DNA of 46,727 nt from Candidatus Zixiibacteriota bacterium (lineage in GTDB: Bacteria; Zixibacteria; MSB-5A5; WJJR01; JAJRUJ01). Shown piece after piece: positions 1 to 46,727 of this stretch. Location: the NCBI GenBank assembly GCA_024277855.1, contig JAJRUJ010000015.1:1-46727 (forward strand). Direction: 5' to 3'. The notes beneath the pieces are model-generated. The model did not search any database. It was not told the DNA's origin and saw only the letters and a list, made by a program, of their open reading frames with translations. A program made the position numbers and the translations under genes. How positions within the stretch are numbered: position 1 is the first letter of the stretch; each line of letters opens with the position of its first letter.

Positions 1-45
1 CGCGTGTGTGTAATCTGGGGTAAAGTGGAACGTCCCCGTCCCGTC

Positions 46-267
46 TTAAGTGTCGGTGAGGGTCGCATTGCTTGGGAGATTAACCGCACTCAAAATCAAC
101 GAATCGAGGTCGGGATCGGAAGCCGAGACACCGAAGTTCAGGTTCGCGCCCTCGTCCACACTCTGTGACCCGATGGGATCCAAAACCGGCGCTTGTTGCG
201 CCGACACGGCACCGGCAATTAAAGTAACCCCCACAAAAATGATAACTAATGATAGCACCCGCTTCAT
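46..267 (-). CDS. Secreted Ig-like/cadherin-like protein, N-terminal part, cut by an in-frame stop
   Basis: A signal peptide (MKRVLSLVIIFVGVTLIAG, cleavage near SAQQ) is followed by the start of an Ig-like or cadherin-like repeat with a PVLDPIGSQSVDEGANL opening. A purine-rich ribosome site (GGGAGA) lies just before the ATG. The reading frame meets TAA at 46-48, but beyond it the same frame continues DGTGTFHFTPDYTHA to the window edge, which is the expected second half of this repeat. The 73-residue product is therefore probably not the whole gene. It lies 47 bases after the sorting-domain gene on the same strand and may be the last member of that secreted-protein operon. Real nonsense mutation or base error cannot be told apart here. 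Confidence 0.7.
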   Translation of the reverse strand: MKRVLSLVIIFVGVTLIAGAVSAQQAPVLDPIGSQSVDEGANLNFGVSASDPDLDSLILSAVNLPSNATLTDT

Positions 268-314
268 AGTTGTCTCCCACGAAGAATGGACCGACCGGTG
301 TTGCCTCTATCGGT

Positions 315-2819
315 CTACTTCAACAAGACCATCTTTTTCGACTCGCTCTGCGTACCCGCCACGAGTCTATAGAAGTAAATCCCTGAACTCAGTTTTTCGC
401 CCTTTTCATTGTCTCCGGACCAGATTACCTGGTGCCGTCCGGGTGAAAGCGGCTCGTCGATCAGCGTGGTCAACTTTTGACCCAGGACATTGTAAACGCT
501 CAACTTCGTCGGAATCATCCCGCCTTCTTCAGACGCACTCAGACTAAACTCGATGACCGTATTCGGATTGAATGGATTCGGATAGTTTTGCAACAACTCG
601 AAATTTCGCGGAACATCGATACCGGCGACATCAATCTTCGCCGCGTCGGGGGTACACAATTTCACATTACGCAAGTCGACCTCCGGCAGATCACCTTCGA
701 TCCCCGCCGGTCCCGGCTCAATCTTGAGGCCGAAAATTTCATTTTCGCCGATGGGAATGATTGTCGATTCATCGTTCGGATCGTAATACATCACCACGGT
801 CATCCGTCCGGAACCATTGTCGTAGTAGGTCATATCCAGCCCGGCAGCAGGATCGCCCGGTTCCGGCGGAACCAGTTGAACCTGCAGGGGATCATAGATT
901 ATCTCGGCCTGGATGCCGGCGATTTCAACCGACGCGTCAGCCAGCAAGCGGTAGGCGCCGGCCGACCCAACATTTACATCAAAGGGAAACTCAACACGGG
1001 CCAACACATCGGGACCCGGGTTAAGCGGCGCCGGCGAGATCGGTTCACCAAAAATGATATTGATTATGCCGACGAGGTCATAAACATCAATATCGGCATC
1101 GGTGATCACATTGGCGGAACCAAATTGACGAGAAGTGAAACTATATGTTCCCAAAATCTTCCCGACCACCGAGACGACATCGGCAACATTGATCTCGGTG
1201 TCAAGGTTGACATCGCCGAGCATATCGACAAATATGTGGCCGTTGGTTGTGGCCAAAATTTGCGACGAGACATTGGGATCGGGACTAACCGCCTCCCACG
1301 CATCTTCGAATGTCAGATCATAACGGCCAACCGCGGCAGTCGCGGAGATATCACCGATGACATTGAAAATCACCGAACTGGTCTGACCAATCGGATCGCC
1401 GGCCAGTGAAAAAGTGACTACCTTGATTCGACCGGGAGTATCACCGACATCTTCGTAGACTGAGAAACCGCTCAACCGCTCTGTGGGGACGATATCGGTG
1501 ACGGTGAAGACAGCAGGGTCATAGACCAGATCGAATTGCACACCGTAGGCGTCATCGATCGAGACAAAATTGATCGGGATGCTGACCCCGACCGCACCGG
1601 GCACACCACCCTGCGGCGATTGACCTTCCACCGATGTTGTATATAATTCATCCAACGGGACTTCTTCGACATTGATCGACACTGTGACTATTCCCGATGA
1701 TTTATTCGTTTCGTCAACCGCCTGGAACTGAATGTTGTAAGTCCCTGACTGTGAAAAACTGGGTGACCATTGGAACAATCCGGAAACCGACGCTGTACCA
1801 CTGACCGGGTTGGACGGCGTAAACTCCGCCCCTGCCGGCAGGTTAGTGGCCTCCAGTGTCAGGAAATCACCGTCCGGGTCCGTTGCCTGGACAGAAAATT
1901 CCACCAGGTTGCCCTGCTTGGTATTAATCGGCGAGGACAAAGGTGAGATAATGGGCGCACCTCCATCCTCTGTTACTTGTATCGTCACACTCATAAACCC
2001 GGAGAAGGCGCTTTGGTCGTCATTTGCCTGAAATCGAACGGTATAATCCCCGGTTTGACTACTGGATGGTGTCCAGTTGAATGTTCCGGATACCGACCCT
2101 CCCGACCCCGTAACTGGATTCGATGGACTGAATGAGGCGCCGGAGGGCAAATCGAAAGCCGTTAACGTGACCGGATCGCTATCGGGATCCTGCGCGTTCA
2201 CGTTGAAACTGAGCAGGTTACCCACCGAGGCCGAAACCGGCGAGCCGACTTGTGTGACAGTCGGCGCATTATTGGAGGTGCCTCCACCAATAGTTATCGT
2301 CCCGGGTATCCGCCAGGGGCGATACTGTGAAAGTCCATCCCAGACCGCGAACCAGTTATAGGCATTGGAATCAGTACTGGCGTCTTCAAAGACGATTGTC
2401 GTCTGCGTTGTGGTCGTCACCGAGGATTGTGCATAAAATTGTAGTTGAATCGTGTTCCCCCGGCCAACATCAAGTCCGGGATATGTATTGGGGAACGCGG
2501 CAATCATCTGCACAACACCCGGTTCAGGTGTGCCAGCAGAGAATGTGGCGAAATCTCCCCGTACCTGGGTGGCCTGGACTGTCGAGTCGTTGTCGGGCAG
2601 CGTTACAATCCCGATAACATTCGGGTCAAACCTGATCCGCAGCGAGTATCCGCCCAAAGTGTCGGCATTGGCCATATAGATAAACACCGAGTTGGTATCA
2701 TTGAACGGTATGGTCGTCTCCACTACTCGTAATGTATCGGTGTCGTGCTCCTGCGCAAACGCCGGACCAGCCGCCAGAACGATTAGTGAAATCAACGCGA
2801 AGTAAATAATCCGTTTCAT
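315..2819 (-). CDS. Secreted multidomain surface protein: cohesin-like, Ig-like, dockerin, Por sorting domain
   Basis: The 834-residue protein has a signal peptide (MKRIIYFALISLIVLAAGPAFA). In order I see a cohesin-like beta domain (about 30-175), two Ig-like repeats opening NNAPTV and GGAPII (about 180-385), a second cohesin-like domain (about 395-530), a dockerin pair (GDVNLDTEINVADVVSVVGK, then ITDADIDVYDLVGIINII), a third cohesin-like segment, and a C-terminal sorting domain (FELLQNYPNPFNP ... GIYFYRLVAG ... KKMVLLK). The sorting domain is known to direct proteins through the type IX secretion route to the cell surface. The TAG stop falls exactly at the usual KMVLLK end. The gene starts 38 bases after the upstream dockerin gene, so the two are probably co-transcribed. 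Substrate and partners cannot be inferred. Confidence 0.85.
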   Translation of the reverse strand: MKRIIYFALISLIVLAAGPAFAQEHDTDTLRVVETTIPFNDTNSVFIYMANADTLGGYSLRIRFDPNVIGIVTLPDNDSTVQATQVRGDFATFSAGTPEPGVVQMIAAFPNTYPGLDVGRGNTIQLQFYAQSSVTTTTQTTIVFEDASTDSNAYNWFAVWDGLSQYRPWRIPGTITIGGGTSNNAPTVTQVGSPVSASVGNLLSFNVNAQDPDSDPVTLTAFDLPSGASFSPSNPVTGSGGSVSGTFNWTPSSSQTGDYTVRFQANDDQSAFSGFMSVTIQVTEDGGAPIISPLSSPINTKQGNLVEFSVQATDPDGDFLTLEATNLPAGAEFTPSNPVSGTASVSGLFQWSPSFSQSGTYNIQFQAVDETNKSSGIVTVSINVEEVPLDELYTTSVEGQSPQGGVPGAVGVSIPINFVSIDDAYGVQFDLVYDPAVFTVTDIVPTERLSGFSVYEDVGDTPGRIKVVTFSLAGDPIGQTSSVIFNVIGDISATAAVGRYDLTFEDAWEAVSPDPNVSSQILATTNGHIFVDMLGDVNLDTEINVADVVSVVGKILGTYSFTSRQFGSANVITDADIDVYDLVGIINIIFGEPISPAPLNPGPDVLARVEFPFDVNVGSAGAYRLLADASVEIAGIQAEIIYDPLQVQLVPPEPGDPAAGLDMTYYDNGSGRMTVVMYYDPNDESTIIPIGENEIFGLKIEPGPAGIEGDLPEVDLRNVKLCTPDAAKIDVAGIDVPRNFELLQNYPNPFNPNTVIEFSLSASEEGGMIPTKLSVYNVLGQKLTTLIDEPLSPGRHQVIWSGDNEKGEKLSSGIYFYRLVAGTQSESKKMVLLK

Positions 2820-2857
2820 ATCTACACCTGCCTTTTAGGTTTCTATCTACTCACCCA

Positions 2858-4675
2858 TCAGGGCGTAATTGACTCGGTCAGGATTCCTATCAAATAAACC
2901 AAATCGGCGAGACTGGCCGCCGTCCCATCCCGGTTACAGTCGGAATTAGCCCGTTGCACCGGGTCGAGCTGTGACCCGTAGGTGAAAAAATTCGTGAAGC
3001 GCACAGCATCGCCGACTTCAAAAGCCACACCGTTGAGGTTTATATCGCCAATCAACAACCCCGCCGGCTCTTCGATGAGCACTTCACCGGAGACATAATT
3101 GATTTTGGTCTGTATAACCGTCGTTCCATCGGGCAACTGCAGTATGTTGTCCGTTGGTTCGCCCAAATTAAAATAAACCGGCGACGAGAGCCCGAAAAAC
3201 TCAGTCTCGTCTGCCAGGATAAACTTCAAATTGAAAAGTGTTGTATCCGACGGCGGCAGAACCGGCGATGAAACACCGTCGTCAAGGTCGGCAATACCGG
3301 TGAGACGGATATTCCTGCCGGTCACGTCTGTGATTTCGGAGATTTCAAATGATTCCCAGCTTTCAGTGCCCAGCCCCGCTCGTTCAACGCCATCAAAAAC
3401 CATCGCCGACGGGTCATAATGGATTAATAAATCAAACCCACCGATCTCATTAAGGTTTGCAAGTTCCACCGGCACGAGCGCTGTCGCTCCGGCTTCGCCC
3501 GAAACGCTTTCGATGGTCAAGCGGTAGGCCTGTACTTCGGCAACGGTCACCTCGACGGTGATCGTATCGGCGGCGCCATATTCATCCTCGCAAGCAAACC
3601 TCAGTTCATGGCTGCCGACATCGGCGTCGCTGGTCTGCCAGGAGTAAGTCCAGGGATTGTCACCCACTGTGGAATCGTGATCAAAGTCCTGTAACGAGGC
3701 AAAACTCAACGGGCCGCCATCCGGATCGACCGCCTCAATGCTGATTAAGACCGAATCCCGCGCAATGACATGCGCCGGAGGCGGTAGGGACATTTCCGGC
3801 GACCGGTTGACGTTATTGATCCGGATTTCCACGGTTTTGCTCACCGGCGTTTCGCCATCGGTGACATGAAAAGTGACCATAAACGGACTGGCTGCCGAAG
3901 AGGTCGCGCCCAGGTAGTCCGGCGTCCAGGAAAACTCATATGTATTAACGCCGGTCGCCGTCATCGTCGCGGTGGTCGGCGCCCCGGAAACCGAGACGAT
4001 CAGCGAATCATCATCGGCGTCGGTCACGCCGACGGCAAACCGCAGTTCCTGTCCCTCCACGCCGAATTGCCAGGCATCGACTTCCAGGACAGGCGGCTGG
4101 TTTTCCCGCACGATATTGAAAACTCCCGGGACAAAACCAAGGGGCAGATCGGTGTGATCCGGAGTCCGCGCCAAAACATACCCGTTCGGTGGGTACATGG
4201 CCGTATCGATCACGGCCCGCGTCCCGTCCGCGGCATCCGGATCAATCGAGAAATACAATTCGGCGAAAATACCCTCCCCCGGAGAAATGAATGGCTCGGC
4301 AATCGCCACCAAGGCCAACTGTGCCCGTCCGGCGGCAAGGTCGATCTCCTCCTGACCCATTGTTGAGAGCCCATCGCGGGTTGAAACCCAGGAAATGGAA
4401 TCGAGTGAAATATCGGCGGCAGGGTAAATCAAGGGTAATGAAAGAATTGTCATCGTATTCGCATTGTGAAGTCGGGCAGTGAGAACCGCAGACCGGCCCG
4501 CTGTCGCGGTCACCGCATCAAATATAATAGAATCAGCCGGCGCCGAATGTGCAACAGACTGCGCACAAAAAACGAATATGCACGCTAACGCGCAAACCAG
4601 CCACTTCGACAATTGTTTGCCGGAATGTGAGTTCACCTTTTCCGGTTCCTCTCTTACTTCATGCCATTCATTCAT
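2858..4675 (-). CDS. Secreted Ig-like/cohesin-like protein with C-terminal dockerin
   Basis: The protein has 605 residues from the first ATG, with a hydrophobic signal segment KWLVCALACIFVFCAQSVAHS. A more likely start is the GTG at 4634-4636: it follows an AGAGAGG-rich stretch and gives a normal short signal peptide (MNSHSGKQLSKWLV...). Domains in order are a cohesin-like module, two Ig-like/cadherin-like repeats (NQPPVLEVD, NRSPEMSLPP), a second cohesin-like module (YRLTIESVSGEAGATALVPV) and a terminal dockerin pair (GDINLNGVAFEVGDAVRFTN and SDCNRDGTAASLADLVYLIG). It lacks the type IX sorting domain carried by its neighbour at 315-2819. This suggests it leaves the cell by another route, or is held at the surface through its dockerin. 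Confidence 0.8.
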   Translation of the reverse strand: MNEWHEVREEPEKVNSHSGKQLSKWLVCALACIFVFCAQSVAHSAPADSIIFDAVTATAGRSAVLTARLHNANTMTILSLPLIYPAADISLDSISWVSTRDGLSTMGQEEIDLAAGRAQLALVAIAEPFISPGEGIFAELYFSIDPDAADGTRAVIDTAMYPPNGYVLARTPDHTDLPLGFVPGVFNIVRENQPPVLEVDAWQFGVEGQELRFAVGVTDADDDSLIVSVSGAPTTATMTATGVNTYEFSWTPDYLGATSSAASPFMVTFHVTDGETPVSKTVEIRINNVNRSPEMSLPPPAHVIARDSVLISIEAVDPDGGPLSFASLQDFDHDSTVGDNPWTYSWQTSDADVGSHELRFACEDEYGAADTITVEVTVAEVQAYRLTIESVSGEAGATALVPVELANLNEIGGFDLLIHYDPSAMVFDGVERAGLGTESWESFEISEITDVTGRNIRLTGIADLDDGVSSPVLPPSDTTLFNLKFILADETEFFGLSSPVYFNLGEPTDNILQLPDGTTVIQTKINYVSGEVLIEEPAGLLIGDINLNGVAFEVGDAVRFTNFFTYGSQLDPVQRANSDCNRDGTAASLADLVYLIGILTESITP

Positions 4676-5126
4676 TTGTTGACAGCGAGACCTCCCTATC
4701 CTCCAAATGAGGAGATGGAGTCATCGACTATTCGACATGATCATTAGCGCAAACCTGGTGCCGATATCGACAACGATTACGCCAACGGCAAATCTATCGC
4801 GAAGTAATTGCGGTACAATGTGGTACCCACTCAAGTTCGAACCACAAAAGACTCCCGTTTTACCGAATGTATTTTCGGAATTGACGAAAGTCAGTTACCC
4901 TCTGAACCTCCCCTCGAGACCGGTTGATCCGACCCTGACCTACCCGCATTCATTACAACAAAATGGTATTATAATATAAAAAAAATCCCGGCCGGTATCC
5001 AAATCCAGCGATGGATTTTTCTCCGTTCTGCCGAGTTTTTGACCATATACTCATTAAAACCTTATTTAGTATTCCCGAATCATCAACTATTCGCTGTTTT
5101 GCGATGTTTCCTCCTTTCGTGTTTCA
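4676..5126. other. Intergenic region upstream of the dockerin gene
   Basis: About 450 bases with no convincing gene. Short open frames here show no family resemblance and no good ribosome site. It contains an AT-rich run around 4965-4985 and must hold the minus-strand promoter and leader of the gene starting near 4636-4675, but I cannot place a promoter with confidence. Confidence 0.4.
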
Positions 5127-5160
5127 TCCCCGGAGGGGGCATCAAAGCCCCCTCCGGGGA
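5127..5160 (-). terminator. Strong hairpin terminator after the large secreted-protein gene
   Basis: A 14-bp near-perfect inverted repeat (TCCCCGGAGGGGGC, ATCAAA loop, GCCCCCTCCGGGGA) begins 21 bases past the stop of the minus-strand gene at 5181. It is GC-rich and isolated, as expected for an intrinsic terminator or a 3'-end stabiliser. There is no long T run on the minus side. Confidence 0.7.
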
Positions 5161-5180
5161 TATTTTGATGAAGAACGAAA

Positions 5181-8111
5181 TTACTTCATCAGCACCATCT
5201 TCTTGGTGGCGGTGAAGTCGTTGGCGGCTACTTTGTAGAAGTAGATACCGCTGGCAACTTCAGCATTCCAATTGACGGTGACCGTACCCGGTTCGGAGGT
5301 ACCCTCGAACGAGTCGACAACCTGGCCGGCTACGTTGTAAATCTTGAGGGTCCAGTCGCCGGCATCCTTCATCGCGAAGCGAATCATGGTGCTGGCATTG
5401 AACGGGTTCGGGTAGTTCTGCATCAACTCGTACGCAGTCGGCGGAGCCAGACGGTGCATATCAACCGTCAACAGCGAACCTTCCGCATCCGAGAAGGACG
5501 ATTCGACCAACTCAAGCGTGCCATTGCCTTCAACCGGGATTGTGACCAACTGGGTCACGCCGGCTTCGACAGAGTTATTCTGCATGCTGTAAACGAGCAC
5601 GCGGAGTTCACCATTGGCCGCGTTGGACTTCACATCCATGGCAGTACTGGTCGAGGGTGTGCCAACCGTCAGACCGGTGTAACGGAACACCAGGTGCCCG
5701 GCACCGAGGTCACTAGTCGAGTTGGTGGTGACGATCATGTTGCCGTCAACCATCTCGGTGTTGACATCCATCGATGAAGCGTACGGGCTCAACTTCGCAC
5801 CTTCGCCGGAAGCCGGGAAGGGCTGGGCATCGCCGGTGATGATCCGAATGAGATAGACCAGGTCAGCAACCGTCAGGACGATACCATCATCGTTGATGTC
5901 GGAAGCCAGAATCTGGTTCTCGTAGTAAGTATCATCCCAGACGCTCGGGCCATAGATGAAGTAGTTGGTATACAGAACCGCATCCGCAACTTCGTTGGCG
6001 ATACCGTTAAGGTTGATGTCACCACGATCATCCGGCGGCGGAACGATGCAGATGTAGCCCGGATCGAAATACGCAAAGGACACCGGCGGCGTGTCGGACT
6101 TATCACCGAGGAGGCAGGTGTCGAGGCTGTAGTTCGGACCGAAGGTGATGAAATAACCTTCGGGATCATTCTGATCCGGGAACGCCAGGGCAACTTCATC
6201 ACCGGTAATGTCCGAAATGATGTTGTCGCCACAGTCGATCGAGCAGAAACCGATACGCGCGCACATGTTCAACAGGCTGCGGTCGTCGCTGACGCGGAAG
6301 GTCAGGTAGGCAATGTAGCCATTGACAAACTCGCTGCCGGCGGCCGGCGTGCTGCCGTTGTTCATGTCACGAATACCGATTACGCGGATGTAGCAGGACG
6401 GACAGCCGCTGCCACAGTTGTTACCAAACGGCCCATACCGATAGGTGAAGTATTCCCAGTCGGCAATAGCGGGACCCTTTTCGGCGGACAGGAAGGACAG
6501 CGCGGAGCAGTCATAGCAAAGCAGGAAGTCAAACGCGCAGGAACCCTGGATGAAGCCGTTCTTCATGTGCAGACCAACAGTCGCATTGCGGCCGTTGAGC
6601 ACATCAAGGTAATGCGCTTCGAGCGGAATTTCCGTACCGAAGGACGCATCGGGATCGAGGACGGAGATCTTGTACGGTTGGGTGTACTGTACCGTCAGAT
6701 CCCATGTGCAGGTCACTGTCGCACAACCGTCAAAGATATCGACGGTCAACGTGTACAAGCCACCATTGAACTGCGCATCATTGTCGGTCGGATCCCACGT
6801 GACCATGCTGCCGGCGAGGGCCGGCATGTTGTCCGGCGGAGTCGGCGTGATGGTCAGATTTGAATACGTGAGGCCGTCACCATCGGGATCGGAAGTGCCG
6901 CCCGCGAGGTCATAGCTGTAACCGTCAGTGAACAGGAAGTGATCATCCGGAATAGCACAGACCGGATCCTGGTTCGTGACGGTTACGGTGAACTGGCAGC
7001 TTTCGCTACGGCTGGCAACATCAGTAGCGGTAACGTCAAAGACGTTGTCGCCGAGGTCGCCACAAGTCGAAGCAAAACTGAAGGAACCATCAGAAGCAAC
7101 GTCGCCACTGAAAGTTACCGGGGTACAAGTAGACGATGCAGTGGCAGTCCCAGTGTAGACATCACCAAAGTGAATGGTGGCGTCCGGGATGCAAGTCAAG
7201 CCAACCGGAATTGCGTCAACATGCACGTTGAAGCTGAGCACAAAGCCGCAGACACCGGCACCATGGTTGACGTCGGCCACGTCGATCTCGACGAGATAGT
7301 CACCGTCATCACCACAACCCGGGGTCCAACTCCAGAGACCCGAAACCGGATCAGTGGTACCCGGACCACTCGTCTGCACGAATGCAGCAGCATCACCTTC
7401 AGGATCACTGTAGGAACTACCGTCCCAGGCATTGCTCAGACCCTGCTGCTCACTGCCGGAAACCAAACCACTGGCATAGGCACCTGGATCAGTCGGGCAC
7501 TGGTTCGGTTCAATCGTAAAGACACCTTTACTCCACGTTGCGTCACCATTACCAGTCGGGCCGTGATCGACATAAGATACGTTATCGACCATGAAAATGG
7601 TATTCAACTGGGTGGTGAAACAGGCAGTGTCGATTTCGAAATCACCGACATTTCCGTTGACATCAAAGGTCAAAGTACAGATCACGCGACCGGAAGGTTC
7701 CGCCGGTGTATCCGTTCCTGCACCCTGAGCGGCCAGCACCATGTTGTCGGGGCTGACACCGTCATACGCGTCAGGATCATTACAGGACAATCCCGGGCGA
7801 ATCGTCTGAACGATCGATGCCCAGCCGGGGTTTGACCAGTTCCAGGTCACACCGACAACTGGACCACCACTGGTGTCAACCGGAAGCGCACCGGTCCAGT
7901 ATGCGCCGCCGCTGACTGAACGGACAACCATCGGCAAAGTAAACTGGGCCGTCTTGATATCCCAGTATGCCGTGATATCGGCGGTCACGCCGACAGCATT
8001 CTGACTGAGAGTCTTCGACGGAATGTCAAAGCCCCAGCTACCAAACGCGACTGTACCGAGGAGAAGGATCAAGCATGCTGCCAAAGAAACGATGAGAGAA
8101 AACCGCTTCAT
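5181..8111 (-). CDS. Large secreted surface protein with Ig-like repeats, cohesin-like module, dockerin and Por sorting domain
   Basis: The protein has 976 residues with signal peptide MKRFSLIVSLAACLILLLG. The N-terminal 210 residues form a cohesin-like or adhesin domain. Cysteine-rich Ig-like repeats follow (about 210-490), then a cohesin-like domain (YKISVLDPDASFGTEIPLEA), a dockerin pair (GDINLNGIANEVADAVLYTN; SDINDDGIVLTVADLVYLIR) and a sorting domain (AYELMQNYPNPFNASTMIRF ... GIYFYKVAAN ... KKMVLMK). AGGAG lies 9 bases before the ATG. Codon choice leans to C-ending codons and AAG lysine more than in the sister gene at 315, a sign of high expression, so this may be a major surface protein. 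The long leader (8112-8580) and strong terminator fit a single-gene unit. Confidence 0.85.
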   Translation of the reverse strand: MKRFSLIVSLAACLILLLGTVAFGSWGFDIPSKTLSQNAVGVTADITAYWDIKTAQFTLPMVVRSVSGGAYWTGALPVDTSGGPVVGVTWNWSNPGWASIVQTIRPGLSCNDPDAYDGVSPDNMVLAAQGAGTDTPAEPSGRVICTLTFDVNGNVGDFEIDTACFTTQLNTIFMVDNVSYVDHGPTGNGDATWSKGVFTIEPNQCPTDPGAYASGLVSGSEQQGLSNAWDGSSYSDPEGDAAAFVQTSGPGTTDPVSGLWSWTPGCGDDGDYLVEIDVADVNHGAGVCGFVLSFNVHVDAIPVGLTCIPDATIHFGDVYTGTATASSTCTPVTFSGDVASDGSFSFASTCGDLGDNVFDVTATDVASRSESCQFTVTVTNQDPVCAIPDDHFLFTDGYSYDLAGGTSDPDGDGLTYSNLTITPTPPDNMPALAGSMVTWDPTDNDAQFNGGLYTLTVDIFDGCATVTCTWDLTVQYTQPYKISVLDPDASFGTEIPLEAHYLDVLNGRNATVGLHMKNGFIQGSCAFDFLLCYDCSALSFLSAEKGPAIADWEYFTYRYGPFGNNCGSGCPSCYIRVIGIRDMNNGSTPAAGSEFVNGYIAYLTFRVSDDRSLLNMCARIGFCSIDCGDNIISDITGDEVALAFPDQNDPEGYFITFGPNYSLDTCLLGDKSDTPPVSFAYFDPGYICIVPPPDDRGDINLNGIANEVADAVLYTNYFIYGPSVWDDTYYENQILASDINDDGIVLTVADLVYLIRIITGDAQPFPASGEGAKLSPYASSMDVNTEMVDGNMIVTTNSTSDLGAGHLVFRYTGLTVGTPSTSTAMDVKSNAANGELRVLVYSMQNNSVEAGVTQLVTIPVEGNGTLELVESSFSDAEGSLLTVDMHRLAPPTAYELMQNYPNPFNASTMIRFAMKDAGDWTLKIYNVAGQVVDSFEGTSEPGTVTVNWNAEVASGIYFYKVAANDFTATKKMVLMK

Positions 8112-8580
8112 ATTAAGTAACTCCTAGGTTTCATCTTCAATAACAAATGGAATCTCCAGATCGAGACACGAATTGAAGATCCCTGAACTATAAGACCCCC
8201 TTATACCGTGTGGAATTTTCTCGCGTGCCTCAATATCGATTTTCTTTTGACCTCACCTCCTAAAAAGGCGGCAAAAAACGTTCAAAGTTCAGGTGAACTG
8301 ACGTGAGCGTTAATGGCCTTTTCGCGTGCAGCACCTCCTTTCGCCGGTTTGAAAGAAAAGTATTAACCAGGACATGTATTCTCATTATGATCGATCAAGC
8401 ATAAACCGCCGGCAAAACCGGGACTTCACTTGACCTTGCTGTTCATCGAATACGGACCCCATTGCTGCTGTGTGCGCCTTACAACGACCCGCGCACGGTT
8501 ATTTTTTGCGTCTTGCAGTAGGCCACGCCCGGCCTTGAGGTAAATTCAGGTAACATTTGCCCACAGACGATACCGGCACA
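8112..8580 (-). promoter_or_regulatory. Long leader of the major surface protein gene
   Basis: About 470 bases without a gene, upstream of the minus-strand gene at 8111. Read on the minus strand it contains AGGAGGTG twice (complements near 8256-8263 and 8330-8338), neither of them next to a credible start codon, and GAAAAGGCC near 8315-8323. Similar pieces occur in the leaders of the genes at 9381 and 10887. A structured mRNA leader is possible but no known riboswitch core was recognised. Confidence 0.35.
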
Positions 8581-9381
8581 TTAACAGTCCGGCATCGGCC
8601 AGTTTTTGTAAACGAAGTTGACCAAGAACACGACATCCACCGGGTTAACGTTGGTGTCACAGTTAATATCCGCCGCGCCCAGACTGTTGCAGGGCAGATC
8701 CCAGTTTTTATAAACATAATTGACGAGGAAAACGACATCGACCGGATTGACATTATAATCACAGTTCGTATCACCGCGCATGGCGGTATCCACCGTCACC
8801 GAACCGTCGGTGTTTTCCACCGGTAAGATTAACTCACCAAGCTGATTGGAGTAATAGGTGGTCGAGGAATGGACATCAAGGTATACCATCCGGTCAGTCA
8901 GCGTGTCGGGGATGTCGGTTCTAATCCGACCGTAGATGTTCATCAGGATGCCGCTGGTATAATCGGGAATACCGGGTGTGCCGCCGCTGCCAATATCGGA
9001 GATCCCGCTAATACGTAATTCCAAGCCCTTGCCGACCGTGCTGCGCACTTCAACATGCTGCCAACCGGAAGCCAGTGTGCCAACGGTGTCGAATTGGCAG
9101 ACAAACGACGTTTCGTCACCCACGACAACCGTATCAACTTCAAAGTAAACTAAATCGGGGCGGCTCAGCGCCAAAGAGATCTCAAAACCATCAAGCGAAT
9201 CCGCAAGTGTCTGGATGTAAATCGGTATCTCGACGAGTTCGCCAATGTATCCGTCAACGCTATCGATCGCCATGTACAACTCGGGATCCTGTGCCTGCAC
9301 ATCACCCCCACCCAACAGAAAAAGACCACAGACGAATAAAATCGTCATCACAGGTCGTACAATTACGGGCTTTTGGTGCAT
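8581..9381 (-). CDS. Secreted cohesin-like protein with terminal dockerin pair
   Basis: The protein has 266 residues. A signal peptide (MTILFVCGLFLLGGGDVQA) leads to one cohesin-like domain (about 33-200; LYMAIDSVDGYIGELVEIPI, TLADSLDGFEISLAL). Two dockerin repeats end it (GDTNCDYNVNPVDVVFLVNY; ADINCDTNVNPVDVVFLVNF). These carry the D-x-N-x-D calcium-loop pattern and the Cys-bearing form NCD. A perfect AAGGAGG sits 8 bases before the ATG. There is no sorting domain. The gene at 10075-10887 is a clear paralog with the same layout, so the pair arose by duplication. The role is unknown; both modules suggest self-assembly or attachment to other dockerin/cohesin proteins. Confidence 0.85.
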   Translation of the reverse strand: MHQKPVIVRPVMTILFVCGLFLLGGGDVQAQDPELYMAIDSVDGYIGELVEIPIYIQTLADSLDGFEISLALSRPDLVYFEVDTVVVGDETSFVCQFDTVGTLASGWQHVEVRSTVGKGLELRISGISDIGSGGTPGIPDYTSGILMNIYGRIRTDIPDTLTDRMVYLDVHSSTTYYSNQLGELILPVENTDGSVTVDTAMRGDTNCDYNVNPVDVVFLVNYVYKNWDLPCNSLGAADINCDTNVNPVDVVFLVNFVYKNWPMPDC

Positions 9382-10074
9382 TTGCCAATCCTCCTTAATG
9401 CTTAGGCATTACAGACTCTTCATCCCTTCGCTCTGGTGCGGTATCCACCTCCTGTGACGGCCTTATTCATCCCGCGCCGGGAAAACAGCACAGCCGAACC
9501 CGTAATTTGCTGAACTACTTTTCATCGGTGCGGTAAATGATCCTGGTAGGCCGGTCGGGGTAAAGCCCACGTCTCACGTGGTATTCCTGTCGGGTACTCA
9601 ACTTGTATCGGCGCTGTGGCGTGATGACAGGTTCGGTTACAGCACCCTCGTGGTTGAGCCTACCATTTTTGATCAGTTCATATCATGCGGCATCTTCCAA
9701 CAACGGAAGCAATATACACACACGACATTATTTGTCAATACGTTTTCCCCCGTAATCCGCAATTTTCGGACGAGAAATATGTTTGATTTTTCCATATTTC
9801 ATTAACTCATGTCCAACCTGTCCGCAAAACGTGTGCCGTGTCACTGAGTTCAACCCTTCTAACTACTTCTTACACTATACAGCGTACTGTACCCTTTAAC
9901 CGCTTATCCGGCAGTTGCTTGGGGGCGGCAGACGCAGGCGCGCCCCTAACCCATTCCTCAACAAAAGCTTAACCAACCACCTCGATACGCCGGCCCAAAG
10001 CGGGTGATCGGCCATTCACATAAGTGTCAAATGGTTTCATCATTTGATCCCCATATATTCGGCCAACAAATAAT
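9382..10074. other. Non-coding region between the two paralogous dockerin genes
   Basis: About 690 bases without a supported gene. The part near 9440-9475 (minus strand) holds AAGGCCGTC followed closely by CAGGAGGTGGATACC, matched in the leader of the paralog at 10075. An AT-rich stretch covers about 9660-9800. A GC-rich imperfect inverted repeat (GGGGGCG ... CGCGCCCC) lies near 9922-9948 downstream of the 10075 gene and could take part in termination. Confidence 0.35.
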
Positions 10075-10887
10075 TCATGGGCACAGCGGCCTTTCCCATC
10101 CTTTATATACCGTATTGACAATGGTCACCACGTCGACCGGATTCGTCAATCCGTCACAATTAAAATCTGCATGGTTAGCCCCGCATTCAGACAGCGCAAA
10201 ACTTTTGTATACATAGTTAACCAGCAAAACAACATCCACCGGATTAAGATTCCCGTCACAGTTCACGTCACCGGGGAATACTTCCAGTACCCGCACCGTA
10301 CCATCCTGATGGTCAACCGGCTCGATCAATTGGCCGAAAGAATTTGAATAGTATGATTCAGTCGTGTCGAAATCGAGCGCCTCATCCCGAATCGCCAGCG
10401 GTTCAACAAGATCCCCACGGATACGCAGGGGAATATTGATAAGTATTCCCGTCGTATAATCGGGGATTCCGGTCGTTGTCCCCGAACCAAGATCGGCTAT
10501 TCCCGTGATGCGAATATCCCGCCCGTCGCCCCCGATTGACCGGGCGGCCAGATACTGCCAACCGGAGCATAGAGTACCGACAGTGTCAAAGGCACAGATA
10601 TACACCGTCTCCTCTCCGATTACCACTGTATCTACCTCAAAGAAAGTCAGATCGGGGCCGATTAGATTCAACACTATCGTGAAACCATCGAGTGAATCGG
10701 CGAGAGTCTGCAGACCGATCGGAACACTGACGGCCTCACCGGGATAACCGGGGAGATCGTCAGCAACAAGATAAAGTGCGGGTGTTTCCTGGGGAAAAGC
10801 GACTTTGGAACCAAAAGTCGCGAGCATAACACACGCCAGCAAAACCCGATACAACCGACCGACAACATTACAGGGCAGGCCACCCAC
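10075..10887 (-). CDS. Secreted cohesin-like protein with terminal dockerin pair (paralog)
   Basis: The start chosen is GTG at 10885-10887, because GGAGG lies 5 bases before it and it gives a normal signal peptide (LYRVLLACVMLATFGSKVAF). The frame is open further upstream, to a TTG at 10914. The 270-residue product has one cohesin-like domain (ALYLVADDLPGYPGEAVSVP, TLADSLDGFTIVLNL) and two dockerin repeats (GDVNCDGNLNPVDVVLLVNY; ADFNCDGLTNPVDVVTIVNT). It matches the 8581-9381 protein throughout, including blocks such as FEVDTVVIGEET and GIPDYTTGIL. There is no sorting domain. The leader at 10888-10990 carries the shared AGGAGGTG element. Confidence 0.85.
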   Translation of the reverse strand: MGGLPCNVVGRLYRVLLACVMLATFGSKVAFPQETPALYLVADDLPGYPGEAVSVPIGLQTLADSLDGFTIVLNLIGPDLTFFEVDTVVIGEETVYICAFDTVGTLCSGWQYLAARSIGGDGRDIRITGIADLGSGTTTGIPDYTTGILINIPLRIRGDLVEPLAIRDEALDFDTTESYYSNSFGQLIEPVDHQDGTVRVLEVFPGDVNCDGNLNPVDVVLLVNYVYKSFALSECGANHADFNCDGLTNPVDVVTIVNTVYKGWERPLCP

Positions 10888-11146
10888 TGGTACCTCCACA
10901 GAATAGACCCACAAACCTGATCGCTATCGGTGCCGGTTACACCTCCTGAGTTATGCAATTAAACCTCTTATCGACGGCCTTTTCCGCCGATGACGTGTAT
11001 TACTTCAGGTACGTGGAATACCGCGATGCCGCATCAAACAGCTTCCACTAATTTCAATAATAATGCCGAACCAAAACTTGTCAATGCACCTTGCCGTTTT
11101 TTTTTGATTACAAACAAAAAAAATTGCTCTGCGGTACTAATATAAA
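10888..11146 (-). promoter_or_regulatory. Leader and intergenic region upstream of the dockerin paralog
   Basis: On the minus strand this holds GGAAAAGGCCGTC, then CAGGAGGTGTAACCGGCACC, very like the sequence in the leader of the 8581-9381 gene. Further upstream is an AT-rich part with runs of T and A flanking GATTACAAAC (about 11097-11124), a plausible promoter-proximal region. No gene is seen. Confidence 0.35.
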
Positions 11147-11172
11147 GCCGCCGTGCCCGAAGACGCGGCGGC
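11147..11172 (-). terminator. Terminator of the tdh-kbl operon
   Basis: GCCGCCG and CGGCGGC form a 7-bp GC stem about 34 bases beyond the kbl stop. On the minus strand the stem is followed by TTTATATT, as expected for an intrinsic terminator. Confidence 0.65.
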
Positions 11173-11205
11173 AAGTTGAAAACGAGAATATTCAGATTAA
11201 GCAAA

Positions 11206-12408
11206 CTACTCGATCACACCCAGTTTCTTGCCGATTTTGGTGAACGCCGCAATCGCCTTGTCCAGGTGCTCGGTCTCGTGTGCGGCAGAGAGTTGCACGC
11301 GAATTCTCGAGGCCCCTTTGGCTACGACCGGGAAGTAAAAACCGATCACATAGATTCCTTCGACCAACAATGCCGCGGCAAAATCCTGCGAGAGTTTGGC
11401 GTCGTTTTCAAATTTGCCCAGCATGATCGGGACAATCGGATGGTCGCCCGGGGTAATATCGAACCCGGCGGCGGTCATCTTCTTACGGAAGTACGTAGTG
11501 TTCTTCTCCAATTTATCGCGCAGTTCGGTGGTTTCTGAAAGCAGGTCGAATACGGCAATCGAGGCGCCCACCACCGCCGGAGCAACGGTGTTGGAAAACA
11601 AATATGGCCGCGAGCGCTGGCGGAACAGTTCGATAATCTCCTTGCGACCGGAGGCATAACCGCCCGAAGCGCCGCCGAGCGCCTTGCCCAGCGTACCGGT
11701 GATGATATCAACCCGGCCCATTACATCATTATATTCGATCGAGCCACGTCCGGTTTTGCCCAAGAACCCGCAGGCATGGCAGTCGTCGACCATCACCAGT
11801 GAATCGTATTTGTCGGCCAGATCACAGATCTGGTCGAGTTTTGCGATAGTGCCGTCCATCGAGAACGCGCCATCGGTGGCAATGATGCGATATTTAGCTC
11901 CCTGCGCCGCTTTAAGTTTTTCTTCGAGATCGGCCATATCACAGTTTTTATAAATCGACCGTTGTGCCTTGCACAGCCGGATGCCGTCGATAATCGAGGC
12001 GTGGTTGAGGGCATCGGTGATAATCGCACAATCTTTGTCCAAAAGCGGCTCAAATATCCCACCGTTGGCATCGAAACAAGCGGCGTAGAGGATCGTGTCA
12101 TCGGTCTGCAGAAAATCGGAAATTTTCTTTTCAAGGGTCTTGTGGATTTCCTGGGTACCGCAGATAAACCGCACTGAACTCATGCCATAACCCCAACGGT
12201 CGAGGGTTTCATGGGCGGCGGCGATCACTTTGGGGTGCGAAGACAGGCCGAGATAATTGTTCGCACAAAAATTCAGCACCTTTTCGCCGGTGGAGACTTT
12301 AATCTCCGCGGCCTGCGGCGTCATAATTATCCGCTCTTTTTTATATAGTCCTGCATCGTGAATTTTCTGAATCTCGGCCTGCAGGTCGTCTTTGAGTTTT
12401 CCGTACAT
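11206..12408 (-). CDS. kbl: Glycine C-acetyltransferase (2-amino-3-ketobutyrate CoA ligase)
   Basis: The 400-residue pyridoxal-phosphate enzyme is full length for the family. It cleaves 2-amino-3-ketobutyrate with CoA to glycine and acetyl-CoA in the cytoplasm. Visible family motifs are [12 protein letters not shown] near the N-terminus, [28 protein letters not shown] and the PLP-lysine block [16 protein letters not shown] (about residue 240). It lies 73 bases downstream of tdh on the same strand and completes the two-step threonine-to-glycine route. KBL and 8-amino-7-oxononanoate synthase (BioF) are related, but the tdh neighbour and the sequence blocks favour KBL. Confidence 0.95.
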
Positions 12409-12481
12409 GTTCCCTCACTCAACTTGCTATGGGTTACATTTCTTTTACTTCTGCTCGCACAGCCCCCGCTCGCTCCACGAA

Positions 12482-13594
12482 TCACTCGCCGCGACGTTTT
12501 TTCGCGGCCTGGAATTCCTCGTCAGTCGGGAACAACACGCATTTGGCCGAGTGGCGCGGCCGCGTCATCATTGCGTCAAACCCGGATTTGAAATCTTCGA
12601 GCTTGAAAATATGGGTGATCACCGGGGCTATATTCAGTTTGCCCGAGGAGAGGAGATTGCGATTGCGATACCAGGTATCGAACATCTTGCGCCCGGAGAT
12701 CCCATGGATCTGCGCACCTTTGAAGACAATCCCGTTGTTGTAGTCGATCCTCGGTTTCGGGTCGGCCGAGACACCAAAGGCCGAAATCCGCCCGCCTTTG
12801 CGCACCATCTGGAACGCTTCATCCAGTGCCAGCTGCGAACCGGCCATCTCCAGGACAATATCGGCGCCGTTGCCGCCGGTGTGGTCACGGACATATTCCA
12901 CCCGGTTGATCTCATCTTTGTTGGCATAGAGCAGATGGTCGGCGCCGAGTTTCCTGGCGATATCCATATTAAAGTCGTACTTGCCGACAAAGAAAATCTG
13001 CGCGAGACCACAGACATTGGCTACTGCGGCAGCAAAAATCGCAATCGGCCCGTCACCGATAATCACCATCGTTTTGCCGGCGATATCGGCATCCTCACCG
13101 AGCACGGCATAGGTTGCATTGCCCAATGGTTCCTGCACCGCGGCGATTTCCGGCGGGATCGACGAGTCGTTAACCCAACAGACCGATTCGGGCACGGCGA
13201 AATATTCGGCAAAGGCCCCGTCACAGTCGACCCCGAGGATTTTCATATTCAAACCGATATGCAACTGCCCGAGCATGGCATTGAGATCGCCCGGGTCATA
13301 GATATGAGTTTCGGCGGAAATATAGTCACCGACTTTGATCCGCTTGCAATGCGCGCCGACCTCGACAACGTCGCCGGCAACTTCATGGCCCAGGGTCTGC
13401 GGGAGGTTCTTTGCGCCGATTCGCCCGGCCGACCAATCGTCCCACTTGTAGATGTGGACGTCGGTGCCGCAGATCGAGGTAGCCCGGACTTTGACCAGCA
13501 CCCAGTCGGGCGGGTAAACCGGGAGCGCTTTGTGCTGAAGCTCGGCCCCGAGTTCGGGCTTCGCTTTGACGACAGCTTTCATTGTCTCGGACAT
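12482..13594 (-). CDS. tdh: L-threonine 3-dehydrogenase, zinc-type, lacking the structural-zinc cysteines
   Basis: The start is ATG at 13592-13594, preceded by CGGAGAAACAAAGC, giving 370 residues; the frame is open further upstream without family sequence. It oxidises threonine to 2-amino-3-ketobutyrate with NAD. The catalytic-zinc region is intact (SICGTDVHIYKWDDW, LGHEVAGDVVEVG, VQEPLGNATYAV), as is the nucleotide-binding stretch (MVIIGDGPIAIFAA). In the family the lobe after ETHI normally holds four cysteines that bind a structural zinc; here it reads ETHIYDPGDLNAMLGQLHIG with none of them. The gene is followed by kbl in one operon. Activity on threonine is likely from context, though a related polyol dehydrogenase cannot be fully excluded. 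Confidence 0.9.
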   Translation of the reverse strand: MSETMKAVVKAKPELGAELQHKALPVYPPDWVLVKVRATSICGTDVHIYKWDDWSAGRIGAKNLPQTLGHEVAGDVVEVGAHCKRIKVGDYISAETHIYDPGDLNAMLGQLHIGLNMKILGVDCDGAFAEYFAVPESVCWVNDSSIPPEIAAVQEPLGNATYAVLGEDADIAGKTMVIIGDGPIAIFAAAVANVCGLAQIFFVGKYDFNMDIARKLGADHLLYANKDEINRVEYVRDHTGGNGADIVLEMAGSQLALDEAFQMVRKGGRISAFGVSADPKPRIDYNNGIVFKGAQIHGISGRKMFDTWYRNRNLLSSGKLNIAPVITHIFKLEDFKSGFDAMMTRPRHSAKCVLFPTDEEFQAAKKRRGE

Positions 13595-13824
13595 GCTTTG
13601 TTTCTCCGTTATCGCAAAAGGACTCTTTTTGCGGGACTCCGTAATGCGGGATTTTCCGCATCGACCCCAGTGTACCGTTGCCACCTTGCCCTTGACAGAC
13701 AAGGTAATAAATATACGAATCCTGCGACCGCCGGGCAACCGCCCGACTATGAGAAGGAAACGATCTTTTGACAGAATGGAGAAAATAGCCGCAAGTAGCC
13801 CGGCGCGACCATTGACAGACAATA

Positions 13825-13850
13825 AGCCCCGGCCATCCATGGCCGGGGCT
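13825..13850 (-). terminator. Hairpin unit A
   Basis: A perfect 12-bp inverted repeat (AGCCCCGGCCAT, CC, ATGGCCGGGGCT). On the minus strand it follows the tail GTGCTGCCAAAGAAGCTATG and is itself followed by TATTGTCTGTCAATGG. It looks like an intrinsic terminator without a clear gene behind it. Confidence 0.6.
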
Positions 13851-14030
13851 CTCTCATAGCTTCTTTGGCAGCACACCCAACAAGGTGATAACCGCAATCC
13901 CTTGCCGTCTGCCCCATCCTTGTGCTTGCGCGGTGCCTGCCTGGTATCCAGCGAGTTGCTGCCAAGATGCAGCTACAAGTACGGCAAGAACCAAATCCGG
14001 GACAAGTCTTTTTAAGAATTGCACAAAAAT

Positions 14031-14057
14031 ACCCCGACCGGGGTCCGCAGTCGGGGT
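14031..14057 (-). terminator. Hairpin unit B with T run
   Basis: ACCCCGAC and GTCGGGGT form an 8-bp stem. On the minus strand the stem is followed directly by ATTTTTG, a classic intrinsic terminator, and is preceded by the conserved tail at 14068-14092. Confidence 0.65.
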
Positions 14058-14067
14058 CTCATTTCGT

Positions 14068-14092
14068 TCAGCGCTTGTTTGGCAGCAGGCGC
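14068..14092. repeat. 25-bp direct repeat, copy 1
   Basis: TCAGCGCTTGTTTGGCAGCA followed by GGCGC, identical to 14206-14230. A diverged third copy (CTCATAGCTTCTTTGGCAGC) lies at 13853-13872. Each copy sits beside a GC-rich hairpin. Confidence 0.85.
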
Positions 14093-14167
14093 ATCTTTTA
14101 TCCTTAACTACGAGCAGAGATAGGTTCGGGTTTCAGTTTCCGGCAGGCAGGGTAATTTCATTGACAA

Positions 14168-14199
14168 CGGCCCCGGAGTGAGCGTCACCCGGGGCCGTC
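14168..14199 (-). terminator. Hairpin unit C
   Basis: ACGGCCCCGG and CCGGGGCCGT form a long GC stem beside the second direct repeat. The minus-strand flank (TGTCAATG) resembles that of unit A (TGTCTGTCAATGG). Confidence 0.55.
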
Positions 14200-14205
14200 T
14201 TTCTC

Positions 14206-14230
14206 TCAGCGCTTGTTTGGCAGCAGGCGC
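14206..14230. repeat. 25-bp direct repeat, copy 2
   Basis: An exact second copy of 14068-14092, again next to a hairpin. On the minus strand the copies would encode RLLPNKR-stop at the end of very short open frames, but no start or conserved upstream protein sequence supports translation. Confidence 0.85.
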
Positions 14231-14536
14231 GGATAAGCATTTGTTGGCGGAAACGGAGAAAAAAGACCCTGCCGGTTCCTGAATAGAGTCATCGGCCCCG
14301 ATGCCGGGATTCTTGCGGATTATTTTGCCTGCATCACCGGCTTCCGACGGCAATCAGGCCATTCTGGTATGGACGCAATCGATTGCGATTGTTATGTTAG
14401 CCAGACTGCGGCGCGGTGGCCGTAAAATGAAGTGATACCATCCGGATCGTGATGGCCTACATTGACAAACGCGGGCCGGAGCAGACCGGAATATCAGGAT
14501 GCACCGGTGTCCGACGATCCGGTGAATGGACAATCG

Positions 14537-16219
14537 ATGAGTTATCAAGTACTTGCACGAAAATGGCGTCCGATGGTCTTCGACGAGATCATTGCCCAAC
14601 CGCATATCGTACGCACACTAAAAAACGCCCTCAGCGCCGGCAAAATCCATCATGCCTATCTATTTGCCGGGCCGCGTGGCACGGGAAAGACGACCACGGC
14701 GCGTATTCTGGCCAAGGCCCTCAACTGCGAAAACGGCCCGACTGCCGAACCATGCGGAAAGTGCCAACAGTGCAAAGACATTGCCGCCGGGTCGTATCTG
14801 GATGTCATCGAGATCGATGCGGCCTCGAACACCGGGGTGGACGACATCCGCGACCTGCGGGAATCGTCACACTATGTCGCGACCGGCGGGCGGTACAAAG
14901 TTTACATTATTGATGAAGTCCACCGGCTTTCCGGTTCGGCATTCGATGCGTTACTGAAGACGCTGGAAGAACCGCCGGCCCATGTCGTCTTTATTTTCGC
15001 CACCACTGAATCGCATAAAGTCCCGGCAACGATCCATTCCCGTTGTCTGAAGTTCGATTTCCGTTTGATCGATTTTACGGCGTTGCTCGGTGCGCTGCAA
15101 CGAATTGCCGATGCTGAAAAAATCTCCATTGAACCGGCGGCAATGGAGATTATCGCCGGGAAGGCGGCCGGGTCTTTGCGGGACGGCCAGTCGCTGCTCG
15201 ACCAGGTTTCGGCGTATGCACCCGGAGAAATCACCGCCGAAGTCGCCAACGAGGCGCTGGGGATGGTCGATATTTCCCTCTTGTTCGGGCTGGTCGATGA
15301 TTTCGCCGAGGGCGATGCCGGTTCGGCGATCAAGCGCGTGACCATGGTTGCCCAACAAGGTCGCGATTATTCGGAATTCGGCCAGCAGTTGGCCGAACAT
15401 CTCAAAAACCTGCTGCTGGTCACCACCCTCGGTCAGGAAACCGACCTGTTGGATCTCCCCGCCGACCGTCGGGCGATGTGCAAAACCCAGGCAATGAAAT
15501 TTACCCTGGGTGATTTGTATCGACTGGTCGATTATGTCCGCGAATTTTTGGGCCGCCTCCGCTGGTCCACCCAGCCGTTGATGGATGCCCAGATGCTGGC
15601 GGTCCGTGCGGCAAAAATGGACCGCACCGTACAAATCGAAACCCTGCTGAGCCGGATTGACGATCTCCTGCAGGGAACGGGGAATTCCTCGAGGCCAGAT
15701 AATTCGACTCCGGCTCGAAACAGCCGTTCTGCCGATACCTCTGCCCCGCCACGACCGACACGATCACAGCCGACGGCGCCATCGGTAACCGCTCAATTCC
15801 AACCACCGGAAACGCCGCCACCGGCGGCGGGTACCCCGGCCGGTGCGGAATTACATGGGCGCATCCTGGCACGCATCCGGGAACATTCATCGGTAGTCGC
15901 GGGGTTTATGCTCAATTCCCGCATCGTCCGAGGCGAGGCGGGGATCGTCGATATTACTGTCTATCAGGGCAACGGCTTTGTGCAAAAGCATTTCGCCAAT
16001 AAATCCACCGTGAACATGATCCAGTCGGAAGTTGCCGCCGAGATGGGCCAGGGATTGCACGTGCGATTACATGTAAACTCCGGTCCGCCGCCCGATGAGG
16101 CGCCAAAAACCGGTAAATCAAAACCGCAAGCCGACACCGAGAAAGTTTTGGAATCCGACGATAAACTGCGTATGATCGTGGAGAAGTTTGACGCCGAAAT
16201 ATTGCCGGACGACCGGTAG
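14537..16219 (+). CDS. dnaX: DNA polymerase III subunits gamma and tau
   Basis: The protein has 560 residues and loads the beta clamp during replication. The start chosen is the ATG giving MSYQVLARKWRPMVFDEIIA, the standard DnaX N-terminus; the frame is open for 25 further codons with no family sequence. Walker A is GPRGTGKTTTARILAKAL, the zinc cysteines follow (CENGPTAEPCGKCQQC), Walker B is YIIDEVHRL and the sensor is IHSRCLKFDF. A Pro/Thr/Ser-rich linker (about 405-460) precedes a C-terminal tau-like domain. It begins a dnaX-ybaB-recR cluster, a very common bacterial arrangement, and ends 15 bases before ybaB. No slippery A run typical of programmed gamma frameshifting was seen. Confidence 0.95.
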   Translation: MSYQVLARKWRPMVFDEIIAQPHIVRTLKNALSAGKIHHAYLFAGPRGTGKTTTARILAKALNCENGPTAEPCGKCQQCKDIAAGSYLDVIEIDAASNTGVDDIRDLRESSHYVATGGRYKVYIIDEVHRLSGSAFDALLKTLEEPPAHVVFIFATTESHKVPATIHSRCLKFDFRLIDFTALLGALQRIADAEKISIEPAAMEIIAGKAAGSLRDGQSLLDQVSAYAPGEITAEVANEALGMVDISLLFGLVDDFAEGDAGSAIKRVTMVAQQGRDYSEFGQQLAEHLKNLLLVTTLGQETDLLDLPADRRAMCKTQAMKFTLGDLYRLVDYVREFLGRLRWSTQPLMDAQMLAVRAAKMDRTVQIETLLSRIDDLLQGTGNSSRPDNSTPARNSRSADTSAPPRPTRSQPTAPSVTAQFQPPETPPPAAGTPAGAELHGRILARIREHSSVVAGFMLNSRIVRGEAGIVDITVYQGNGFVQKHFANKSTVNMIQSEVAAEMGQGLHVRLHVNSGPPPDEAPKTGKSKPQADTEKVLESDDKLRMIVEKFDAEILPDDR

Positions 16220-16234
16220 TGCAGTAGAATACAG

Positions 16235-16552
16235 ATGGCCAAAGACATGAATAAGATGCTCAAACAAGTGCAGAAGATGCAAGCTGAGATGGAGCGGATC
16301 CAGGCCGAGCTTGGCGAAAAACAAGTCGAGGGATCTGCCGGCGGCGGGATGGTCAAAGTCGTCGCCAACGGGAGGCAGGAAGTGCTCTCGGTAAAAATCG
16401 ATAAAGAAGTTGTCGATCCCGAAGACGTCGAGATGCTCGAGGACCTGGTCACCGCCGCAGTCAATCAGGCGCTGGAGAATGCCCAGAAGATGCAGGCCGA
16501 AGGGATGTCGCAGCTCACCGGCGGGATGCAAATCCCCGGGTTGGGCATGTAG
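16235..16552 (+). CDS. ybaB: YbaB/EbfC nucleoid-associated protein
   Basis: This 105-residue DNA-binding protein of the YbaB/EbfC family acts as a dimer on the nucleoid. The N-terminal helix ([20 protein letters not shown]) is followed by the core [20 protein letters not shown] and [20 protein letters not shown], then a Met/Gly-rich tail as is usual. Its place between dnaX and recR is conserved across bacteria and supports the call. Confidence 0.95.
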
Positions 16553-16591
16553 TAAGTTCGAAACGACTGTTGAATGACTCAAGGGGGAAAG

Positions 16592-16608
16592 GCCGACTAA
16601 TAGTCGGC
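16592..16608 (+). promoter_or_regulatory. Hairpin between the SD-like run and the recR start
   Basis: GCCGACT, AAT, AGTCGGC is a perfect 7-bp stem with a 3-base loop. It lies between a purine run AAGGGGG (16581-16587) and the recR ATG at 16617. If the stem forms, it shortens the 29-base gap to about 12, a usable ribosome-site spacing. Confidence 0.45.
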
Positions 16609-16616
16609 GGACGACG

Positions 16617-17213
16617 ATGACCTCAACATCCGCCACACTCGAAGAACTGGTCGAACAGTTTGCCAAATTGCCGGGGATCGGCCGGAAGACCGCCTTTCGG
16701 CTGGCCTATCATGTGCTTAAGGCATCGCCCGAATCGGCGCGCAACCTGGCCCGGGCAATTTTGGATGTGAAAGATAAAATCCGCACCTGTTCGATCTGTT
16801 TTAATATCTCCGATGACGATCCCTGCCCGATTTGCGGCGATGCGGAGCGCAATCAACAGACACTCTGTGTGGTCGAGGAACCGCACGACGTCCTGGCGTT
16901 TCAACGGGCGGGGGCGTTCGACGGCGTGTTCCATGTGTTGGGCGGGGTGTTTTCGCCGCTGGACGGGATCGGCCCGGAAGATTTGAAAATCGCCGAGCTG
17001 GTCACCCGCGCAAAAAACGGCGTTGAGGAAATCATCCTCGCCACCAACCCGACCCCGGAGGGCGAAACCACTGCTCTGTATATTGCCCGGTTACTCAAGC
17101 CGCTCGGCGTGAAAGTTTCCCGCATCGCGCGCGGACTGCCGATGGGCGGCGATGTCGAATATGCCGACCAGCATACCCTTGCCAAGGCGCTCGAGGGCCG
17201 GACCGAGTTTTAA
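16617..17213 (+). CDS. recR: Recombination mediator protein RecR
   Basis: The protein has 198 residues, the normal family length. It works with RecO/RecF to load RecA on single-stranded gaps. The helix-hairpin-helix segment is LAKLPGIGRKTAFRLAYHVL-like (about 13-35), the C4 zinc finger is CSICFNISDDDPCPICG (about 60-76), and the Toprim domain starts LCVVEEPHDVLAF. The C-terminal block ARGLPMGGDVEYADQHTLAK is typical. It is the last gene of the dnaX-ybaB-recR cluster. Confidence 0.96.
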   Translation: MTSTSATLEELVEQFAKLPGIGRKTAFRLAYHVLKASPESARNLARAILDVKDKIRTCSICFNISDDDPCPICGDAERNQQTLCVVEEPHDVLAFQRAGAFDGVFHVLGGVFSPLDGIGPEDLKIAELVTRAKNGVEEIILATNPTPEGETTALYIARLLKPLGVKVSRIARGLPMGGDVEYADQHTLAKALEGRTEF

Positions 17214-17527
17214 ATTCTTACAATCCGGTTTAGTCTTTCTGTGTCGATTACAGGTTTTCCGGTTCGGTCACCACCGGCCGGGCCGGGCGTGGATGGCGGC
17301 AACGATGACGCCGGGGACAAACACGACGATAAGCGCATACCAACAACTGAGATATCGTCCCGGCCGAAAACCTCCCGGCTGCCCCCGCCGGGATGAATAC
17401 TATCGAATCTCCGGGGTAATTCATTTGTAAAACGATCTGCGAAAGCGTATGTTTTCGGAATTAGGGAAAAAATGCGGCCGTCTCCTGAGCCGGCGGCAAT
17501 CCAGTAGAAATTCGACGGAATGAAATT
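17214..17527. other. Intergenic region between recR and secA
   Basis: About 310 bases. The plus strand holds no supported gene; the secA promoter must lie here or upstream. The minus strand holds the remains of a small membrane-protein frame (listed separately). A GC inverted repeat CCCGGC ... GCCGGG lies near 17374-17391. Confidence 0.35.
17268..17424 (-). pseudogene. Possible broken small membrane protein gene
   Basis: An ATG at 17422-17424 opens MNYPGDS. A second frame then reads SRRGQPGGFRPGRYLSCWY and ALIVVFVPGVIVAAIHARPG, ending at TGA (17268-17270). The second part has a clear hydrophobic helix and a basic tail, as in small inner-membrane proteins, but it lacks its own start; the two parts differ by one base and a TAG lies at the junction. 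I infer a frameshifted remnant or a base error. No family was recognised and the ribosome site is weak. Confidence 0.25.
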
Positions 17528-19948
17528 ATGATACAGAACGTCCTCGGGAAACTCTTCGGCACCAAACACGAGCGTGAGGTCAAACGCCTCCGGCCGATAA
17601 TCGAGCGAATCAATCAGTACTACGAAGAATATAAAGATCTCTCCCGCGAGGCGCTCATGGCCAAGACCGAGGAATTCAAGAAACGGCTGAGCGAGGGGGA
17701 GACAACCGATGACCTTCTGCCCGAGGCCTTTGCGGCGGTTAAAGCCACCTGCCATCGGCTGCTCGGCCAGAGTTGGGAAGTCGCCGGGATCGAGACCAAA
17801 TGGGACATGGTGCCGTATGATGTGCAACTCATCGGCGGGATTGTGCTCCACAATGGTAAAATTGCCGAGATGGCCACTGGTGAGGGTAAGACGCTGGTTG
17901 CCACCTTGCCGATGTATTTGAATGCCCTCGGGGGTAAGGGCTGCCATCTGGTGACGGTCAACGACTACCTGGCCAAACGAGACTCGCAATGGATGGGGCG
18001 GATTTTTGAAGAGTTGGGACTGACGATCGGGTGCATCCAGCACGATATGGACCCCGAAACCCGGCGCGCGCAATACGGCTGCGATATTACCTATGGCACA
18101 AATAATGAATTCGGTTTCGATTACCTCCGCGACAATATGGCGGTCAGGGTCGAAGACCGCGTGCACCGGAATTTCCATTATGCCATCGTCGATGAAGTCG
18201 ATTCGGTCCTCATCGACGAAGCACGGACACCGCTGATCATCGCCGGCCCCGTCGCCCAACAGAAAGATGAAAAATATACCGAAATGCGCCCCCTGGTCGC
18301 TCGGTTGCACAAACGGCAAACCGAAATCTGCAACCAGCTGGTAAGCGAGGGCGAAAAACTCTGGGAAACCGACGAGTATGAGGCGGCGATCAGACTGCTT
18401 GCCGTCAAACGCGGCGCGCCGAAAAACAAACGATATCTGAAATTTATCAAAGAGCAGGGAGTTAAAAAAGCAATCGCGCGGGTCGAGGCCAACTACACTC
18501 GTGATAAACGGATGAACGAAATCGACGACCAATTGCTCTACGCCATCGATGAACGCGACAATACCATCGACTTAACCGAAGCCGGTTTGAACAGTCTCAA
18601 ACCCGAGGAGCAGGAAACCTTTATCATTCCGGATATCGCTACCGAGATTGTGAAACTCGAAGAGCGTGACGATCTGACCGACGTCGAAATAGCCAAGGAA
18701 AAGGATAAAATCTACAACCTGCACAGCGAACGCTCGGAAAAAATTCACAATTTCAGCCAGTTGATGAAGGCCTATTCGCTGTTTGAAAAAGACGTCGAAT
18801 ATGTCGTTCAGGACGGCAAGGTGATGATCGTCGATGAGTTCACCGGCCGGTTGATGCCGGGCCGGCGATACTCGGACGGCCTGCACCAGGCGATCGAGGC
18901 CAAAGAACGGGTGAAAATCGAGGGAGAAACCCAAACTCTGGCAACGATCACCCTGCAAAATTATTTCCGGCTCTACGATAAACTCGCCGGGATGACCGGG
19001 ACGGCGGTCACTGAGGCCGGAGAGTTCTTTGATATTTACAAACTTGACGTGACCTCGATCCCCACGAATCAGCCGATCCGCCGAATTGATTTTGACGACG
19101 TTATCCTGCGCACACGCCGCGAAAAGTATAATGCGATCACCGACGAAATCGCCCGGATGCACAAGGCCGGACGGCCGGTGCTGGTCGGCACGGTCTCCGT
19201 CGAGGTTTCCGAAACACTTTCGCGGATGCTGACCCGCAAGGGGATCAAACATAATGTCCTCAATGCAAAACAACATCAGAGTGAGGCCGAGATCGTCCAA
19301 TTGGCCGGACGCCAGGGCGCGGTGACCATTGCCACCAACATGGCCGGACGAGGCACCGACATCAAACTCGGCCCGGGCGTGGTCAAACACCCCAATTGTG
19401 CGTTGATCCCCGACACCGACAAAGGCGAAGTCTGTCCACTCCTGGATGAACTCAACTGCCGTAAGGATGTTCCCTGCGGTCTGCAGATCATTGGCACCGA
19501 ACGCCACGAGGCCCGGCGGATCGACCGCCAGTTACGCGGACGCTCCGGCCGCCAGGGCGACCCGGGGGCATCCCGGTTTTTCCTCTCGCTCGAGGATGAC
19601 CTGATGCGGTTGTTCGGTTCCGAACGCATCTCGACGGTAATGGACAAACTCGGTATCCAGGACGGCGAGGTGATCGAACACTCGATGGTCACCAAATCGA
19701 TTGAGCGCGCCCAGAAAAAAGTTGAGGGGCAGAATTTCTCGATTCGTAAACATCTGCTCGAATACGACGACGTGATGAACCAGCAGCGCGAGGTGATTTA
19801 TGACCGCCGCGCCGCCGCTCTTGAGCGCGAGGATATGAAAGAAGAAGTCCTCGAATTAATCGAACGCGTGATCGATGATATTACCGACCAATTCTGTCCC
19901 AAAGGCGCGCCGCTGGAGTCCTGGGAGATCGGCAACTACAAAAACTAA
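17528..19948 (+). CDS. secA: Preprotein translocase ATPase SecA, main part (ends at an in-frame TAA)
   Basis: SecA drives secretory proteins through SecYEG. This 806-residue part contains the first nucleotide domain with Walker A ([14 protein letters not shown]), the DEAD-type box ([19 protein letters not shown]), the preprotein cross-linking region, the second nucleotide domain ([30 protein letters not shown]) and most of the scaffold helix. An insertion of about 100 residues after the DEAD box (about 240-345) is longer than in E. coli SecA. The frame stops at TAA (19946-19948) after WEIGNYKN, within the helical wing/scaffold region, but the rest of SecA continues in the same frame at 19949-20527. 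Without that part the protein would lack the wing end, scaffold end and zinc tail. Confidence 0.95.
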
Positions 19949-20527
19949 ATATTCAAAGTCCTGCTGGTTGATTTGAAAATGGACGAGGCAGAATTTGAAT
20001 CGGTCAACCGGCACGACCTCAAAGAGAAAATCCGCACTGCCGCACTCGCTATATATGAAAACAAGGAAAAGGCCCTCGGTGCGGAATTAATGCGTCAATT
20101 GGAAAAGTTCGCCATCCTGCGCGTGACCGACGATCACTGGCGTGAACATCTCTACGAGATGGACCAGATCAAGCAGGGCATCGGCCTGCGCGCCTATGGC
20201 CAGCGCGATCCGCTGATCGAGTTTAAAAAGGAAGCGTACGTCGCTTTTGCCAAATTAATTGAAACTGTCGACCGCGCGGCAGTGGAGATGATTTTCCGCA
20301 TGCGCGTTGAGGCCCGTCGGCCTGATGTTCCTCAACCGGTGTCTCAGACGATGAACGAGGTCCATGAGGCCGCCGACAGAATGGGTTACCGTGAGGCGCC
20401 CGAGGAAGCGCGCAAGGCCGGGAAGAAAAAACCGATCAAGCGTGTTGAGAAAAAAGTCGGACGCAATGATCCTTGCCCCTGCGGATCGGGCAAGAAATAC
20501 AAGAAATGCCACGGCGCCCAGGGCTGA
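19949..20527 (+). CDS. secA: SecA C-terminal part, in frame after the TAA
   Basis: This continues SecA without a frame change: [17 protein letters not shown], then [60 protein letters not shown] and a basic linker. It ends in the metal-binding SEC-C motif [20 protein letters not shown]. Read together, the two parts give about 999 codons, a full-length SecA. A separate product could begin at TTG 19973 or ATG 19979, but neither has a good ribosome site. The simplest reading is one gene with a single altered codon, by mutation or by base error. Confidence 0.9.
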
Positions 20528-20572
20528 CATCGACGACCAAAAATGTTTGAGAGTAATACTATTGAAGATAAC

Positions 20573-20607
20573 AAGCCCCACGCCAACTTGACGTGGGGCT
20601 TATTTTT
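20573..20607. terminator. Bidirectional terminator between secA and the lipoprotein gene
   Basis: AAGCCCCACG, a 9-base loop (CCAACTTGA) and CGTGGGGCTT, followed by ATTTTT on the plus strand. It serves secA and probably also the convergent minus-strand gene. It is almost identical to the hairpin at 21861-21889, including the loop. Confidence 0.85.
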
Positions 20608-20639
20608 CAACCTGAAATTAATTCGACCACGGCATAAGT

Positions 20640-21707
20640 TTACTGTGAGCCGATGCTGTTTGTCGACACATCCGCATCATAACAGATTGTTTTCCAAACA
20701 CCCCGCATCGGCAGGGCCGCGGCGTCATACGCATTAACTCGATCACCGAACTCGCCTTTCATCACCCCGCCGCGGTCGTCGTCGGCAAATCTTACCCGGC
20801 CGTAATACCAGCCGTGACCGTCGCCACAGGTCGGGCAAAGGCTGAGATCGTCAAACCACCAATACCCCTCAAACTCGGCAATAATCTGATCGGTAACATA
20901 GCCCGAAACCCAACCGGAAAACCTGCGTTCTCCATCGCTGGTCGTCCAGTAATGACCATTGTACCGACCGGATGGTTCGTTGTTGTTGTCGAGCCAGAGA
21001 CCCTCGAATGTCCCCTGATCTGCGGTATTGACGTCAGGGATCCACCTGCCCTGCATCAGGCCGGACGGGCAATCACCGTGCCAAATCCGCCGTGACAAAA
21101 CCGCCAGCCCCTGTCCGGTGTTGGTTACCGGATAGTATGCCGCAAAGTGATCGAGCTGATGGAAAGGTAAATCGACGGTAATCGGCGCGGTTTCGTAGGT
21201 AAGAACCGGCGGAGTGATATACACATTTCCGCGCTTGAGGTAAACCAGCATCGCCAATCCGTCGATATCATGGCCGGCAAATGAGGTCCAATGGACAAAA
21301 TGGACCGCATTGGTGATATACAGTGAGTCTTCACCCGGTTCAAAGTCAATGGTCAAAAACGGGTTGATCATCACCTCGGCATTTGCGGTGATTGTTCCGG
21401 ACCAATCCACCGGCGCGATATCGGCCACGACAGTCGGGTCAGTCAGATGGCCCCAGAGAAACACCATCGCATAGACATCCCAGTCTGGATCGTTGGGATC
21501 GGGGAAAACCGACTCGGTCCCGGCGAGTGATCTGTCGGAGATGACCCCGAGATCATCGTACTGTTTTAATAGGTTGTCGACCTCGGGGGGAATGTCAGAC
21601 GATAGGAGTTGGTCCGGGACCGATTGGTTCGGCGCAGTCGACTGCTGCTCACATCCCAGCAGGCCGAGCAAAAGCACTGCAAACAACACAATGAGCGGTT
21701 TTCGCAT
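20640..21707 (-). CDS. Predicted lipoprotein of unknown function
   Basis: The start is ATG at 21705-21707 (MRKPLIVLFAVLL), chosen because AGGAGGG lies a few bases upstream; the product has 355 residues. The signal peptide ends in LLGLLGC, a good lipobox with Cys near residue 21, followed by a Ser/Pro linker. A middle region (VDWSGTITANAEVMINPFLT, ITNAVHFVHWTSFAGHDIDG) looks like a beta-sandwich. A later part has repeated W-G/Y patterns (GTFEGLWLDNNNEPSGRYNG; FEGYWWFDDLSLCPTCGDGH). I recognise no named family. It is flanked on both sides by near-identical hairpins. Confidence 0.8.
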   Translation of the reverse strand: MRKPLIVLFAVLLLGLLGCEQQSTAPNQSVPDQLLSSDIPPEVDNLLKQYDDLGVISDRSLAGTESVFPDPNDPDWDVYAMVFLWGHLTDPTVVADIAPVDWSGTITANAEVMINPFLTIDFEPGEDSLYITNAVHFVHWTSFAGHDIDGLAMLVYLKRGNVYITPPVLTYETAPITVDLPFHQLDHFAAYYPVTNTGQGLAVLSRRIWHGDCPSGLMQGRWIPDVNTADQGTFEGLWLDNNNEPSGRYNGHYWTTSDGERRFSGWVSGYVTDQIIAEFEGYWWFDDLSLCPTCGDGHGWYYGRVRFADDDRGGVMKGEFGDRVNAYDAAALPMRGVWKTICYDADVSTNSIGSQ

Positions 21708-21860
21708 AACAAACCCTCCTGGTTTGGTAACCACTTAGTATTCACCACTGCTGTCCGACTGAGGAGTAACGACTACTCTATGAATTAATTTATCCTCAAA
21801 TAGAAATGATGCAAGCGTTCGCCGCCGGAAATTTCAAGAATATCGCGGGCAACAACACAA

Positions 21861-21889
21861 AAGCCCCACGCCAACATGACGTGGGGCTT
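21861..21889. terminator. Terminator of the bactofilin-like gene
   Basis: AAGCCCCACG, loop CCAACATGA and CGTGGGGCTT, 29 bases past the stop of the minus-strand gene at 21918. On the minus strand it is followed by TTGTGTTGTTG. It differs by one loop base from 20573-20601. Confidence 0.8.
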
Positions 21890-21917
21890 GATTAATTTGC
21901 GAATAGGATAGAATGAA

Positions 21918-23078
21918 TTATTCCGTTGGCGTCCCAAGCTGGCCGAATTTTGCGTGACGGTTGGCTGCCGCCAGGAAAAACCCGCCAAAGGCCAGGAAGA
22001 CCACGATCAACTTGAGCAAAAATGAAATATAGGGGATTTTCACCACCAGGAGAATCATCACCATCCCCAGCAACATCGACCAGAACATCCCCGGGGTTTT
22101 CCCGCTCAGCAATTTTTTGAGTGTCCACTCACCGACAACAATACCGGTGAAAATCCACGAGAAATACCATAACGCCAGCCAGGCCGCGAGGGTAAGTACG
22201 CCCAACGGAACGCCGACAATCGTGACAAACAAGATCGCCGCCGCCAGCGGCAAACAGACGAAAAACACGAAACCGAGTCCGAGCGATTTAAGCCAGTGCC
22301 TTGTTATCTGGTTGGTCAGTTCACGGGTAAACCCTTTGCAGACGGCCATGATAAGGCCGCCGACCAATGCCAGGGCAAACAACGACCAAACGTCAAAAAG
22401 GAAATCGCCGAAATCGTAACCGCCGGTTTCTTCCTTCTCGGGCAATGAGTATTCAGTCTCCCCGAGGATTTGCGCCCCCGGTTCGATCTTCGGTTCGTTT
22501 TTGCTCGTAACAATAAGATTACCGCCAATAATTGCGGTCGGCTGGACGACCACGTTTTCGGCCTCGATCACAACGTCCCCGTCGACTTGCCCGGAGAGAT
22601 AAACCTGGCCGCCGTTGACTCTTAATCTCCCGCCGGTCCGCCCCTGGATGGTCGCGGTACCGGCGGTAATATCGATATCTTTTTCGACCCAGCCCTTGCG
22701 TCCCAGGACGAACGTTTCGCTGAAAGCCATCAGATTCCGTTCGATATGACCGTCAATATCTGCCGAGCGGCAAAAAACACGGACGGAATTGGCACAGTCA
22801 CCTGAGAGCTTGAACTCGTAGGCAAACGCCATGATCGAACCATCGACCTTCCCATCGACTGCGCAATACATCCCACTGACAAACAGATCGCCCCGAATTG
22901 TACCGCTGATCGTCGCGCTCTGCGAACCGGCGAATAGATCGTCATCAATCGTTACCGTATCAATAATATAGACGGTCTCGCCTGTCGCAAACTCAGTGGC
23001 GGACACCGAGGAGATCAGAATCGCCAGCCCCAGGACCATTGCGATCAAAATCGTCTGCAATAATGATTTCCATCCCAT
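21918..23078 (-). CDS. Bactofilin-like/polymer-forming domain fused to a multi-pass membrane domain
   Basis: The start chosen is ATG at 23076-23078 (MGWKSLLQTI), with GGGGA about 9 bases before it; the product has 386 residues. A signal or anchor helix (ILIAMVLGLAILISSVSA) leads to a right-handed beta-helix-like domain of short repeats (about 30-225) rich in V-D-G and I-x-G steps, such as GTIRGDLFVSGMYCAVDGKV and VYLSGQVDGDVVIEAENVVV. This is the pattern of bactofilin or polymer-forming proteins. Four or five membrane helices follow (about 240-375). The helix domain probably sits outside the inner membrane as a scaffold. The function is not known. Confidence 0.8.
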   Translation of the reverse strand: MGWKSLLQTILIAMVLGLAILISSVSATEFATGETVYIIDTVTIDDDLFAGSQSATISGTIRGDLFVSGMYCAVDGKVDGSIMAFAYEFKLSGDCANSVRVFCRSADIDGHIERNLMAFSETFVLGRKGWVEKDIDITAGTATIQGRTGGRLRVNGGQVYLSGQVDGDVVIEAENVVVQPTAIIGGNLIVTSKNEPKIEPGAQILGETEYSLPEKEETGGYDFGDFLFDVWSLFALALVGGLIMAVCKGFTRELTNQITRHWLKSLGLGFVFFVCLPLAAAILFVTIVGVPLGVLTLAAWLALWYFSWIFTGIVVGEWTLKKLLSGKTPGMFWSMLLGMVMILLVVKIPYISFLLKLIVVFLAFGGFFLAAANRHAKFGQLGTPTE

Positions 23079-23297
23079 AGATACCATCCCCGGGTTTATA
23101 TGTTCGCACAACCCATCTGACGAGTACGTAATAGTCACACAGCAGGTTGCATCAACAACATATTTCTACAGCCCGGGACAAAAGGCAAGGGCTTTTCTCT
23201 TCGCACACATTTCGAGCAAATCGACAAATCCAGCCAAAAGGCAGTCAACCTGACTTCGCCACGGACCGATATGAGATATATAAGAGTCGCAAGAGGT

Positions 23298-23310
23298 TTG
23301 GTAATACCAA
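23298..23310. promoter_or_regulatory. 13-bp dyad upstream of the diguanylate cyclase
   Basis: TTGGTAATACCAA, a perfect dyad centred about 20 bases before the ATG at 23324, downstream of an AT-rich TATATAA that could be a -10 element. It may be an operator; the binding protein is unknown. Confidence 0.3.
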
Positions 23311-23323
23311 TTAATGGAGACCA

Positions 23324-24895
23324 ATGACTCGCCCCGAGCGTCAGGCCTATTCTCTGCTCCCACGCCTCGACGAAACCTATTTTATGGTTCGCGTCCTGGC
23401 CTTTGTGGGAATAGGGTTGTGGATTATTTTCGTCCCCAACTCGCCGCTGGACAAATATCCAGTCCTGCTGCTGTTGGGGGCATTCGCCCTCCATCTGTTG
23501 TTCGTACTATTTTCGATCAGCCATAAACTCGTCCGTGCCTGGACAATGCATGTCCTCACGCTGGGTTTCGACCTGGTCTTCCTCACCCTCCTGACTCGTT
23601 TCTCGGGCGGGACAGCCAGCCCGATGATTGCACTGTATTACTTATTTTTGCCGTTTGCCTCGTATCTGTTGGGCTTTCGGGTTGCCATCTTCACCGCCAT
23701 GATGTCGACGTTATTGTATCTCGCGGCCAATTTCACCCTGCCCGGGGCGACCTTTTCCGGCAGTATCCTGATGAACCTGACCGTACTCTGGTTGTTTTGT
23801 ATCGGCCTGGGCTACTATTCGAATTTTACCGGACAATCGGAAAAACGGCTGCTCAGGGCATTGGATAAACTCAACCAGCGAACAACCGAACTGGAGCGCG
23901 CCCACCGGCATCTCGAACTTGTGTACGAGGTCTCCCGCGACCTCGCCGCGATTCTCGAAGTCGACAATCTTATCGAACGAGTACTCTGGATTTCCCGCAA
24001 CCTCTTCGGCTTCCCGGCCGCCGATTTATATACCTGGGATGAGAAGAAAAAACTTCTTCTGCATCGGGGACATATCAATGGGGAGGAAACGGTAATCTAT
24101 ACCGAGCCCCGGCCGGCGCGAATTACCTCCGCCTTTAAAACGGTACTCGAAACCGGAAAAACCCAGCGCATCGCCAGTCAACGGCGCGAACGCGCCAAAT
24201 CCTCCGAACGTGAACTTCTCCGTTCGCAGTTGGTGGTGCCGCTGCTCACCCAGGGTCAGAAAATCGGGTTGCTCTGTGCCGGTTCGCCGGATATCGGGGC
24301 ATTCAGCCAACGAGATGAACACTCGTACGCCGTATTGGCCAACTCGGCGGCCCTGGCGTTGGAAAATGCGGTCCTCCACGGCAAGATGGAAAAACTGACC
24401 ACAGTCGATGAACTCACCGGTGTATTCAACTTCCGTTATTTTAAAAACCGGCTGGCCGACGAAATGCGGCGAAGCGTCCGCTATGGGCAGCCGCTTTCAC
24501 TGATCATGATCGATATCGACTGGTTTAAACGATTCAACGACACCTACGGCCACGAAACCGGAAACAAAATCCTCCAGGGAATTGTTAAGGCCAGCGCGAC
24601 CTGCATCCGCGACGTCGACATCCTCTGTCGGTACGGCGGGGAGGAGTTCATTGTCATCCTCCCGCAGACCGGTCAGGCCGAGGCCTATAGAATCGGCGAA
24701 CGCATCCGGGAGAAAATCGCCGAAACACGATTCGAGGTGGGGCCGGACGACCAGAACCTCGCCAAAGTGACCGTCTCGATCGGCATCTCCTGTTATCCCG
24801 AAAACGGCCGGCCAACCGAAGAGTTGGTCGAGGCCGTCGACCAGGCGCTCTACCGGGCAAAGGGCGCCGGCAAAAACCTCGTCTGCTCGGTCTGA
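23324..24895 (+). CDS. Membrane diguanylate cyclase with GAF and GGDEF domains
   Basis: The 523-residue protein makes cyclic di-GMP from two GTP at the inner membrane. GGAGA lies just before the ATG. Five or six N-terminal membrane helices (about 20-185) form a sensor; a coiled coil (SEKRLLRALDKLNQRTTELE) follows, then a GAF domain (about 205-350) and a C-terminal GGDEF domain (about 360-523). The active-site loop is RYGGEEF, so it should be active. An RxxD inhibition site (RDVD) lies five residues before it, so product inhibition is expected. It stands alone, divergent from the bactofilin-like gene. Its ligand is unknown. Confidence 0.93.
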   Translation: MTRPERQAYSLLPRLDETYFMVRVLAFVGIGLWIIFVPNSPLDKYPVLLLLGAFALHLLFVLFSISHKLVRAWTMHVLTLGFDLVFLTLLTRFSGGTASPMIALYYLFLPFASYLLGFRVAIFTAMMSTLLYLAANFTLPGATFSGSILMNLTVLWLFCIGLGYYSNFTGQSEKRLLRALDKLNQRTTELERAHRHLELVYEVSRDLAAILEVDNLIERVLWISRNLFGFPAADLYTWDEKKKLLLHRGHINGEETVIYTEPRPARITSAFKTVLETGKTQRIASQRRERAKSSERELLRSQLVVPLLTQGQKIGLLCAGSPDIGAFSQRDEHSYAVLANSAALALENAVLHGKMEKLTTVDELTGVFNFRYFKNRLADEMRRSVRYGQPLSLIMIDIDWFKRFNDTYGHETGNKILQGIVKASATCIRDVDILCRYGGEEFIVILPQTGQAEAYRIGERIREKIAETRFEVGPDDQNLAKVTVSIGISCYPENGRPTEELVEAVDQALYRAKGAGKNLVCSV

Positions 24896-24993
24896 CCCCT
24901 CCCCTTCTCCAAAGTTCATCCCGCTCGATAATTATCTTGGCCGGCATCCATCCCGTGCGTTAAATGATGGCGGCGCAATTTGGCGGGGGGAAA

Positions 24994-25893
24994 ATGAGTA
25001 CGAAAGATATTCCTCGGCTGGTCCTGTCATTTCGAGGACCGGAACCGGACAGCGAAGTTCTACAGTGGATTGCCGACGGGCTTGCGGCCGGTGTTGTCCT
25101 ATTCGCCGACAATTTCATCTCCTTTTCCCAGTTGTCGCGTTCGGTCGCCGTGCTGAAAGCAAATGGCGCGACCCAGATTATGATCGATGAAGAGGGCGGC
25201 CGAGTGCGGCGACTCCCTCCTGAAATTTCGCCGATGAAAGATATCGCCGAGTATGGCAGGCAAAAAGATACAGCGGGGGCGGCGGCTGATTATGCCGCGG
25301 TGAGCGAAACCCTGGTGCAAATCGGCATGACCACCCTCCTGGCCCCGGTCGCCGATTTGCAGACAGCCGAAAACCGCTGGCTGACGGGCCGGGCATTCTC
25401 GGCAGACCCGGTTGCCGTTTCTGAATTCCTGCGGGCAACAATTCCGGCCATCCAGCAAACCGGCCTCACCGCCTGTGTTAAACATTTTCCCGGTTTGGGG
25501 AGCGTCCGCAACGATCTTCATCAACAACAGGTCATTGTTACGGCTTCGGCTTCGACTCTGTCCGAACGCGATCTGGCGCCGTTTCGCACGGCCGTCGAAT
25601 GCAAAGTCGGCGCGGTGATGGTTTCTCATGCCTTCTATCCCGCACTCGACTCCGCCCGGCCGGCGGTATTTTCGCCGTTGATTATCGAAGGCATACTAAA
25701 AAAACAACTGGGGTTCTCCGGCTTGGTCTTAAGCGACGATCTGGCGATGCGCGCCATTCAAAATTCGCTGCCGATCGAAAAGGCGATTGAACTGTCACTC
25801 GAGGCGGGATGCGATCTTATTTTGGTTTGTAATGACCGGCCGTTGCAACGTCGGGCGGCAGACTTTCTGGCGGGAGTTTCTGCGGGACGGTAA
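24994..25893 (+). CDS. nagZ: Beta-N-acetylhexosaminidase, glycoside hydrolase family 3
   Basis: The start ATG at 24994 (MSTKDIPRLV) follows a G-rich run (GGCGGGGGG); the frame is open from ATG 24964. The 299-residue cytoplasmic enzyme removes GlcNAc from anhydro-muropeptides during peptidoglycan recycling. Family marks are MIDEEGGRVRRL (about 64-74), the catalytic-loop motif KHFPGLGSVRNDLH with the Asp/His pair at 174 and 176, and the nucleophile region LVLSDDLAMRAI with Asp near 248. Its stop overlaps the anmK start (TAATG), so the two are translated together, and anmK acts on the product released by NagZ and an amidase. Confidence 0.93.
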   Translation: MSTKDIPRLVLSFRGPEPDSEVLQWIADGLAAGVVLFADNFISFSQLSRSVAVLKANGATQIMIDEEGGRVRRLPPEISPMKDIAEYGRQKDTAGAAADYAAVSETLVQIGMTTLLAPVADLQTAENRWLTGRAFSADPVAVSEFLRATIPAIQQTGLTACVKHFPGLGSVRNDLHQQQVIVTASASTLSERDLAPFRTAVECKVGAVMVSHAFYPALDSARPAVFSPLIIEGILKKQLGFSGLVLSDDLAMRAIQNSLPIEKAIELSLEAGCDLILVCNDRPLQRRAADFLAGVSAGR

Positions 25894-27110
25894 TGATGAA
25901 AAAGCCAAACAGGAAACCGGTGGTGAATCATGCAGAAGAACCATGTCGCCCGCGGCGGATCATCGGCTTGATGTCGGGAACATCGGCCGATGGTCTGGAT
26001 ATCGCCGTCGTCGATATTCAGGACCGACCGTCCGGGCCGGTCTATCGCGTGCGGGCCGCCGCGACGACATCGTATCCCCCGGCGATGCGCCGGGCCATCC
26101 TGCAGATGATGGATCAACCGACTGGTGACTGGGAAACAATCGTCCGGTTTCATCACGCGTGGGCGAGCTGGGCCGCCGACCAGGTGATCTCCTTTTTACA
26201 GGAACAAAAGATTGCCCGCCGCTCGATCGGGGCGATTGCCAGCCACGGCCAGACCGTGGCCCATTATCCCGGACGCAAAAAACTGTTCGGTCGGGATTGT
26301 GTCGGCACCTTCCAGCTTGGTGATCCGGCCGTGCTGGCCGAACAGACCGGCTACGTCACCGTCGGCGATTTCCGCTGGTCGGATATCGCCGCGGGCGGAA
26401 CCGGGGCGCCCCTCTCGGGATATTATCATCATTTAATGTTGTCCCGTCTGACGCCCCACCGGCGAAGCGCACCCCTCGCCATGCTTAATATCGGCGGAAT
26501 CGCCAATTTCTCCGTCGCCCGGAAAACCCGCGGGAAGTTGATTGTCACCGCCTTCGATACCGGCCCGGGGAATTGCCTCTCCGATTTGATCATGCAAAAA
26601 TGGGGCAAACGTCGGCTGGATCGAGAGGGGAAAATCGCCGCGACGGGCAAAATCGATGGGGAAATTTTGCAAAAGATGGAACGGCTCGCCTATTTTCGGC
26701 GTCGTCCGCCCAAGAGTTGCGGGAGAGAAGAGTTCGGCAGTGGATTTCTGGGTCGATTCTACCACCGGGCACCGCGATCGAGACAAGTACTGGCCGACCG
26801 TCTGGCGACAGTCGATGAGCTTGTCGCCCGCGCGGTCAGCCGCGGCCTGCGGCACCTCGGCAAAATTGGTGGGGTCGTCGCGGTCGGGGGTGGGCGCAAC
26901 AACCGGTATCTGATGCGGCGCCTCGGTGAACTGCTCTCCCCAGTACCTTTGGTGGGTTGCGAATCGCTGGGTTTGCCGGGCGACTATCTCGAGGCGATCG
27001 GTTTTGCCCTGCTGGCCAACGAAACCCTATCCGGCCGACCCGGAAATCTCGGCGGCGCAACCGGTGCGCGACCGGCGATTCTGGGGAAAATTTGTCTGCC
27101 GAGCGGATAG
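25893..27110 (+). CDS. anmK: Anhydro-N-acetylmuramic acid kinase
   Basis: The protein has 405 residues and cleaves and phosphorylates 1,6-anhydroMurNAc to MurNAc-6-phosphate in peptidoglycan recycling. The family signature IGLMSGTSADGLDIAVVDI is near the N-terminus, after a basic extension of about 20 residues. Further blocks are IASHGQTVAHYPG, FQLGDPAVLAEQTG, MLNIGGIANFS, FDTGPGNCLSDLIM and the ATP-site VVAVGGGRNNRYLMRRLGEL. The ATG overlaps the nagZ stop by one base. Downstream is a SpoIID-like gene, also a peptidoglycan function. Confidence 0.95.
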   Translation: MMKKPNRKPVVNHAEEPCRPRRIIGLMSGTSADGLDIAVVDIQDRPSGPVYRVRAAATTSYPPAMRRAILQMMDQPTGDWETIVRFHHAWASWAADQVISFLQEQKIARRSIGAIASHGQTVAHYPGRKKLFGRDCVGTFQLGDPAVLAEQTGYVTVGDFRWSDIAAGGTGAPLSGYYHHLMLSRLTPHRRSAPLAMLNIGGIANFSVARKTRGKLIVTAFDTGPGNCLSDLIMQKWGKRRLDREGKIAATGKIDGEILQKMERLAYFRRRPPKSCGREEFGSGFLGRFYHRAPRSRQVLADRLATVDELVARAVSRGLRHLGKIGGVVAVGGGRNNRYLMRRLGELLSPVPLVGCESLGLPGDYLEAIGFALLANETLSGRPGNLGGATGARPAILGKICLPSG

Positions 27111-27200
27111 GGCCCCGTGAAACATGCGTGGATAGACCGTAAATGCCGATAGAACAAAGTAATAGGAACTATCAATTGCCGTAAATGGAGTGATCCGGCA

Positions 27201-28463
27201 ATGCCACACGGGCAAAAATCGACAATCGTATACCTTACTGTTCTCATAGTCATGTTTGTCGGCTGTGCTGCACCCCATCGGGCGATTCAACTGGCCATGC
27301 CGAAGCTGAACAGCCCGGCCGTGCGGGTTCTGCTGCCACTGACCGCAAACGAATACCGGGTGGATTGCACCGGTTATTTCACTACCCGGGTGGTTGACGC
27401 TTCCGGCGACCAGAATGTCTACTACTGCACTCGGCCGATCAAGCTGGTCTATGAACGATCCCGCTGGACCTTGTATGACAACAGTGGGGCGATATTGGAA
27501 CACGGTTTGGTGCAGATCGCGCTTTCACCAAAAAACAGGGACGACCATCTAAGCATCAACGACAAACCGTACGCCGGCTCGTTGATGATCTATCCACCGA
27601 GGATCGGCACGACGACTCCGCAGGTGATTAATATTGTAAACGTTGATGACTATCTCCTGGGCGTGTTGCCGCCGGAGTTGGGGTTACGTAATGCCGACGA
27701 ATTCGACGCGGTTAAAGCGCAGGCGGTCGCGGCCCGAACCTATGCTCTCTCGCACCTTGGTCAATATCCTTCCGCCGATTACGATCTGCGGGCCGATCAC
27801 ATGGACCAGATTTATATCGGTCTGGAAAAACCGTATGGCTGGGTGAAAAATGCCGTGCAGGAAACCGCCGGTGAGGTACTGCGCTATCGGGGGGATCTGA
27901 TCGACGCGTACTATCATTCAACATGCGGGGGATATACCGACGACATCACCGCAGTCTGGGGGAAAGACCCGGTCCCCTATCTCGTCGGGGTCGAAGATAC
28001 GTTTTGTCGCTGGTCGAAATATTACCGCTGGTCGGAATCGTGGGACATCGAAACCCTGAAGACAAATCTGCGGAGATATCTCGAGAGTCTCGACAACTCG
28101 CCTTTCAAACGATTCGACCGCATTATTTCTCTGCGTACTGAAGGACAGACGCCGGGCGGCCGTATCGAGAAGATGATTGTCGTGACCGATCGAGGCGACT
28201 GGACAATCCTGGGCGACCAGGTCCGCTGGGCGCTGGGCCGTCCCTCCATCGGCGGCTCGATTTTACAGAGCGCCCGCTTTGAGCTGTCCCCGGAATACAA
28301 CGAGCGCGGGCAATTGGCGCGTGTCGTTGCTGACGGCGGCGGCTATGGTCACGGCGTCGGGATGTGCCAATGCGGGATGATCGGCCGCGCCCGCGCCGGT
28401 CAGAATTACCGCGAGATTCTGCAATATTTCTACGCCGGGGCAATGGTCGAAAAAACCTATTGA
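27201..28463 (+). CDS. SpoIID/LytB-domain lipoprotein, probable lytic transglycosylase
   Basis: The 420-residue protein has a lipobox (VLIVMFVGCA, Cys 22), so it should be membrane-anchored in the periplasm. The SpoIID domain covers about 140-415: IVNVDDYLLGVLPPELG holds the expected catalytic glutamate (Glu 159), and YHSTCGGYTDD and GHGVGMCQCGMIGRARAGQN are the other conserved blocks. SpoIID enzymes cleave denuded glycan strands into anhydro-muropeptides, the material that NagZ and AnmK process. The gene follows anmK after 90 bases on the same strand. It is not a sporulation gene here, as no sporulation neighbours are seen. Confidence 0.9.
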   Translation: MPHGQKSTIVYLTVLIVMFVGCAAPHRAIQLAMPKLNSPAVRVLLPLTANEYRVDCTGYFTTRVVDASGDQNVYYCTRPIKLVYERSRWTLYDNSGAILEHGLVQIALSPKNRDDHLSINDKPYAGSLMIYPPRIGTTTPQVINIVNVDDYLLGVLPPELGLRNADEFDAVKAQAVAARTYALSHLGQYPSADYDLRADHMDQIYIGLEKPYGWVKNAVQETAGEVLRYRGDLIDAYYHSTCGGYTDDITAVWGKDPVPYLVGVEDTFCRWSKYYRWSESWDIETLKTNLRRYLESLDNSPFKRFDRIISLRTEGQTPGGRIEKMIVVTDRGDWTILGDQVRWALGRPSIGGSILQSARFELSPEYNERGQLARVVADGGGYGHGVGMCQCGMIGRARAGQNYREILQYFYAGAMVEKTY

Positions 28464-28499
28464 TCCTTCTGAGGTAATCGCGTATTTCACGGTGTGTTT

Positions 28500-29756
28500 A
28501 TGGGGGGAAAAAACGCCGTTTACCGGCTGATACCCGTTGTGCTGGCGGCAATCATCTGGTTTTCCGCATTGGAGATGTCTGTCGCGCAGGAGGAACCGAC
28601 GGCCAAAGGGAGTTCGGTGGAATGGGGGATTACCGTTGGCGTCGGCGCCGCACAAGCCGTGCTGAATCCCTCCGAACAACCCTGGGCGGTGGGTTACGAT
28701 CTGCGAGTCGGCTGGGACCTTCGCCTGTGCAGAACCTGGCGACTGGCTGTTCACGCCGCCCGTCGGCGGTACTGGGATGATACTACCACGACCGATAAGT
28801 TCAAACTGCCCAAACCAACGGAAAAAGCCGCCAATACCTGGAATAACACAATCTTCAACCTCAGTGCGCGGCGGATTTTCTCACCGGACAATCGCTGGCA
28901 CCCATATCTGCAGGCCGGCCTCGGCCTGACTCGCTGGGACATTGCTGACTACAGCTCGGGAGAAATCCGGGAAGTGACCGGAAAGGACGGCGACCCGAAG
29001 AAATTCGAAGCGACTGAATTTCACACCAATTTTGGCGCCGGGCTGGAATATGATCTCTCGTCATCAATCTCGGCGCGAACGGGGATCGATTTTTATTACC
29101 TGACCGGCGCGGGGGCCTCATTTGCCCCGGCGGTGGATGATTTCCGCTCTCGGGGAAACATGGTTTTTTCCCTGGCCTTGACGGCCTATTTCGGTCGTGG
29201 TGAGACATCACCGCCGCCGCAACCGGGCGGTTGGCTAACCGAGTATCCGAACAAAAGCCAGATACCAGAGGCCACGGGCGACGAGGCCGCCGGCGAGACG
29301 GAAAAGGCCATCCCCGACTCCAGCAAAGAAAAACAGCAAAAATTCGAACGGACCGATTATGACAAAGACGGGGACGGGGTTCATGACGCAACCGACCTCT
29401 GCCCGGACACTCCACCGGGCACGGTGGTCGATGCCTATGGCTGCCCGCCCGACGAGGACGGCGACGGAGTAATCGACAGTAATGATCGATGCCCCTTCAC
29501 TCCGGCAGGCGCATTTGTCGATTCGGTCGGCTGTCCGTTTGACTCCGACGGGGATGGGGTCTATGACGGATTGGATTTTTGCCCCGAAACGCCGACCCGC
29601 GACATCGCCCACGTCGATAATACCGGCTGTGTGATCGACCGGGATCGGGATCGTATTCCCGATTATCGCGATGATTGCCCCGATTCAAAACCGGGGGCGA
29701 TAGTCAATGCGCTGGGTTGCATCGCCGATGGTGACGGCGACGGTGTCCTCGATTAG
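28500..29756 (+). CDS. Outer-membrane protein with thrombospondin type 3 repeats, N-terminal part (ends at in-frame TAG)
   Basis: A signal peptide (LIPVVLAAIIWFSALEMSVA) is followed by an eight-stranded-barrel-like domain (about 40-235; GYDLRVGWDLRLCRTWRLAV, FSLALTAYFGRGE), a Pro/Glu-rich linker and five thrombospondin type 3 repeats with calcium-binding DxDxDGVxD patterns (DKDGDGVHDATDLCPDTPPG, DEDGDGVIDSNDRCPFTPAG and so on). The frame stops at TAG (29754-29756) inside the fifth repeat, but LDVCPDSPRGLAVDQDGC and an OmpA domain follow in the same frame. At the stop position the other repeats carry Ala, Ser, Gly or Tyr; Ser (TCG) or Tyr codons are one base from TAG. An alternative GTG start lies at 28494. 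Confidence 0.85.
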   Translation: MGGKNAVYRLIPVVLAAIIWFSALEMSVAQEEPTAKGSSVEWGITVGVGAAQAVLNPSEQPWAVGYDLRVGWDLRLCRTWRLAVHAARRRYWDDTTTTDKFKLPKPTEKAANTWNNTIFNLSARRIFSPDNRWHPYLQAGLGLTRWDIADYSSGEIREVTGKDGDPKKFEATEFHTNFGAGLEYDLSSSISARTGIDFYYLTGAGASFAPAVDDFRSRGNMVFSLALTAYFGRGETSPPPQPGGWLTEYPNKSQIPEATGDEAAGETEKAIPDSSKEKQQKFERTDYDKDGDGVHDATDLCPDTPPGTVVDAYGCPPDEDGDGVIDSNDRCPFTPAGAFVDSVGCPFDSDGDGVYDGLDFCPETPTRDIAHVDNTGCVIDRDRDRIPDYRDDCPDSKPGAIVNALGCIADGDGDGVLD

Positions 29757-30170
29757 CTCGATGTCTGTCCGGACAGTCCTCGGGGACTGGCCGTCGATCA
29801 GGACGGATGTCTGGTCATGACCCAGCTTAGCCGTAAATTGCTGCTTTTCCCCGACTTCGAGCCGGGTTGGGATAAACTCGATGTCGTTTCACTGAAAATT
29901 TTGGACGATCTGGCCAACCGTCTTCAGCGGGCACCGAATGTTTTCGTCCATATCAGGGCCTATACCGACAATATTGGAGAGGCAACGGCAAACGAGGATA
30001 TCTCGCAAAGACGCGCCGACCGCGCTCGACTCTATCTGATCGACCGGGGAATCGCCCCCGAACGGATTCGGGCTATCGGCCTTGGTGAAATCGACTTTAT
30101 TGCCAGCAACGACACGGCGGCGGGGCGCAAACGCAACCGCCGTCTGGAAATCACTTTCGAGTACCGGTAA
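29757..30170 (+). CDS. OmpA-family peptidoglycan-binding domain, in frame after the TAG
   Basis: In frame with the preceding part this completes the fifth thrombospondin repeat (LDVCPDSPRGLAVDQDGC). An OmpA C-terminal domain follows: LLFPDFEPGWDKLDVVSLKI, VHIRAYTDNIGEATANEDIS, QRRADRARLYLIDRGIAPER and AAGRKRNRRLEITFE. The conserved Asp and Arg that hold diaminopimelate are present (YTDN; NRRLEI). The domain anchors the outer membrane to the cell wall, which suits the upstream recycling genes. Separate translation could begin at ATG 29817 but no ribosome site is seen, so I treat this as the 3' part of one gene of about 557 codons. Confidence 0.85.
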   Translation, partial: LDVCPDSPRGLAVDQDGCLVMTQLSRKLLLFPDFEPGWDKLDVVSLKILDDLANRLQRAPNVFVHIRAYTDNIGEATANEDISQRRADRARLYLIDRGIAPERIRAIGLGEIDFIASNDTAAGRKRNRRLEITFEYR

Positions 30171-30373
30171 TCTACCACCACTGTTTCACATTTTCCGATT
30201 CCGCGCGTATACATGACTAAAAATCAGGGTATTTTGACGCCGATATTGTACAATTGTGTGCCAACGGCAATAATTATCCTTGCTACGAGCGTATATAGGC
30301 ATCAAATTTATCTTGTATTGAGGGCGGGGGATTATTTTAAAGACAAGGATTGTAGCGAGGACAAGGAGAAGTC

Positions 30374-31213
30374 ATGCTATATAAAGACACGGCCCTGGTC
30401 GAAACCGGAACGGCCGGAAACGTAATCATGGAAAATGAACCACAACCGAAGCCGAAGACGACTGGTCGTCAACTCGAGGGCAAGTTTGCCCTGATCACCG
30501 GCGGCACGAAGGGGATCGGCAAGGCAACAGCATTGAAACTCGCCGATCTTGGCTGTAATATCGCCGTCAATTATTTCCGCAGCCGCGATGCCGCTACCCG
30601 CACTATCGATGAGTTGAAAGAACGCGGCGTAACGGCGCTGGGCATCCGGGGTAATATCGCCAAATCGGATTTTCATACAAAATTATTCGCTAAAATTCGC
30701 GCCGAATTCGAAGAGTTGAATATCTTCATCTCAAATGCCGCCCTGGGCACCTTCGCCGGCGTTTTCGATATCGAAGAGCGCGATTGGGATCTCGCGATGA
30801 AAACCAATGCCCAGGCATTTCTTTTCTGCGCCCAGGAAGCGATCAAGATAATGCCGGCCGGCGGCAAGATTGTCGCCCTGACCTCCCTTGGCTCCCACCG
30901 AGTCATTCCCGGCTACTCAGCAATTGGTGTCTCAAAAGCCGCCATCGAAGCCCTGACGAAGTACATGGCAATGGCCTCGTCCTGCCAGCGAGTGAATGTT
31001 AACGCCGTCTGTGGCGGGTTTATCGATACCGACGCGCTAAAGGCCTTCCCCAACTATGATGAATTGCTCGAGGAAGTCATCCGACGCTCCCCGCTGGACC
31101 GGGTCGGCACAGCCGAAGAAGTCGCTGATGTAGTTGTTTTCTTGTCCACCGATGCGGCCAATTGGATCACCGGACAGACGATTATTGTCGACGGCGGTTA
31201 TTCTTTGACGTAA
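30374..31213 (+). CDS. fabL: Short-chain dehydrogenase, FabL-type enoyl-ACP reductase III
   Basis: The protein has 279 residues; AAGGAG lies 5 bases before the ATG at 30374, giving an N-terminal extension of about 30 residues. The NAD(P)-binding Rossmann motif is ITGGTKGIGKATALKLADLG, with the SNAALGTF block after it. The catalytic pattern is Tyr-x6-Lys (YSAIGVSK), not the usual Tyr-x3-Lys of this superfamily; that is the mark of FabL and related enoyl reductases. NAVCGGFIDTDALKAFPN and ITGQTIIVDGGYSL also match FabL. It would perform the last step of fatty-acid elongation. No other fab genes are nearby. Confidence 0.85.
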   Translation: MLYKDTALVETGTAGNVIMENEPQPKPKTTGRQLEGKFALITGGTKGIGKATALKLADLGCNIAVNYFRSRDAATRTIDELKERGVTALGIRGNIAKSDFHTKLFAKIRAEFEELNIFISNAALGTFAGVFDIEERDWDLAMKTNAQAFLFCAQEAIKIMPAGGKIVALTSLGSHRVIPGYSAIGVSKAAIEALTKYMAMASSCQRVNVNAVCGGFIDTDALKAFPNYDELLEEVIRRSPLDRVGTAEEVADVVVFLSTDAANWITGQTIIVDGGYSLT

Positions 31214-31243
31214 AGTCGTCATAATCTGCGAAAATGGACAAAC

Positions 31244-31283
31244 ACCTCCAGTATGTTGCGTATATAACGCAGATATTGGAGGT
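31244..31283. promoter_or_regulatory. 40-bp imperfect dyad upstream of the Rrf2 gene
   Basis: ACCTCCA (31244-31250) and TGGAGGT (31277-31283) flank TAT ... ATA and a TTGCGTATATAACGC core. It lies 32 bases before the Rrf2 start. It is the natural candidate operator for this regulator (self-control and perhaps korAB). It lacks a T run, so a fabL terminator is less likely. Confidence 0.5.
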
Positions 31284-31315
31284 CCATGAAGTCCTGAAAA
31301 GATGACGATAGATAG

Positions 31316-31801
31316 ATGAAGCTCAGTCGCAGAACAGATTACGCACTTAGGGCGATGACCTATTTGGCGGTTAAGAGCAACGATGGCGCTTGCTCGATTG
31401 CGCAAATATCCAGCGCTGAAGGTATTCCAAAAGAGTTCACGGCTAAGGTACTCAAAGAGTTATGCCGTTCGGGCTTTATTCGTTCGCGATTAGGTCCGCA
31501 TGGGGGATATCGATTGGCCCGACCGCCCGATGAGATGACGGTACTTGATATCATGGAAGCCCTTGACGGCCCGATGGTAATCAACGATTGTCTGGCCGAT
31601 CCATCATTTTGTAACCAGGTGATTGGCTGTCGCATGCACCGGCTGTTCGGTGAAGTTAACACGGCAATGAAAAAAATCCTGGGATCGGCCACGATCTCCG
31701 ATATTGCCCTGGAAGGCGGTCGTTATGATCATCTCCCGGAAGAAAATCAAACGAAACAAGTGGATATATCGGTGCGACCAGGTGCCTCGAAGATCAACTG
31801 A
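31316..31801 (+). CDS. Rrf2-family transcription regulator with iron-sulfur cysteines
   Basis: The protein has 161 residues. The winged-helix N-terminus is typical (MKLSRRTDYALRAMTYLAVK; IPKEFTAKVLKELCRSGFIR; GPHGGYRLARPPDEMTVLDI). Three cysteines in INDCLADPSFCNQVIGCRMH (about 90-110) match the [Fe-S] ligands of IscR/NsrR/RsrR-type members, so it probably senses redox state, nitric oxide or cluster status. The downstream korAB genes need [4Fe-4S] clusters and thiamine diphosphate, which makes them likely targets. A 40-bp dyad lies just upstream. The ribosome site is weak. Confidence 0.9.
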   Translation: MKLSRRTDYALRAMTYLAVKSNDGACSIAQISSAEGIPKEFTAKVLKELCRSGFIRSRLGPHGGYRLARPPDEMTVLDIMEALDGPMVINDCLADPSFCNQVIGCRMHRLFGEVNTAMKKILGSATISDIALEGGRYDHLPEENQTKQVDISVRPGASKIN

Positions 31802-31880
31802 GAGTTGACAGGAACACCGATTTGTAAACACGAGTTTTTCAAAATAATCAACAGGGAACTTGCACGAGGATCAGGCGAAA

Positions 31881-33734
31881 ATGGTTGAGGCCAAGGTAAA
31901 AGAGAAGCCCATCCAACCCGTGGACCGAGCGACAATCCGCTTCGCGGGCGACTCCGGCGATGGCATCCAGTTATCGGGAGGGCAATTCACGCTGGTAACC
32001 GCCGCGTTGGGTAACGATTTGGCGACATTACCGGATTATCCGGCGGAAATCAGGGCCCCGGCCGGTACTCTCCCGGGGGTCAGTTCGTTCCAAATCAGTT
32101 TTAGTCAGGAAGAGGTTCTGACCCCCGGTGATGAACCGGATGTTCTGGTGGCGATGAATCCGGCGGCACTCAAAACCAACATCGGCGACCTGCCGTCCGG
32201 ACGGATTGTTATCGTCAACTCGGATGCTTTCGGCGAACTGGACTTGAAAAAAGCCGGGTATGAAGTAAACCCACTGGAAGAAGGCGACCACCTCAAGAGT
32301 TACCGGGTTATTCCCGTGCCCATGAGTTCGGTGACGCAAGAGGCGCTCAAAGAATCGCCGCTCAGCAAAAAAGATGTCTCGCGCTGTAAGAATTTCTTCG
32401 CGCTCGGTGTGGTGTATTGGATGTACGACCGTCCGCTGCAACCGACACTCGACTGGATTAAAACCAAGTTCGCCGGCAAATCCGACATCATCGAGGCAAA
32501 CTCCAAGGTCCTCAAGGCCGGGTATAACTATGCGGTCGTCACCCAAATTTTTACCACGCACTATGCGGTACGCAAGGCGAAACTTAAACCGGGAGTCTAT
32601 CGAAATATCACCGGTACCGACGCCACGGTTCTTGGTTTGATCGCCGCCTCGGAGATTTCGGAAACACCGCTGTTTTATGGCAGTTATCCGATCACACCGG
32701 CCTCGGATATCCTGCACGAGTTGTCCCGGCATAAGAACTTCGGCGTTAAAACGTTTCAGGCCGAAGACGAAATGTCCGCGGTCGGCTCAGCGATCGGGGC
32801 CTCGTACGGCGGACATATCGGAGTGACCGGGACTTCGGGACCGGGTATTTCCCTCAAGTCGGAATTTCTCGGGTTGGCAGTGATGGTTGAACTGCCCTTA
32901 GTTGTGATCAATGTCCAACGTGCCGGTCCCTCGACCGGGATGCCGACCAAATCCGAGCAGGCCGACCTGCTGCAAGCTTATTTCGGCCGTCATGGTGAGT
33001 GTCCGCTGGCGGTGGTGGCGGCGGCTACACCGGCCGACTGTTTCCGTATGGTGTTCGAATCGGTGCGCATTGCGACGAAATATATGACTCCGGTGATTTT
33101 CCTCTCTGACGGGTATTTAACTAATGGCGCCCAACCCTGGCGCATCCCGGAAATCGACGAGCTGCCGAAATTTAAAATCGATCGGACGATCGATCCCAAA
33201 ACCTACCGGCCTTACGACCGCGATCCGGTGACGCTGGCTCGTAAATGGGTTGTCCCCGGCACGCCGGGTGTCGAGTATCGTATTGGGGGGCTGGAGACCG
33301 AAGACGGGACCGGCGGAGTCAGCTACAACCCGATGAACCATGAGATCATGGTCCGTTTCCGGGAGGCCAAAATCAAACGGATCGCCGATGATATTCCACC
33401 CTTGAAAATCAAGGGGAACCAAAAAGGCGATCTGCTCGTGCTTGGCTGGGGCAGTACGTACGGCGCAATCACGACCGCCGTCGAACATCTACAGGAACAG
33501 GGGCTCTCGGTTTCCAGCGCGCACCTGCGCTACCTGAATCCCTTCCCCAAAAATCTCGGCGATGTACTCTATCGGTTCAAGCAAGTGCTCGTACCGGAAC
33601 TCAATCTCGGCCAGTTACTGCTGATATTGCGCGGGCAATTTAACCGCGAGTTTATCGGTTTCAATAAAATCCAGGGCAAACCGTTTAAAGTCCGGGAAAT
33701 CCAGGAGAAAATTGAAGAGTTATTGAGGGCATAG
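31881..33734 (+). CDS. korA: 2-oxoacid:ferredoxin oxidoreductase, fused gamma/alpha subunit
   Basis: The start chosen is ATG 31881 (MVEAKVKEKPIQP), giving 617 residues; the frame is open from TTG 31860. The gamma domain comes first (ATIRFAGDSGDGIQLSGGQF, about 20-200), then the pyrimidine-binding alpha domain (GLIAASEISETPLFYGSYPI; GVTGTSGPGISLKSEFLGLA) and the C-terminal domain (LLVLGWGSTYGAITTAVEHL). With KorB it would convert 2-oxoglutarate or another 2-oxoacid and CoA to acyl-CoA, CO2 and reduced ferredoxin. The exact substrate cannot be set from sequence by eye. The stop is 4 bases before korB. Confidence 0.92.
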   Translation: MVEAKVKEKPIQPVDRATIRFAGDSGDGIQLSGGQFTLVTAALGNDLATLPDYPAEIRAPAGTLPGVSSFQISFSQEEVLTPGDEPDVLVAMNPAALKTNIGDLPSGRIVIVNSDAFGELDLKKAGYEVNPLEEGDHLKSYRVIPVPMSSVTQEALKESPLSKKDVSRCKNFFALGVVYWMYDRPLQPTLDWIKTKFAGKSDIIEANSKVLKAGYNYAVVTQIFTTHYAVRKAKLKPGVYRNITGTDATVLGLIAASEISETPLFYGSYPITPASDILHELSRHKNFGVKTFQAEDEMSAVGSAIGASYGGHIGVTGTSGPGISLKSEFLGLAVMVELPLVVINVQRAGPSTGMPTKSEQADLLQAYFGRHGECPLAVVAAATPADCFRMVFESVRIATKYMTPVIFLSDGYLTNGAQPWRIPEIDELPKFKIDRTIDPKTYRPYDRDPVTLARKWVVPGTPGVEYRIGGLETEDGTGGVSYNPMNHEIMVRFREAKIKRIADDIPPLKIKGNQKGDLLVLGWGSTYGAITTAVEHLQEQGLSVSSAHLRYLNPFPKNLGDVLYRFKQVLVPELNLGQLLLILRGQFNREFIGFNKIQGKPFKVREIQEKIEELLRA

Positions 33735-33738
33735 ACCG

Positions 33739-34809
33739 ATGGCAGATCAAGCAACAACAGGAACACCGGCGAAACTGACGCGCAAAGATTTCCAATCGGA
33801 AATCGAGGTGCGCTGGTGTCCGGGCTGTGGCGACTACAGTATTCTCGCCCAGATGCAGAAAATTCTCCCCGAGTTGGGCATCCCCAAGGAGAATATCGTC
33901 TTTTTCTCCGGGATCGGCTGTTCGAGCCGTTTCCCGTATTATATGGATACGTACGGGTTCCACACGATTCACGGCCGCGCACCGGCGGTGGCAACCGGAC
34001 TGCGTTCGGCTCGCCCCGATCTTTCGGTCTGGGTGATCACCGGTGACGGTGACGGTTTGAGTATCGGCGGCAACCACATGCTGCACTCATTGCGCCGAAA
34101 CATGGACATGAATATCATCCTGTTCAATAACCGGATCTACGGCCTGACCAAGGGGCAGGCCTCGCCAACGTCCGAATTCGGCAAGCTGACCAAATCCAGT
34201 CCGACCGGAACAATCGAGCATCCGATTGATCCGGTCTCGTTTGCCCTCTCTTCGGAGGCGACATTTGTCGCCCGCACGCTCGCCAACGAACCGAAACACC
34301 TGGCCGAAACATTAAAACGGGCGGCAACACATCGCGGTTCGTCATTTGTCGAGGTCTATCAGAACTGCAATATTTTTAACGACAATGCCTTTTCCAATTT
34401 CACCGGTCGGAAAGTCCGTGACGAACGGATGATATATCTCGAACACGGTAAACCGATTCTCTTTGGTAAGGAAAAGGACAAGGGCCTGGTCCTCGAAGGG
34501 CTGGAACTAAAAATCATCGAGGTAAAATCCGCTGCCGACAGGGACAAAGTCCTGATTCATGATGAGACACGAGAAGACCCGGTGTTGGCCTATATGCTCT
34601 CGCGGTTATCCTACCCGGAACGGCCGGTGGCGGTCGGGGTGTTTCGCTATGTAAACAAACCAACCCACGGCCAACTGATGCAAGAGCAGATCGATTCTGA
34701 AATTAAAAAGAAAGGGCGGGGCAAGCTTCAGGACTTGCTCAGCGCCGGCACGCACTGGACGGTCAATCCCGACGGGACGGAGACTCGTCCGCTACCCGGT
34801 CGCAAATAA
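33739..34809 (+). CDS. korB: 2-oxoacid:ferredoxin oxidoreductase, beta subunit
   Basis: The 356-residue beta subunit binds thiamine diphosphate and a [4Fe-4S] cluster. Cysteines are in VRWCPGCGDYSI and SGIGCSSRFPYY, with a further one in VYQNCNIFND. The thiamine diphosphate/Mg motif is ITGDGDGLSIGGNH ... NIILFNNRIYGLTKGQ. GAGGG just before the start lies inside the end of korA, so the two are translated together. The C-terminal 60 residues (HGQLMQEQIDSEIKKKGRGK) are typical of KorB from this branch. A strong terminator follows. Confidence 0.94.
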   Translation: MADQATTGTPAKLTRKDFQSEIEVRWCPGCGDYSILAQMQKILPELGIPKENIVFFSGIGCSSRFPYYMDTYGFHTIHGRAPAVATGLRSARPDLSVWVITGDGDGLSIGGNHMLHSLRRNMDMNIILFNNRIYGLTKGQASPTSEFGKLTKSSPTGTIEHPIDPVSFALSSEATFVARTLANEPKHLAETLKRAATHRGSSFVEVYQNCNIFNDNAFSNFTGRKVRDERMIYLEHGKPILFGKEKDKGLVLEGLELKIIEVKSAADRDKVLIHDETREDPVLAYMLSRLSYPERPVAVGVFRYVNKPTHGQLMQEQIDSEIKKKGRGKLQDLLSAGTHWTVNPDGTETRPLPGRK

Positions 34810-34838
34810 AATTTTTTATGGGGTCCCCCCGATTCACT

Positions 34839-34868
34839 TAAAACGCTCCCGGATGGGGGCGTTTTTTT
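34839..34868 (+). terminator. Intrinsic terminator after korAB
   Basis: AAAACGCTCCC and GGGGGCGTTTT form the stem, followed by a run of T residues, about 30 bases past the korB stop. Confidence 0.85.
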
Positions 34869-34905
34869 ATGGGCGATTGTCCCAGGACGATGACAACCGT
34901 ATGTA

Positions 34906-35262
34906 TCACACCGGTGAAAGTGGTTTTTGCTTTCGGTGAAATACCCAACTAACCAGAAAGAGTAATCCGTTGATCAAACATAGAAGAAATGGCCAGGGCA
35001 GGATAAGTTTACCCTCGACTTCTGCGAATAACAGATACCCGGCGACGGTTACCAGTCCCCCGATCAACTCCCATTTCCAGGCGCCGATCAGGCCGAGAAG
35101 CATCATCGCCACTGCGGCAAACATTAGTGTTTCATCAGGTGTAAAACCATCCGAGTCGGATTTTTTGTCACCCACGAGATGTGCCAGAATAAACATCGCG
35201 AAGAAAAGTATGATCAGAACCGCGAGCCCTCGGGCGGACCATCGTATCGTATTTGCCACCAT
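34906..35262 (-). CDS. Small four-helix membrane protein of unknown function
   Basis: The protein has 118 residues with four hydrophobic helices: GLAVLIILFFAMFILAHLVG, MFAAVAMMLLGLIGAWKW, IGGLVTVAGYLLFAEV and PWPFLLCLINGLLFLVSWVF. The loop after helix 1 is rich in Lys, Ser and Asp (GDKKSDSDGFTPDE) and the tail is basic. AAAGG precedes the ATG. Small proteins of this shape are common in FCB genomes and are annotated as uncharacterised. It stands alone on the minus strand. Confidence 0.75.
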   Translation of the reverse strand: MVANTIRWSARGLAVLIILFFAMFILAHLVGDKKSDSDGFTPDETLMFAAVAMMLLGLIGAWKWELIGGLVTVAGYLLFAEVEGKLILPWPFLLCLINGLLFLVSWVFHRKQKPLSPV

Positions 35263-35436
35263 TGCAGACCTTTAAACAACAAGGTTACACATTATGGCCC
35301 TTCAAACAACAGGTGTCGCAATCATATCGACCACTTATTGTTAGCTGTGATATTTATACGAAACGTATTGAGATGTGCCTGCAATTACTGGAATCGAAGC
35401 AAAGTCACTCGGAATAAAATTCAGTCACAACAATGA

Positions 35437-36750
35437 TCATACTTCCTGATCGGGAGCTTCGCGTATCGCGTCAATGGAGAGAACTCGGCGGGAGTCGGCG
35501 CGGAGAACCCGCAGGGTGATCGGGCCAAATGTTGCCTGATCCCCGGCCCGGGGAATGCGATTCAATTCATCGGTGATCAGCCCGCCGACCGTGCCCGCGC
35601 CGTTGGTCGGCAACTCGGCTTCGAAATAGTCGTTAAAATCCTCAACGCTCAAGACACCGGCGACAATTGCCCGGTCCTGACTGCGCCGGACAAAATCCCG
35701 TGTTTCCTCATCGTGCTCATCGCGGATTTCACCAACAAGTTCTTCGAGAATATCCTCAAGAGTGATAATCCCGGCGGTTCCGCCGAACTCATCGAGCACG
35801 ACGGCGATATGCGTGCGTTTGCTCTGAAATTTGGCCAACAGCATGCCGATCGGCATTGAGTCGGGAACGAAATACGGTTCGCGCAGCAGGTCGTCGAATT
35901 TTCTCAGCCGTCCTGCCGCCAGGTGTTTGATCACATCCTTGGTATAGAGAATCCCGATGATCTTATCCTGGTCGCCGCGATAGACCGGGTAACGGGAGTA
36001 GCCGTTATCGGTGATGATTTGCAGACTGCGCGACACGTCCCAGTTAATATCGATGGTCGTCATTTCGGTACGCGGGGTCATGATGTTTCGCGAGATGATG
36101 TGGGTAAAACCCAGCGCGGCCTGCACCAGCCGCCGTTCGGTCTGATCGATGTTCCCGTTTCGGCTCCCCTCGAGAGCCATCAACTTCAATTCCTCATCGG
36201 TGACCGTCGAGCTGGAAATTTCCCCGCGCCGGACACCGAGGATCCGGGCAATCAGCGTGCTGGTAGAGGTAAGTATTTTAACAATGGGAAAGGCGACAAT
36301 TGAGATGATCCGCACCGGCCGCGCGGCACGCAGGGCCACTGTTCCCGGCCGGGACAACGCATAGTATTTGGGCACCAGTTCGCCGATAATCAGCGAAAGA
36401 AATGAGACCGCAATGACGACCAAGGCAATCGCCAGCGGTTCGGCGGCATCGCGGACAAACGGCCAGGGCAACGATTCCAGCCAGGGGATTAAAAAGGCCA
36501 CGACATGGGCACCCGAGACGACCGAGGCCAGCGTACCGACCAGCGTGACTCCCACCTGCACAGTCGAGAGAAAACCCTCGGGGCTTTTTTTGAATTGTTC
36601 AAGCGTCCGCGCACCCGGACGGCCCCGCTTGACCAACTCCTTTATCCGGCTCGGACGAACCGCGAGCAACGCCGCCTCCGAGCCGGCGAAAAACCCATTC
36701 AGCACAATTAAAAACAGAATAATCGCGATTTCATCGACAATCCCGGTCAC
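35437..36750 (-). CDS. CNNM/CBS-domain (HlyC/CorC family) membrane protein
   Basis: The 437-residue protein starts at GTG (36748-36750), with AAGG about 7 bases before. The N-terminal CNNM (DUF21) domain has three or four helices (about 5-165; LIVLNGFFAGSEAALLAVRP is the typical opening). A CBS pair follows (about 205-335; MTPRTEMTTIDI, VVLDEFGGTAGIITLEDILE), then a CorC/HlyC C-terminal domain (about 350-430). Members are linked to magnesium or cobalt transport and often named hemolysin-like without proof. It lies downstream of htpX on the same strand, so both may serve membrane homeostasis. Confidence 0.92.
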   Translation of the reverse strand: MTGIVDEIAIILFLIVLNGFFAGSEAALLAVRPSRIKELVKRGRPGARTLEQFKKSPEGFLSTVQVGVTLVGTLASVVSGAHVVAFLIPWLESLPWPFVRDAAEPLAIALVVIAVSFLSLIIGELVPKYYALSRPGTVALRAARPVRIISIVAFPIVKILTSTSTLIARILGVRRGEISSSTVTDEELKLMALEGSRNGNIDQTERRLVQAALGFTHIISRNIMTPRTEMTTIDINWDVSRSLQIITDNGYSRYPVYRGDQDKIIGILYTKDVIKHLAAGRLRKFDDLLREPYFVPDSMPIGMLLAKFQSKRTHIAVVLDEFGGTAGIITLEDILEELVGEIRDEHDEETRDFVRRSQDRAIVAGVLSVEDFNDYFEAELPTNGAGTVGGLITDELNRIPRAGDQATFGPITLRVLRADSRRVLSIDAIREAPDQEV

Positions 36751-36921
36751 GATCTGCCTTTCCGTGACGAGGACCGACGACGTAATTCACCCTGCCGACA
36801 GCGGATTACTCCCTGTGGCGTTTGATCGCTGAAGCGGGATAATCGATCGGCGTCGTCGGCCGATTGTGGTTCGTCGGTATCCATTGTTGGGGCGGCCGCC
36901 GGTTGGCGGCCTCAACCTGGC

Positions 36922-37767
36922 TCAAGAATACGCCATTTTTTCGAGCCGGGCAATACGTTCCTCGACCGGCGGATGGGTAGAAAACAAATTTGCCATCCCC
37001 TTGCCGGAGAGCGGACTGACGATAAACATGTGTGCAGTGCTGGTGCTGGCCGGCAATGGGTGTCGGGCCAATCCGTTGTGTAGCTTACGCAGGGCGCTGG
37101 CCAACGCAAGTGGTTTGCCCGAAATATCGGCACCCTTTCTATCGGCGGCAAATTCTCGCGTCCGCGAAATCGCCATCTGGATAAACATCGCCGCCAGCGG
37201 CGCCACTATCGCCGTTATAAGCAAACCAAGGCCGCCGCCGCGATTATCATTGCGACCACCATACCCGCCAAAGATCGCCCCCCAACGCGCAATCATCGCC
37301 AACATCGAAATCGCACCGGCAATGGTCGCGGCAATGGTCTGCGTCAGGATATCGCGATTTTTTACATGCGCCAATTCGTGGCCGACGACGCCCTCGAGTT
37401 CGTCATCGGAAAGCAAACCGAGTATCCCCTGAGTGGCCGCGACGGCGGCATGTTTTGGATTGCGGCCGGTAGCAAAGGCATTTGGCGCATTGGACGGGAC
37501 AATATAGACACGCGGCATCGGCAAATCGGCCAGTTGACTTTCCGCGCGGACAATGCGGTAAAACCGGGGATTGTCCGCCTCTTCGATTTCCCGCGCACGA
37601 TACATCTTCAACACGATTTTGTCGGAAAACCAATAGGAGAAGCCATTCATTACAATTCCGAAAACCAAGCCGATATACAGACCATTGCGTCCGCCGATCA
37701 ATTGTCCCACGCCCATCAGGAGAACCATCAGCGTCGTCAACAGCAGTGTTGTTTTGAATCCGTTCAT
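36922..37767 (-). CDS. htpX: Membrane zinc metalloprotease HtpX
   Basis: The 281-residue inner-membrane protease takes part in quality control of membrane proteins. Two N-terminal helices ([37 protein letters not shown]) precede the zinc motif HELAH at 130-134 in [13 protein letters not shown]. Two later helices flank the third ligand region [17 protein letters not shown]. The C-terminal [16 protein letters not shown] is standard. GGGG lies 5 bases before the ATG. Length and motif order fit an intact HtpX. Confidence 0.96.
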
Positions 37768-38084
37768 CTTTGCCCCTGTCTACACAATTTTTGCCCCTAT
37801 ATATAACGGAAAACCCGCCGTCAAGTTGGATTATCTCTCTAACCCGCAAGAACGCACAGGGTTCCGTACATTATACGATTGTGCTGTAGAAGCCCGAAAG
37901 ATAAAAACCGACCCCGCAAAAATGGGACACTGAGGAGTGATTGGCGGAACAATCCCATCATTTCCCGGGATTATTAAGCAAATGGATAGTAACACAATGA
38001 AATCTGCCCCCCAAATCACTTGCCGTCATCGTGATAGCAATATCCGGATTTATCATCCCCTCGGCTCGATACTTGCGATTTAGG
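37768..38084. other. Intergenic region between htpX and flagellin
   Basis: About 320 bases between divergent genes, holding both promoters. No small gene is supported. A sigma-54-like element ends the region and is listed separately. Confidence 0.35.
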
Positions 38085-38100
38085 TGGCCGAGATATTGCA
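38085..38100 (+). promoter_or_regulatory. Sigma-54-like promoter before flagellin
   Basis: TGGCCGAGATATTGCA has GG and GC separated by exactly 10 bases, matching the -24/-12 pattern (TGGCAC-N5-TTGCA) apart from the AC. The predicted RNA start near 38111 would fall inside the AAGGAGG ribosome site (38107-38113), which argues against use as drawn. Confidence 0.35.
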
Positions 38101-38119
38101 TCTAACAAGGAGGATGGCG

Positions 38120-38884
38120 GTGATTATATCAGGAGTGAATACAGGCGCGGCGGATGGAGCGCGAAATCTTGATCAACAGCAACTCGGAATTTCCCAAAAT
38201 ATCTCCAAGTTGTCTTCGGGACTGCAAATCAATTCCGCGGCCGACGATCCCGCCGGTTTGGCGGCCTCCGAACAGATGCGCGCGCAGATTGGGTCTCTCC
38301 AACAACAAATCGCCAATACCGACATCTCGATCAATAAATATCAGACCGCGGGCCGGGCGGTGACCCAATTACAGGATTCATTGATTCAACTCCGCTCGCT
38401 GGCGGTTGGCGCGCTCAATGAGGGAACCAATGACAGTGCCTCAGCCGAGGCCTACAACACCGCGGCGCAAAATCTGGTCTCCACCCATAACCGGGGGATC
38501 AAACAGTCCAGTTTCGGCCTGCAACCCCTGCTGGATGGCGGCAAATCATCGGTGGCCGCAATCAATACCCTGGAGAATATCGACCTCTCTTCGCCGGACA
38601 ATGCCGAGGCCGCGCTGAAAAAAATAGATGGGGCGCTTGCCCAACTCAGTGAAATTCAAGGCAAAATCGGGAGCAAAGTTTCTGAAGACCTGGAATCGAC
38701 GCGAAATACCCTGGCGGTAACCCTGCAAAATATGACCGCCGCCGAATCGACCGTCCGTGATGTTGACCAGGCACGGGAAACGGCCCAGTTGACTCGTAAT
38801 CTCATGTTGCAAAACTCAACGGTAGCCGTGCTGGCTCACGCCAGCCAATCGGCCAAGAGTATCACCGGACTGATAAATCCGTAG
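38120..38884 (+). CDS. Flagellin, short form
   Basis: The start chosen is GTG 38120, because AAGGAGG (38107-38113) is 6 bases before it and touches the ATG at 38114; the product has 254 residues. The N-terminal D0/D1 region is clear (QQQLGISQNISKLSSGLQIN SAADDPAGLA in two blocks), as is the C-terminal region (ESTVRDVDQARETAQLTRNL, MLQNSTVAVLAHASQSAKSI). There is almost no central variable domain, so the filament surface would be thin. A single flagellin without other flagellar genes nearby is unusual but not rare. The next gene converges from the other strand. Confidence 0.9.
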   Translation: MIISGVNTGAADGARNLDQQQLGISQNISKLSSGLQINSAADDPAGLAASEQMRAQIGSLQQQIANTDISINKYQTAGRAVTQLQDSLIQLRSLAVGALNEGTNDSASAEAYNTAAQNLVSTHNRGIKQSSFGLQPLLDGGKSSVAAINTLENIDLSSPDNAEAALKKIDGALAQLSEIQGKIGSKVSEDLESTRNTLAVTLQNMTAAESTVRDVDQARETAQLTRNLMLQNSTVAVLAHASQSAKSITGLINP

Positions 38885-38950
38885 TCAAAAGACCAGGGTC
38901 ACTGAACATATCCCGGCCAATGAATAGGCCGTCACGACCATACCCAACCG

Positions 38951-38968
38951 AGACGACGCGGGTCGTCT
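38951..38968. terminator. Hairpin between convergent flagellin and Cys-rich genes
   Basis: AGACGAC, GCGG loop, GTCGTCT: a perfect 7-bp stem about 67 bases past the flagellin stop and 37 bases past the stop of the opposing gene. No T run on either side, so the call is weak. Confidence 0.35.
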
Positions 38969-39004
38969 GGTATTCTCCGGAGTATATCCCGCCGATTAAT
39001 TCCG

Positions 39005-39358
39005 TTAAAACGAGTATAGTGTTTTCGCCTCATCAAGCACTTCGGTCGGTGGCCTTCCGTCGGCCAATGCCTGCTTGATGTACTTTTTGATCTGGTGGGC
39101 GGTATCGCAGTGGCAAGTAGCGAGAGCGCCACTGCATGTTGCTGACGGGCAGATGATCCCGCTGATGATGGCTTCGTCGGCGTGGTCGAGATCGAACGGA
39201 CAACTGGTGTTTGTGCTTGCGGTCGGCAGGTTGATCGGTTGGGCGGTGACATTGCGCTGGGCATACGCATACCCGCTAATGACCCCGATCAATAAACCCA
39301 GCGCCAGCAATAACAGGCCGTTGACTGGTGGTGACCCTGCATTTGAGTTTGTCGTCAT
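39005..39358 (-). CDS. Small anchored cysteine-rich protein, CcmH-like cysteine/helix region
   Basis: The protein has 117 residues. An N-terminal membrane helix (GLLLLALGLLIGVISGYAYA) is followed by a Ser/Thr linker and a segment with five cysteines (C-P-F-D-L; IICPSATCSGALATCHCDTA), then an amphipathic helix (HQIKKYIKQALADGRPPTEV). The last two features recall the CcmH/CycL thiol protein of cytochrome c assembly, which has a Cys motif then an R/K-rich helix and a TPxEV-like end. The Cys spacing differs, so I do not assign that role. GGGGATGATATC precedes the ATG. Confidence 0.7.
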   Translation of the reverse strand: MTTNSNAGSPPVNGLLLLALGLLIGVISGYAYAQRNVTAQPINLPTASTNTSCPFDLDHADEAIISGIICPSATCSGALATCHCDTAHQIKKYIKQALADGRPPTEVLDEAKTLYSF

Positions 39359-39493
39359 GATATCATCCCCTGTTTTGGCGGCCTCATACTTTCAGCCGCA
39401 ATCTCTTATTTATGGGGAATGAATGACCCCGACAGTCATCCCGACTCCGCGTTTTCTCCCCCGCACCCTACTTTACGAATATACCGGCACAGT

Positions 39494-42028
39494 CTATTTG
39501 CCGGAGTTTTGGAGATCGTCCGGCTGCGATTGGTCAACCCCGACTGCAGCCGGATTAAAAATCCAGTCCATCAGTTGATAGACAAAACGGCTCATGGCAT
39601 TCTGCTGAGCATTCGGGATCATCGCCGTATACCCCAAAGTCTTGCGCTCAAAACAGCGCGAGTTGCCGAAAGCAATAACCCGCCCCTGACCATATTCGAC
39701 CTGGGCGACCACCGGCGTACCGTCGGGGGCGCGGAGCAGAGGCACACCACCTTTGACCGGCGCCGCATCACGCCAGATCGGCGCGGCCGGTGAGCGGACC
39801 GCCGGACCGGAGGTGAGCTTAATCCGGTTGTTAAAATCCAATTCGAGCGAGAAAACGTTAAGCAGTGTATTGGTCGGCGTTATGCCGTTTTCGGGATCGT
39901 CCATCACGACCAACGTTCCCCCGCCCTTAACATAGGCCTTGAGGCGTTCGATCTGTTCCGGGTTCGGGATCTGCGCCGGGTCGATAATCATCAACGCACC
40001 CATTTTTTCGGCCTCGTCCAGACACTTGTCGAATGAATCATATTTGCGGGGATAGACATCGACGCGCTGGGTCCAGACATAAAACGTATGGAAATCCTTG
40101 TCCTGATTATTGGCCAGCCGCTTTTCGGGAATGAAGAATCTGGAATATTCGCCGTCGATAACCAATTGCTTGTAGGGCCGAATCGGCTCGGGGAGCGGAT
40201 AGTTTTCGCGGTTAAGGCCCTCGATATATTTTGCGGAGAGCTGGAAAGTGATCAAGCCGATTACCAACATCCAGACAAATGACTGGGCCCCGTATCGGCG
40301 GCCGGCCAAACCGGCGCAGAGCAGTCCCAGACCACCGAGGAGGAACATCAACACCCGCCAACCGGGAAAACGCTCCATGCGGTTGGCAAATTCGACCAGC
40401 CCAAGCATCAACTCCGGCCGCCCGGGGATCAAGATAAAGAAATTCGAGATTAACGTACTGTCGGTAAAACAGATGATTCGGCCCTTGCCGTAAGTCGCAC
40501 TGGCCACGGTAAAAAACGGGCCGTAGCGATACCCGGTGTGGTTAATCCGCTCGGGGAAAAAATTGCGCTCGGAATAATCGGCCGGGAGCGTCTTGAGATT
40601 GAGGTCAACCATCACCCCGCGCACACCCCAGTCGCCACGGAGAGTACACTGCCCGCCCCAGAGGAAAAAGGGCATATTCTGTACAACGGTATGTTTGAGT
40701 GTCCGGGGCATCTGATATAGATTCAAATCGCCGGTGACGATCTCGTAGCCGATATCGGGCACGTACCGCACTCCGAATTCCTTACTGATCTGGTTGAGAA
40801 AAGTCGCGCTGCCAAAAACATTCGTGTGGTCGCCGATCAGGATCAGCCCACCCCCATTTTCGACATAGTCGTGAATGGCCTTAATCTCATCGGGTTCGTA
40901 GGGCATCGTCGGGACTTTGAGGCAGACCACGGCATATTGGGCCAGGTATTCCGGCGTAAATTTTTGATACCCCCGGTCCATCTCATAATACTTATCCAGG
41001 AATTCCGCGCCGGTGTAGAAATTGTAGGTCGACTCCTGACCATACCATACCGTATCGAAGACTTTGTCGGTCCACTCCCATTCAGAATGGTATTCATCAA
41101 TCAACAACCGGCCGTCTTTTTTCACACCGGCATCGACATAGGCCTGCATCATCGTCCAGCAAAAGACAGCGACCACCGTGCCCGCGACAATAAGACCACC
41201 CCGCCGCCAGGTGAGTTTCGGCAAGCCCGGCGGCCAATTCGCGCCGTCGGGTTTTGGACGCGGTGAAAACGCGCGTCCCCCGAGCAAGAGGAAAACCCAC
41301 ACCGAAGTCCAGGCGGTAATCGACGGCCACCAGAAAGTACCCTGGATGCCCCGCGAAATGTCATAGGAAAGCAGCCCGGCATAACGCAAAAGCATGTAAC
41401 CAAATATGGCGATGGCTGCCCGCCACCAGGCGCCGATACGCATGCGGCCGAGGACAATGAGCGCAATAATCCCGATAAAAACCTGCCAGAAGAAATATAG
41501 CCCCATGTTGTTCAGAGAGGGCACAACCTGATAAAGCAGATCGGGAGTAATCAGTTGGAGGCCGGCGGTGGTGACCCCGCTTTCGATCCCAAAAAGACTG
41601 AACATCGCCTGCAGGATATCGGCGGCCGGCTGAATGCTGTGCGCCCGCGGCCCGAGGACAAAGTAATAAAGATACGAGCCGGCCAACTGCAACACCAGGA
41701 CTGCTCCCAGACTGACCAGCGCATCGGAAATACGCTTGAAAAGCCGATTAAAGTTTAAGACCGAGCCGAGAATAATCCCGAGGGCTAAAATCAGCGCGCC
41801 GATTCCGGTAAGGTTGCCCCAAAAATAATAAAACAAGATCAAGGCGATGGCCGCCGGGAGAGAAAACCAGCCCCGGGGAATGATCGCCGTGGCGCGCTGT
41901 TTGCCGACCAACAGCGCCGCAAAGGCAAAAACGATGCAATAGTAATACACCGAATGATCGGGGAAGCGCGACGGCTCGACAAACAGCCACCCCACCGCCA
42001 GCAGACATATCCCCAACGACAGGATCAT
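39494..42028 (-). CDS. Large membrane protein with two glutamine-amidotransferase-like domains
   Basis: The protein has 844 residues. Eight or more N-terminal helices (1-280) are followed by an anchor helix (LIVAGTVVAVFCWTMMQAYV). The first Rossmann-like domain is about 320-560 (LAQYAVVCLKVPTMPYEPDE; GGGLILIGDHTNVFGS). A helix pair comes next (about 597-645), then a second such domain (about 655-830; MIIDPAQIPNPEQIERLKAY, VKGGGTLVVMDDPENG, GQGRVIAFGNSRCF). The soluble folds resemble DUF4350/GldG-type or ThuA-like domains, which often lack catalytic residues. Its start overlaps the upstream gene's stop by 4 bases (ATGA), with GGAGGGGGC before it. The upstream gene is a paralog with the same layout. 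Function unknown. Confidence 0.85.
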   Translation of the reverse strand: MILSLGICLLAVGWLFVEPSRFPDHSVYYYCIVFAFAALLVGKQRATAIIPRGWFSLPAAIALILFYYFWGNLTGIGALILALGIILGSVLNFNRLFKRISDALVSLGAVLVLQLAGSYLYYFVLGPRAHSIQPAADILQAMFSLFGIESGVTTAGLQLITPDLLYQVVPSLNNMGLYFFWQVFIGIIALIVLGRMRIGAWWRAAIAIFGYMLLRYAGLLSYDISRGIQGTFWWPSITAWTSVWVFLLLGGRAFSPRPKPDGANWPPGLPKLTWRRGGLIVAGTVVAVFCWTMMQAYVDAGVKKDGRLLIDEYHSEWEWTDKVFDTVWYGQESTYNFYTGAEFLDKYYEMDRGYQKFTPEYLAQYAVVCLKVPTMPYEPDEIKAIHDYVENGGGLILIGDHTNVFGSATFLNQISKEFGVRYVPDIGYEIVTGDLNLYQMPRTLKHTVVQNMPFFLWGGQCTLRGDWGVRGVMVDLNLKTLPADYSERNFFPERINHTGYRYGPFFTVASATYGKGRIICFTDSTLISNFFILIPGRPELMLGLVEFANRMERFPGWRVLMFLLGGLGLLCAGLAGRRYGAQSFVWMLVIGLITFQLSAKYIEGLNRENYPLPEPIRPYKQLVIDGEYSRFFIPEKRLANNQDKDFHTFYVWTQRVDVYPRKYDSFDKCLDEAEKMGALMIIDPAQIPNPEQIERLKAYVKGGGTLVVMDDPENGITPTNTLLNVFSLELDFNNRIKLTSGPAVRSPAAPIWRDAAPVKGGVPLLRAPDGTPVVAQVEYGQGRVIAFGNSRCFERKTLGYTAMIPNAQQNAMSRFVYQLMDWIFNPAAVGVDQSQPDDLQNSGK

Positions 42029-44391
42029 GGTGTGCCCCCTCCGGCGGCGGCAGTCGTTCCGCTGGTCGCCCGCATCAGTTCGCGGAAGAACCGGATATTC
42101 TCGATGATATAGTCATCCCCCCGGTTTTCCAGATTGCTGTTGAACAAAAACACCGGATCGCCGATAACAATCAACCCGCCCTTTCCCCGGCGTGTCGCAC
42201 TAACCAGCGGCATCCGGGAGGCCTCACAGAGGGTACGCGTGTTGTCGTTGGTACTGGTGATCGGGTACGCGCGGGCGAAGATTACTTTCTGACCCAGCCC
42301 GCGGCCTTCGGCGCGGCCCAGTGGAATGTTTTCGATTTTCAGGTCAAATTCGGCAAGTAGTTTTTCGACCGCCGCGTGCTCTTCAAATCCGGCCGCAACC
42401 AGGACCCACCCCCCCTGTTCGATATAGGCGACCAAATCGTCGATCTCCGGCCGGGTGATCGGCTGGGTCGGTCGAGCGATAATGACCAGATCGGCTTTTT
42501 TCAGCCACCCCGGCTGCCAATCACGCCGTAACTCCGGTTGGTAGCCGTTGCGCATCAGGTTGAACTCCAATCCGCCGATCGAATATTTCTCCCAGCCCAT
42601 CAGGTCATACACTTCGCCATGGGAAGCATCAATATAGGCCAGCCGGAACAATTCATCATTCCAGCTATCGGGTTCGCCGGCCGGGGTCAGATTCCAGAGT
42701 GAGACGGAAACAACCGGGAGCAGCACCAATAACCAAGCACCCCGAATAGGTTGTTTACCAAAAAGGAAAACCAACAATCCGGCAATGATCAAAACGAGGG
42801 GAAATCCCCACAGGCGGAGATTATCCCAGCCGGCGTTCCCTCCCCCGGCCAGCCAGGCCAGGGTACGCGCGGCGAAGCGATGGCTCTTGACCAGGGCGCC
42901 GTTCTGAAACGGTGAGGTGTCGCCAATCAGGACGGCTCGTCCGGCGCCATAATATGCGGCCCCGACAATTACAACATCGCCCAGCGGTTCACCTGCGTCA
43001 TATTCCAGATTACCCAGATACGAGCGCTCTTTGTTGGCGACATTGCCGGGATCGGAAAAAGCATGCGTACCGACAACCAGGGGCATCGCTCCCGGGGAGG
43101 GTTCGACCGATGCGCCCAGCCAGACCTCGATATCACTGTGGCGCGTTACCGACTGAGTGATGCGTGAGGGATGAAACTGCATTTCCCCCACCCAGGACCG
43201 TCTGAGCGGAACGGCGGTATCGAAATTCAAGCTCAAACCCATTGGTTCAGTAATGTCATTGGTCGGGCCGCGGATTGCCGTATACCCGGTGTGGTCGGCC
43301 AGCGCGAGCAATCCCCCACCCTGCCGGACAAAAGAGAGAACCGAATCGCGCTGCCAGCGAGGGAGCGAATCGATCAGGTTGGCAAAAATGATGACGTCGA
43401 TCGAATCGAAAATTTCCGGGGTGACATTCGCGCGGCGAATGTCATAACCCAGCCCCTCGCAGAATTGCGGCAACATCCCGAACATCCCACCGCTGCGATC
43501 GCCGAAACGGGTAAAATTCGGGGTCATCGTGTCTAGTTTGTCCGCGTTGAGGATAAGGATGCGCTTGTGTTCTCCCCCCGACGAACTAAACGGTCCGGCA
43601 AAAAGCACGGCAAGTACGGTAAGCGCACCCAAGGCGGGCCAGAGCCAGCCCGGCTGAAGGCGTCGAGAGACACCGGAGTCTCTATCCGGCCGATGAACCC
43701 GCGTCATCACGAACATAACGACCACAACCCAGAGCAGGTAAAATACCGAAAGATGGATAAATGCGGCCATGGTCACCGAAATCCAACCGGCAATTCCGGC
43801 GATCATCGGGTAGGCCAGCGCCCAAAAGATCGGCTGGCCCAGCAGCACAAAAGCCACACCGGCCAGCGTGTTGCCCCAGCGGGCGCGAGAGCTGTAAAAA
43901 TGAAGGACGAGAACAAAGACAACCCCGGCGAGGATGATTCCCCAGCCGGCGGCGGTCGGGCCAAGTTGCAGCCCGGCCGGGGACAGGGCGGAAAAAAGAC
44001 CGGAATACCAAAACGAAAACTTACGCAGGAAATTATAGGTCACCGGCCAGGAACAAAGCACCATCCACGTGATCGAATAGACTGCCAGTGCGGGCAGGAT
44101 CCAGTCCGATTTTTGACGACGGGCATCATTGCCGCGCCGGACCAGAATTATCGTGCCAAACAGGATGGCGAGTTTAATCGGGACATCGGCCCGGAGGTAA
44201 AAACCCACGGCCACCGCGCCGGCAATCCAGATCAGGAGACGGTTGAGCAGGGGATAATCGTCAAACCAATTTTTTTGCCGCAACCAGAGCCAGCCAAAAA
44301 CAATCGCCTCGGCCAGGATATATTGGGTTGGACGGAAATCGCCAATACCCCGGATGGCCAGCGCAATGAGGATGAGAACAGCATAAACCAA
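42025..44391 (-). CDS. Paralogous large membrane protein with two glutamine-amidotransferase-like domains
   Basis: The 788-residue protein starts at TTG (44389-44391), with GAGGG 6 bases before. About eight helices (1-245) are followed by an anchor helix, a first Rossmann-like domain (about 275-505; RILILNADKLDTMTPNF; SIDVIIFANLIDSLPRWQRD; GGGLLALADHTGYTAI), two helices (about 525-570), and a second domain (about 580-770; ADLVIIARPTQPITRPEID; GGWVLVAAGFEEHAAVEKLL; GKGGLIVIGDPVFLFNSN). The order matches the next gene exactly. Motifs like GDxxxF repeat in both domains and resemble ThuA/DUF4350 folds. The pair overlaps (ATGA) and must be made together. No ABC-transporter gene of the Gld type is adjacent. 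Function unknown. Confidence 0.85.
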   Translation of the reverse strand: MVYAVLILIALAIRGIGDFRPTQYILAEAIVFGWLWLRQKNWFDDYPLLNRLLIWIAGAVAVGFYLRADVPIKLAILFGTIILVRRGNDARRQKSDWILPALAVYSITWMVLCSWPVTYNFLRKFSFWYSGLFSALSPAGLQLGPTAAGWGIILAGVVFVLVLHFYSSRARWGNTLAGVAFVLLGQPIFWALAYPMIAGIAGWISVTMAAFIHLSVFYLLWVVVVMFVMTRVHRPDRDSGVSRRLQPGWLWPALGALTVLAVLFAGPFSSSGGEHKRILILNADKLDTMTPNFTRFGDRSGGMFGMLPQFCEGLGYDIRRANVTPEIFDSIDVIIFANLIDSLPRWQRDSVLSFVRQGGGLLALADHTGYTAIRGPTNDITEPMGLSLNFDTAVPLRRSWVGEMQFHPSRITQSVTRHSDIEVWLGASVEPSPGAMPLVVGTHAFSDPGNVANKERSYLGNLEYDAGEPLGDVVIVGAAYYGAGRAVLIGDTSPFQNGALVKSHRFAARTLAWLAGGGNAGWDNLRLWGFPLVLIIAGLLVFLFGKQPIRGAWLLVLLPVVSVSLWNLTPAGEPDSWNDELFRLAYIDASHGEVYDLMGWEKYSIGGLEFNLMRNGYQPELRRDWQPGWLKKADLVIIARPTQPITRPEIDDLVAYIEQGGWVLVAAGFEEHAAVEKLLAEFDLKIENIPLGRAEGRGLGQKVIFARAYPITSTNDNTRTLCEASRMPLVSATRRGKGGLIVIGDPVFLFNSNLENRGDDYIIENIRFFRELMRATSGTTAAAGGGTP

Positions 44392-44562
44392 ATCAAACCC
44401 TCGCCAGGTGGTATTGTTTTCCCCGAGTCTCCGCGATTACACAGCCAAAACACCGCCGGTAACAGCAAAGAACCTTCCGACCTCACATAATGTTACAGTA
44501 TTCAGTACAGCCGTCCAGTGTTTTCTTGCAGGAATCGCGGATCCATCATCATCGTAAATGAC

Positions 44563-46245
44563 TTACAACCGCTTGGAGCGCAAGATTCCGATCACCAGCC
44601 AAATCCCTAACACCCCGGCAAAAAGAAAGCCGAGCAAGCCGACCAGCGGAATATCAAATACCTTCACCCCAACTTCGGCCCGCACCAGCAGCGATGAGCC
44701 GACGATCAACGCGGCAATAATCAAAGCAAACGAGAGGCGATTGGACGATCGATCGATTTCATTAATCAACGCCTCAAGGCCGCGATGTTCGAGCGGAACA
44801 ATCAAATCGCCGCGTCGAAGTTTCCGCACAATCCGACGGAGTTCAAAGGGGAGAACATTGATGATTTCGCGAATGTCGCCGATCCCGCGTGAAATACTTT
44901 TCGCCACCCGGCCCGGATCGAAACGCGCTTTGGTCAGTTGCTTGACATAAGGCGCGAGGGCCTCGACCATATCATAATCCGGGTCGAGCGCCCGGGCGAC
45001 TTCTTCATAGGTCACCAAGGTCTTGGCCAGCATCATGAAATCCGACGGCAGGCGGATTTTGTACTCACTGACGACGGTGAAAACATCGGTAATGATCGCC
45101 CGCATATTCACCCGACTAAGTGGTAACCGTCGGTACCGATAGAACAGGTCGGTCAGATCGGCTTCGAATGTCCGCAAATTGACCCGATCGTCGATCAGAT
45201 CCATATTGAGCAATTCGCGGCCAATGGTCACCGTATCGCCGGCAAACGCAGCAACCAGCAGGTTGCCAAGCTCATCGACCGCCCGTCCGGACAGCCGGCC
45301 GACCATGCCATAGTCGACCGCGGCGATTTTGCCCTCGGGGGTGATAAAGAGATTCCCCGGATGCGGGTCGGCATGGAAAAAACCATTCTCGAAAATTTGT
45401 TTAAAAACCGACTCCCCGCCTTTGCGGACGATGGCGGGCAAGTCGAAACCGGCTGCAAGCAGCCGGTCCCGCTCGGAGATTTTGATCCCGTCGATGAATT
45501 CGGCGGTCAGCACCTTGGCGCCGGAAAGATCGGCAAATAATTCAGGAACTTTGACCGACTGATCGTCGGCAAAATCCTCACCGAAAATTTCCAAATGACG
45601 CGCTTCAGAGCGGAAATCCAGCTCCCGCCTTGTCGTCTTTGCCAGTTCACTCACCAGCCCGACCGGATCGAATTGCTGCAGCTCGGGAACGTAACGATCG
45701 AGCAGACGGGCCAGGTCACGCAGAATATCCATGTCGGCGTCAATGATTGGCTTGATTCCCGGACGCTGGACTTTGACTGCGACTTTCCGGCCGTCTTTCG
45801 TTTTAGCACAGTGTACCTGCGCCAGCGAGGCGGAGGCAATTGGAATTGGATCGAAATCGTCATACAATTCTTCGATCGTTCCACCAAGTTCGCTTTCGAT
45901 TACCTCCCGGACCTGATCGAAGGCGAACGGCTCGACATTGTCCTGCAGTCTGGTCAATTCAACCAGCAGATTGTAAGGAATTAAAAACGGCCGGGTTGAA
46001 AGTACCTGTCCGAGCTTGACGAATGTCGGACCGAGTTCTTCCATCACCCGACGGATCCGGACCTCGACAGTGAGTTTCGCAACCGAATCCGTGGCCGGCT
46101 CGACGGGCTTGTGCCCCAGGTGCAAGCGGGAACGCAGATCTATTCGATCCAGGATATGGCCGAACCCGTACTTGACGAGCACCCCGACGATCTGCCGGTA
46201 GCGCTTAAGGTTACGAACGGTTTTGTCGACGCGGGGAATCACCAT
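44563..46245 (-). CDS. AarF/UbiB (ABC1/ADCK) family atypical kinase
   Basis: The start chosen is ATG 46243-46245 (MVIPRVDKTVRNLK), giving 560 residues; a GTG lies two codons earlier. Family motifs appear in order: FVKLGQVLSTRP (KxGQ), the Ala-rich loop IASASLAQVHCA, the lysine VAVKVQRPG, the catalytic FFHADPHPGN and the metal-binding AAVDYGMVGRLSG. Two C-terminal helices (LSFALIIAALIVGSSLLV; VGLLGFLFAGVLGIWLVIG) anchor it in the membrane. UbiB-type proteins support quinone or isoprenoid-lipid handling, perhaps as an ATPase. No quinone genes are adjacent. It is upstream of, and on the same strand as, the membrane pair, with a gap of about 170 bases. Confidence 0.94.
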   Translation of the reverse strand: MVIPRVDKTVRNLKRYRQIVGVLVKYGFGHILDRIDLRSRLHLGHKPVEPATDSVAKLTVEVRIRRVMEELGPTFVKLGQVLSTRPFLIPYNLLVELTRLQDNVEPFAFDQVREVIESELGGTIEELYDDFDPIPIASASLAQVHCAKTKDGRKVAVKVQRPGIKPIIDADMDILRDLARLLDRYVPELQQFDPVGLVSELAKTTRRELDFRSEARHLEIFGEDFADDQSVKVPELFADLSGAKVLTAEFIDGIKISERDRLLAAGFDLPAIVRKGGESVFKQIFENGFFHADPHPGNLFITPEGKIAAVDYGMVGRLSGRAVDELGNLLVAAFAGDTVTIGRELLNMDLIDDRVNLRTFEADLTDLFYRYRRLPLSRVNMRAIITDVFTVVSEYKIRLPSDFMMLAKTLVTYEEVARALDPDYDMVEALAPYVKQLTKARFDPGRVAKSISRGIGDIREIINVLPFELRRIVRKLRRGDLIVPLEHRGLEALINEIDRSSNRLSFALIIAALIVGSSLLVRAEVGVKVFDIPLVGLLGFLFAGVLGIWLVIGILRSKRL

Positions 46246-46421
46246 AATCACAACCGATTTGTGTCAAAAAGAAAGTCGTCATTCTGCCTCGGGGTGTAAA
46301 GTAAAAAGGCGGATAAACAGAAACCCCGTTTAACCGTATACTATTTCCGCCGCGATAAAGTGCCGATATAAAGGATGAATTCGCTTGATTTTTGCGGAGC
46401 GACCGATTAATTGGGGGGGTT

Positions 46422-46658
46422 ATGGCGAAGCCGACCAAAAAGACGCAGCCGACAGCCAAAGAGGCCGCGATCCTGCCTTTTGGCAGGAAAAATTATTTGG
46501 CCTTTATTATTGGCTTGGTGGTGATTGTGGCCGGATTTATTTTTCTGGCTTCGGGCGACACGGTATTCGCCCCGATCTTGCTGGTTGTCGGATATTGTGT
46601 GGTAATTCCGGTGGCTATCCTAATGGGAGGCAAAGAGGAGGACGGCGCCAGGACCTGA
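46422..46658 (+). CDS. DUF3098-family small membrane protein
   Basis: The start ATG at 46422 (MAKPTKKTQPTAKE) follows GGGGGGG; the product has 78 residues. A basic N-terminus leads to the family signature FGRKNYLAFIIGLVVIVAG, then FIFLASGD and a second helix (APILLVVGYCVVIPVAIL). This two-helix shape with the F-G-x-K/R-N-Y opening matches DUF3098, a family known mainly from Bacteroidetes and relatives. The role is unknown. In many of those genomes it lies near cell-division genes, but here only a tRNA is seen downstream before the window ends. Confidence 0.85.
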   Translation: MAKPTKKTQPTAKEAAILPFGRKNYLAFIIGLVVIVAGFIFLASGDTVFAPILLVVGYCVVIPVAILMGGKEEDGART

Positions 46659-46677
46659 CTCGGACCGATCCGATATC

Positions 46678-46727
46678 GGGCGGTTAGCTCAGTTGGTTTA
46701 GAGCGCCTGCCTTACAAGCAGGAGGTC
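46678..46727 (+). tRNA. tRNA-Val (anticodon TAC), 5' part
   Basis: The acceptor 5' strand GGGCGGT is followed by TA, a D arm (GCTC AGTTGGTTTA GAGC), an anticodon arm with stem CCTGC/GCAGG and loop CTTACAA, and AGGTC of the variable region. The window ends before the T arm. Anticodon TAC reads valine codons. Confidence 0.93.

Follow-up and report, generated by a model that had tools for sequence, protein, structure and literature searches.

The window, i.e. the whole stretch of 46,727 nucleotides analysed here (contig JAJRUJ010000015.1 of Candidatus Zixiibacteriota bacterium), encodes two adjoining membrane proteins, A and B, which probably act as a dedicated extracytoplasmic membrane machine for the maturation or sorting of leader-bearing surface proteins with T-C-x-G-x-x repeats. 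No description of the A-B pair, of the leader or of the Cys-repeat proteins was found in the libraries searched (literature: open-access); the statement of the initial annotation that no system of this form has been described is in agreement with these searches.

Gene locus and neighbourhood

The genes are located on the minus strand in the order A, B, C:

42025..44391, minus strand: protein A gene, TTG start, 788 aa; start position same as in relatives
42025..42028, minus strand: ATGA overlap of 4 bp, comprising the A stop and the B start (from ORF coordinates)
39494..42028, minus strand: protein B gene, ATG start, 844 aa
39005..39358, minus strand: protein C gene, 117 aa, 135 bases beyond B

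The overlapping reading frames suggest translational coupling of A and B, and the genes A-B(-C) seem to form an operon of their own. A UbiB-like kinase gene is located upstream of A-B; downstream, on either strand, are C and the genes for flagellin, an M48 protease and a CorC-like protein (window ORFs, Pfam). No ABC transporter or gliding gene was found among the genes neighbouring A-B in the window, as initially remarked, and no ABC ATPase with permease partner was found in the window or recurred beside the pair in 23 related loci. A reading as defence system was rejected, as PADLOC gave no match, and no match was found in the plasmid collection. Elsewhere in the window (27201-28463 and 28494-29756, plus strand), two adjacent ORFs of equal length (420 aa each) are possibly tandem paralogs.

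Predicted structure and topology

AlphaFold2 models of A (pLDDT 79.7, pTM 0.83) and B (pLDDT 85.0, pTM 0.85) were built on cross-phylum alignments. Both models show one layout, with nine N-terminal TM helices followed by two alpha/beta domains that have a TM pair between them; an amphipathic helix sits between TM5 and TM6 in both chains, and the N-terminal region of B also contains a beta-hairpin. HHalign shows homology between the soluble halves of the two proteins (probability 99.1%). The view of the initial annotation that A and B are coupled paralogs is supported by overlap, homology and layout, and its order of helix block, soluble domain, helix pair and second soluble domain is confirmed; its count of eight helices is to be replaced by nine plus the amphipathic helix. 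The parts behind the N-terminal helices are as follows:

A, about 270-510: GIFT-like domain 1, predicted extracytoplasmic
A, 520-568: TM pair
A, about 580-776: GIFT-like domain 2, predicted extracytoplasmic
B, about 300-550: GIFT-like domain 1, predicted extracytoplasmic
B, 557-609: TM pair
B, about 618-824: GIFT-like domain 2, predicted extracytoplasmic

Lys and Arg are generally enriched in the loops before TM3, 5, 7 and 9 relative to the intervening loops in both families (positive-inside rule); in B, the long loop preceding TM6 departs from this pattern, its Lys/Arg being offset by acidic residues. This distribution predicts that the N-terminus is inside and that all four soluble domains are outside the cytoplasm, so that of the two locations initially considered, periplasmic or cytoplasmic, the former side of the membrane is favoured.

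The DUF4350 profile (PF14258) was matched above the Pfam cut-off by both chains (E 2.8e-13 for B, 4.8e-11 for A), and the GldG-family profile ABC_transp_aux (PF09822) above cut-off by B and slightly below by A; matches to ThuA and GATase1_like were weak, and NCBIfam gave no match for A or B. The best Foldseek matches of both chains were IFT52 GIFT domains (E 7.4e-7 and 2.2e-7), with ThuA-like proteins, OST48 (6s7t_G, with B), site-1 protease and GH42 domains at lower rank. Both chains are thus placed among GIFT-like domain proteins by profile and by fold; the DUF4350/GldG-type character proposed initially is well founded, and the ThuA-like one is limited to the weak profile match and the lower-ranked structural matches.

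Invariant residues are GMFG, D366-H367-T368, D391, D491-T492, Q496-N497, D745, N753 and E755 in A (18 sequences, many phyla), and H314-S315, W317-E318-W319, H401-T402-N403, D523-S524-T525 and N529 in B (22 sequences). In domain 1 of both chains, D-H-T and D-[ST] motifs are conserved and fall in loops (alignments and AlphaFold2 models), and no Cys is invariant in either of these sequence sets. Ligand binding by the soluble domains is likely, as a part and not the whole of the function of A-B.

Distribution and co-inheritance

Relatives of B were found in Zixiibacteriota, Blastocatellia, Planctomycetota, Eisenbacteria, Latescibacterota, KSB1, Bacteroidetes, Desulfobacterales, Clostridiales, Oscillospiraceae, Delongbacteria and Actinomycetota (names as deposited, mostly MAGs); the presence of A/B is sparse and scattered over many phyla. 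Where the contig extends far enough, A immediately precedes B, with two exceptions, L055 (B without adjacent A, at a contig edge) and L066 (a partial B-like ORF). Conservation of order and adjacency across many phyla argues against a chance pairing and supports two chains that are inherited together. In a tree built from their soluble parts, each of the two families is monophyletic with respect to the other, and the distances within A and B are correlated (r=0.86), which points to one old duplication followed by joint inheritance of both genes; a heterodimer of A and B is plausible. At two loci, of KSB1 and Bacteroidetes (L055:4933-8742 and L061:11656-15101), genes for TolC-, HlyD- and MacB-like proteins follow the pair and the Cys protein, and a 370-aa protein of a kind not recognised is common to both.

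Leader-bearing Cys-repeat surface proteins

At most A-B loci a gene for a secreted Cys-rich protein adjoins the pair (reading of neighbouring genes). Directly behind the signal peptide, the Cys-repeat proteins contain a conserved leader, SPLFxxSLxxSIxxLEG, which is a short amphipathic stretch, followed by repeats of the pattern T-C-x-G-x-x with Cys mostly every 6 and in some proteins every 4 residues. The source genome encodes two such proteins, both unlinked to the window:

L132:5383-7977: repeat protein C92, 864 aa, 117 Cys, T9SS-like tail
L133:296-4213: repeat protein C97, 1305 aa, 170 Cys, dockerin-like end

Gaps of exactly 6 residues between Cys number 99 in C92 and 134 in C97. The repeat consensus in this genome is T-C-P/D-G-T-A, in which the Thr preceding Cys and the Gly are conserved almost as well as Cys itself. 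The initial annotation had missed this partner class, which lies outside the window, and also C as a third gene of the operon and the distant likeness of the B core to exosortases.

The link was examined in 132 genomes of the window's phylum. Strong B matches (E below 1e-100) were found in nine (G000-G008), and Cys-repeat proteins were found in exactly these nine; a 36-column leader profile at E<=1e-4 also selected exactly this set, all remaining genomes being weaker than 1e-3. The corresponding Fisher p of 4e-14 is overstated, since the nine genomes belong to one order/clade and their match possibly represents a single evolutionary event. In other phyla, a Cys-repeat gene adjoins A-B in L045, L047-L050, L052, L053, L055-L057 and L059-L062, and also in L136, L141 and L210; at L044 and in the genome of the window, the repeat genes lie apart from A-B.

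The leader profile was built without genomes G132, G133, G135 and G138, and in each of these (whole genomes) its best match was a secreted Cys-repeat protein; no credible match was obtained in the B-bearing genomes G136 and G137, whose loci are fragmentary. In a second phylum (that of G143), B is present in 3 of 47 genomes, of which the profile missed two at a threshold of 0.01; all three A-B loci have a gene for a leader-like, Cys-bearing secreted protein directly upstream, as read after the profile result. At L211 and L212 the partner is a short protein that has few Cys. The repeat segment of L062 gave no match in ten genomes, even where a repeat protein was known; this query was uninformative and was therefore replaced by the leader profile.

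The C-terminal ends of the partner proteins differ. L143, one of the loci listed here, holds the repeat protein of the Clostridiales COT-073 record, a cultured carrier whose A-B locus is L054. SLH domains (L062, L143) and CWB2-like repeats (L142, by eye) were found; a C-terminal motif with TM helix and basic tail ends the partners of L057, L211 and L212 only, and is absent from the Zixibacteria, Eisenbacteria, SLH and CWB2 types. A TxWGxxKxxF end is conserved in the Eisenbacteria-type L052, L056, L060 and L210. Since the anchors vary by phylum and leader and repeats are constant, the most likely target of A-B is the leader/repeat part rather than the anchor. The Eisenbacteria/Latescibacterota-type repeat proteins of L052, L056, L060, L136, L141 and L210 share a common end like TERTTWGRxKxxFR, possibly a further sorting or anchoring motif.

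Proposed function

For the maturation of the repeat proteins, the following sequence of steps is proposed: after export, the leader would dock on A-B in the membrane, where B provides an exosortase-like core that has no nucleophile; the GIFT domains would hold a ligand, most likely a glycan, or transfer it onto the Thr/Cys repeats; the repeat protein would then be released to the surface; and C, where present, may keep the cysteines reduced meanwhile. Sugar binding has been proposed for GIFT domains, which also occur in the oligosaccharyltransferase (OST) subunit OST48/Wbp1 (PMC7226087), and it is for this reason that a glycan is favoured; by this analogy, glycan transfer to the repeats would be the chemistry of first choice. 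No glycosyltransferase or thiol enzyme consistently adjoined A-B in the loci examined.

The most specific form of the proposal is put forward tentatively: an exosortase-fold heterodimer that lacks the nucleophile and bears four GIFT domains would recognise the N-terminal leader and modify, extracytoplasmically, the T-C repeats of very large surface proteins. If true, this would be an undescribed kind of leader-guided protein modification, comparable in its logic to that of peptides but extracytoplasmic and at up to a hundred or more sites per protein. For an orphan membrane pair spread over several phyla, substrate class and leader are now defined and residues to mutate are at hand, which makes the system testable, and exosortase-like and GIFT-domain machinery is extended to a setting where the Cys array itself needs explaining; a crosslinked sheath and a metal or glycan carrier are candidate forms of this array.

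Protein C and thiol chemistry

In protein C, a single TM helix is followed by a small CcmH-like domain that contains four conserved Cys. Its gene is the third behind A-B, at times in two copies, and was seen only in the Zixibacteria order. Relatives of C matched CcmH (PF03918) with E 1.5e-4 and 1.7e-3 at 18.1 and 21.5 bits, below the Pfam cut-off of 25; the window copy gave no Pfam match.

The Cys motif of C, together with the role of Cys as the defining repeat residue (117 and 170 per protein in the source genome), would fit thiol or cofactor handling, in which A-B, with C, would control disulfide formation or supply the evenly spaced cysteines with a metal or sulfur ligand. We regard this alternative as conceivable and rather doubtful, given that neither A nor B retains an invariant Cys, that C is confined to one order, and that the Thr and Gly of the repeats are conserved nearly as well as their Cys.

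Relation of the membrane core to exosortases

No exosortase family (PF09721, TIGR04178) was matched when 35 TM regions of A and B were searched against Pfam and NCBIfam. An earlier HHalign comparison with long exosortases only was unconvincing, and improved with short exosortases of related genomes: TM5-TM8 of B aligned with these over 111 columns (score 33.6, P 1.2e-4). The choice of short exosortases was partly made after the first result had been seen, and controls were therefore run, in which 200 block-shuffled alignments reached a maximum of 25.1 and reversed ones 9-11. The B profile also matched the exosortase adjoining the A-B pair of L211 (E 0.0016); A gave no signal against the exosortase profile (HHalign). 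At the position of the catalytic exosortase Cys (start of TM6), B is variable (for example N, K, S, R, Q), as is A (for example A, Y, T), by alignment, in neither case a conserved Cys, while the Arg of exosortase TM7 is retained in B as the nearly invariant R215. Both AlphaFold2 models show five TM helices, an amphipathic helix (plus hairpin) and three TM helices, an order that was read from sequence on the exosortase side; the profile likeness is found with B only. Judged from these sequence comparisons, B likely descends from exosortases; for A such a descent is possible, by shared topology only, and neither protein is classed as an exosortase.

The L211 locus, the second A-B pair of genome G159, contains a gene for a 122-aa leader-bearing protein with C-terminal TM helix and basic tail before the pair, and behind it an exosortase gene (L211:9303-9854, plus strand; TIGR04178, 48 bits at a cut-off of 23; best matches archaeosortase B, XrtX and XrtH) and a gene for an XrtH-associated membrane protein (L211:9829-10446, plus strand). 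No exosortase adjoining A-B was seen at loci other than L211, and the A/B-bearing genomes G002, G004 and G006 gave no exosortase match. In addition to a long exosortase, many Zixibacteria genomes (e.g. L164-L183) encode a short member of the family, of about 190 aa and with the motif EECTGxYE.

Proteolytic sorting, with A-B as a diverged exosortase-type complex and the repeat protein as the substrate of cleavage or transfer, would account for the B core with its R215, for the true exosortase and XrtH-associated protein behind the L211 pair, and for the TM helix and basic tail of the L211, L212 and L057 partners. It is unlikely, since the nucleophile is absent from A and B, the majority of partner proteins end without such a tail, and exosortases were neither seen next to the other pairs nor matched in three A/B-bearing genomes.

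Other readings

The initial annotation suggested a heterodimeric membrane complex with four ligand-binding domains; read as a receptor or transporter that acts on its own and is not tied to a protein substrate, this is quite improbable: domains of the GldG/DUF4350 type are often termed substrate-binding (PMC5898192) and a receptor needs no ATPase, but the tight link to leader-tagged Cys-repeat proteins would be left unexplained, and no energy-coupling gene was conserved with the pair in the 23 related loci. A known GldFG-type ABC exporter or gliding component, to which the PF09822 match might point, can practically be dismissed on the absence of an ABC ATPase or Gld gene nearby, the lack of an NCBIfam match, and a nine-TM core with two GIFT domains per chain that differs from the GldG layout.

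Comparison with known systems

The maturation machine proposed here has parts that recall dedicated maturation systems of the exosortase type. Exosortases and archaeosortases (PF09721, TIGR04178; PEP-CTERM-type substrates) share with A-B the predicted order of five helices, amphipathic helix with beta-hairpin and three helices (read from sequence for the exosortases), a dedicated set of tagged secreted proteins, the TM7 Arg (in B) and, at L211, direct proximity to one A-B pair. In contrast to these enzymes, A and B have no catalytic Cys, carry two GIFT domains per chain and are unmatched by the exosortase models of Pfam and NCBIfam, and the tag of their partners is an N-terminal leader, whereas the exosortase signal is a C-terminal TM helix.

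CcmH of cytochrome c maturation resembles C in having a single TM helix and in its helical domain with Cys, but the relatives of C stay below the Pfam cut-off, and the A-B partner proteins are not CXXCH cytochromes. The IFT52 GIFT domain is the top structural match for A and B; IFT52, however, belongs to the intraflagellar transport train of cilia and has no membrane part.

GldG/DUF4350 proteins (PF09822, PF14258) and the archaeal predicted secretion complex of arCOG01314 also place an extracytoplasmic GIFT/flavodoxin-like domain at the membrane and, like A-B, have a link to surface proteins (PMC5898192); these proteins have a single soluble domain and one or two TM helices, and none of their partners (MoxR ATPase, vWA, Ig-type) was seen around A-B. 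OST48/Wbp1 differs as a non-catalytic subunit with few TM helices, and its STT3-like partner was not seen with A-B; it is like A and B in its luminal GIFT domain, in having two luminal domains and in belonging to a membrane complex that acts on exported proteins (PMC7226087), and it was among the Foldseek matches (6s7t_G).
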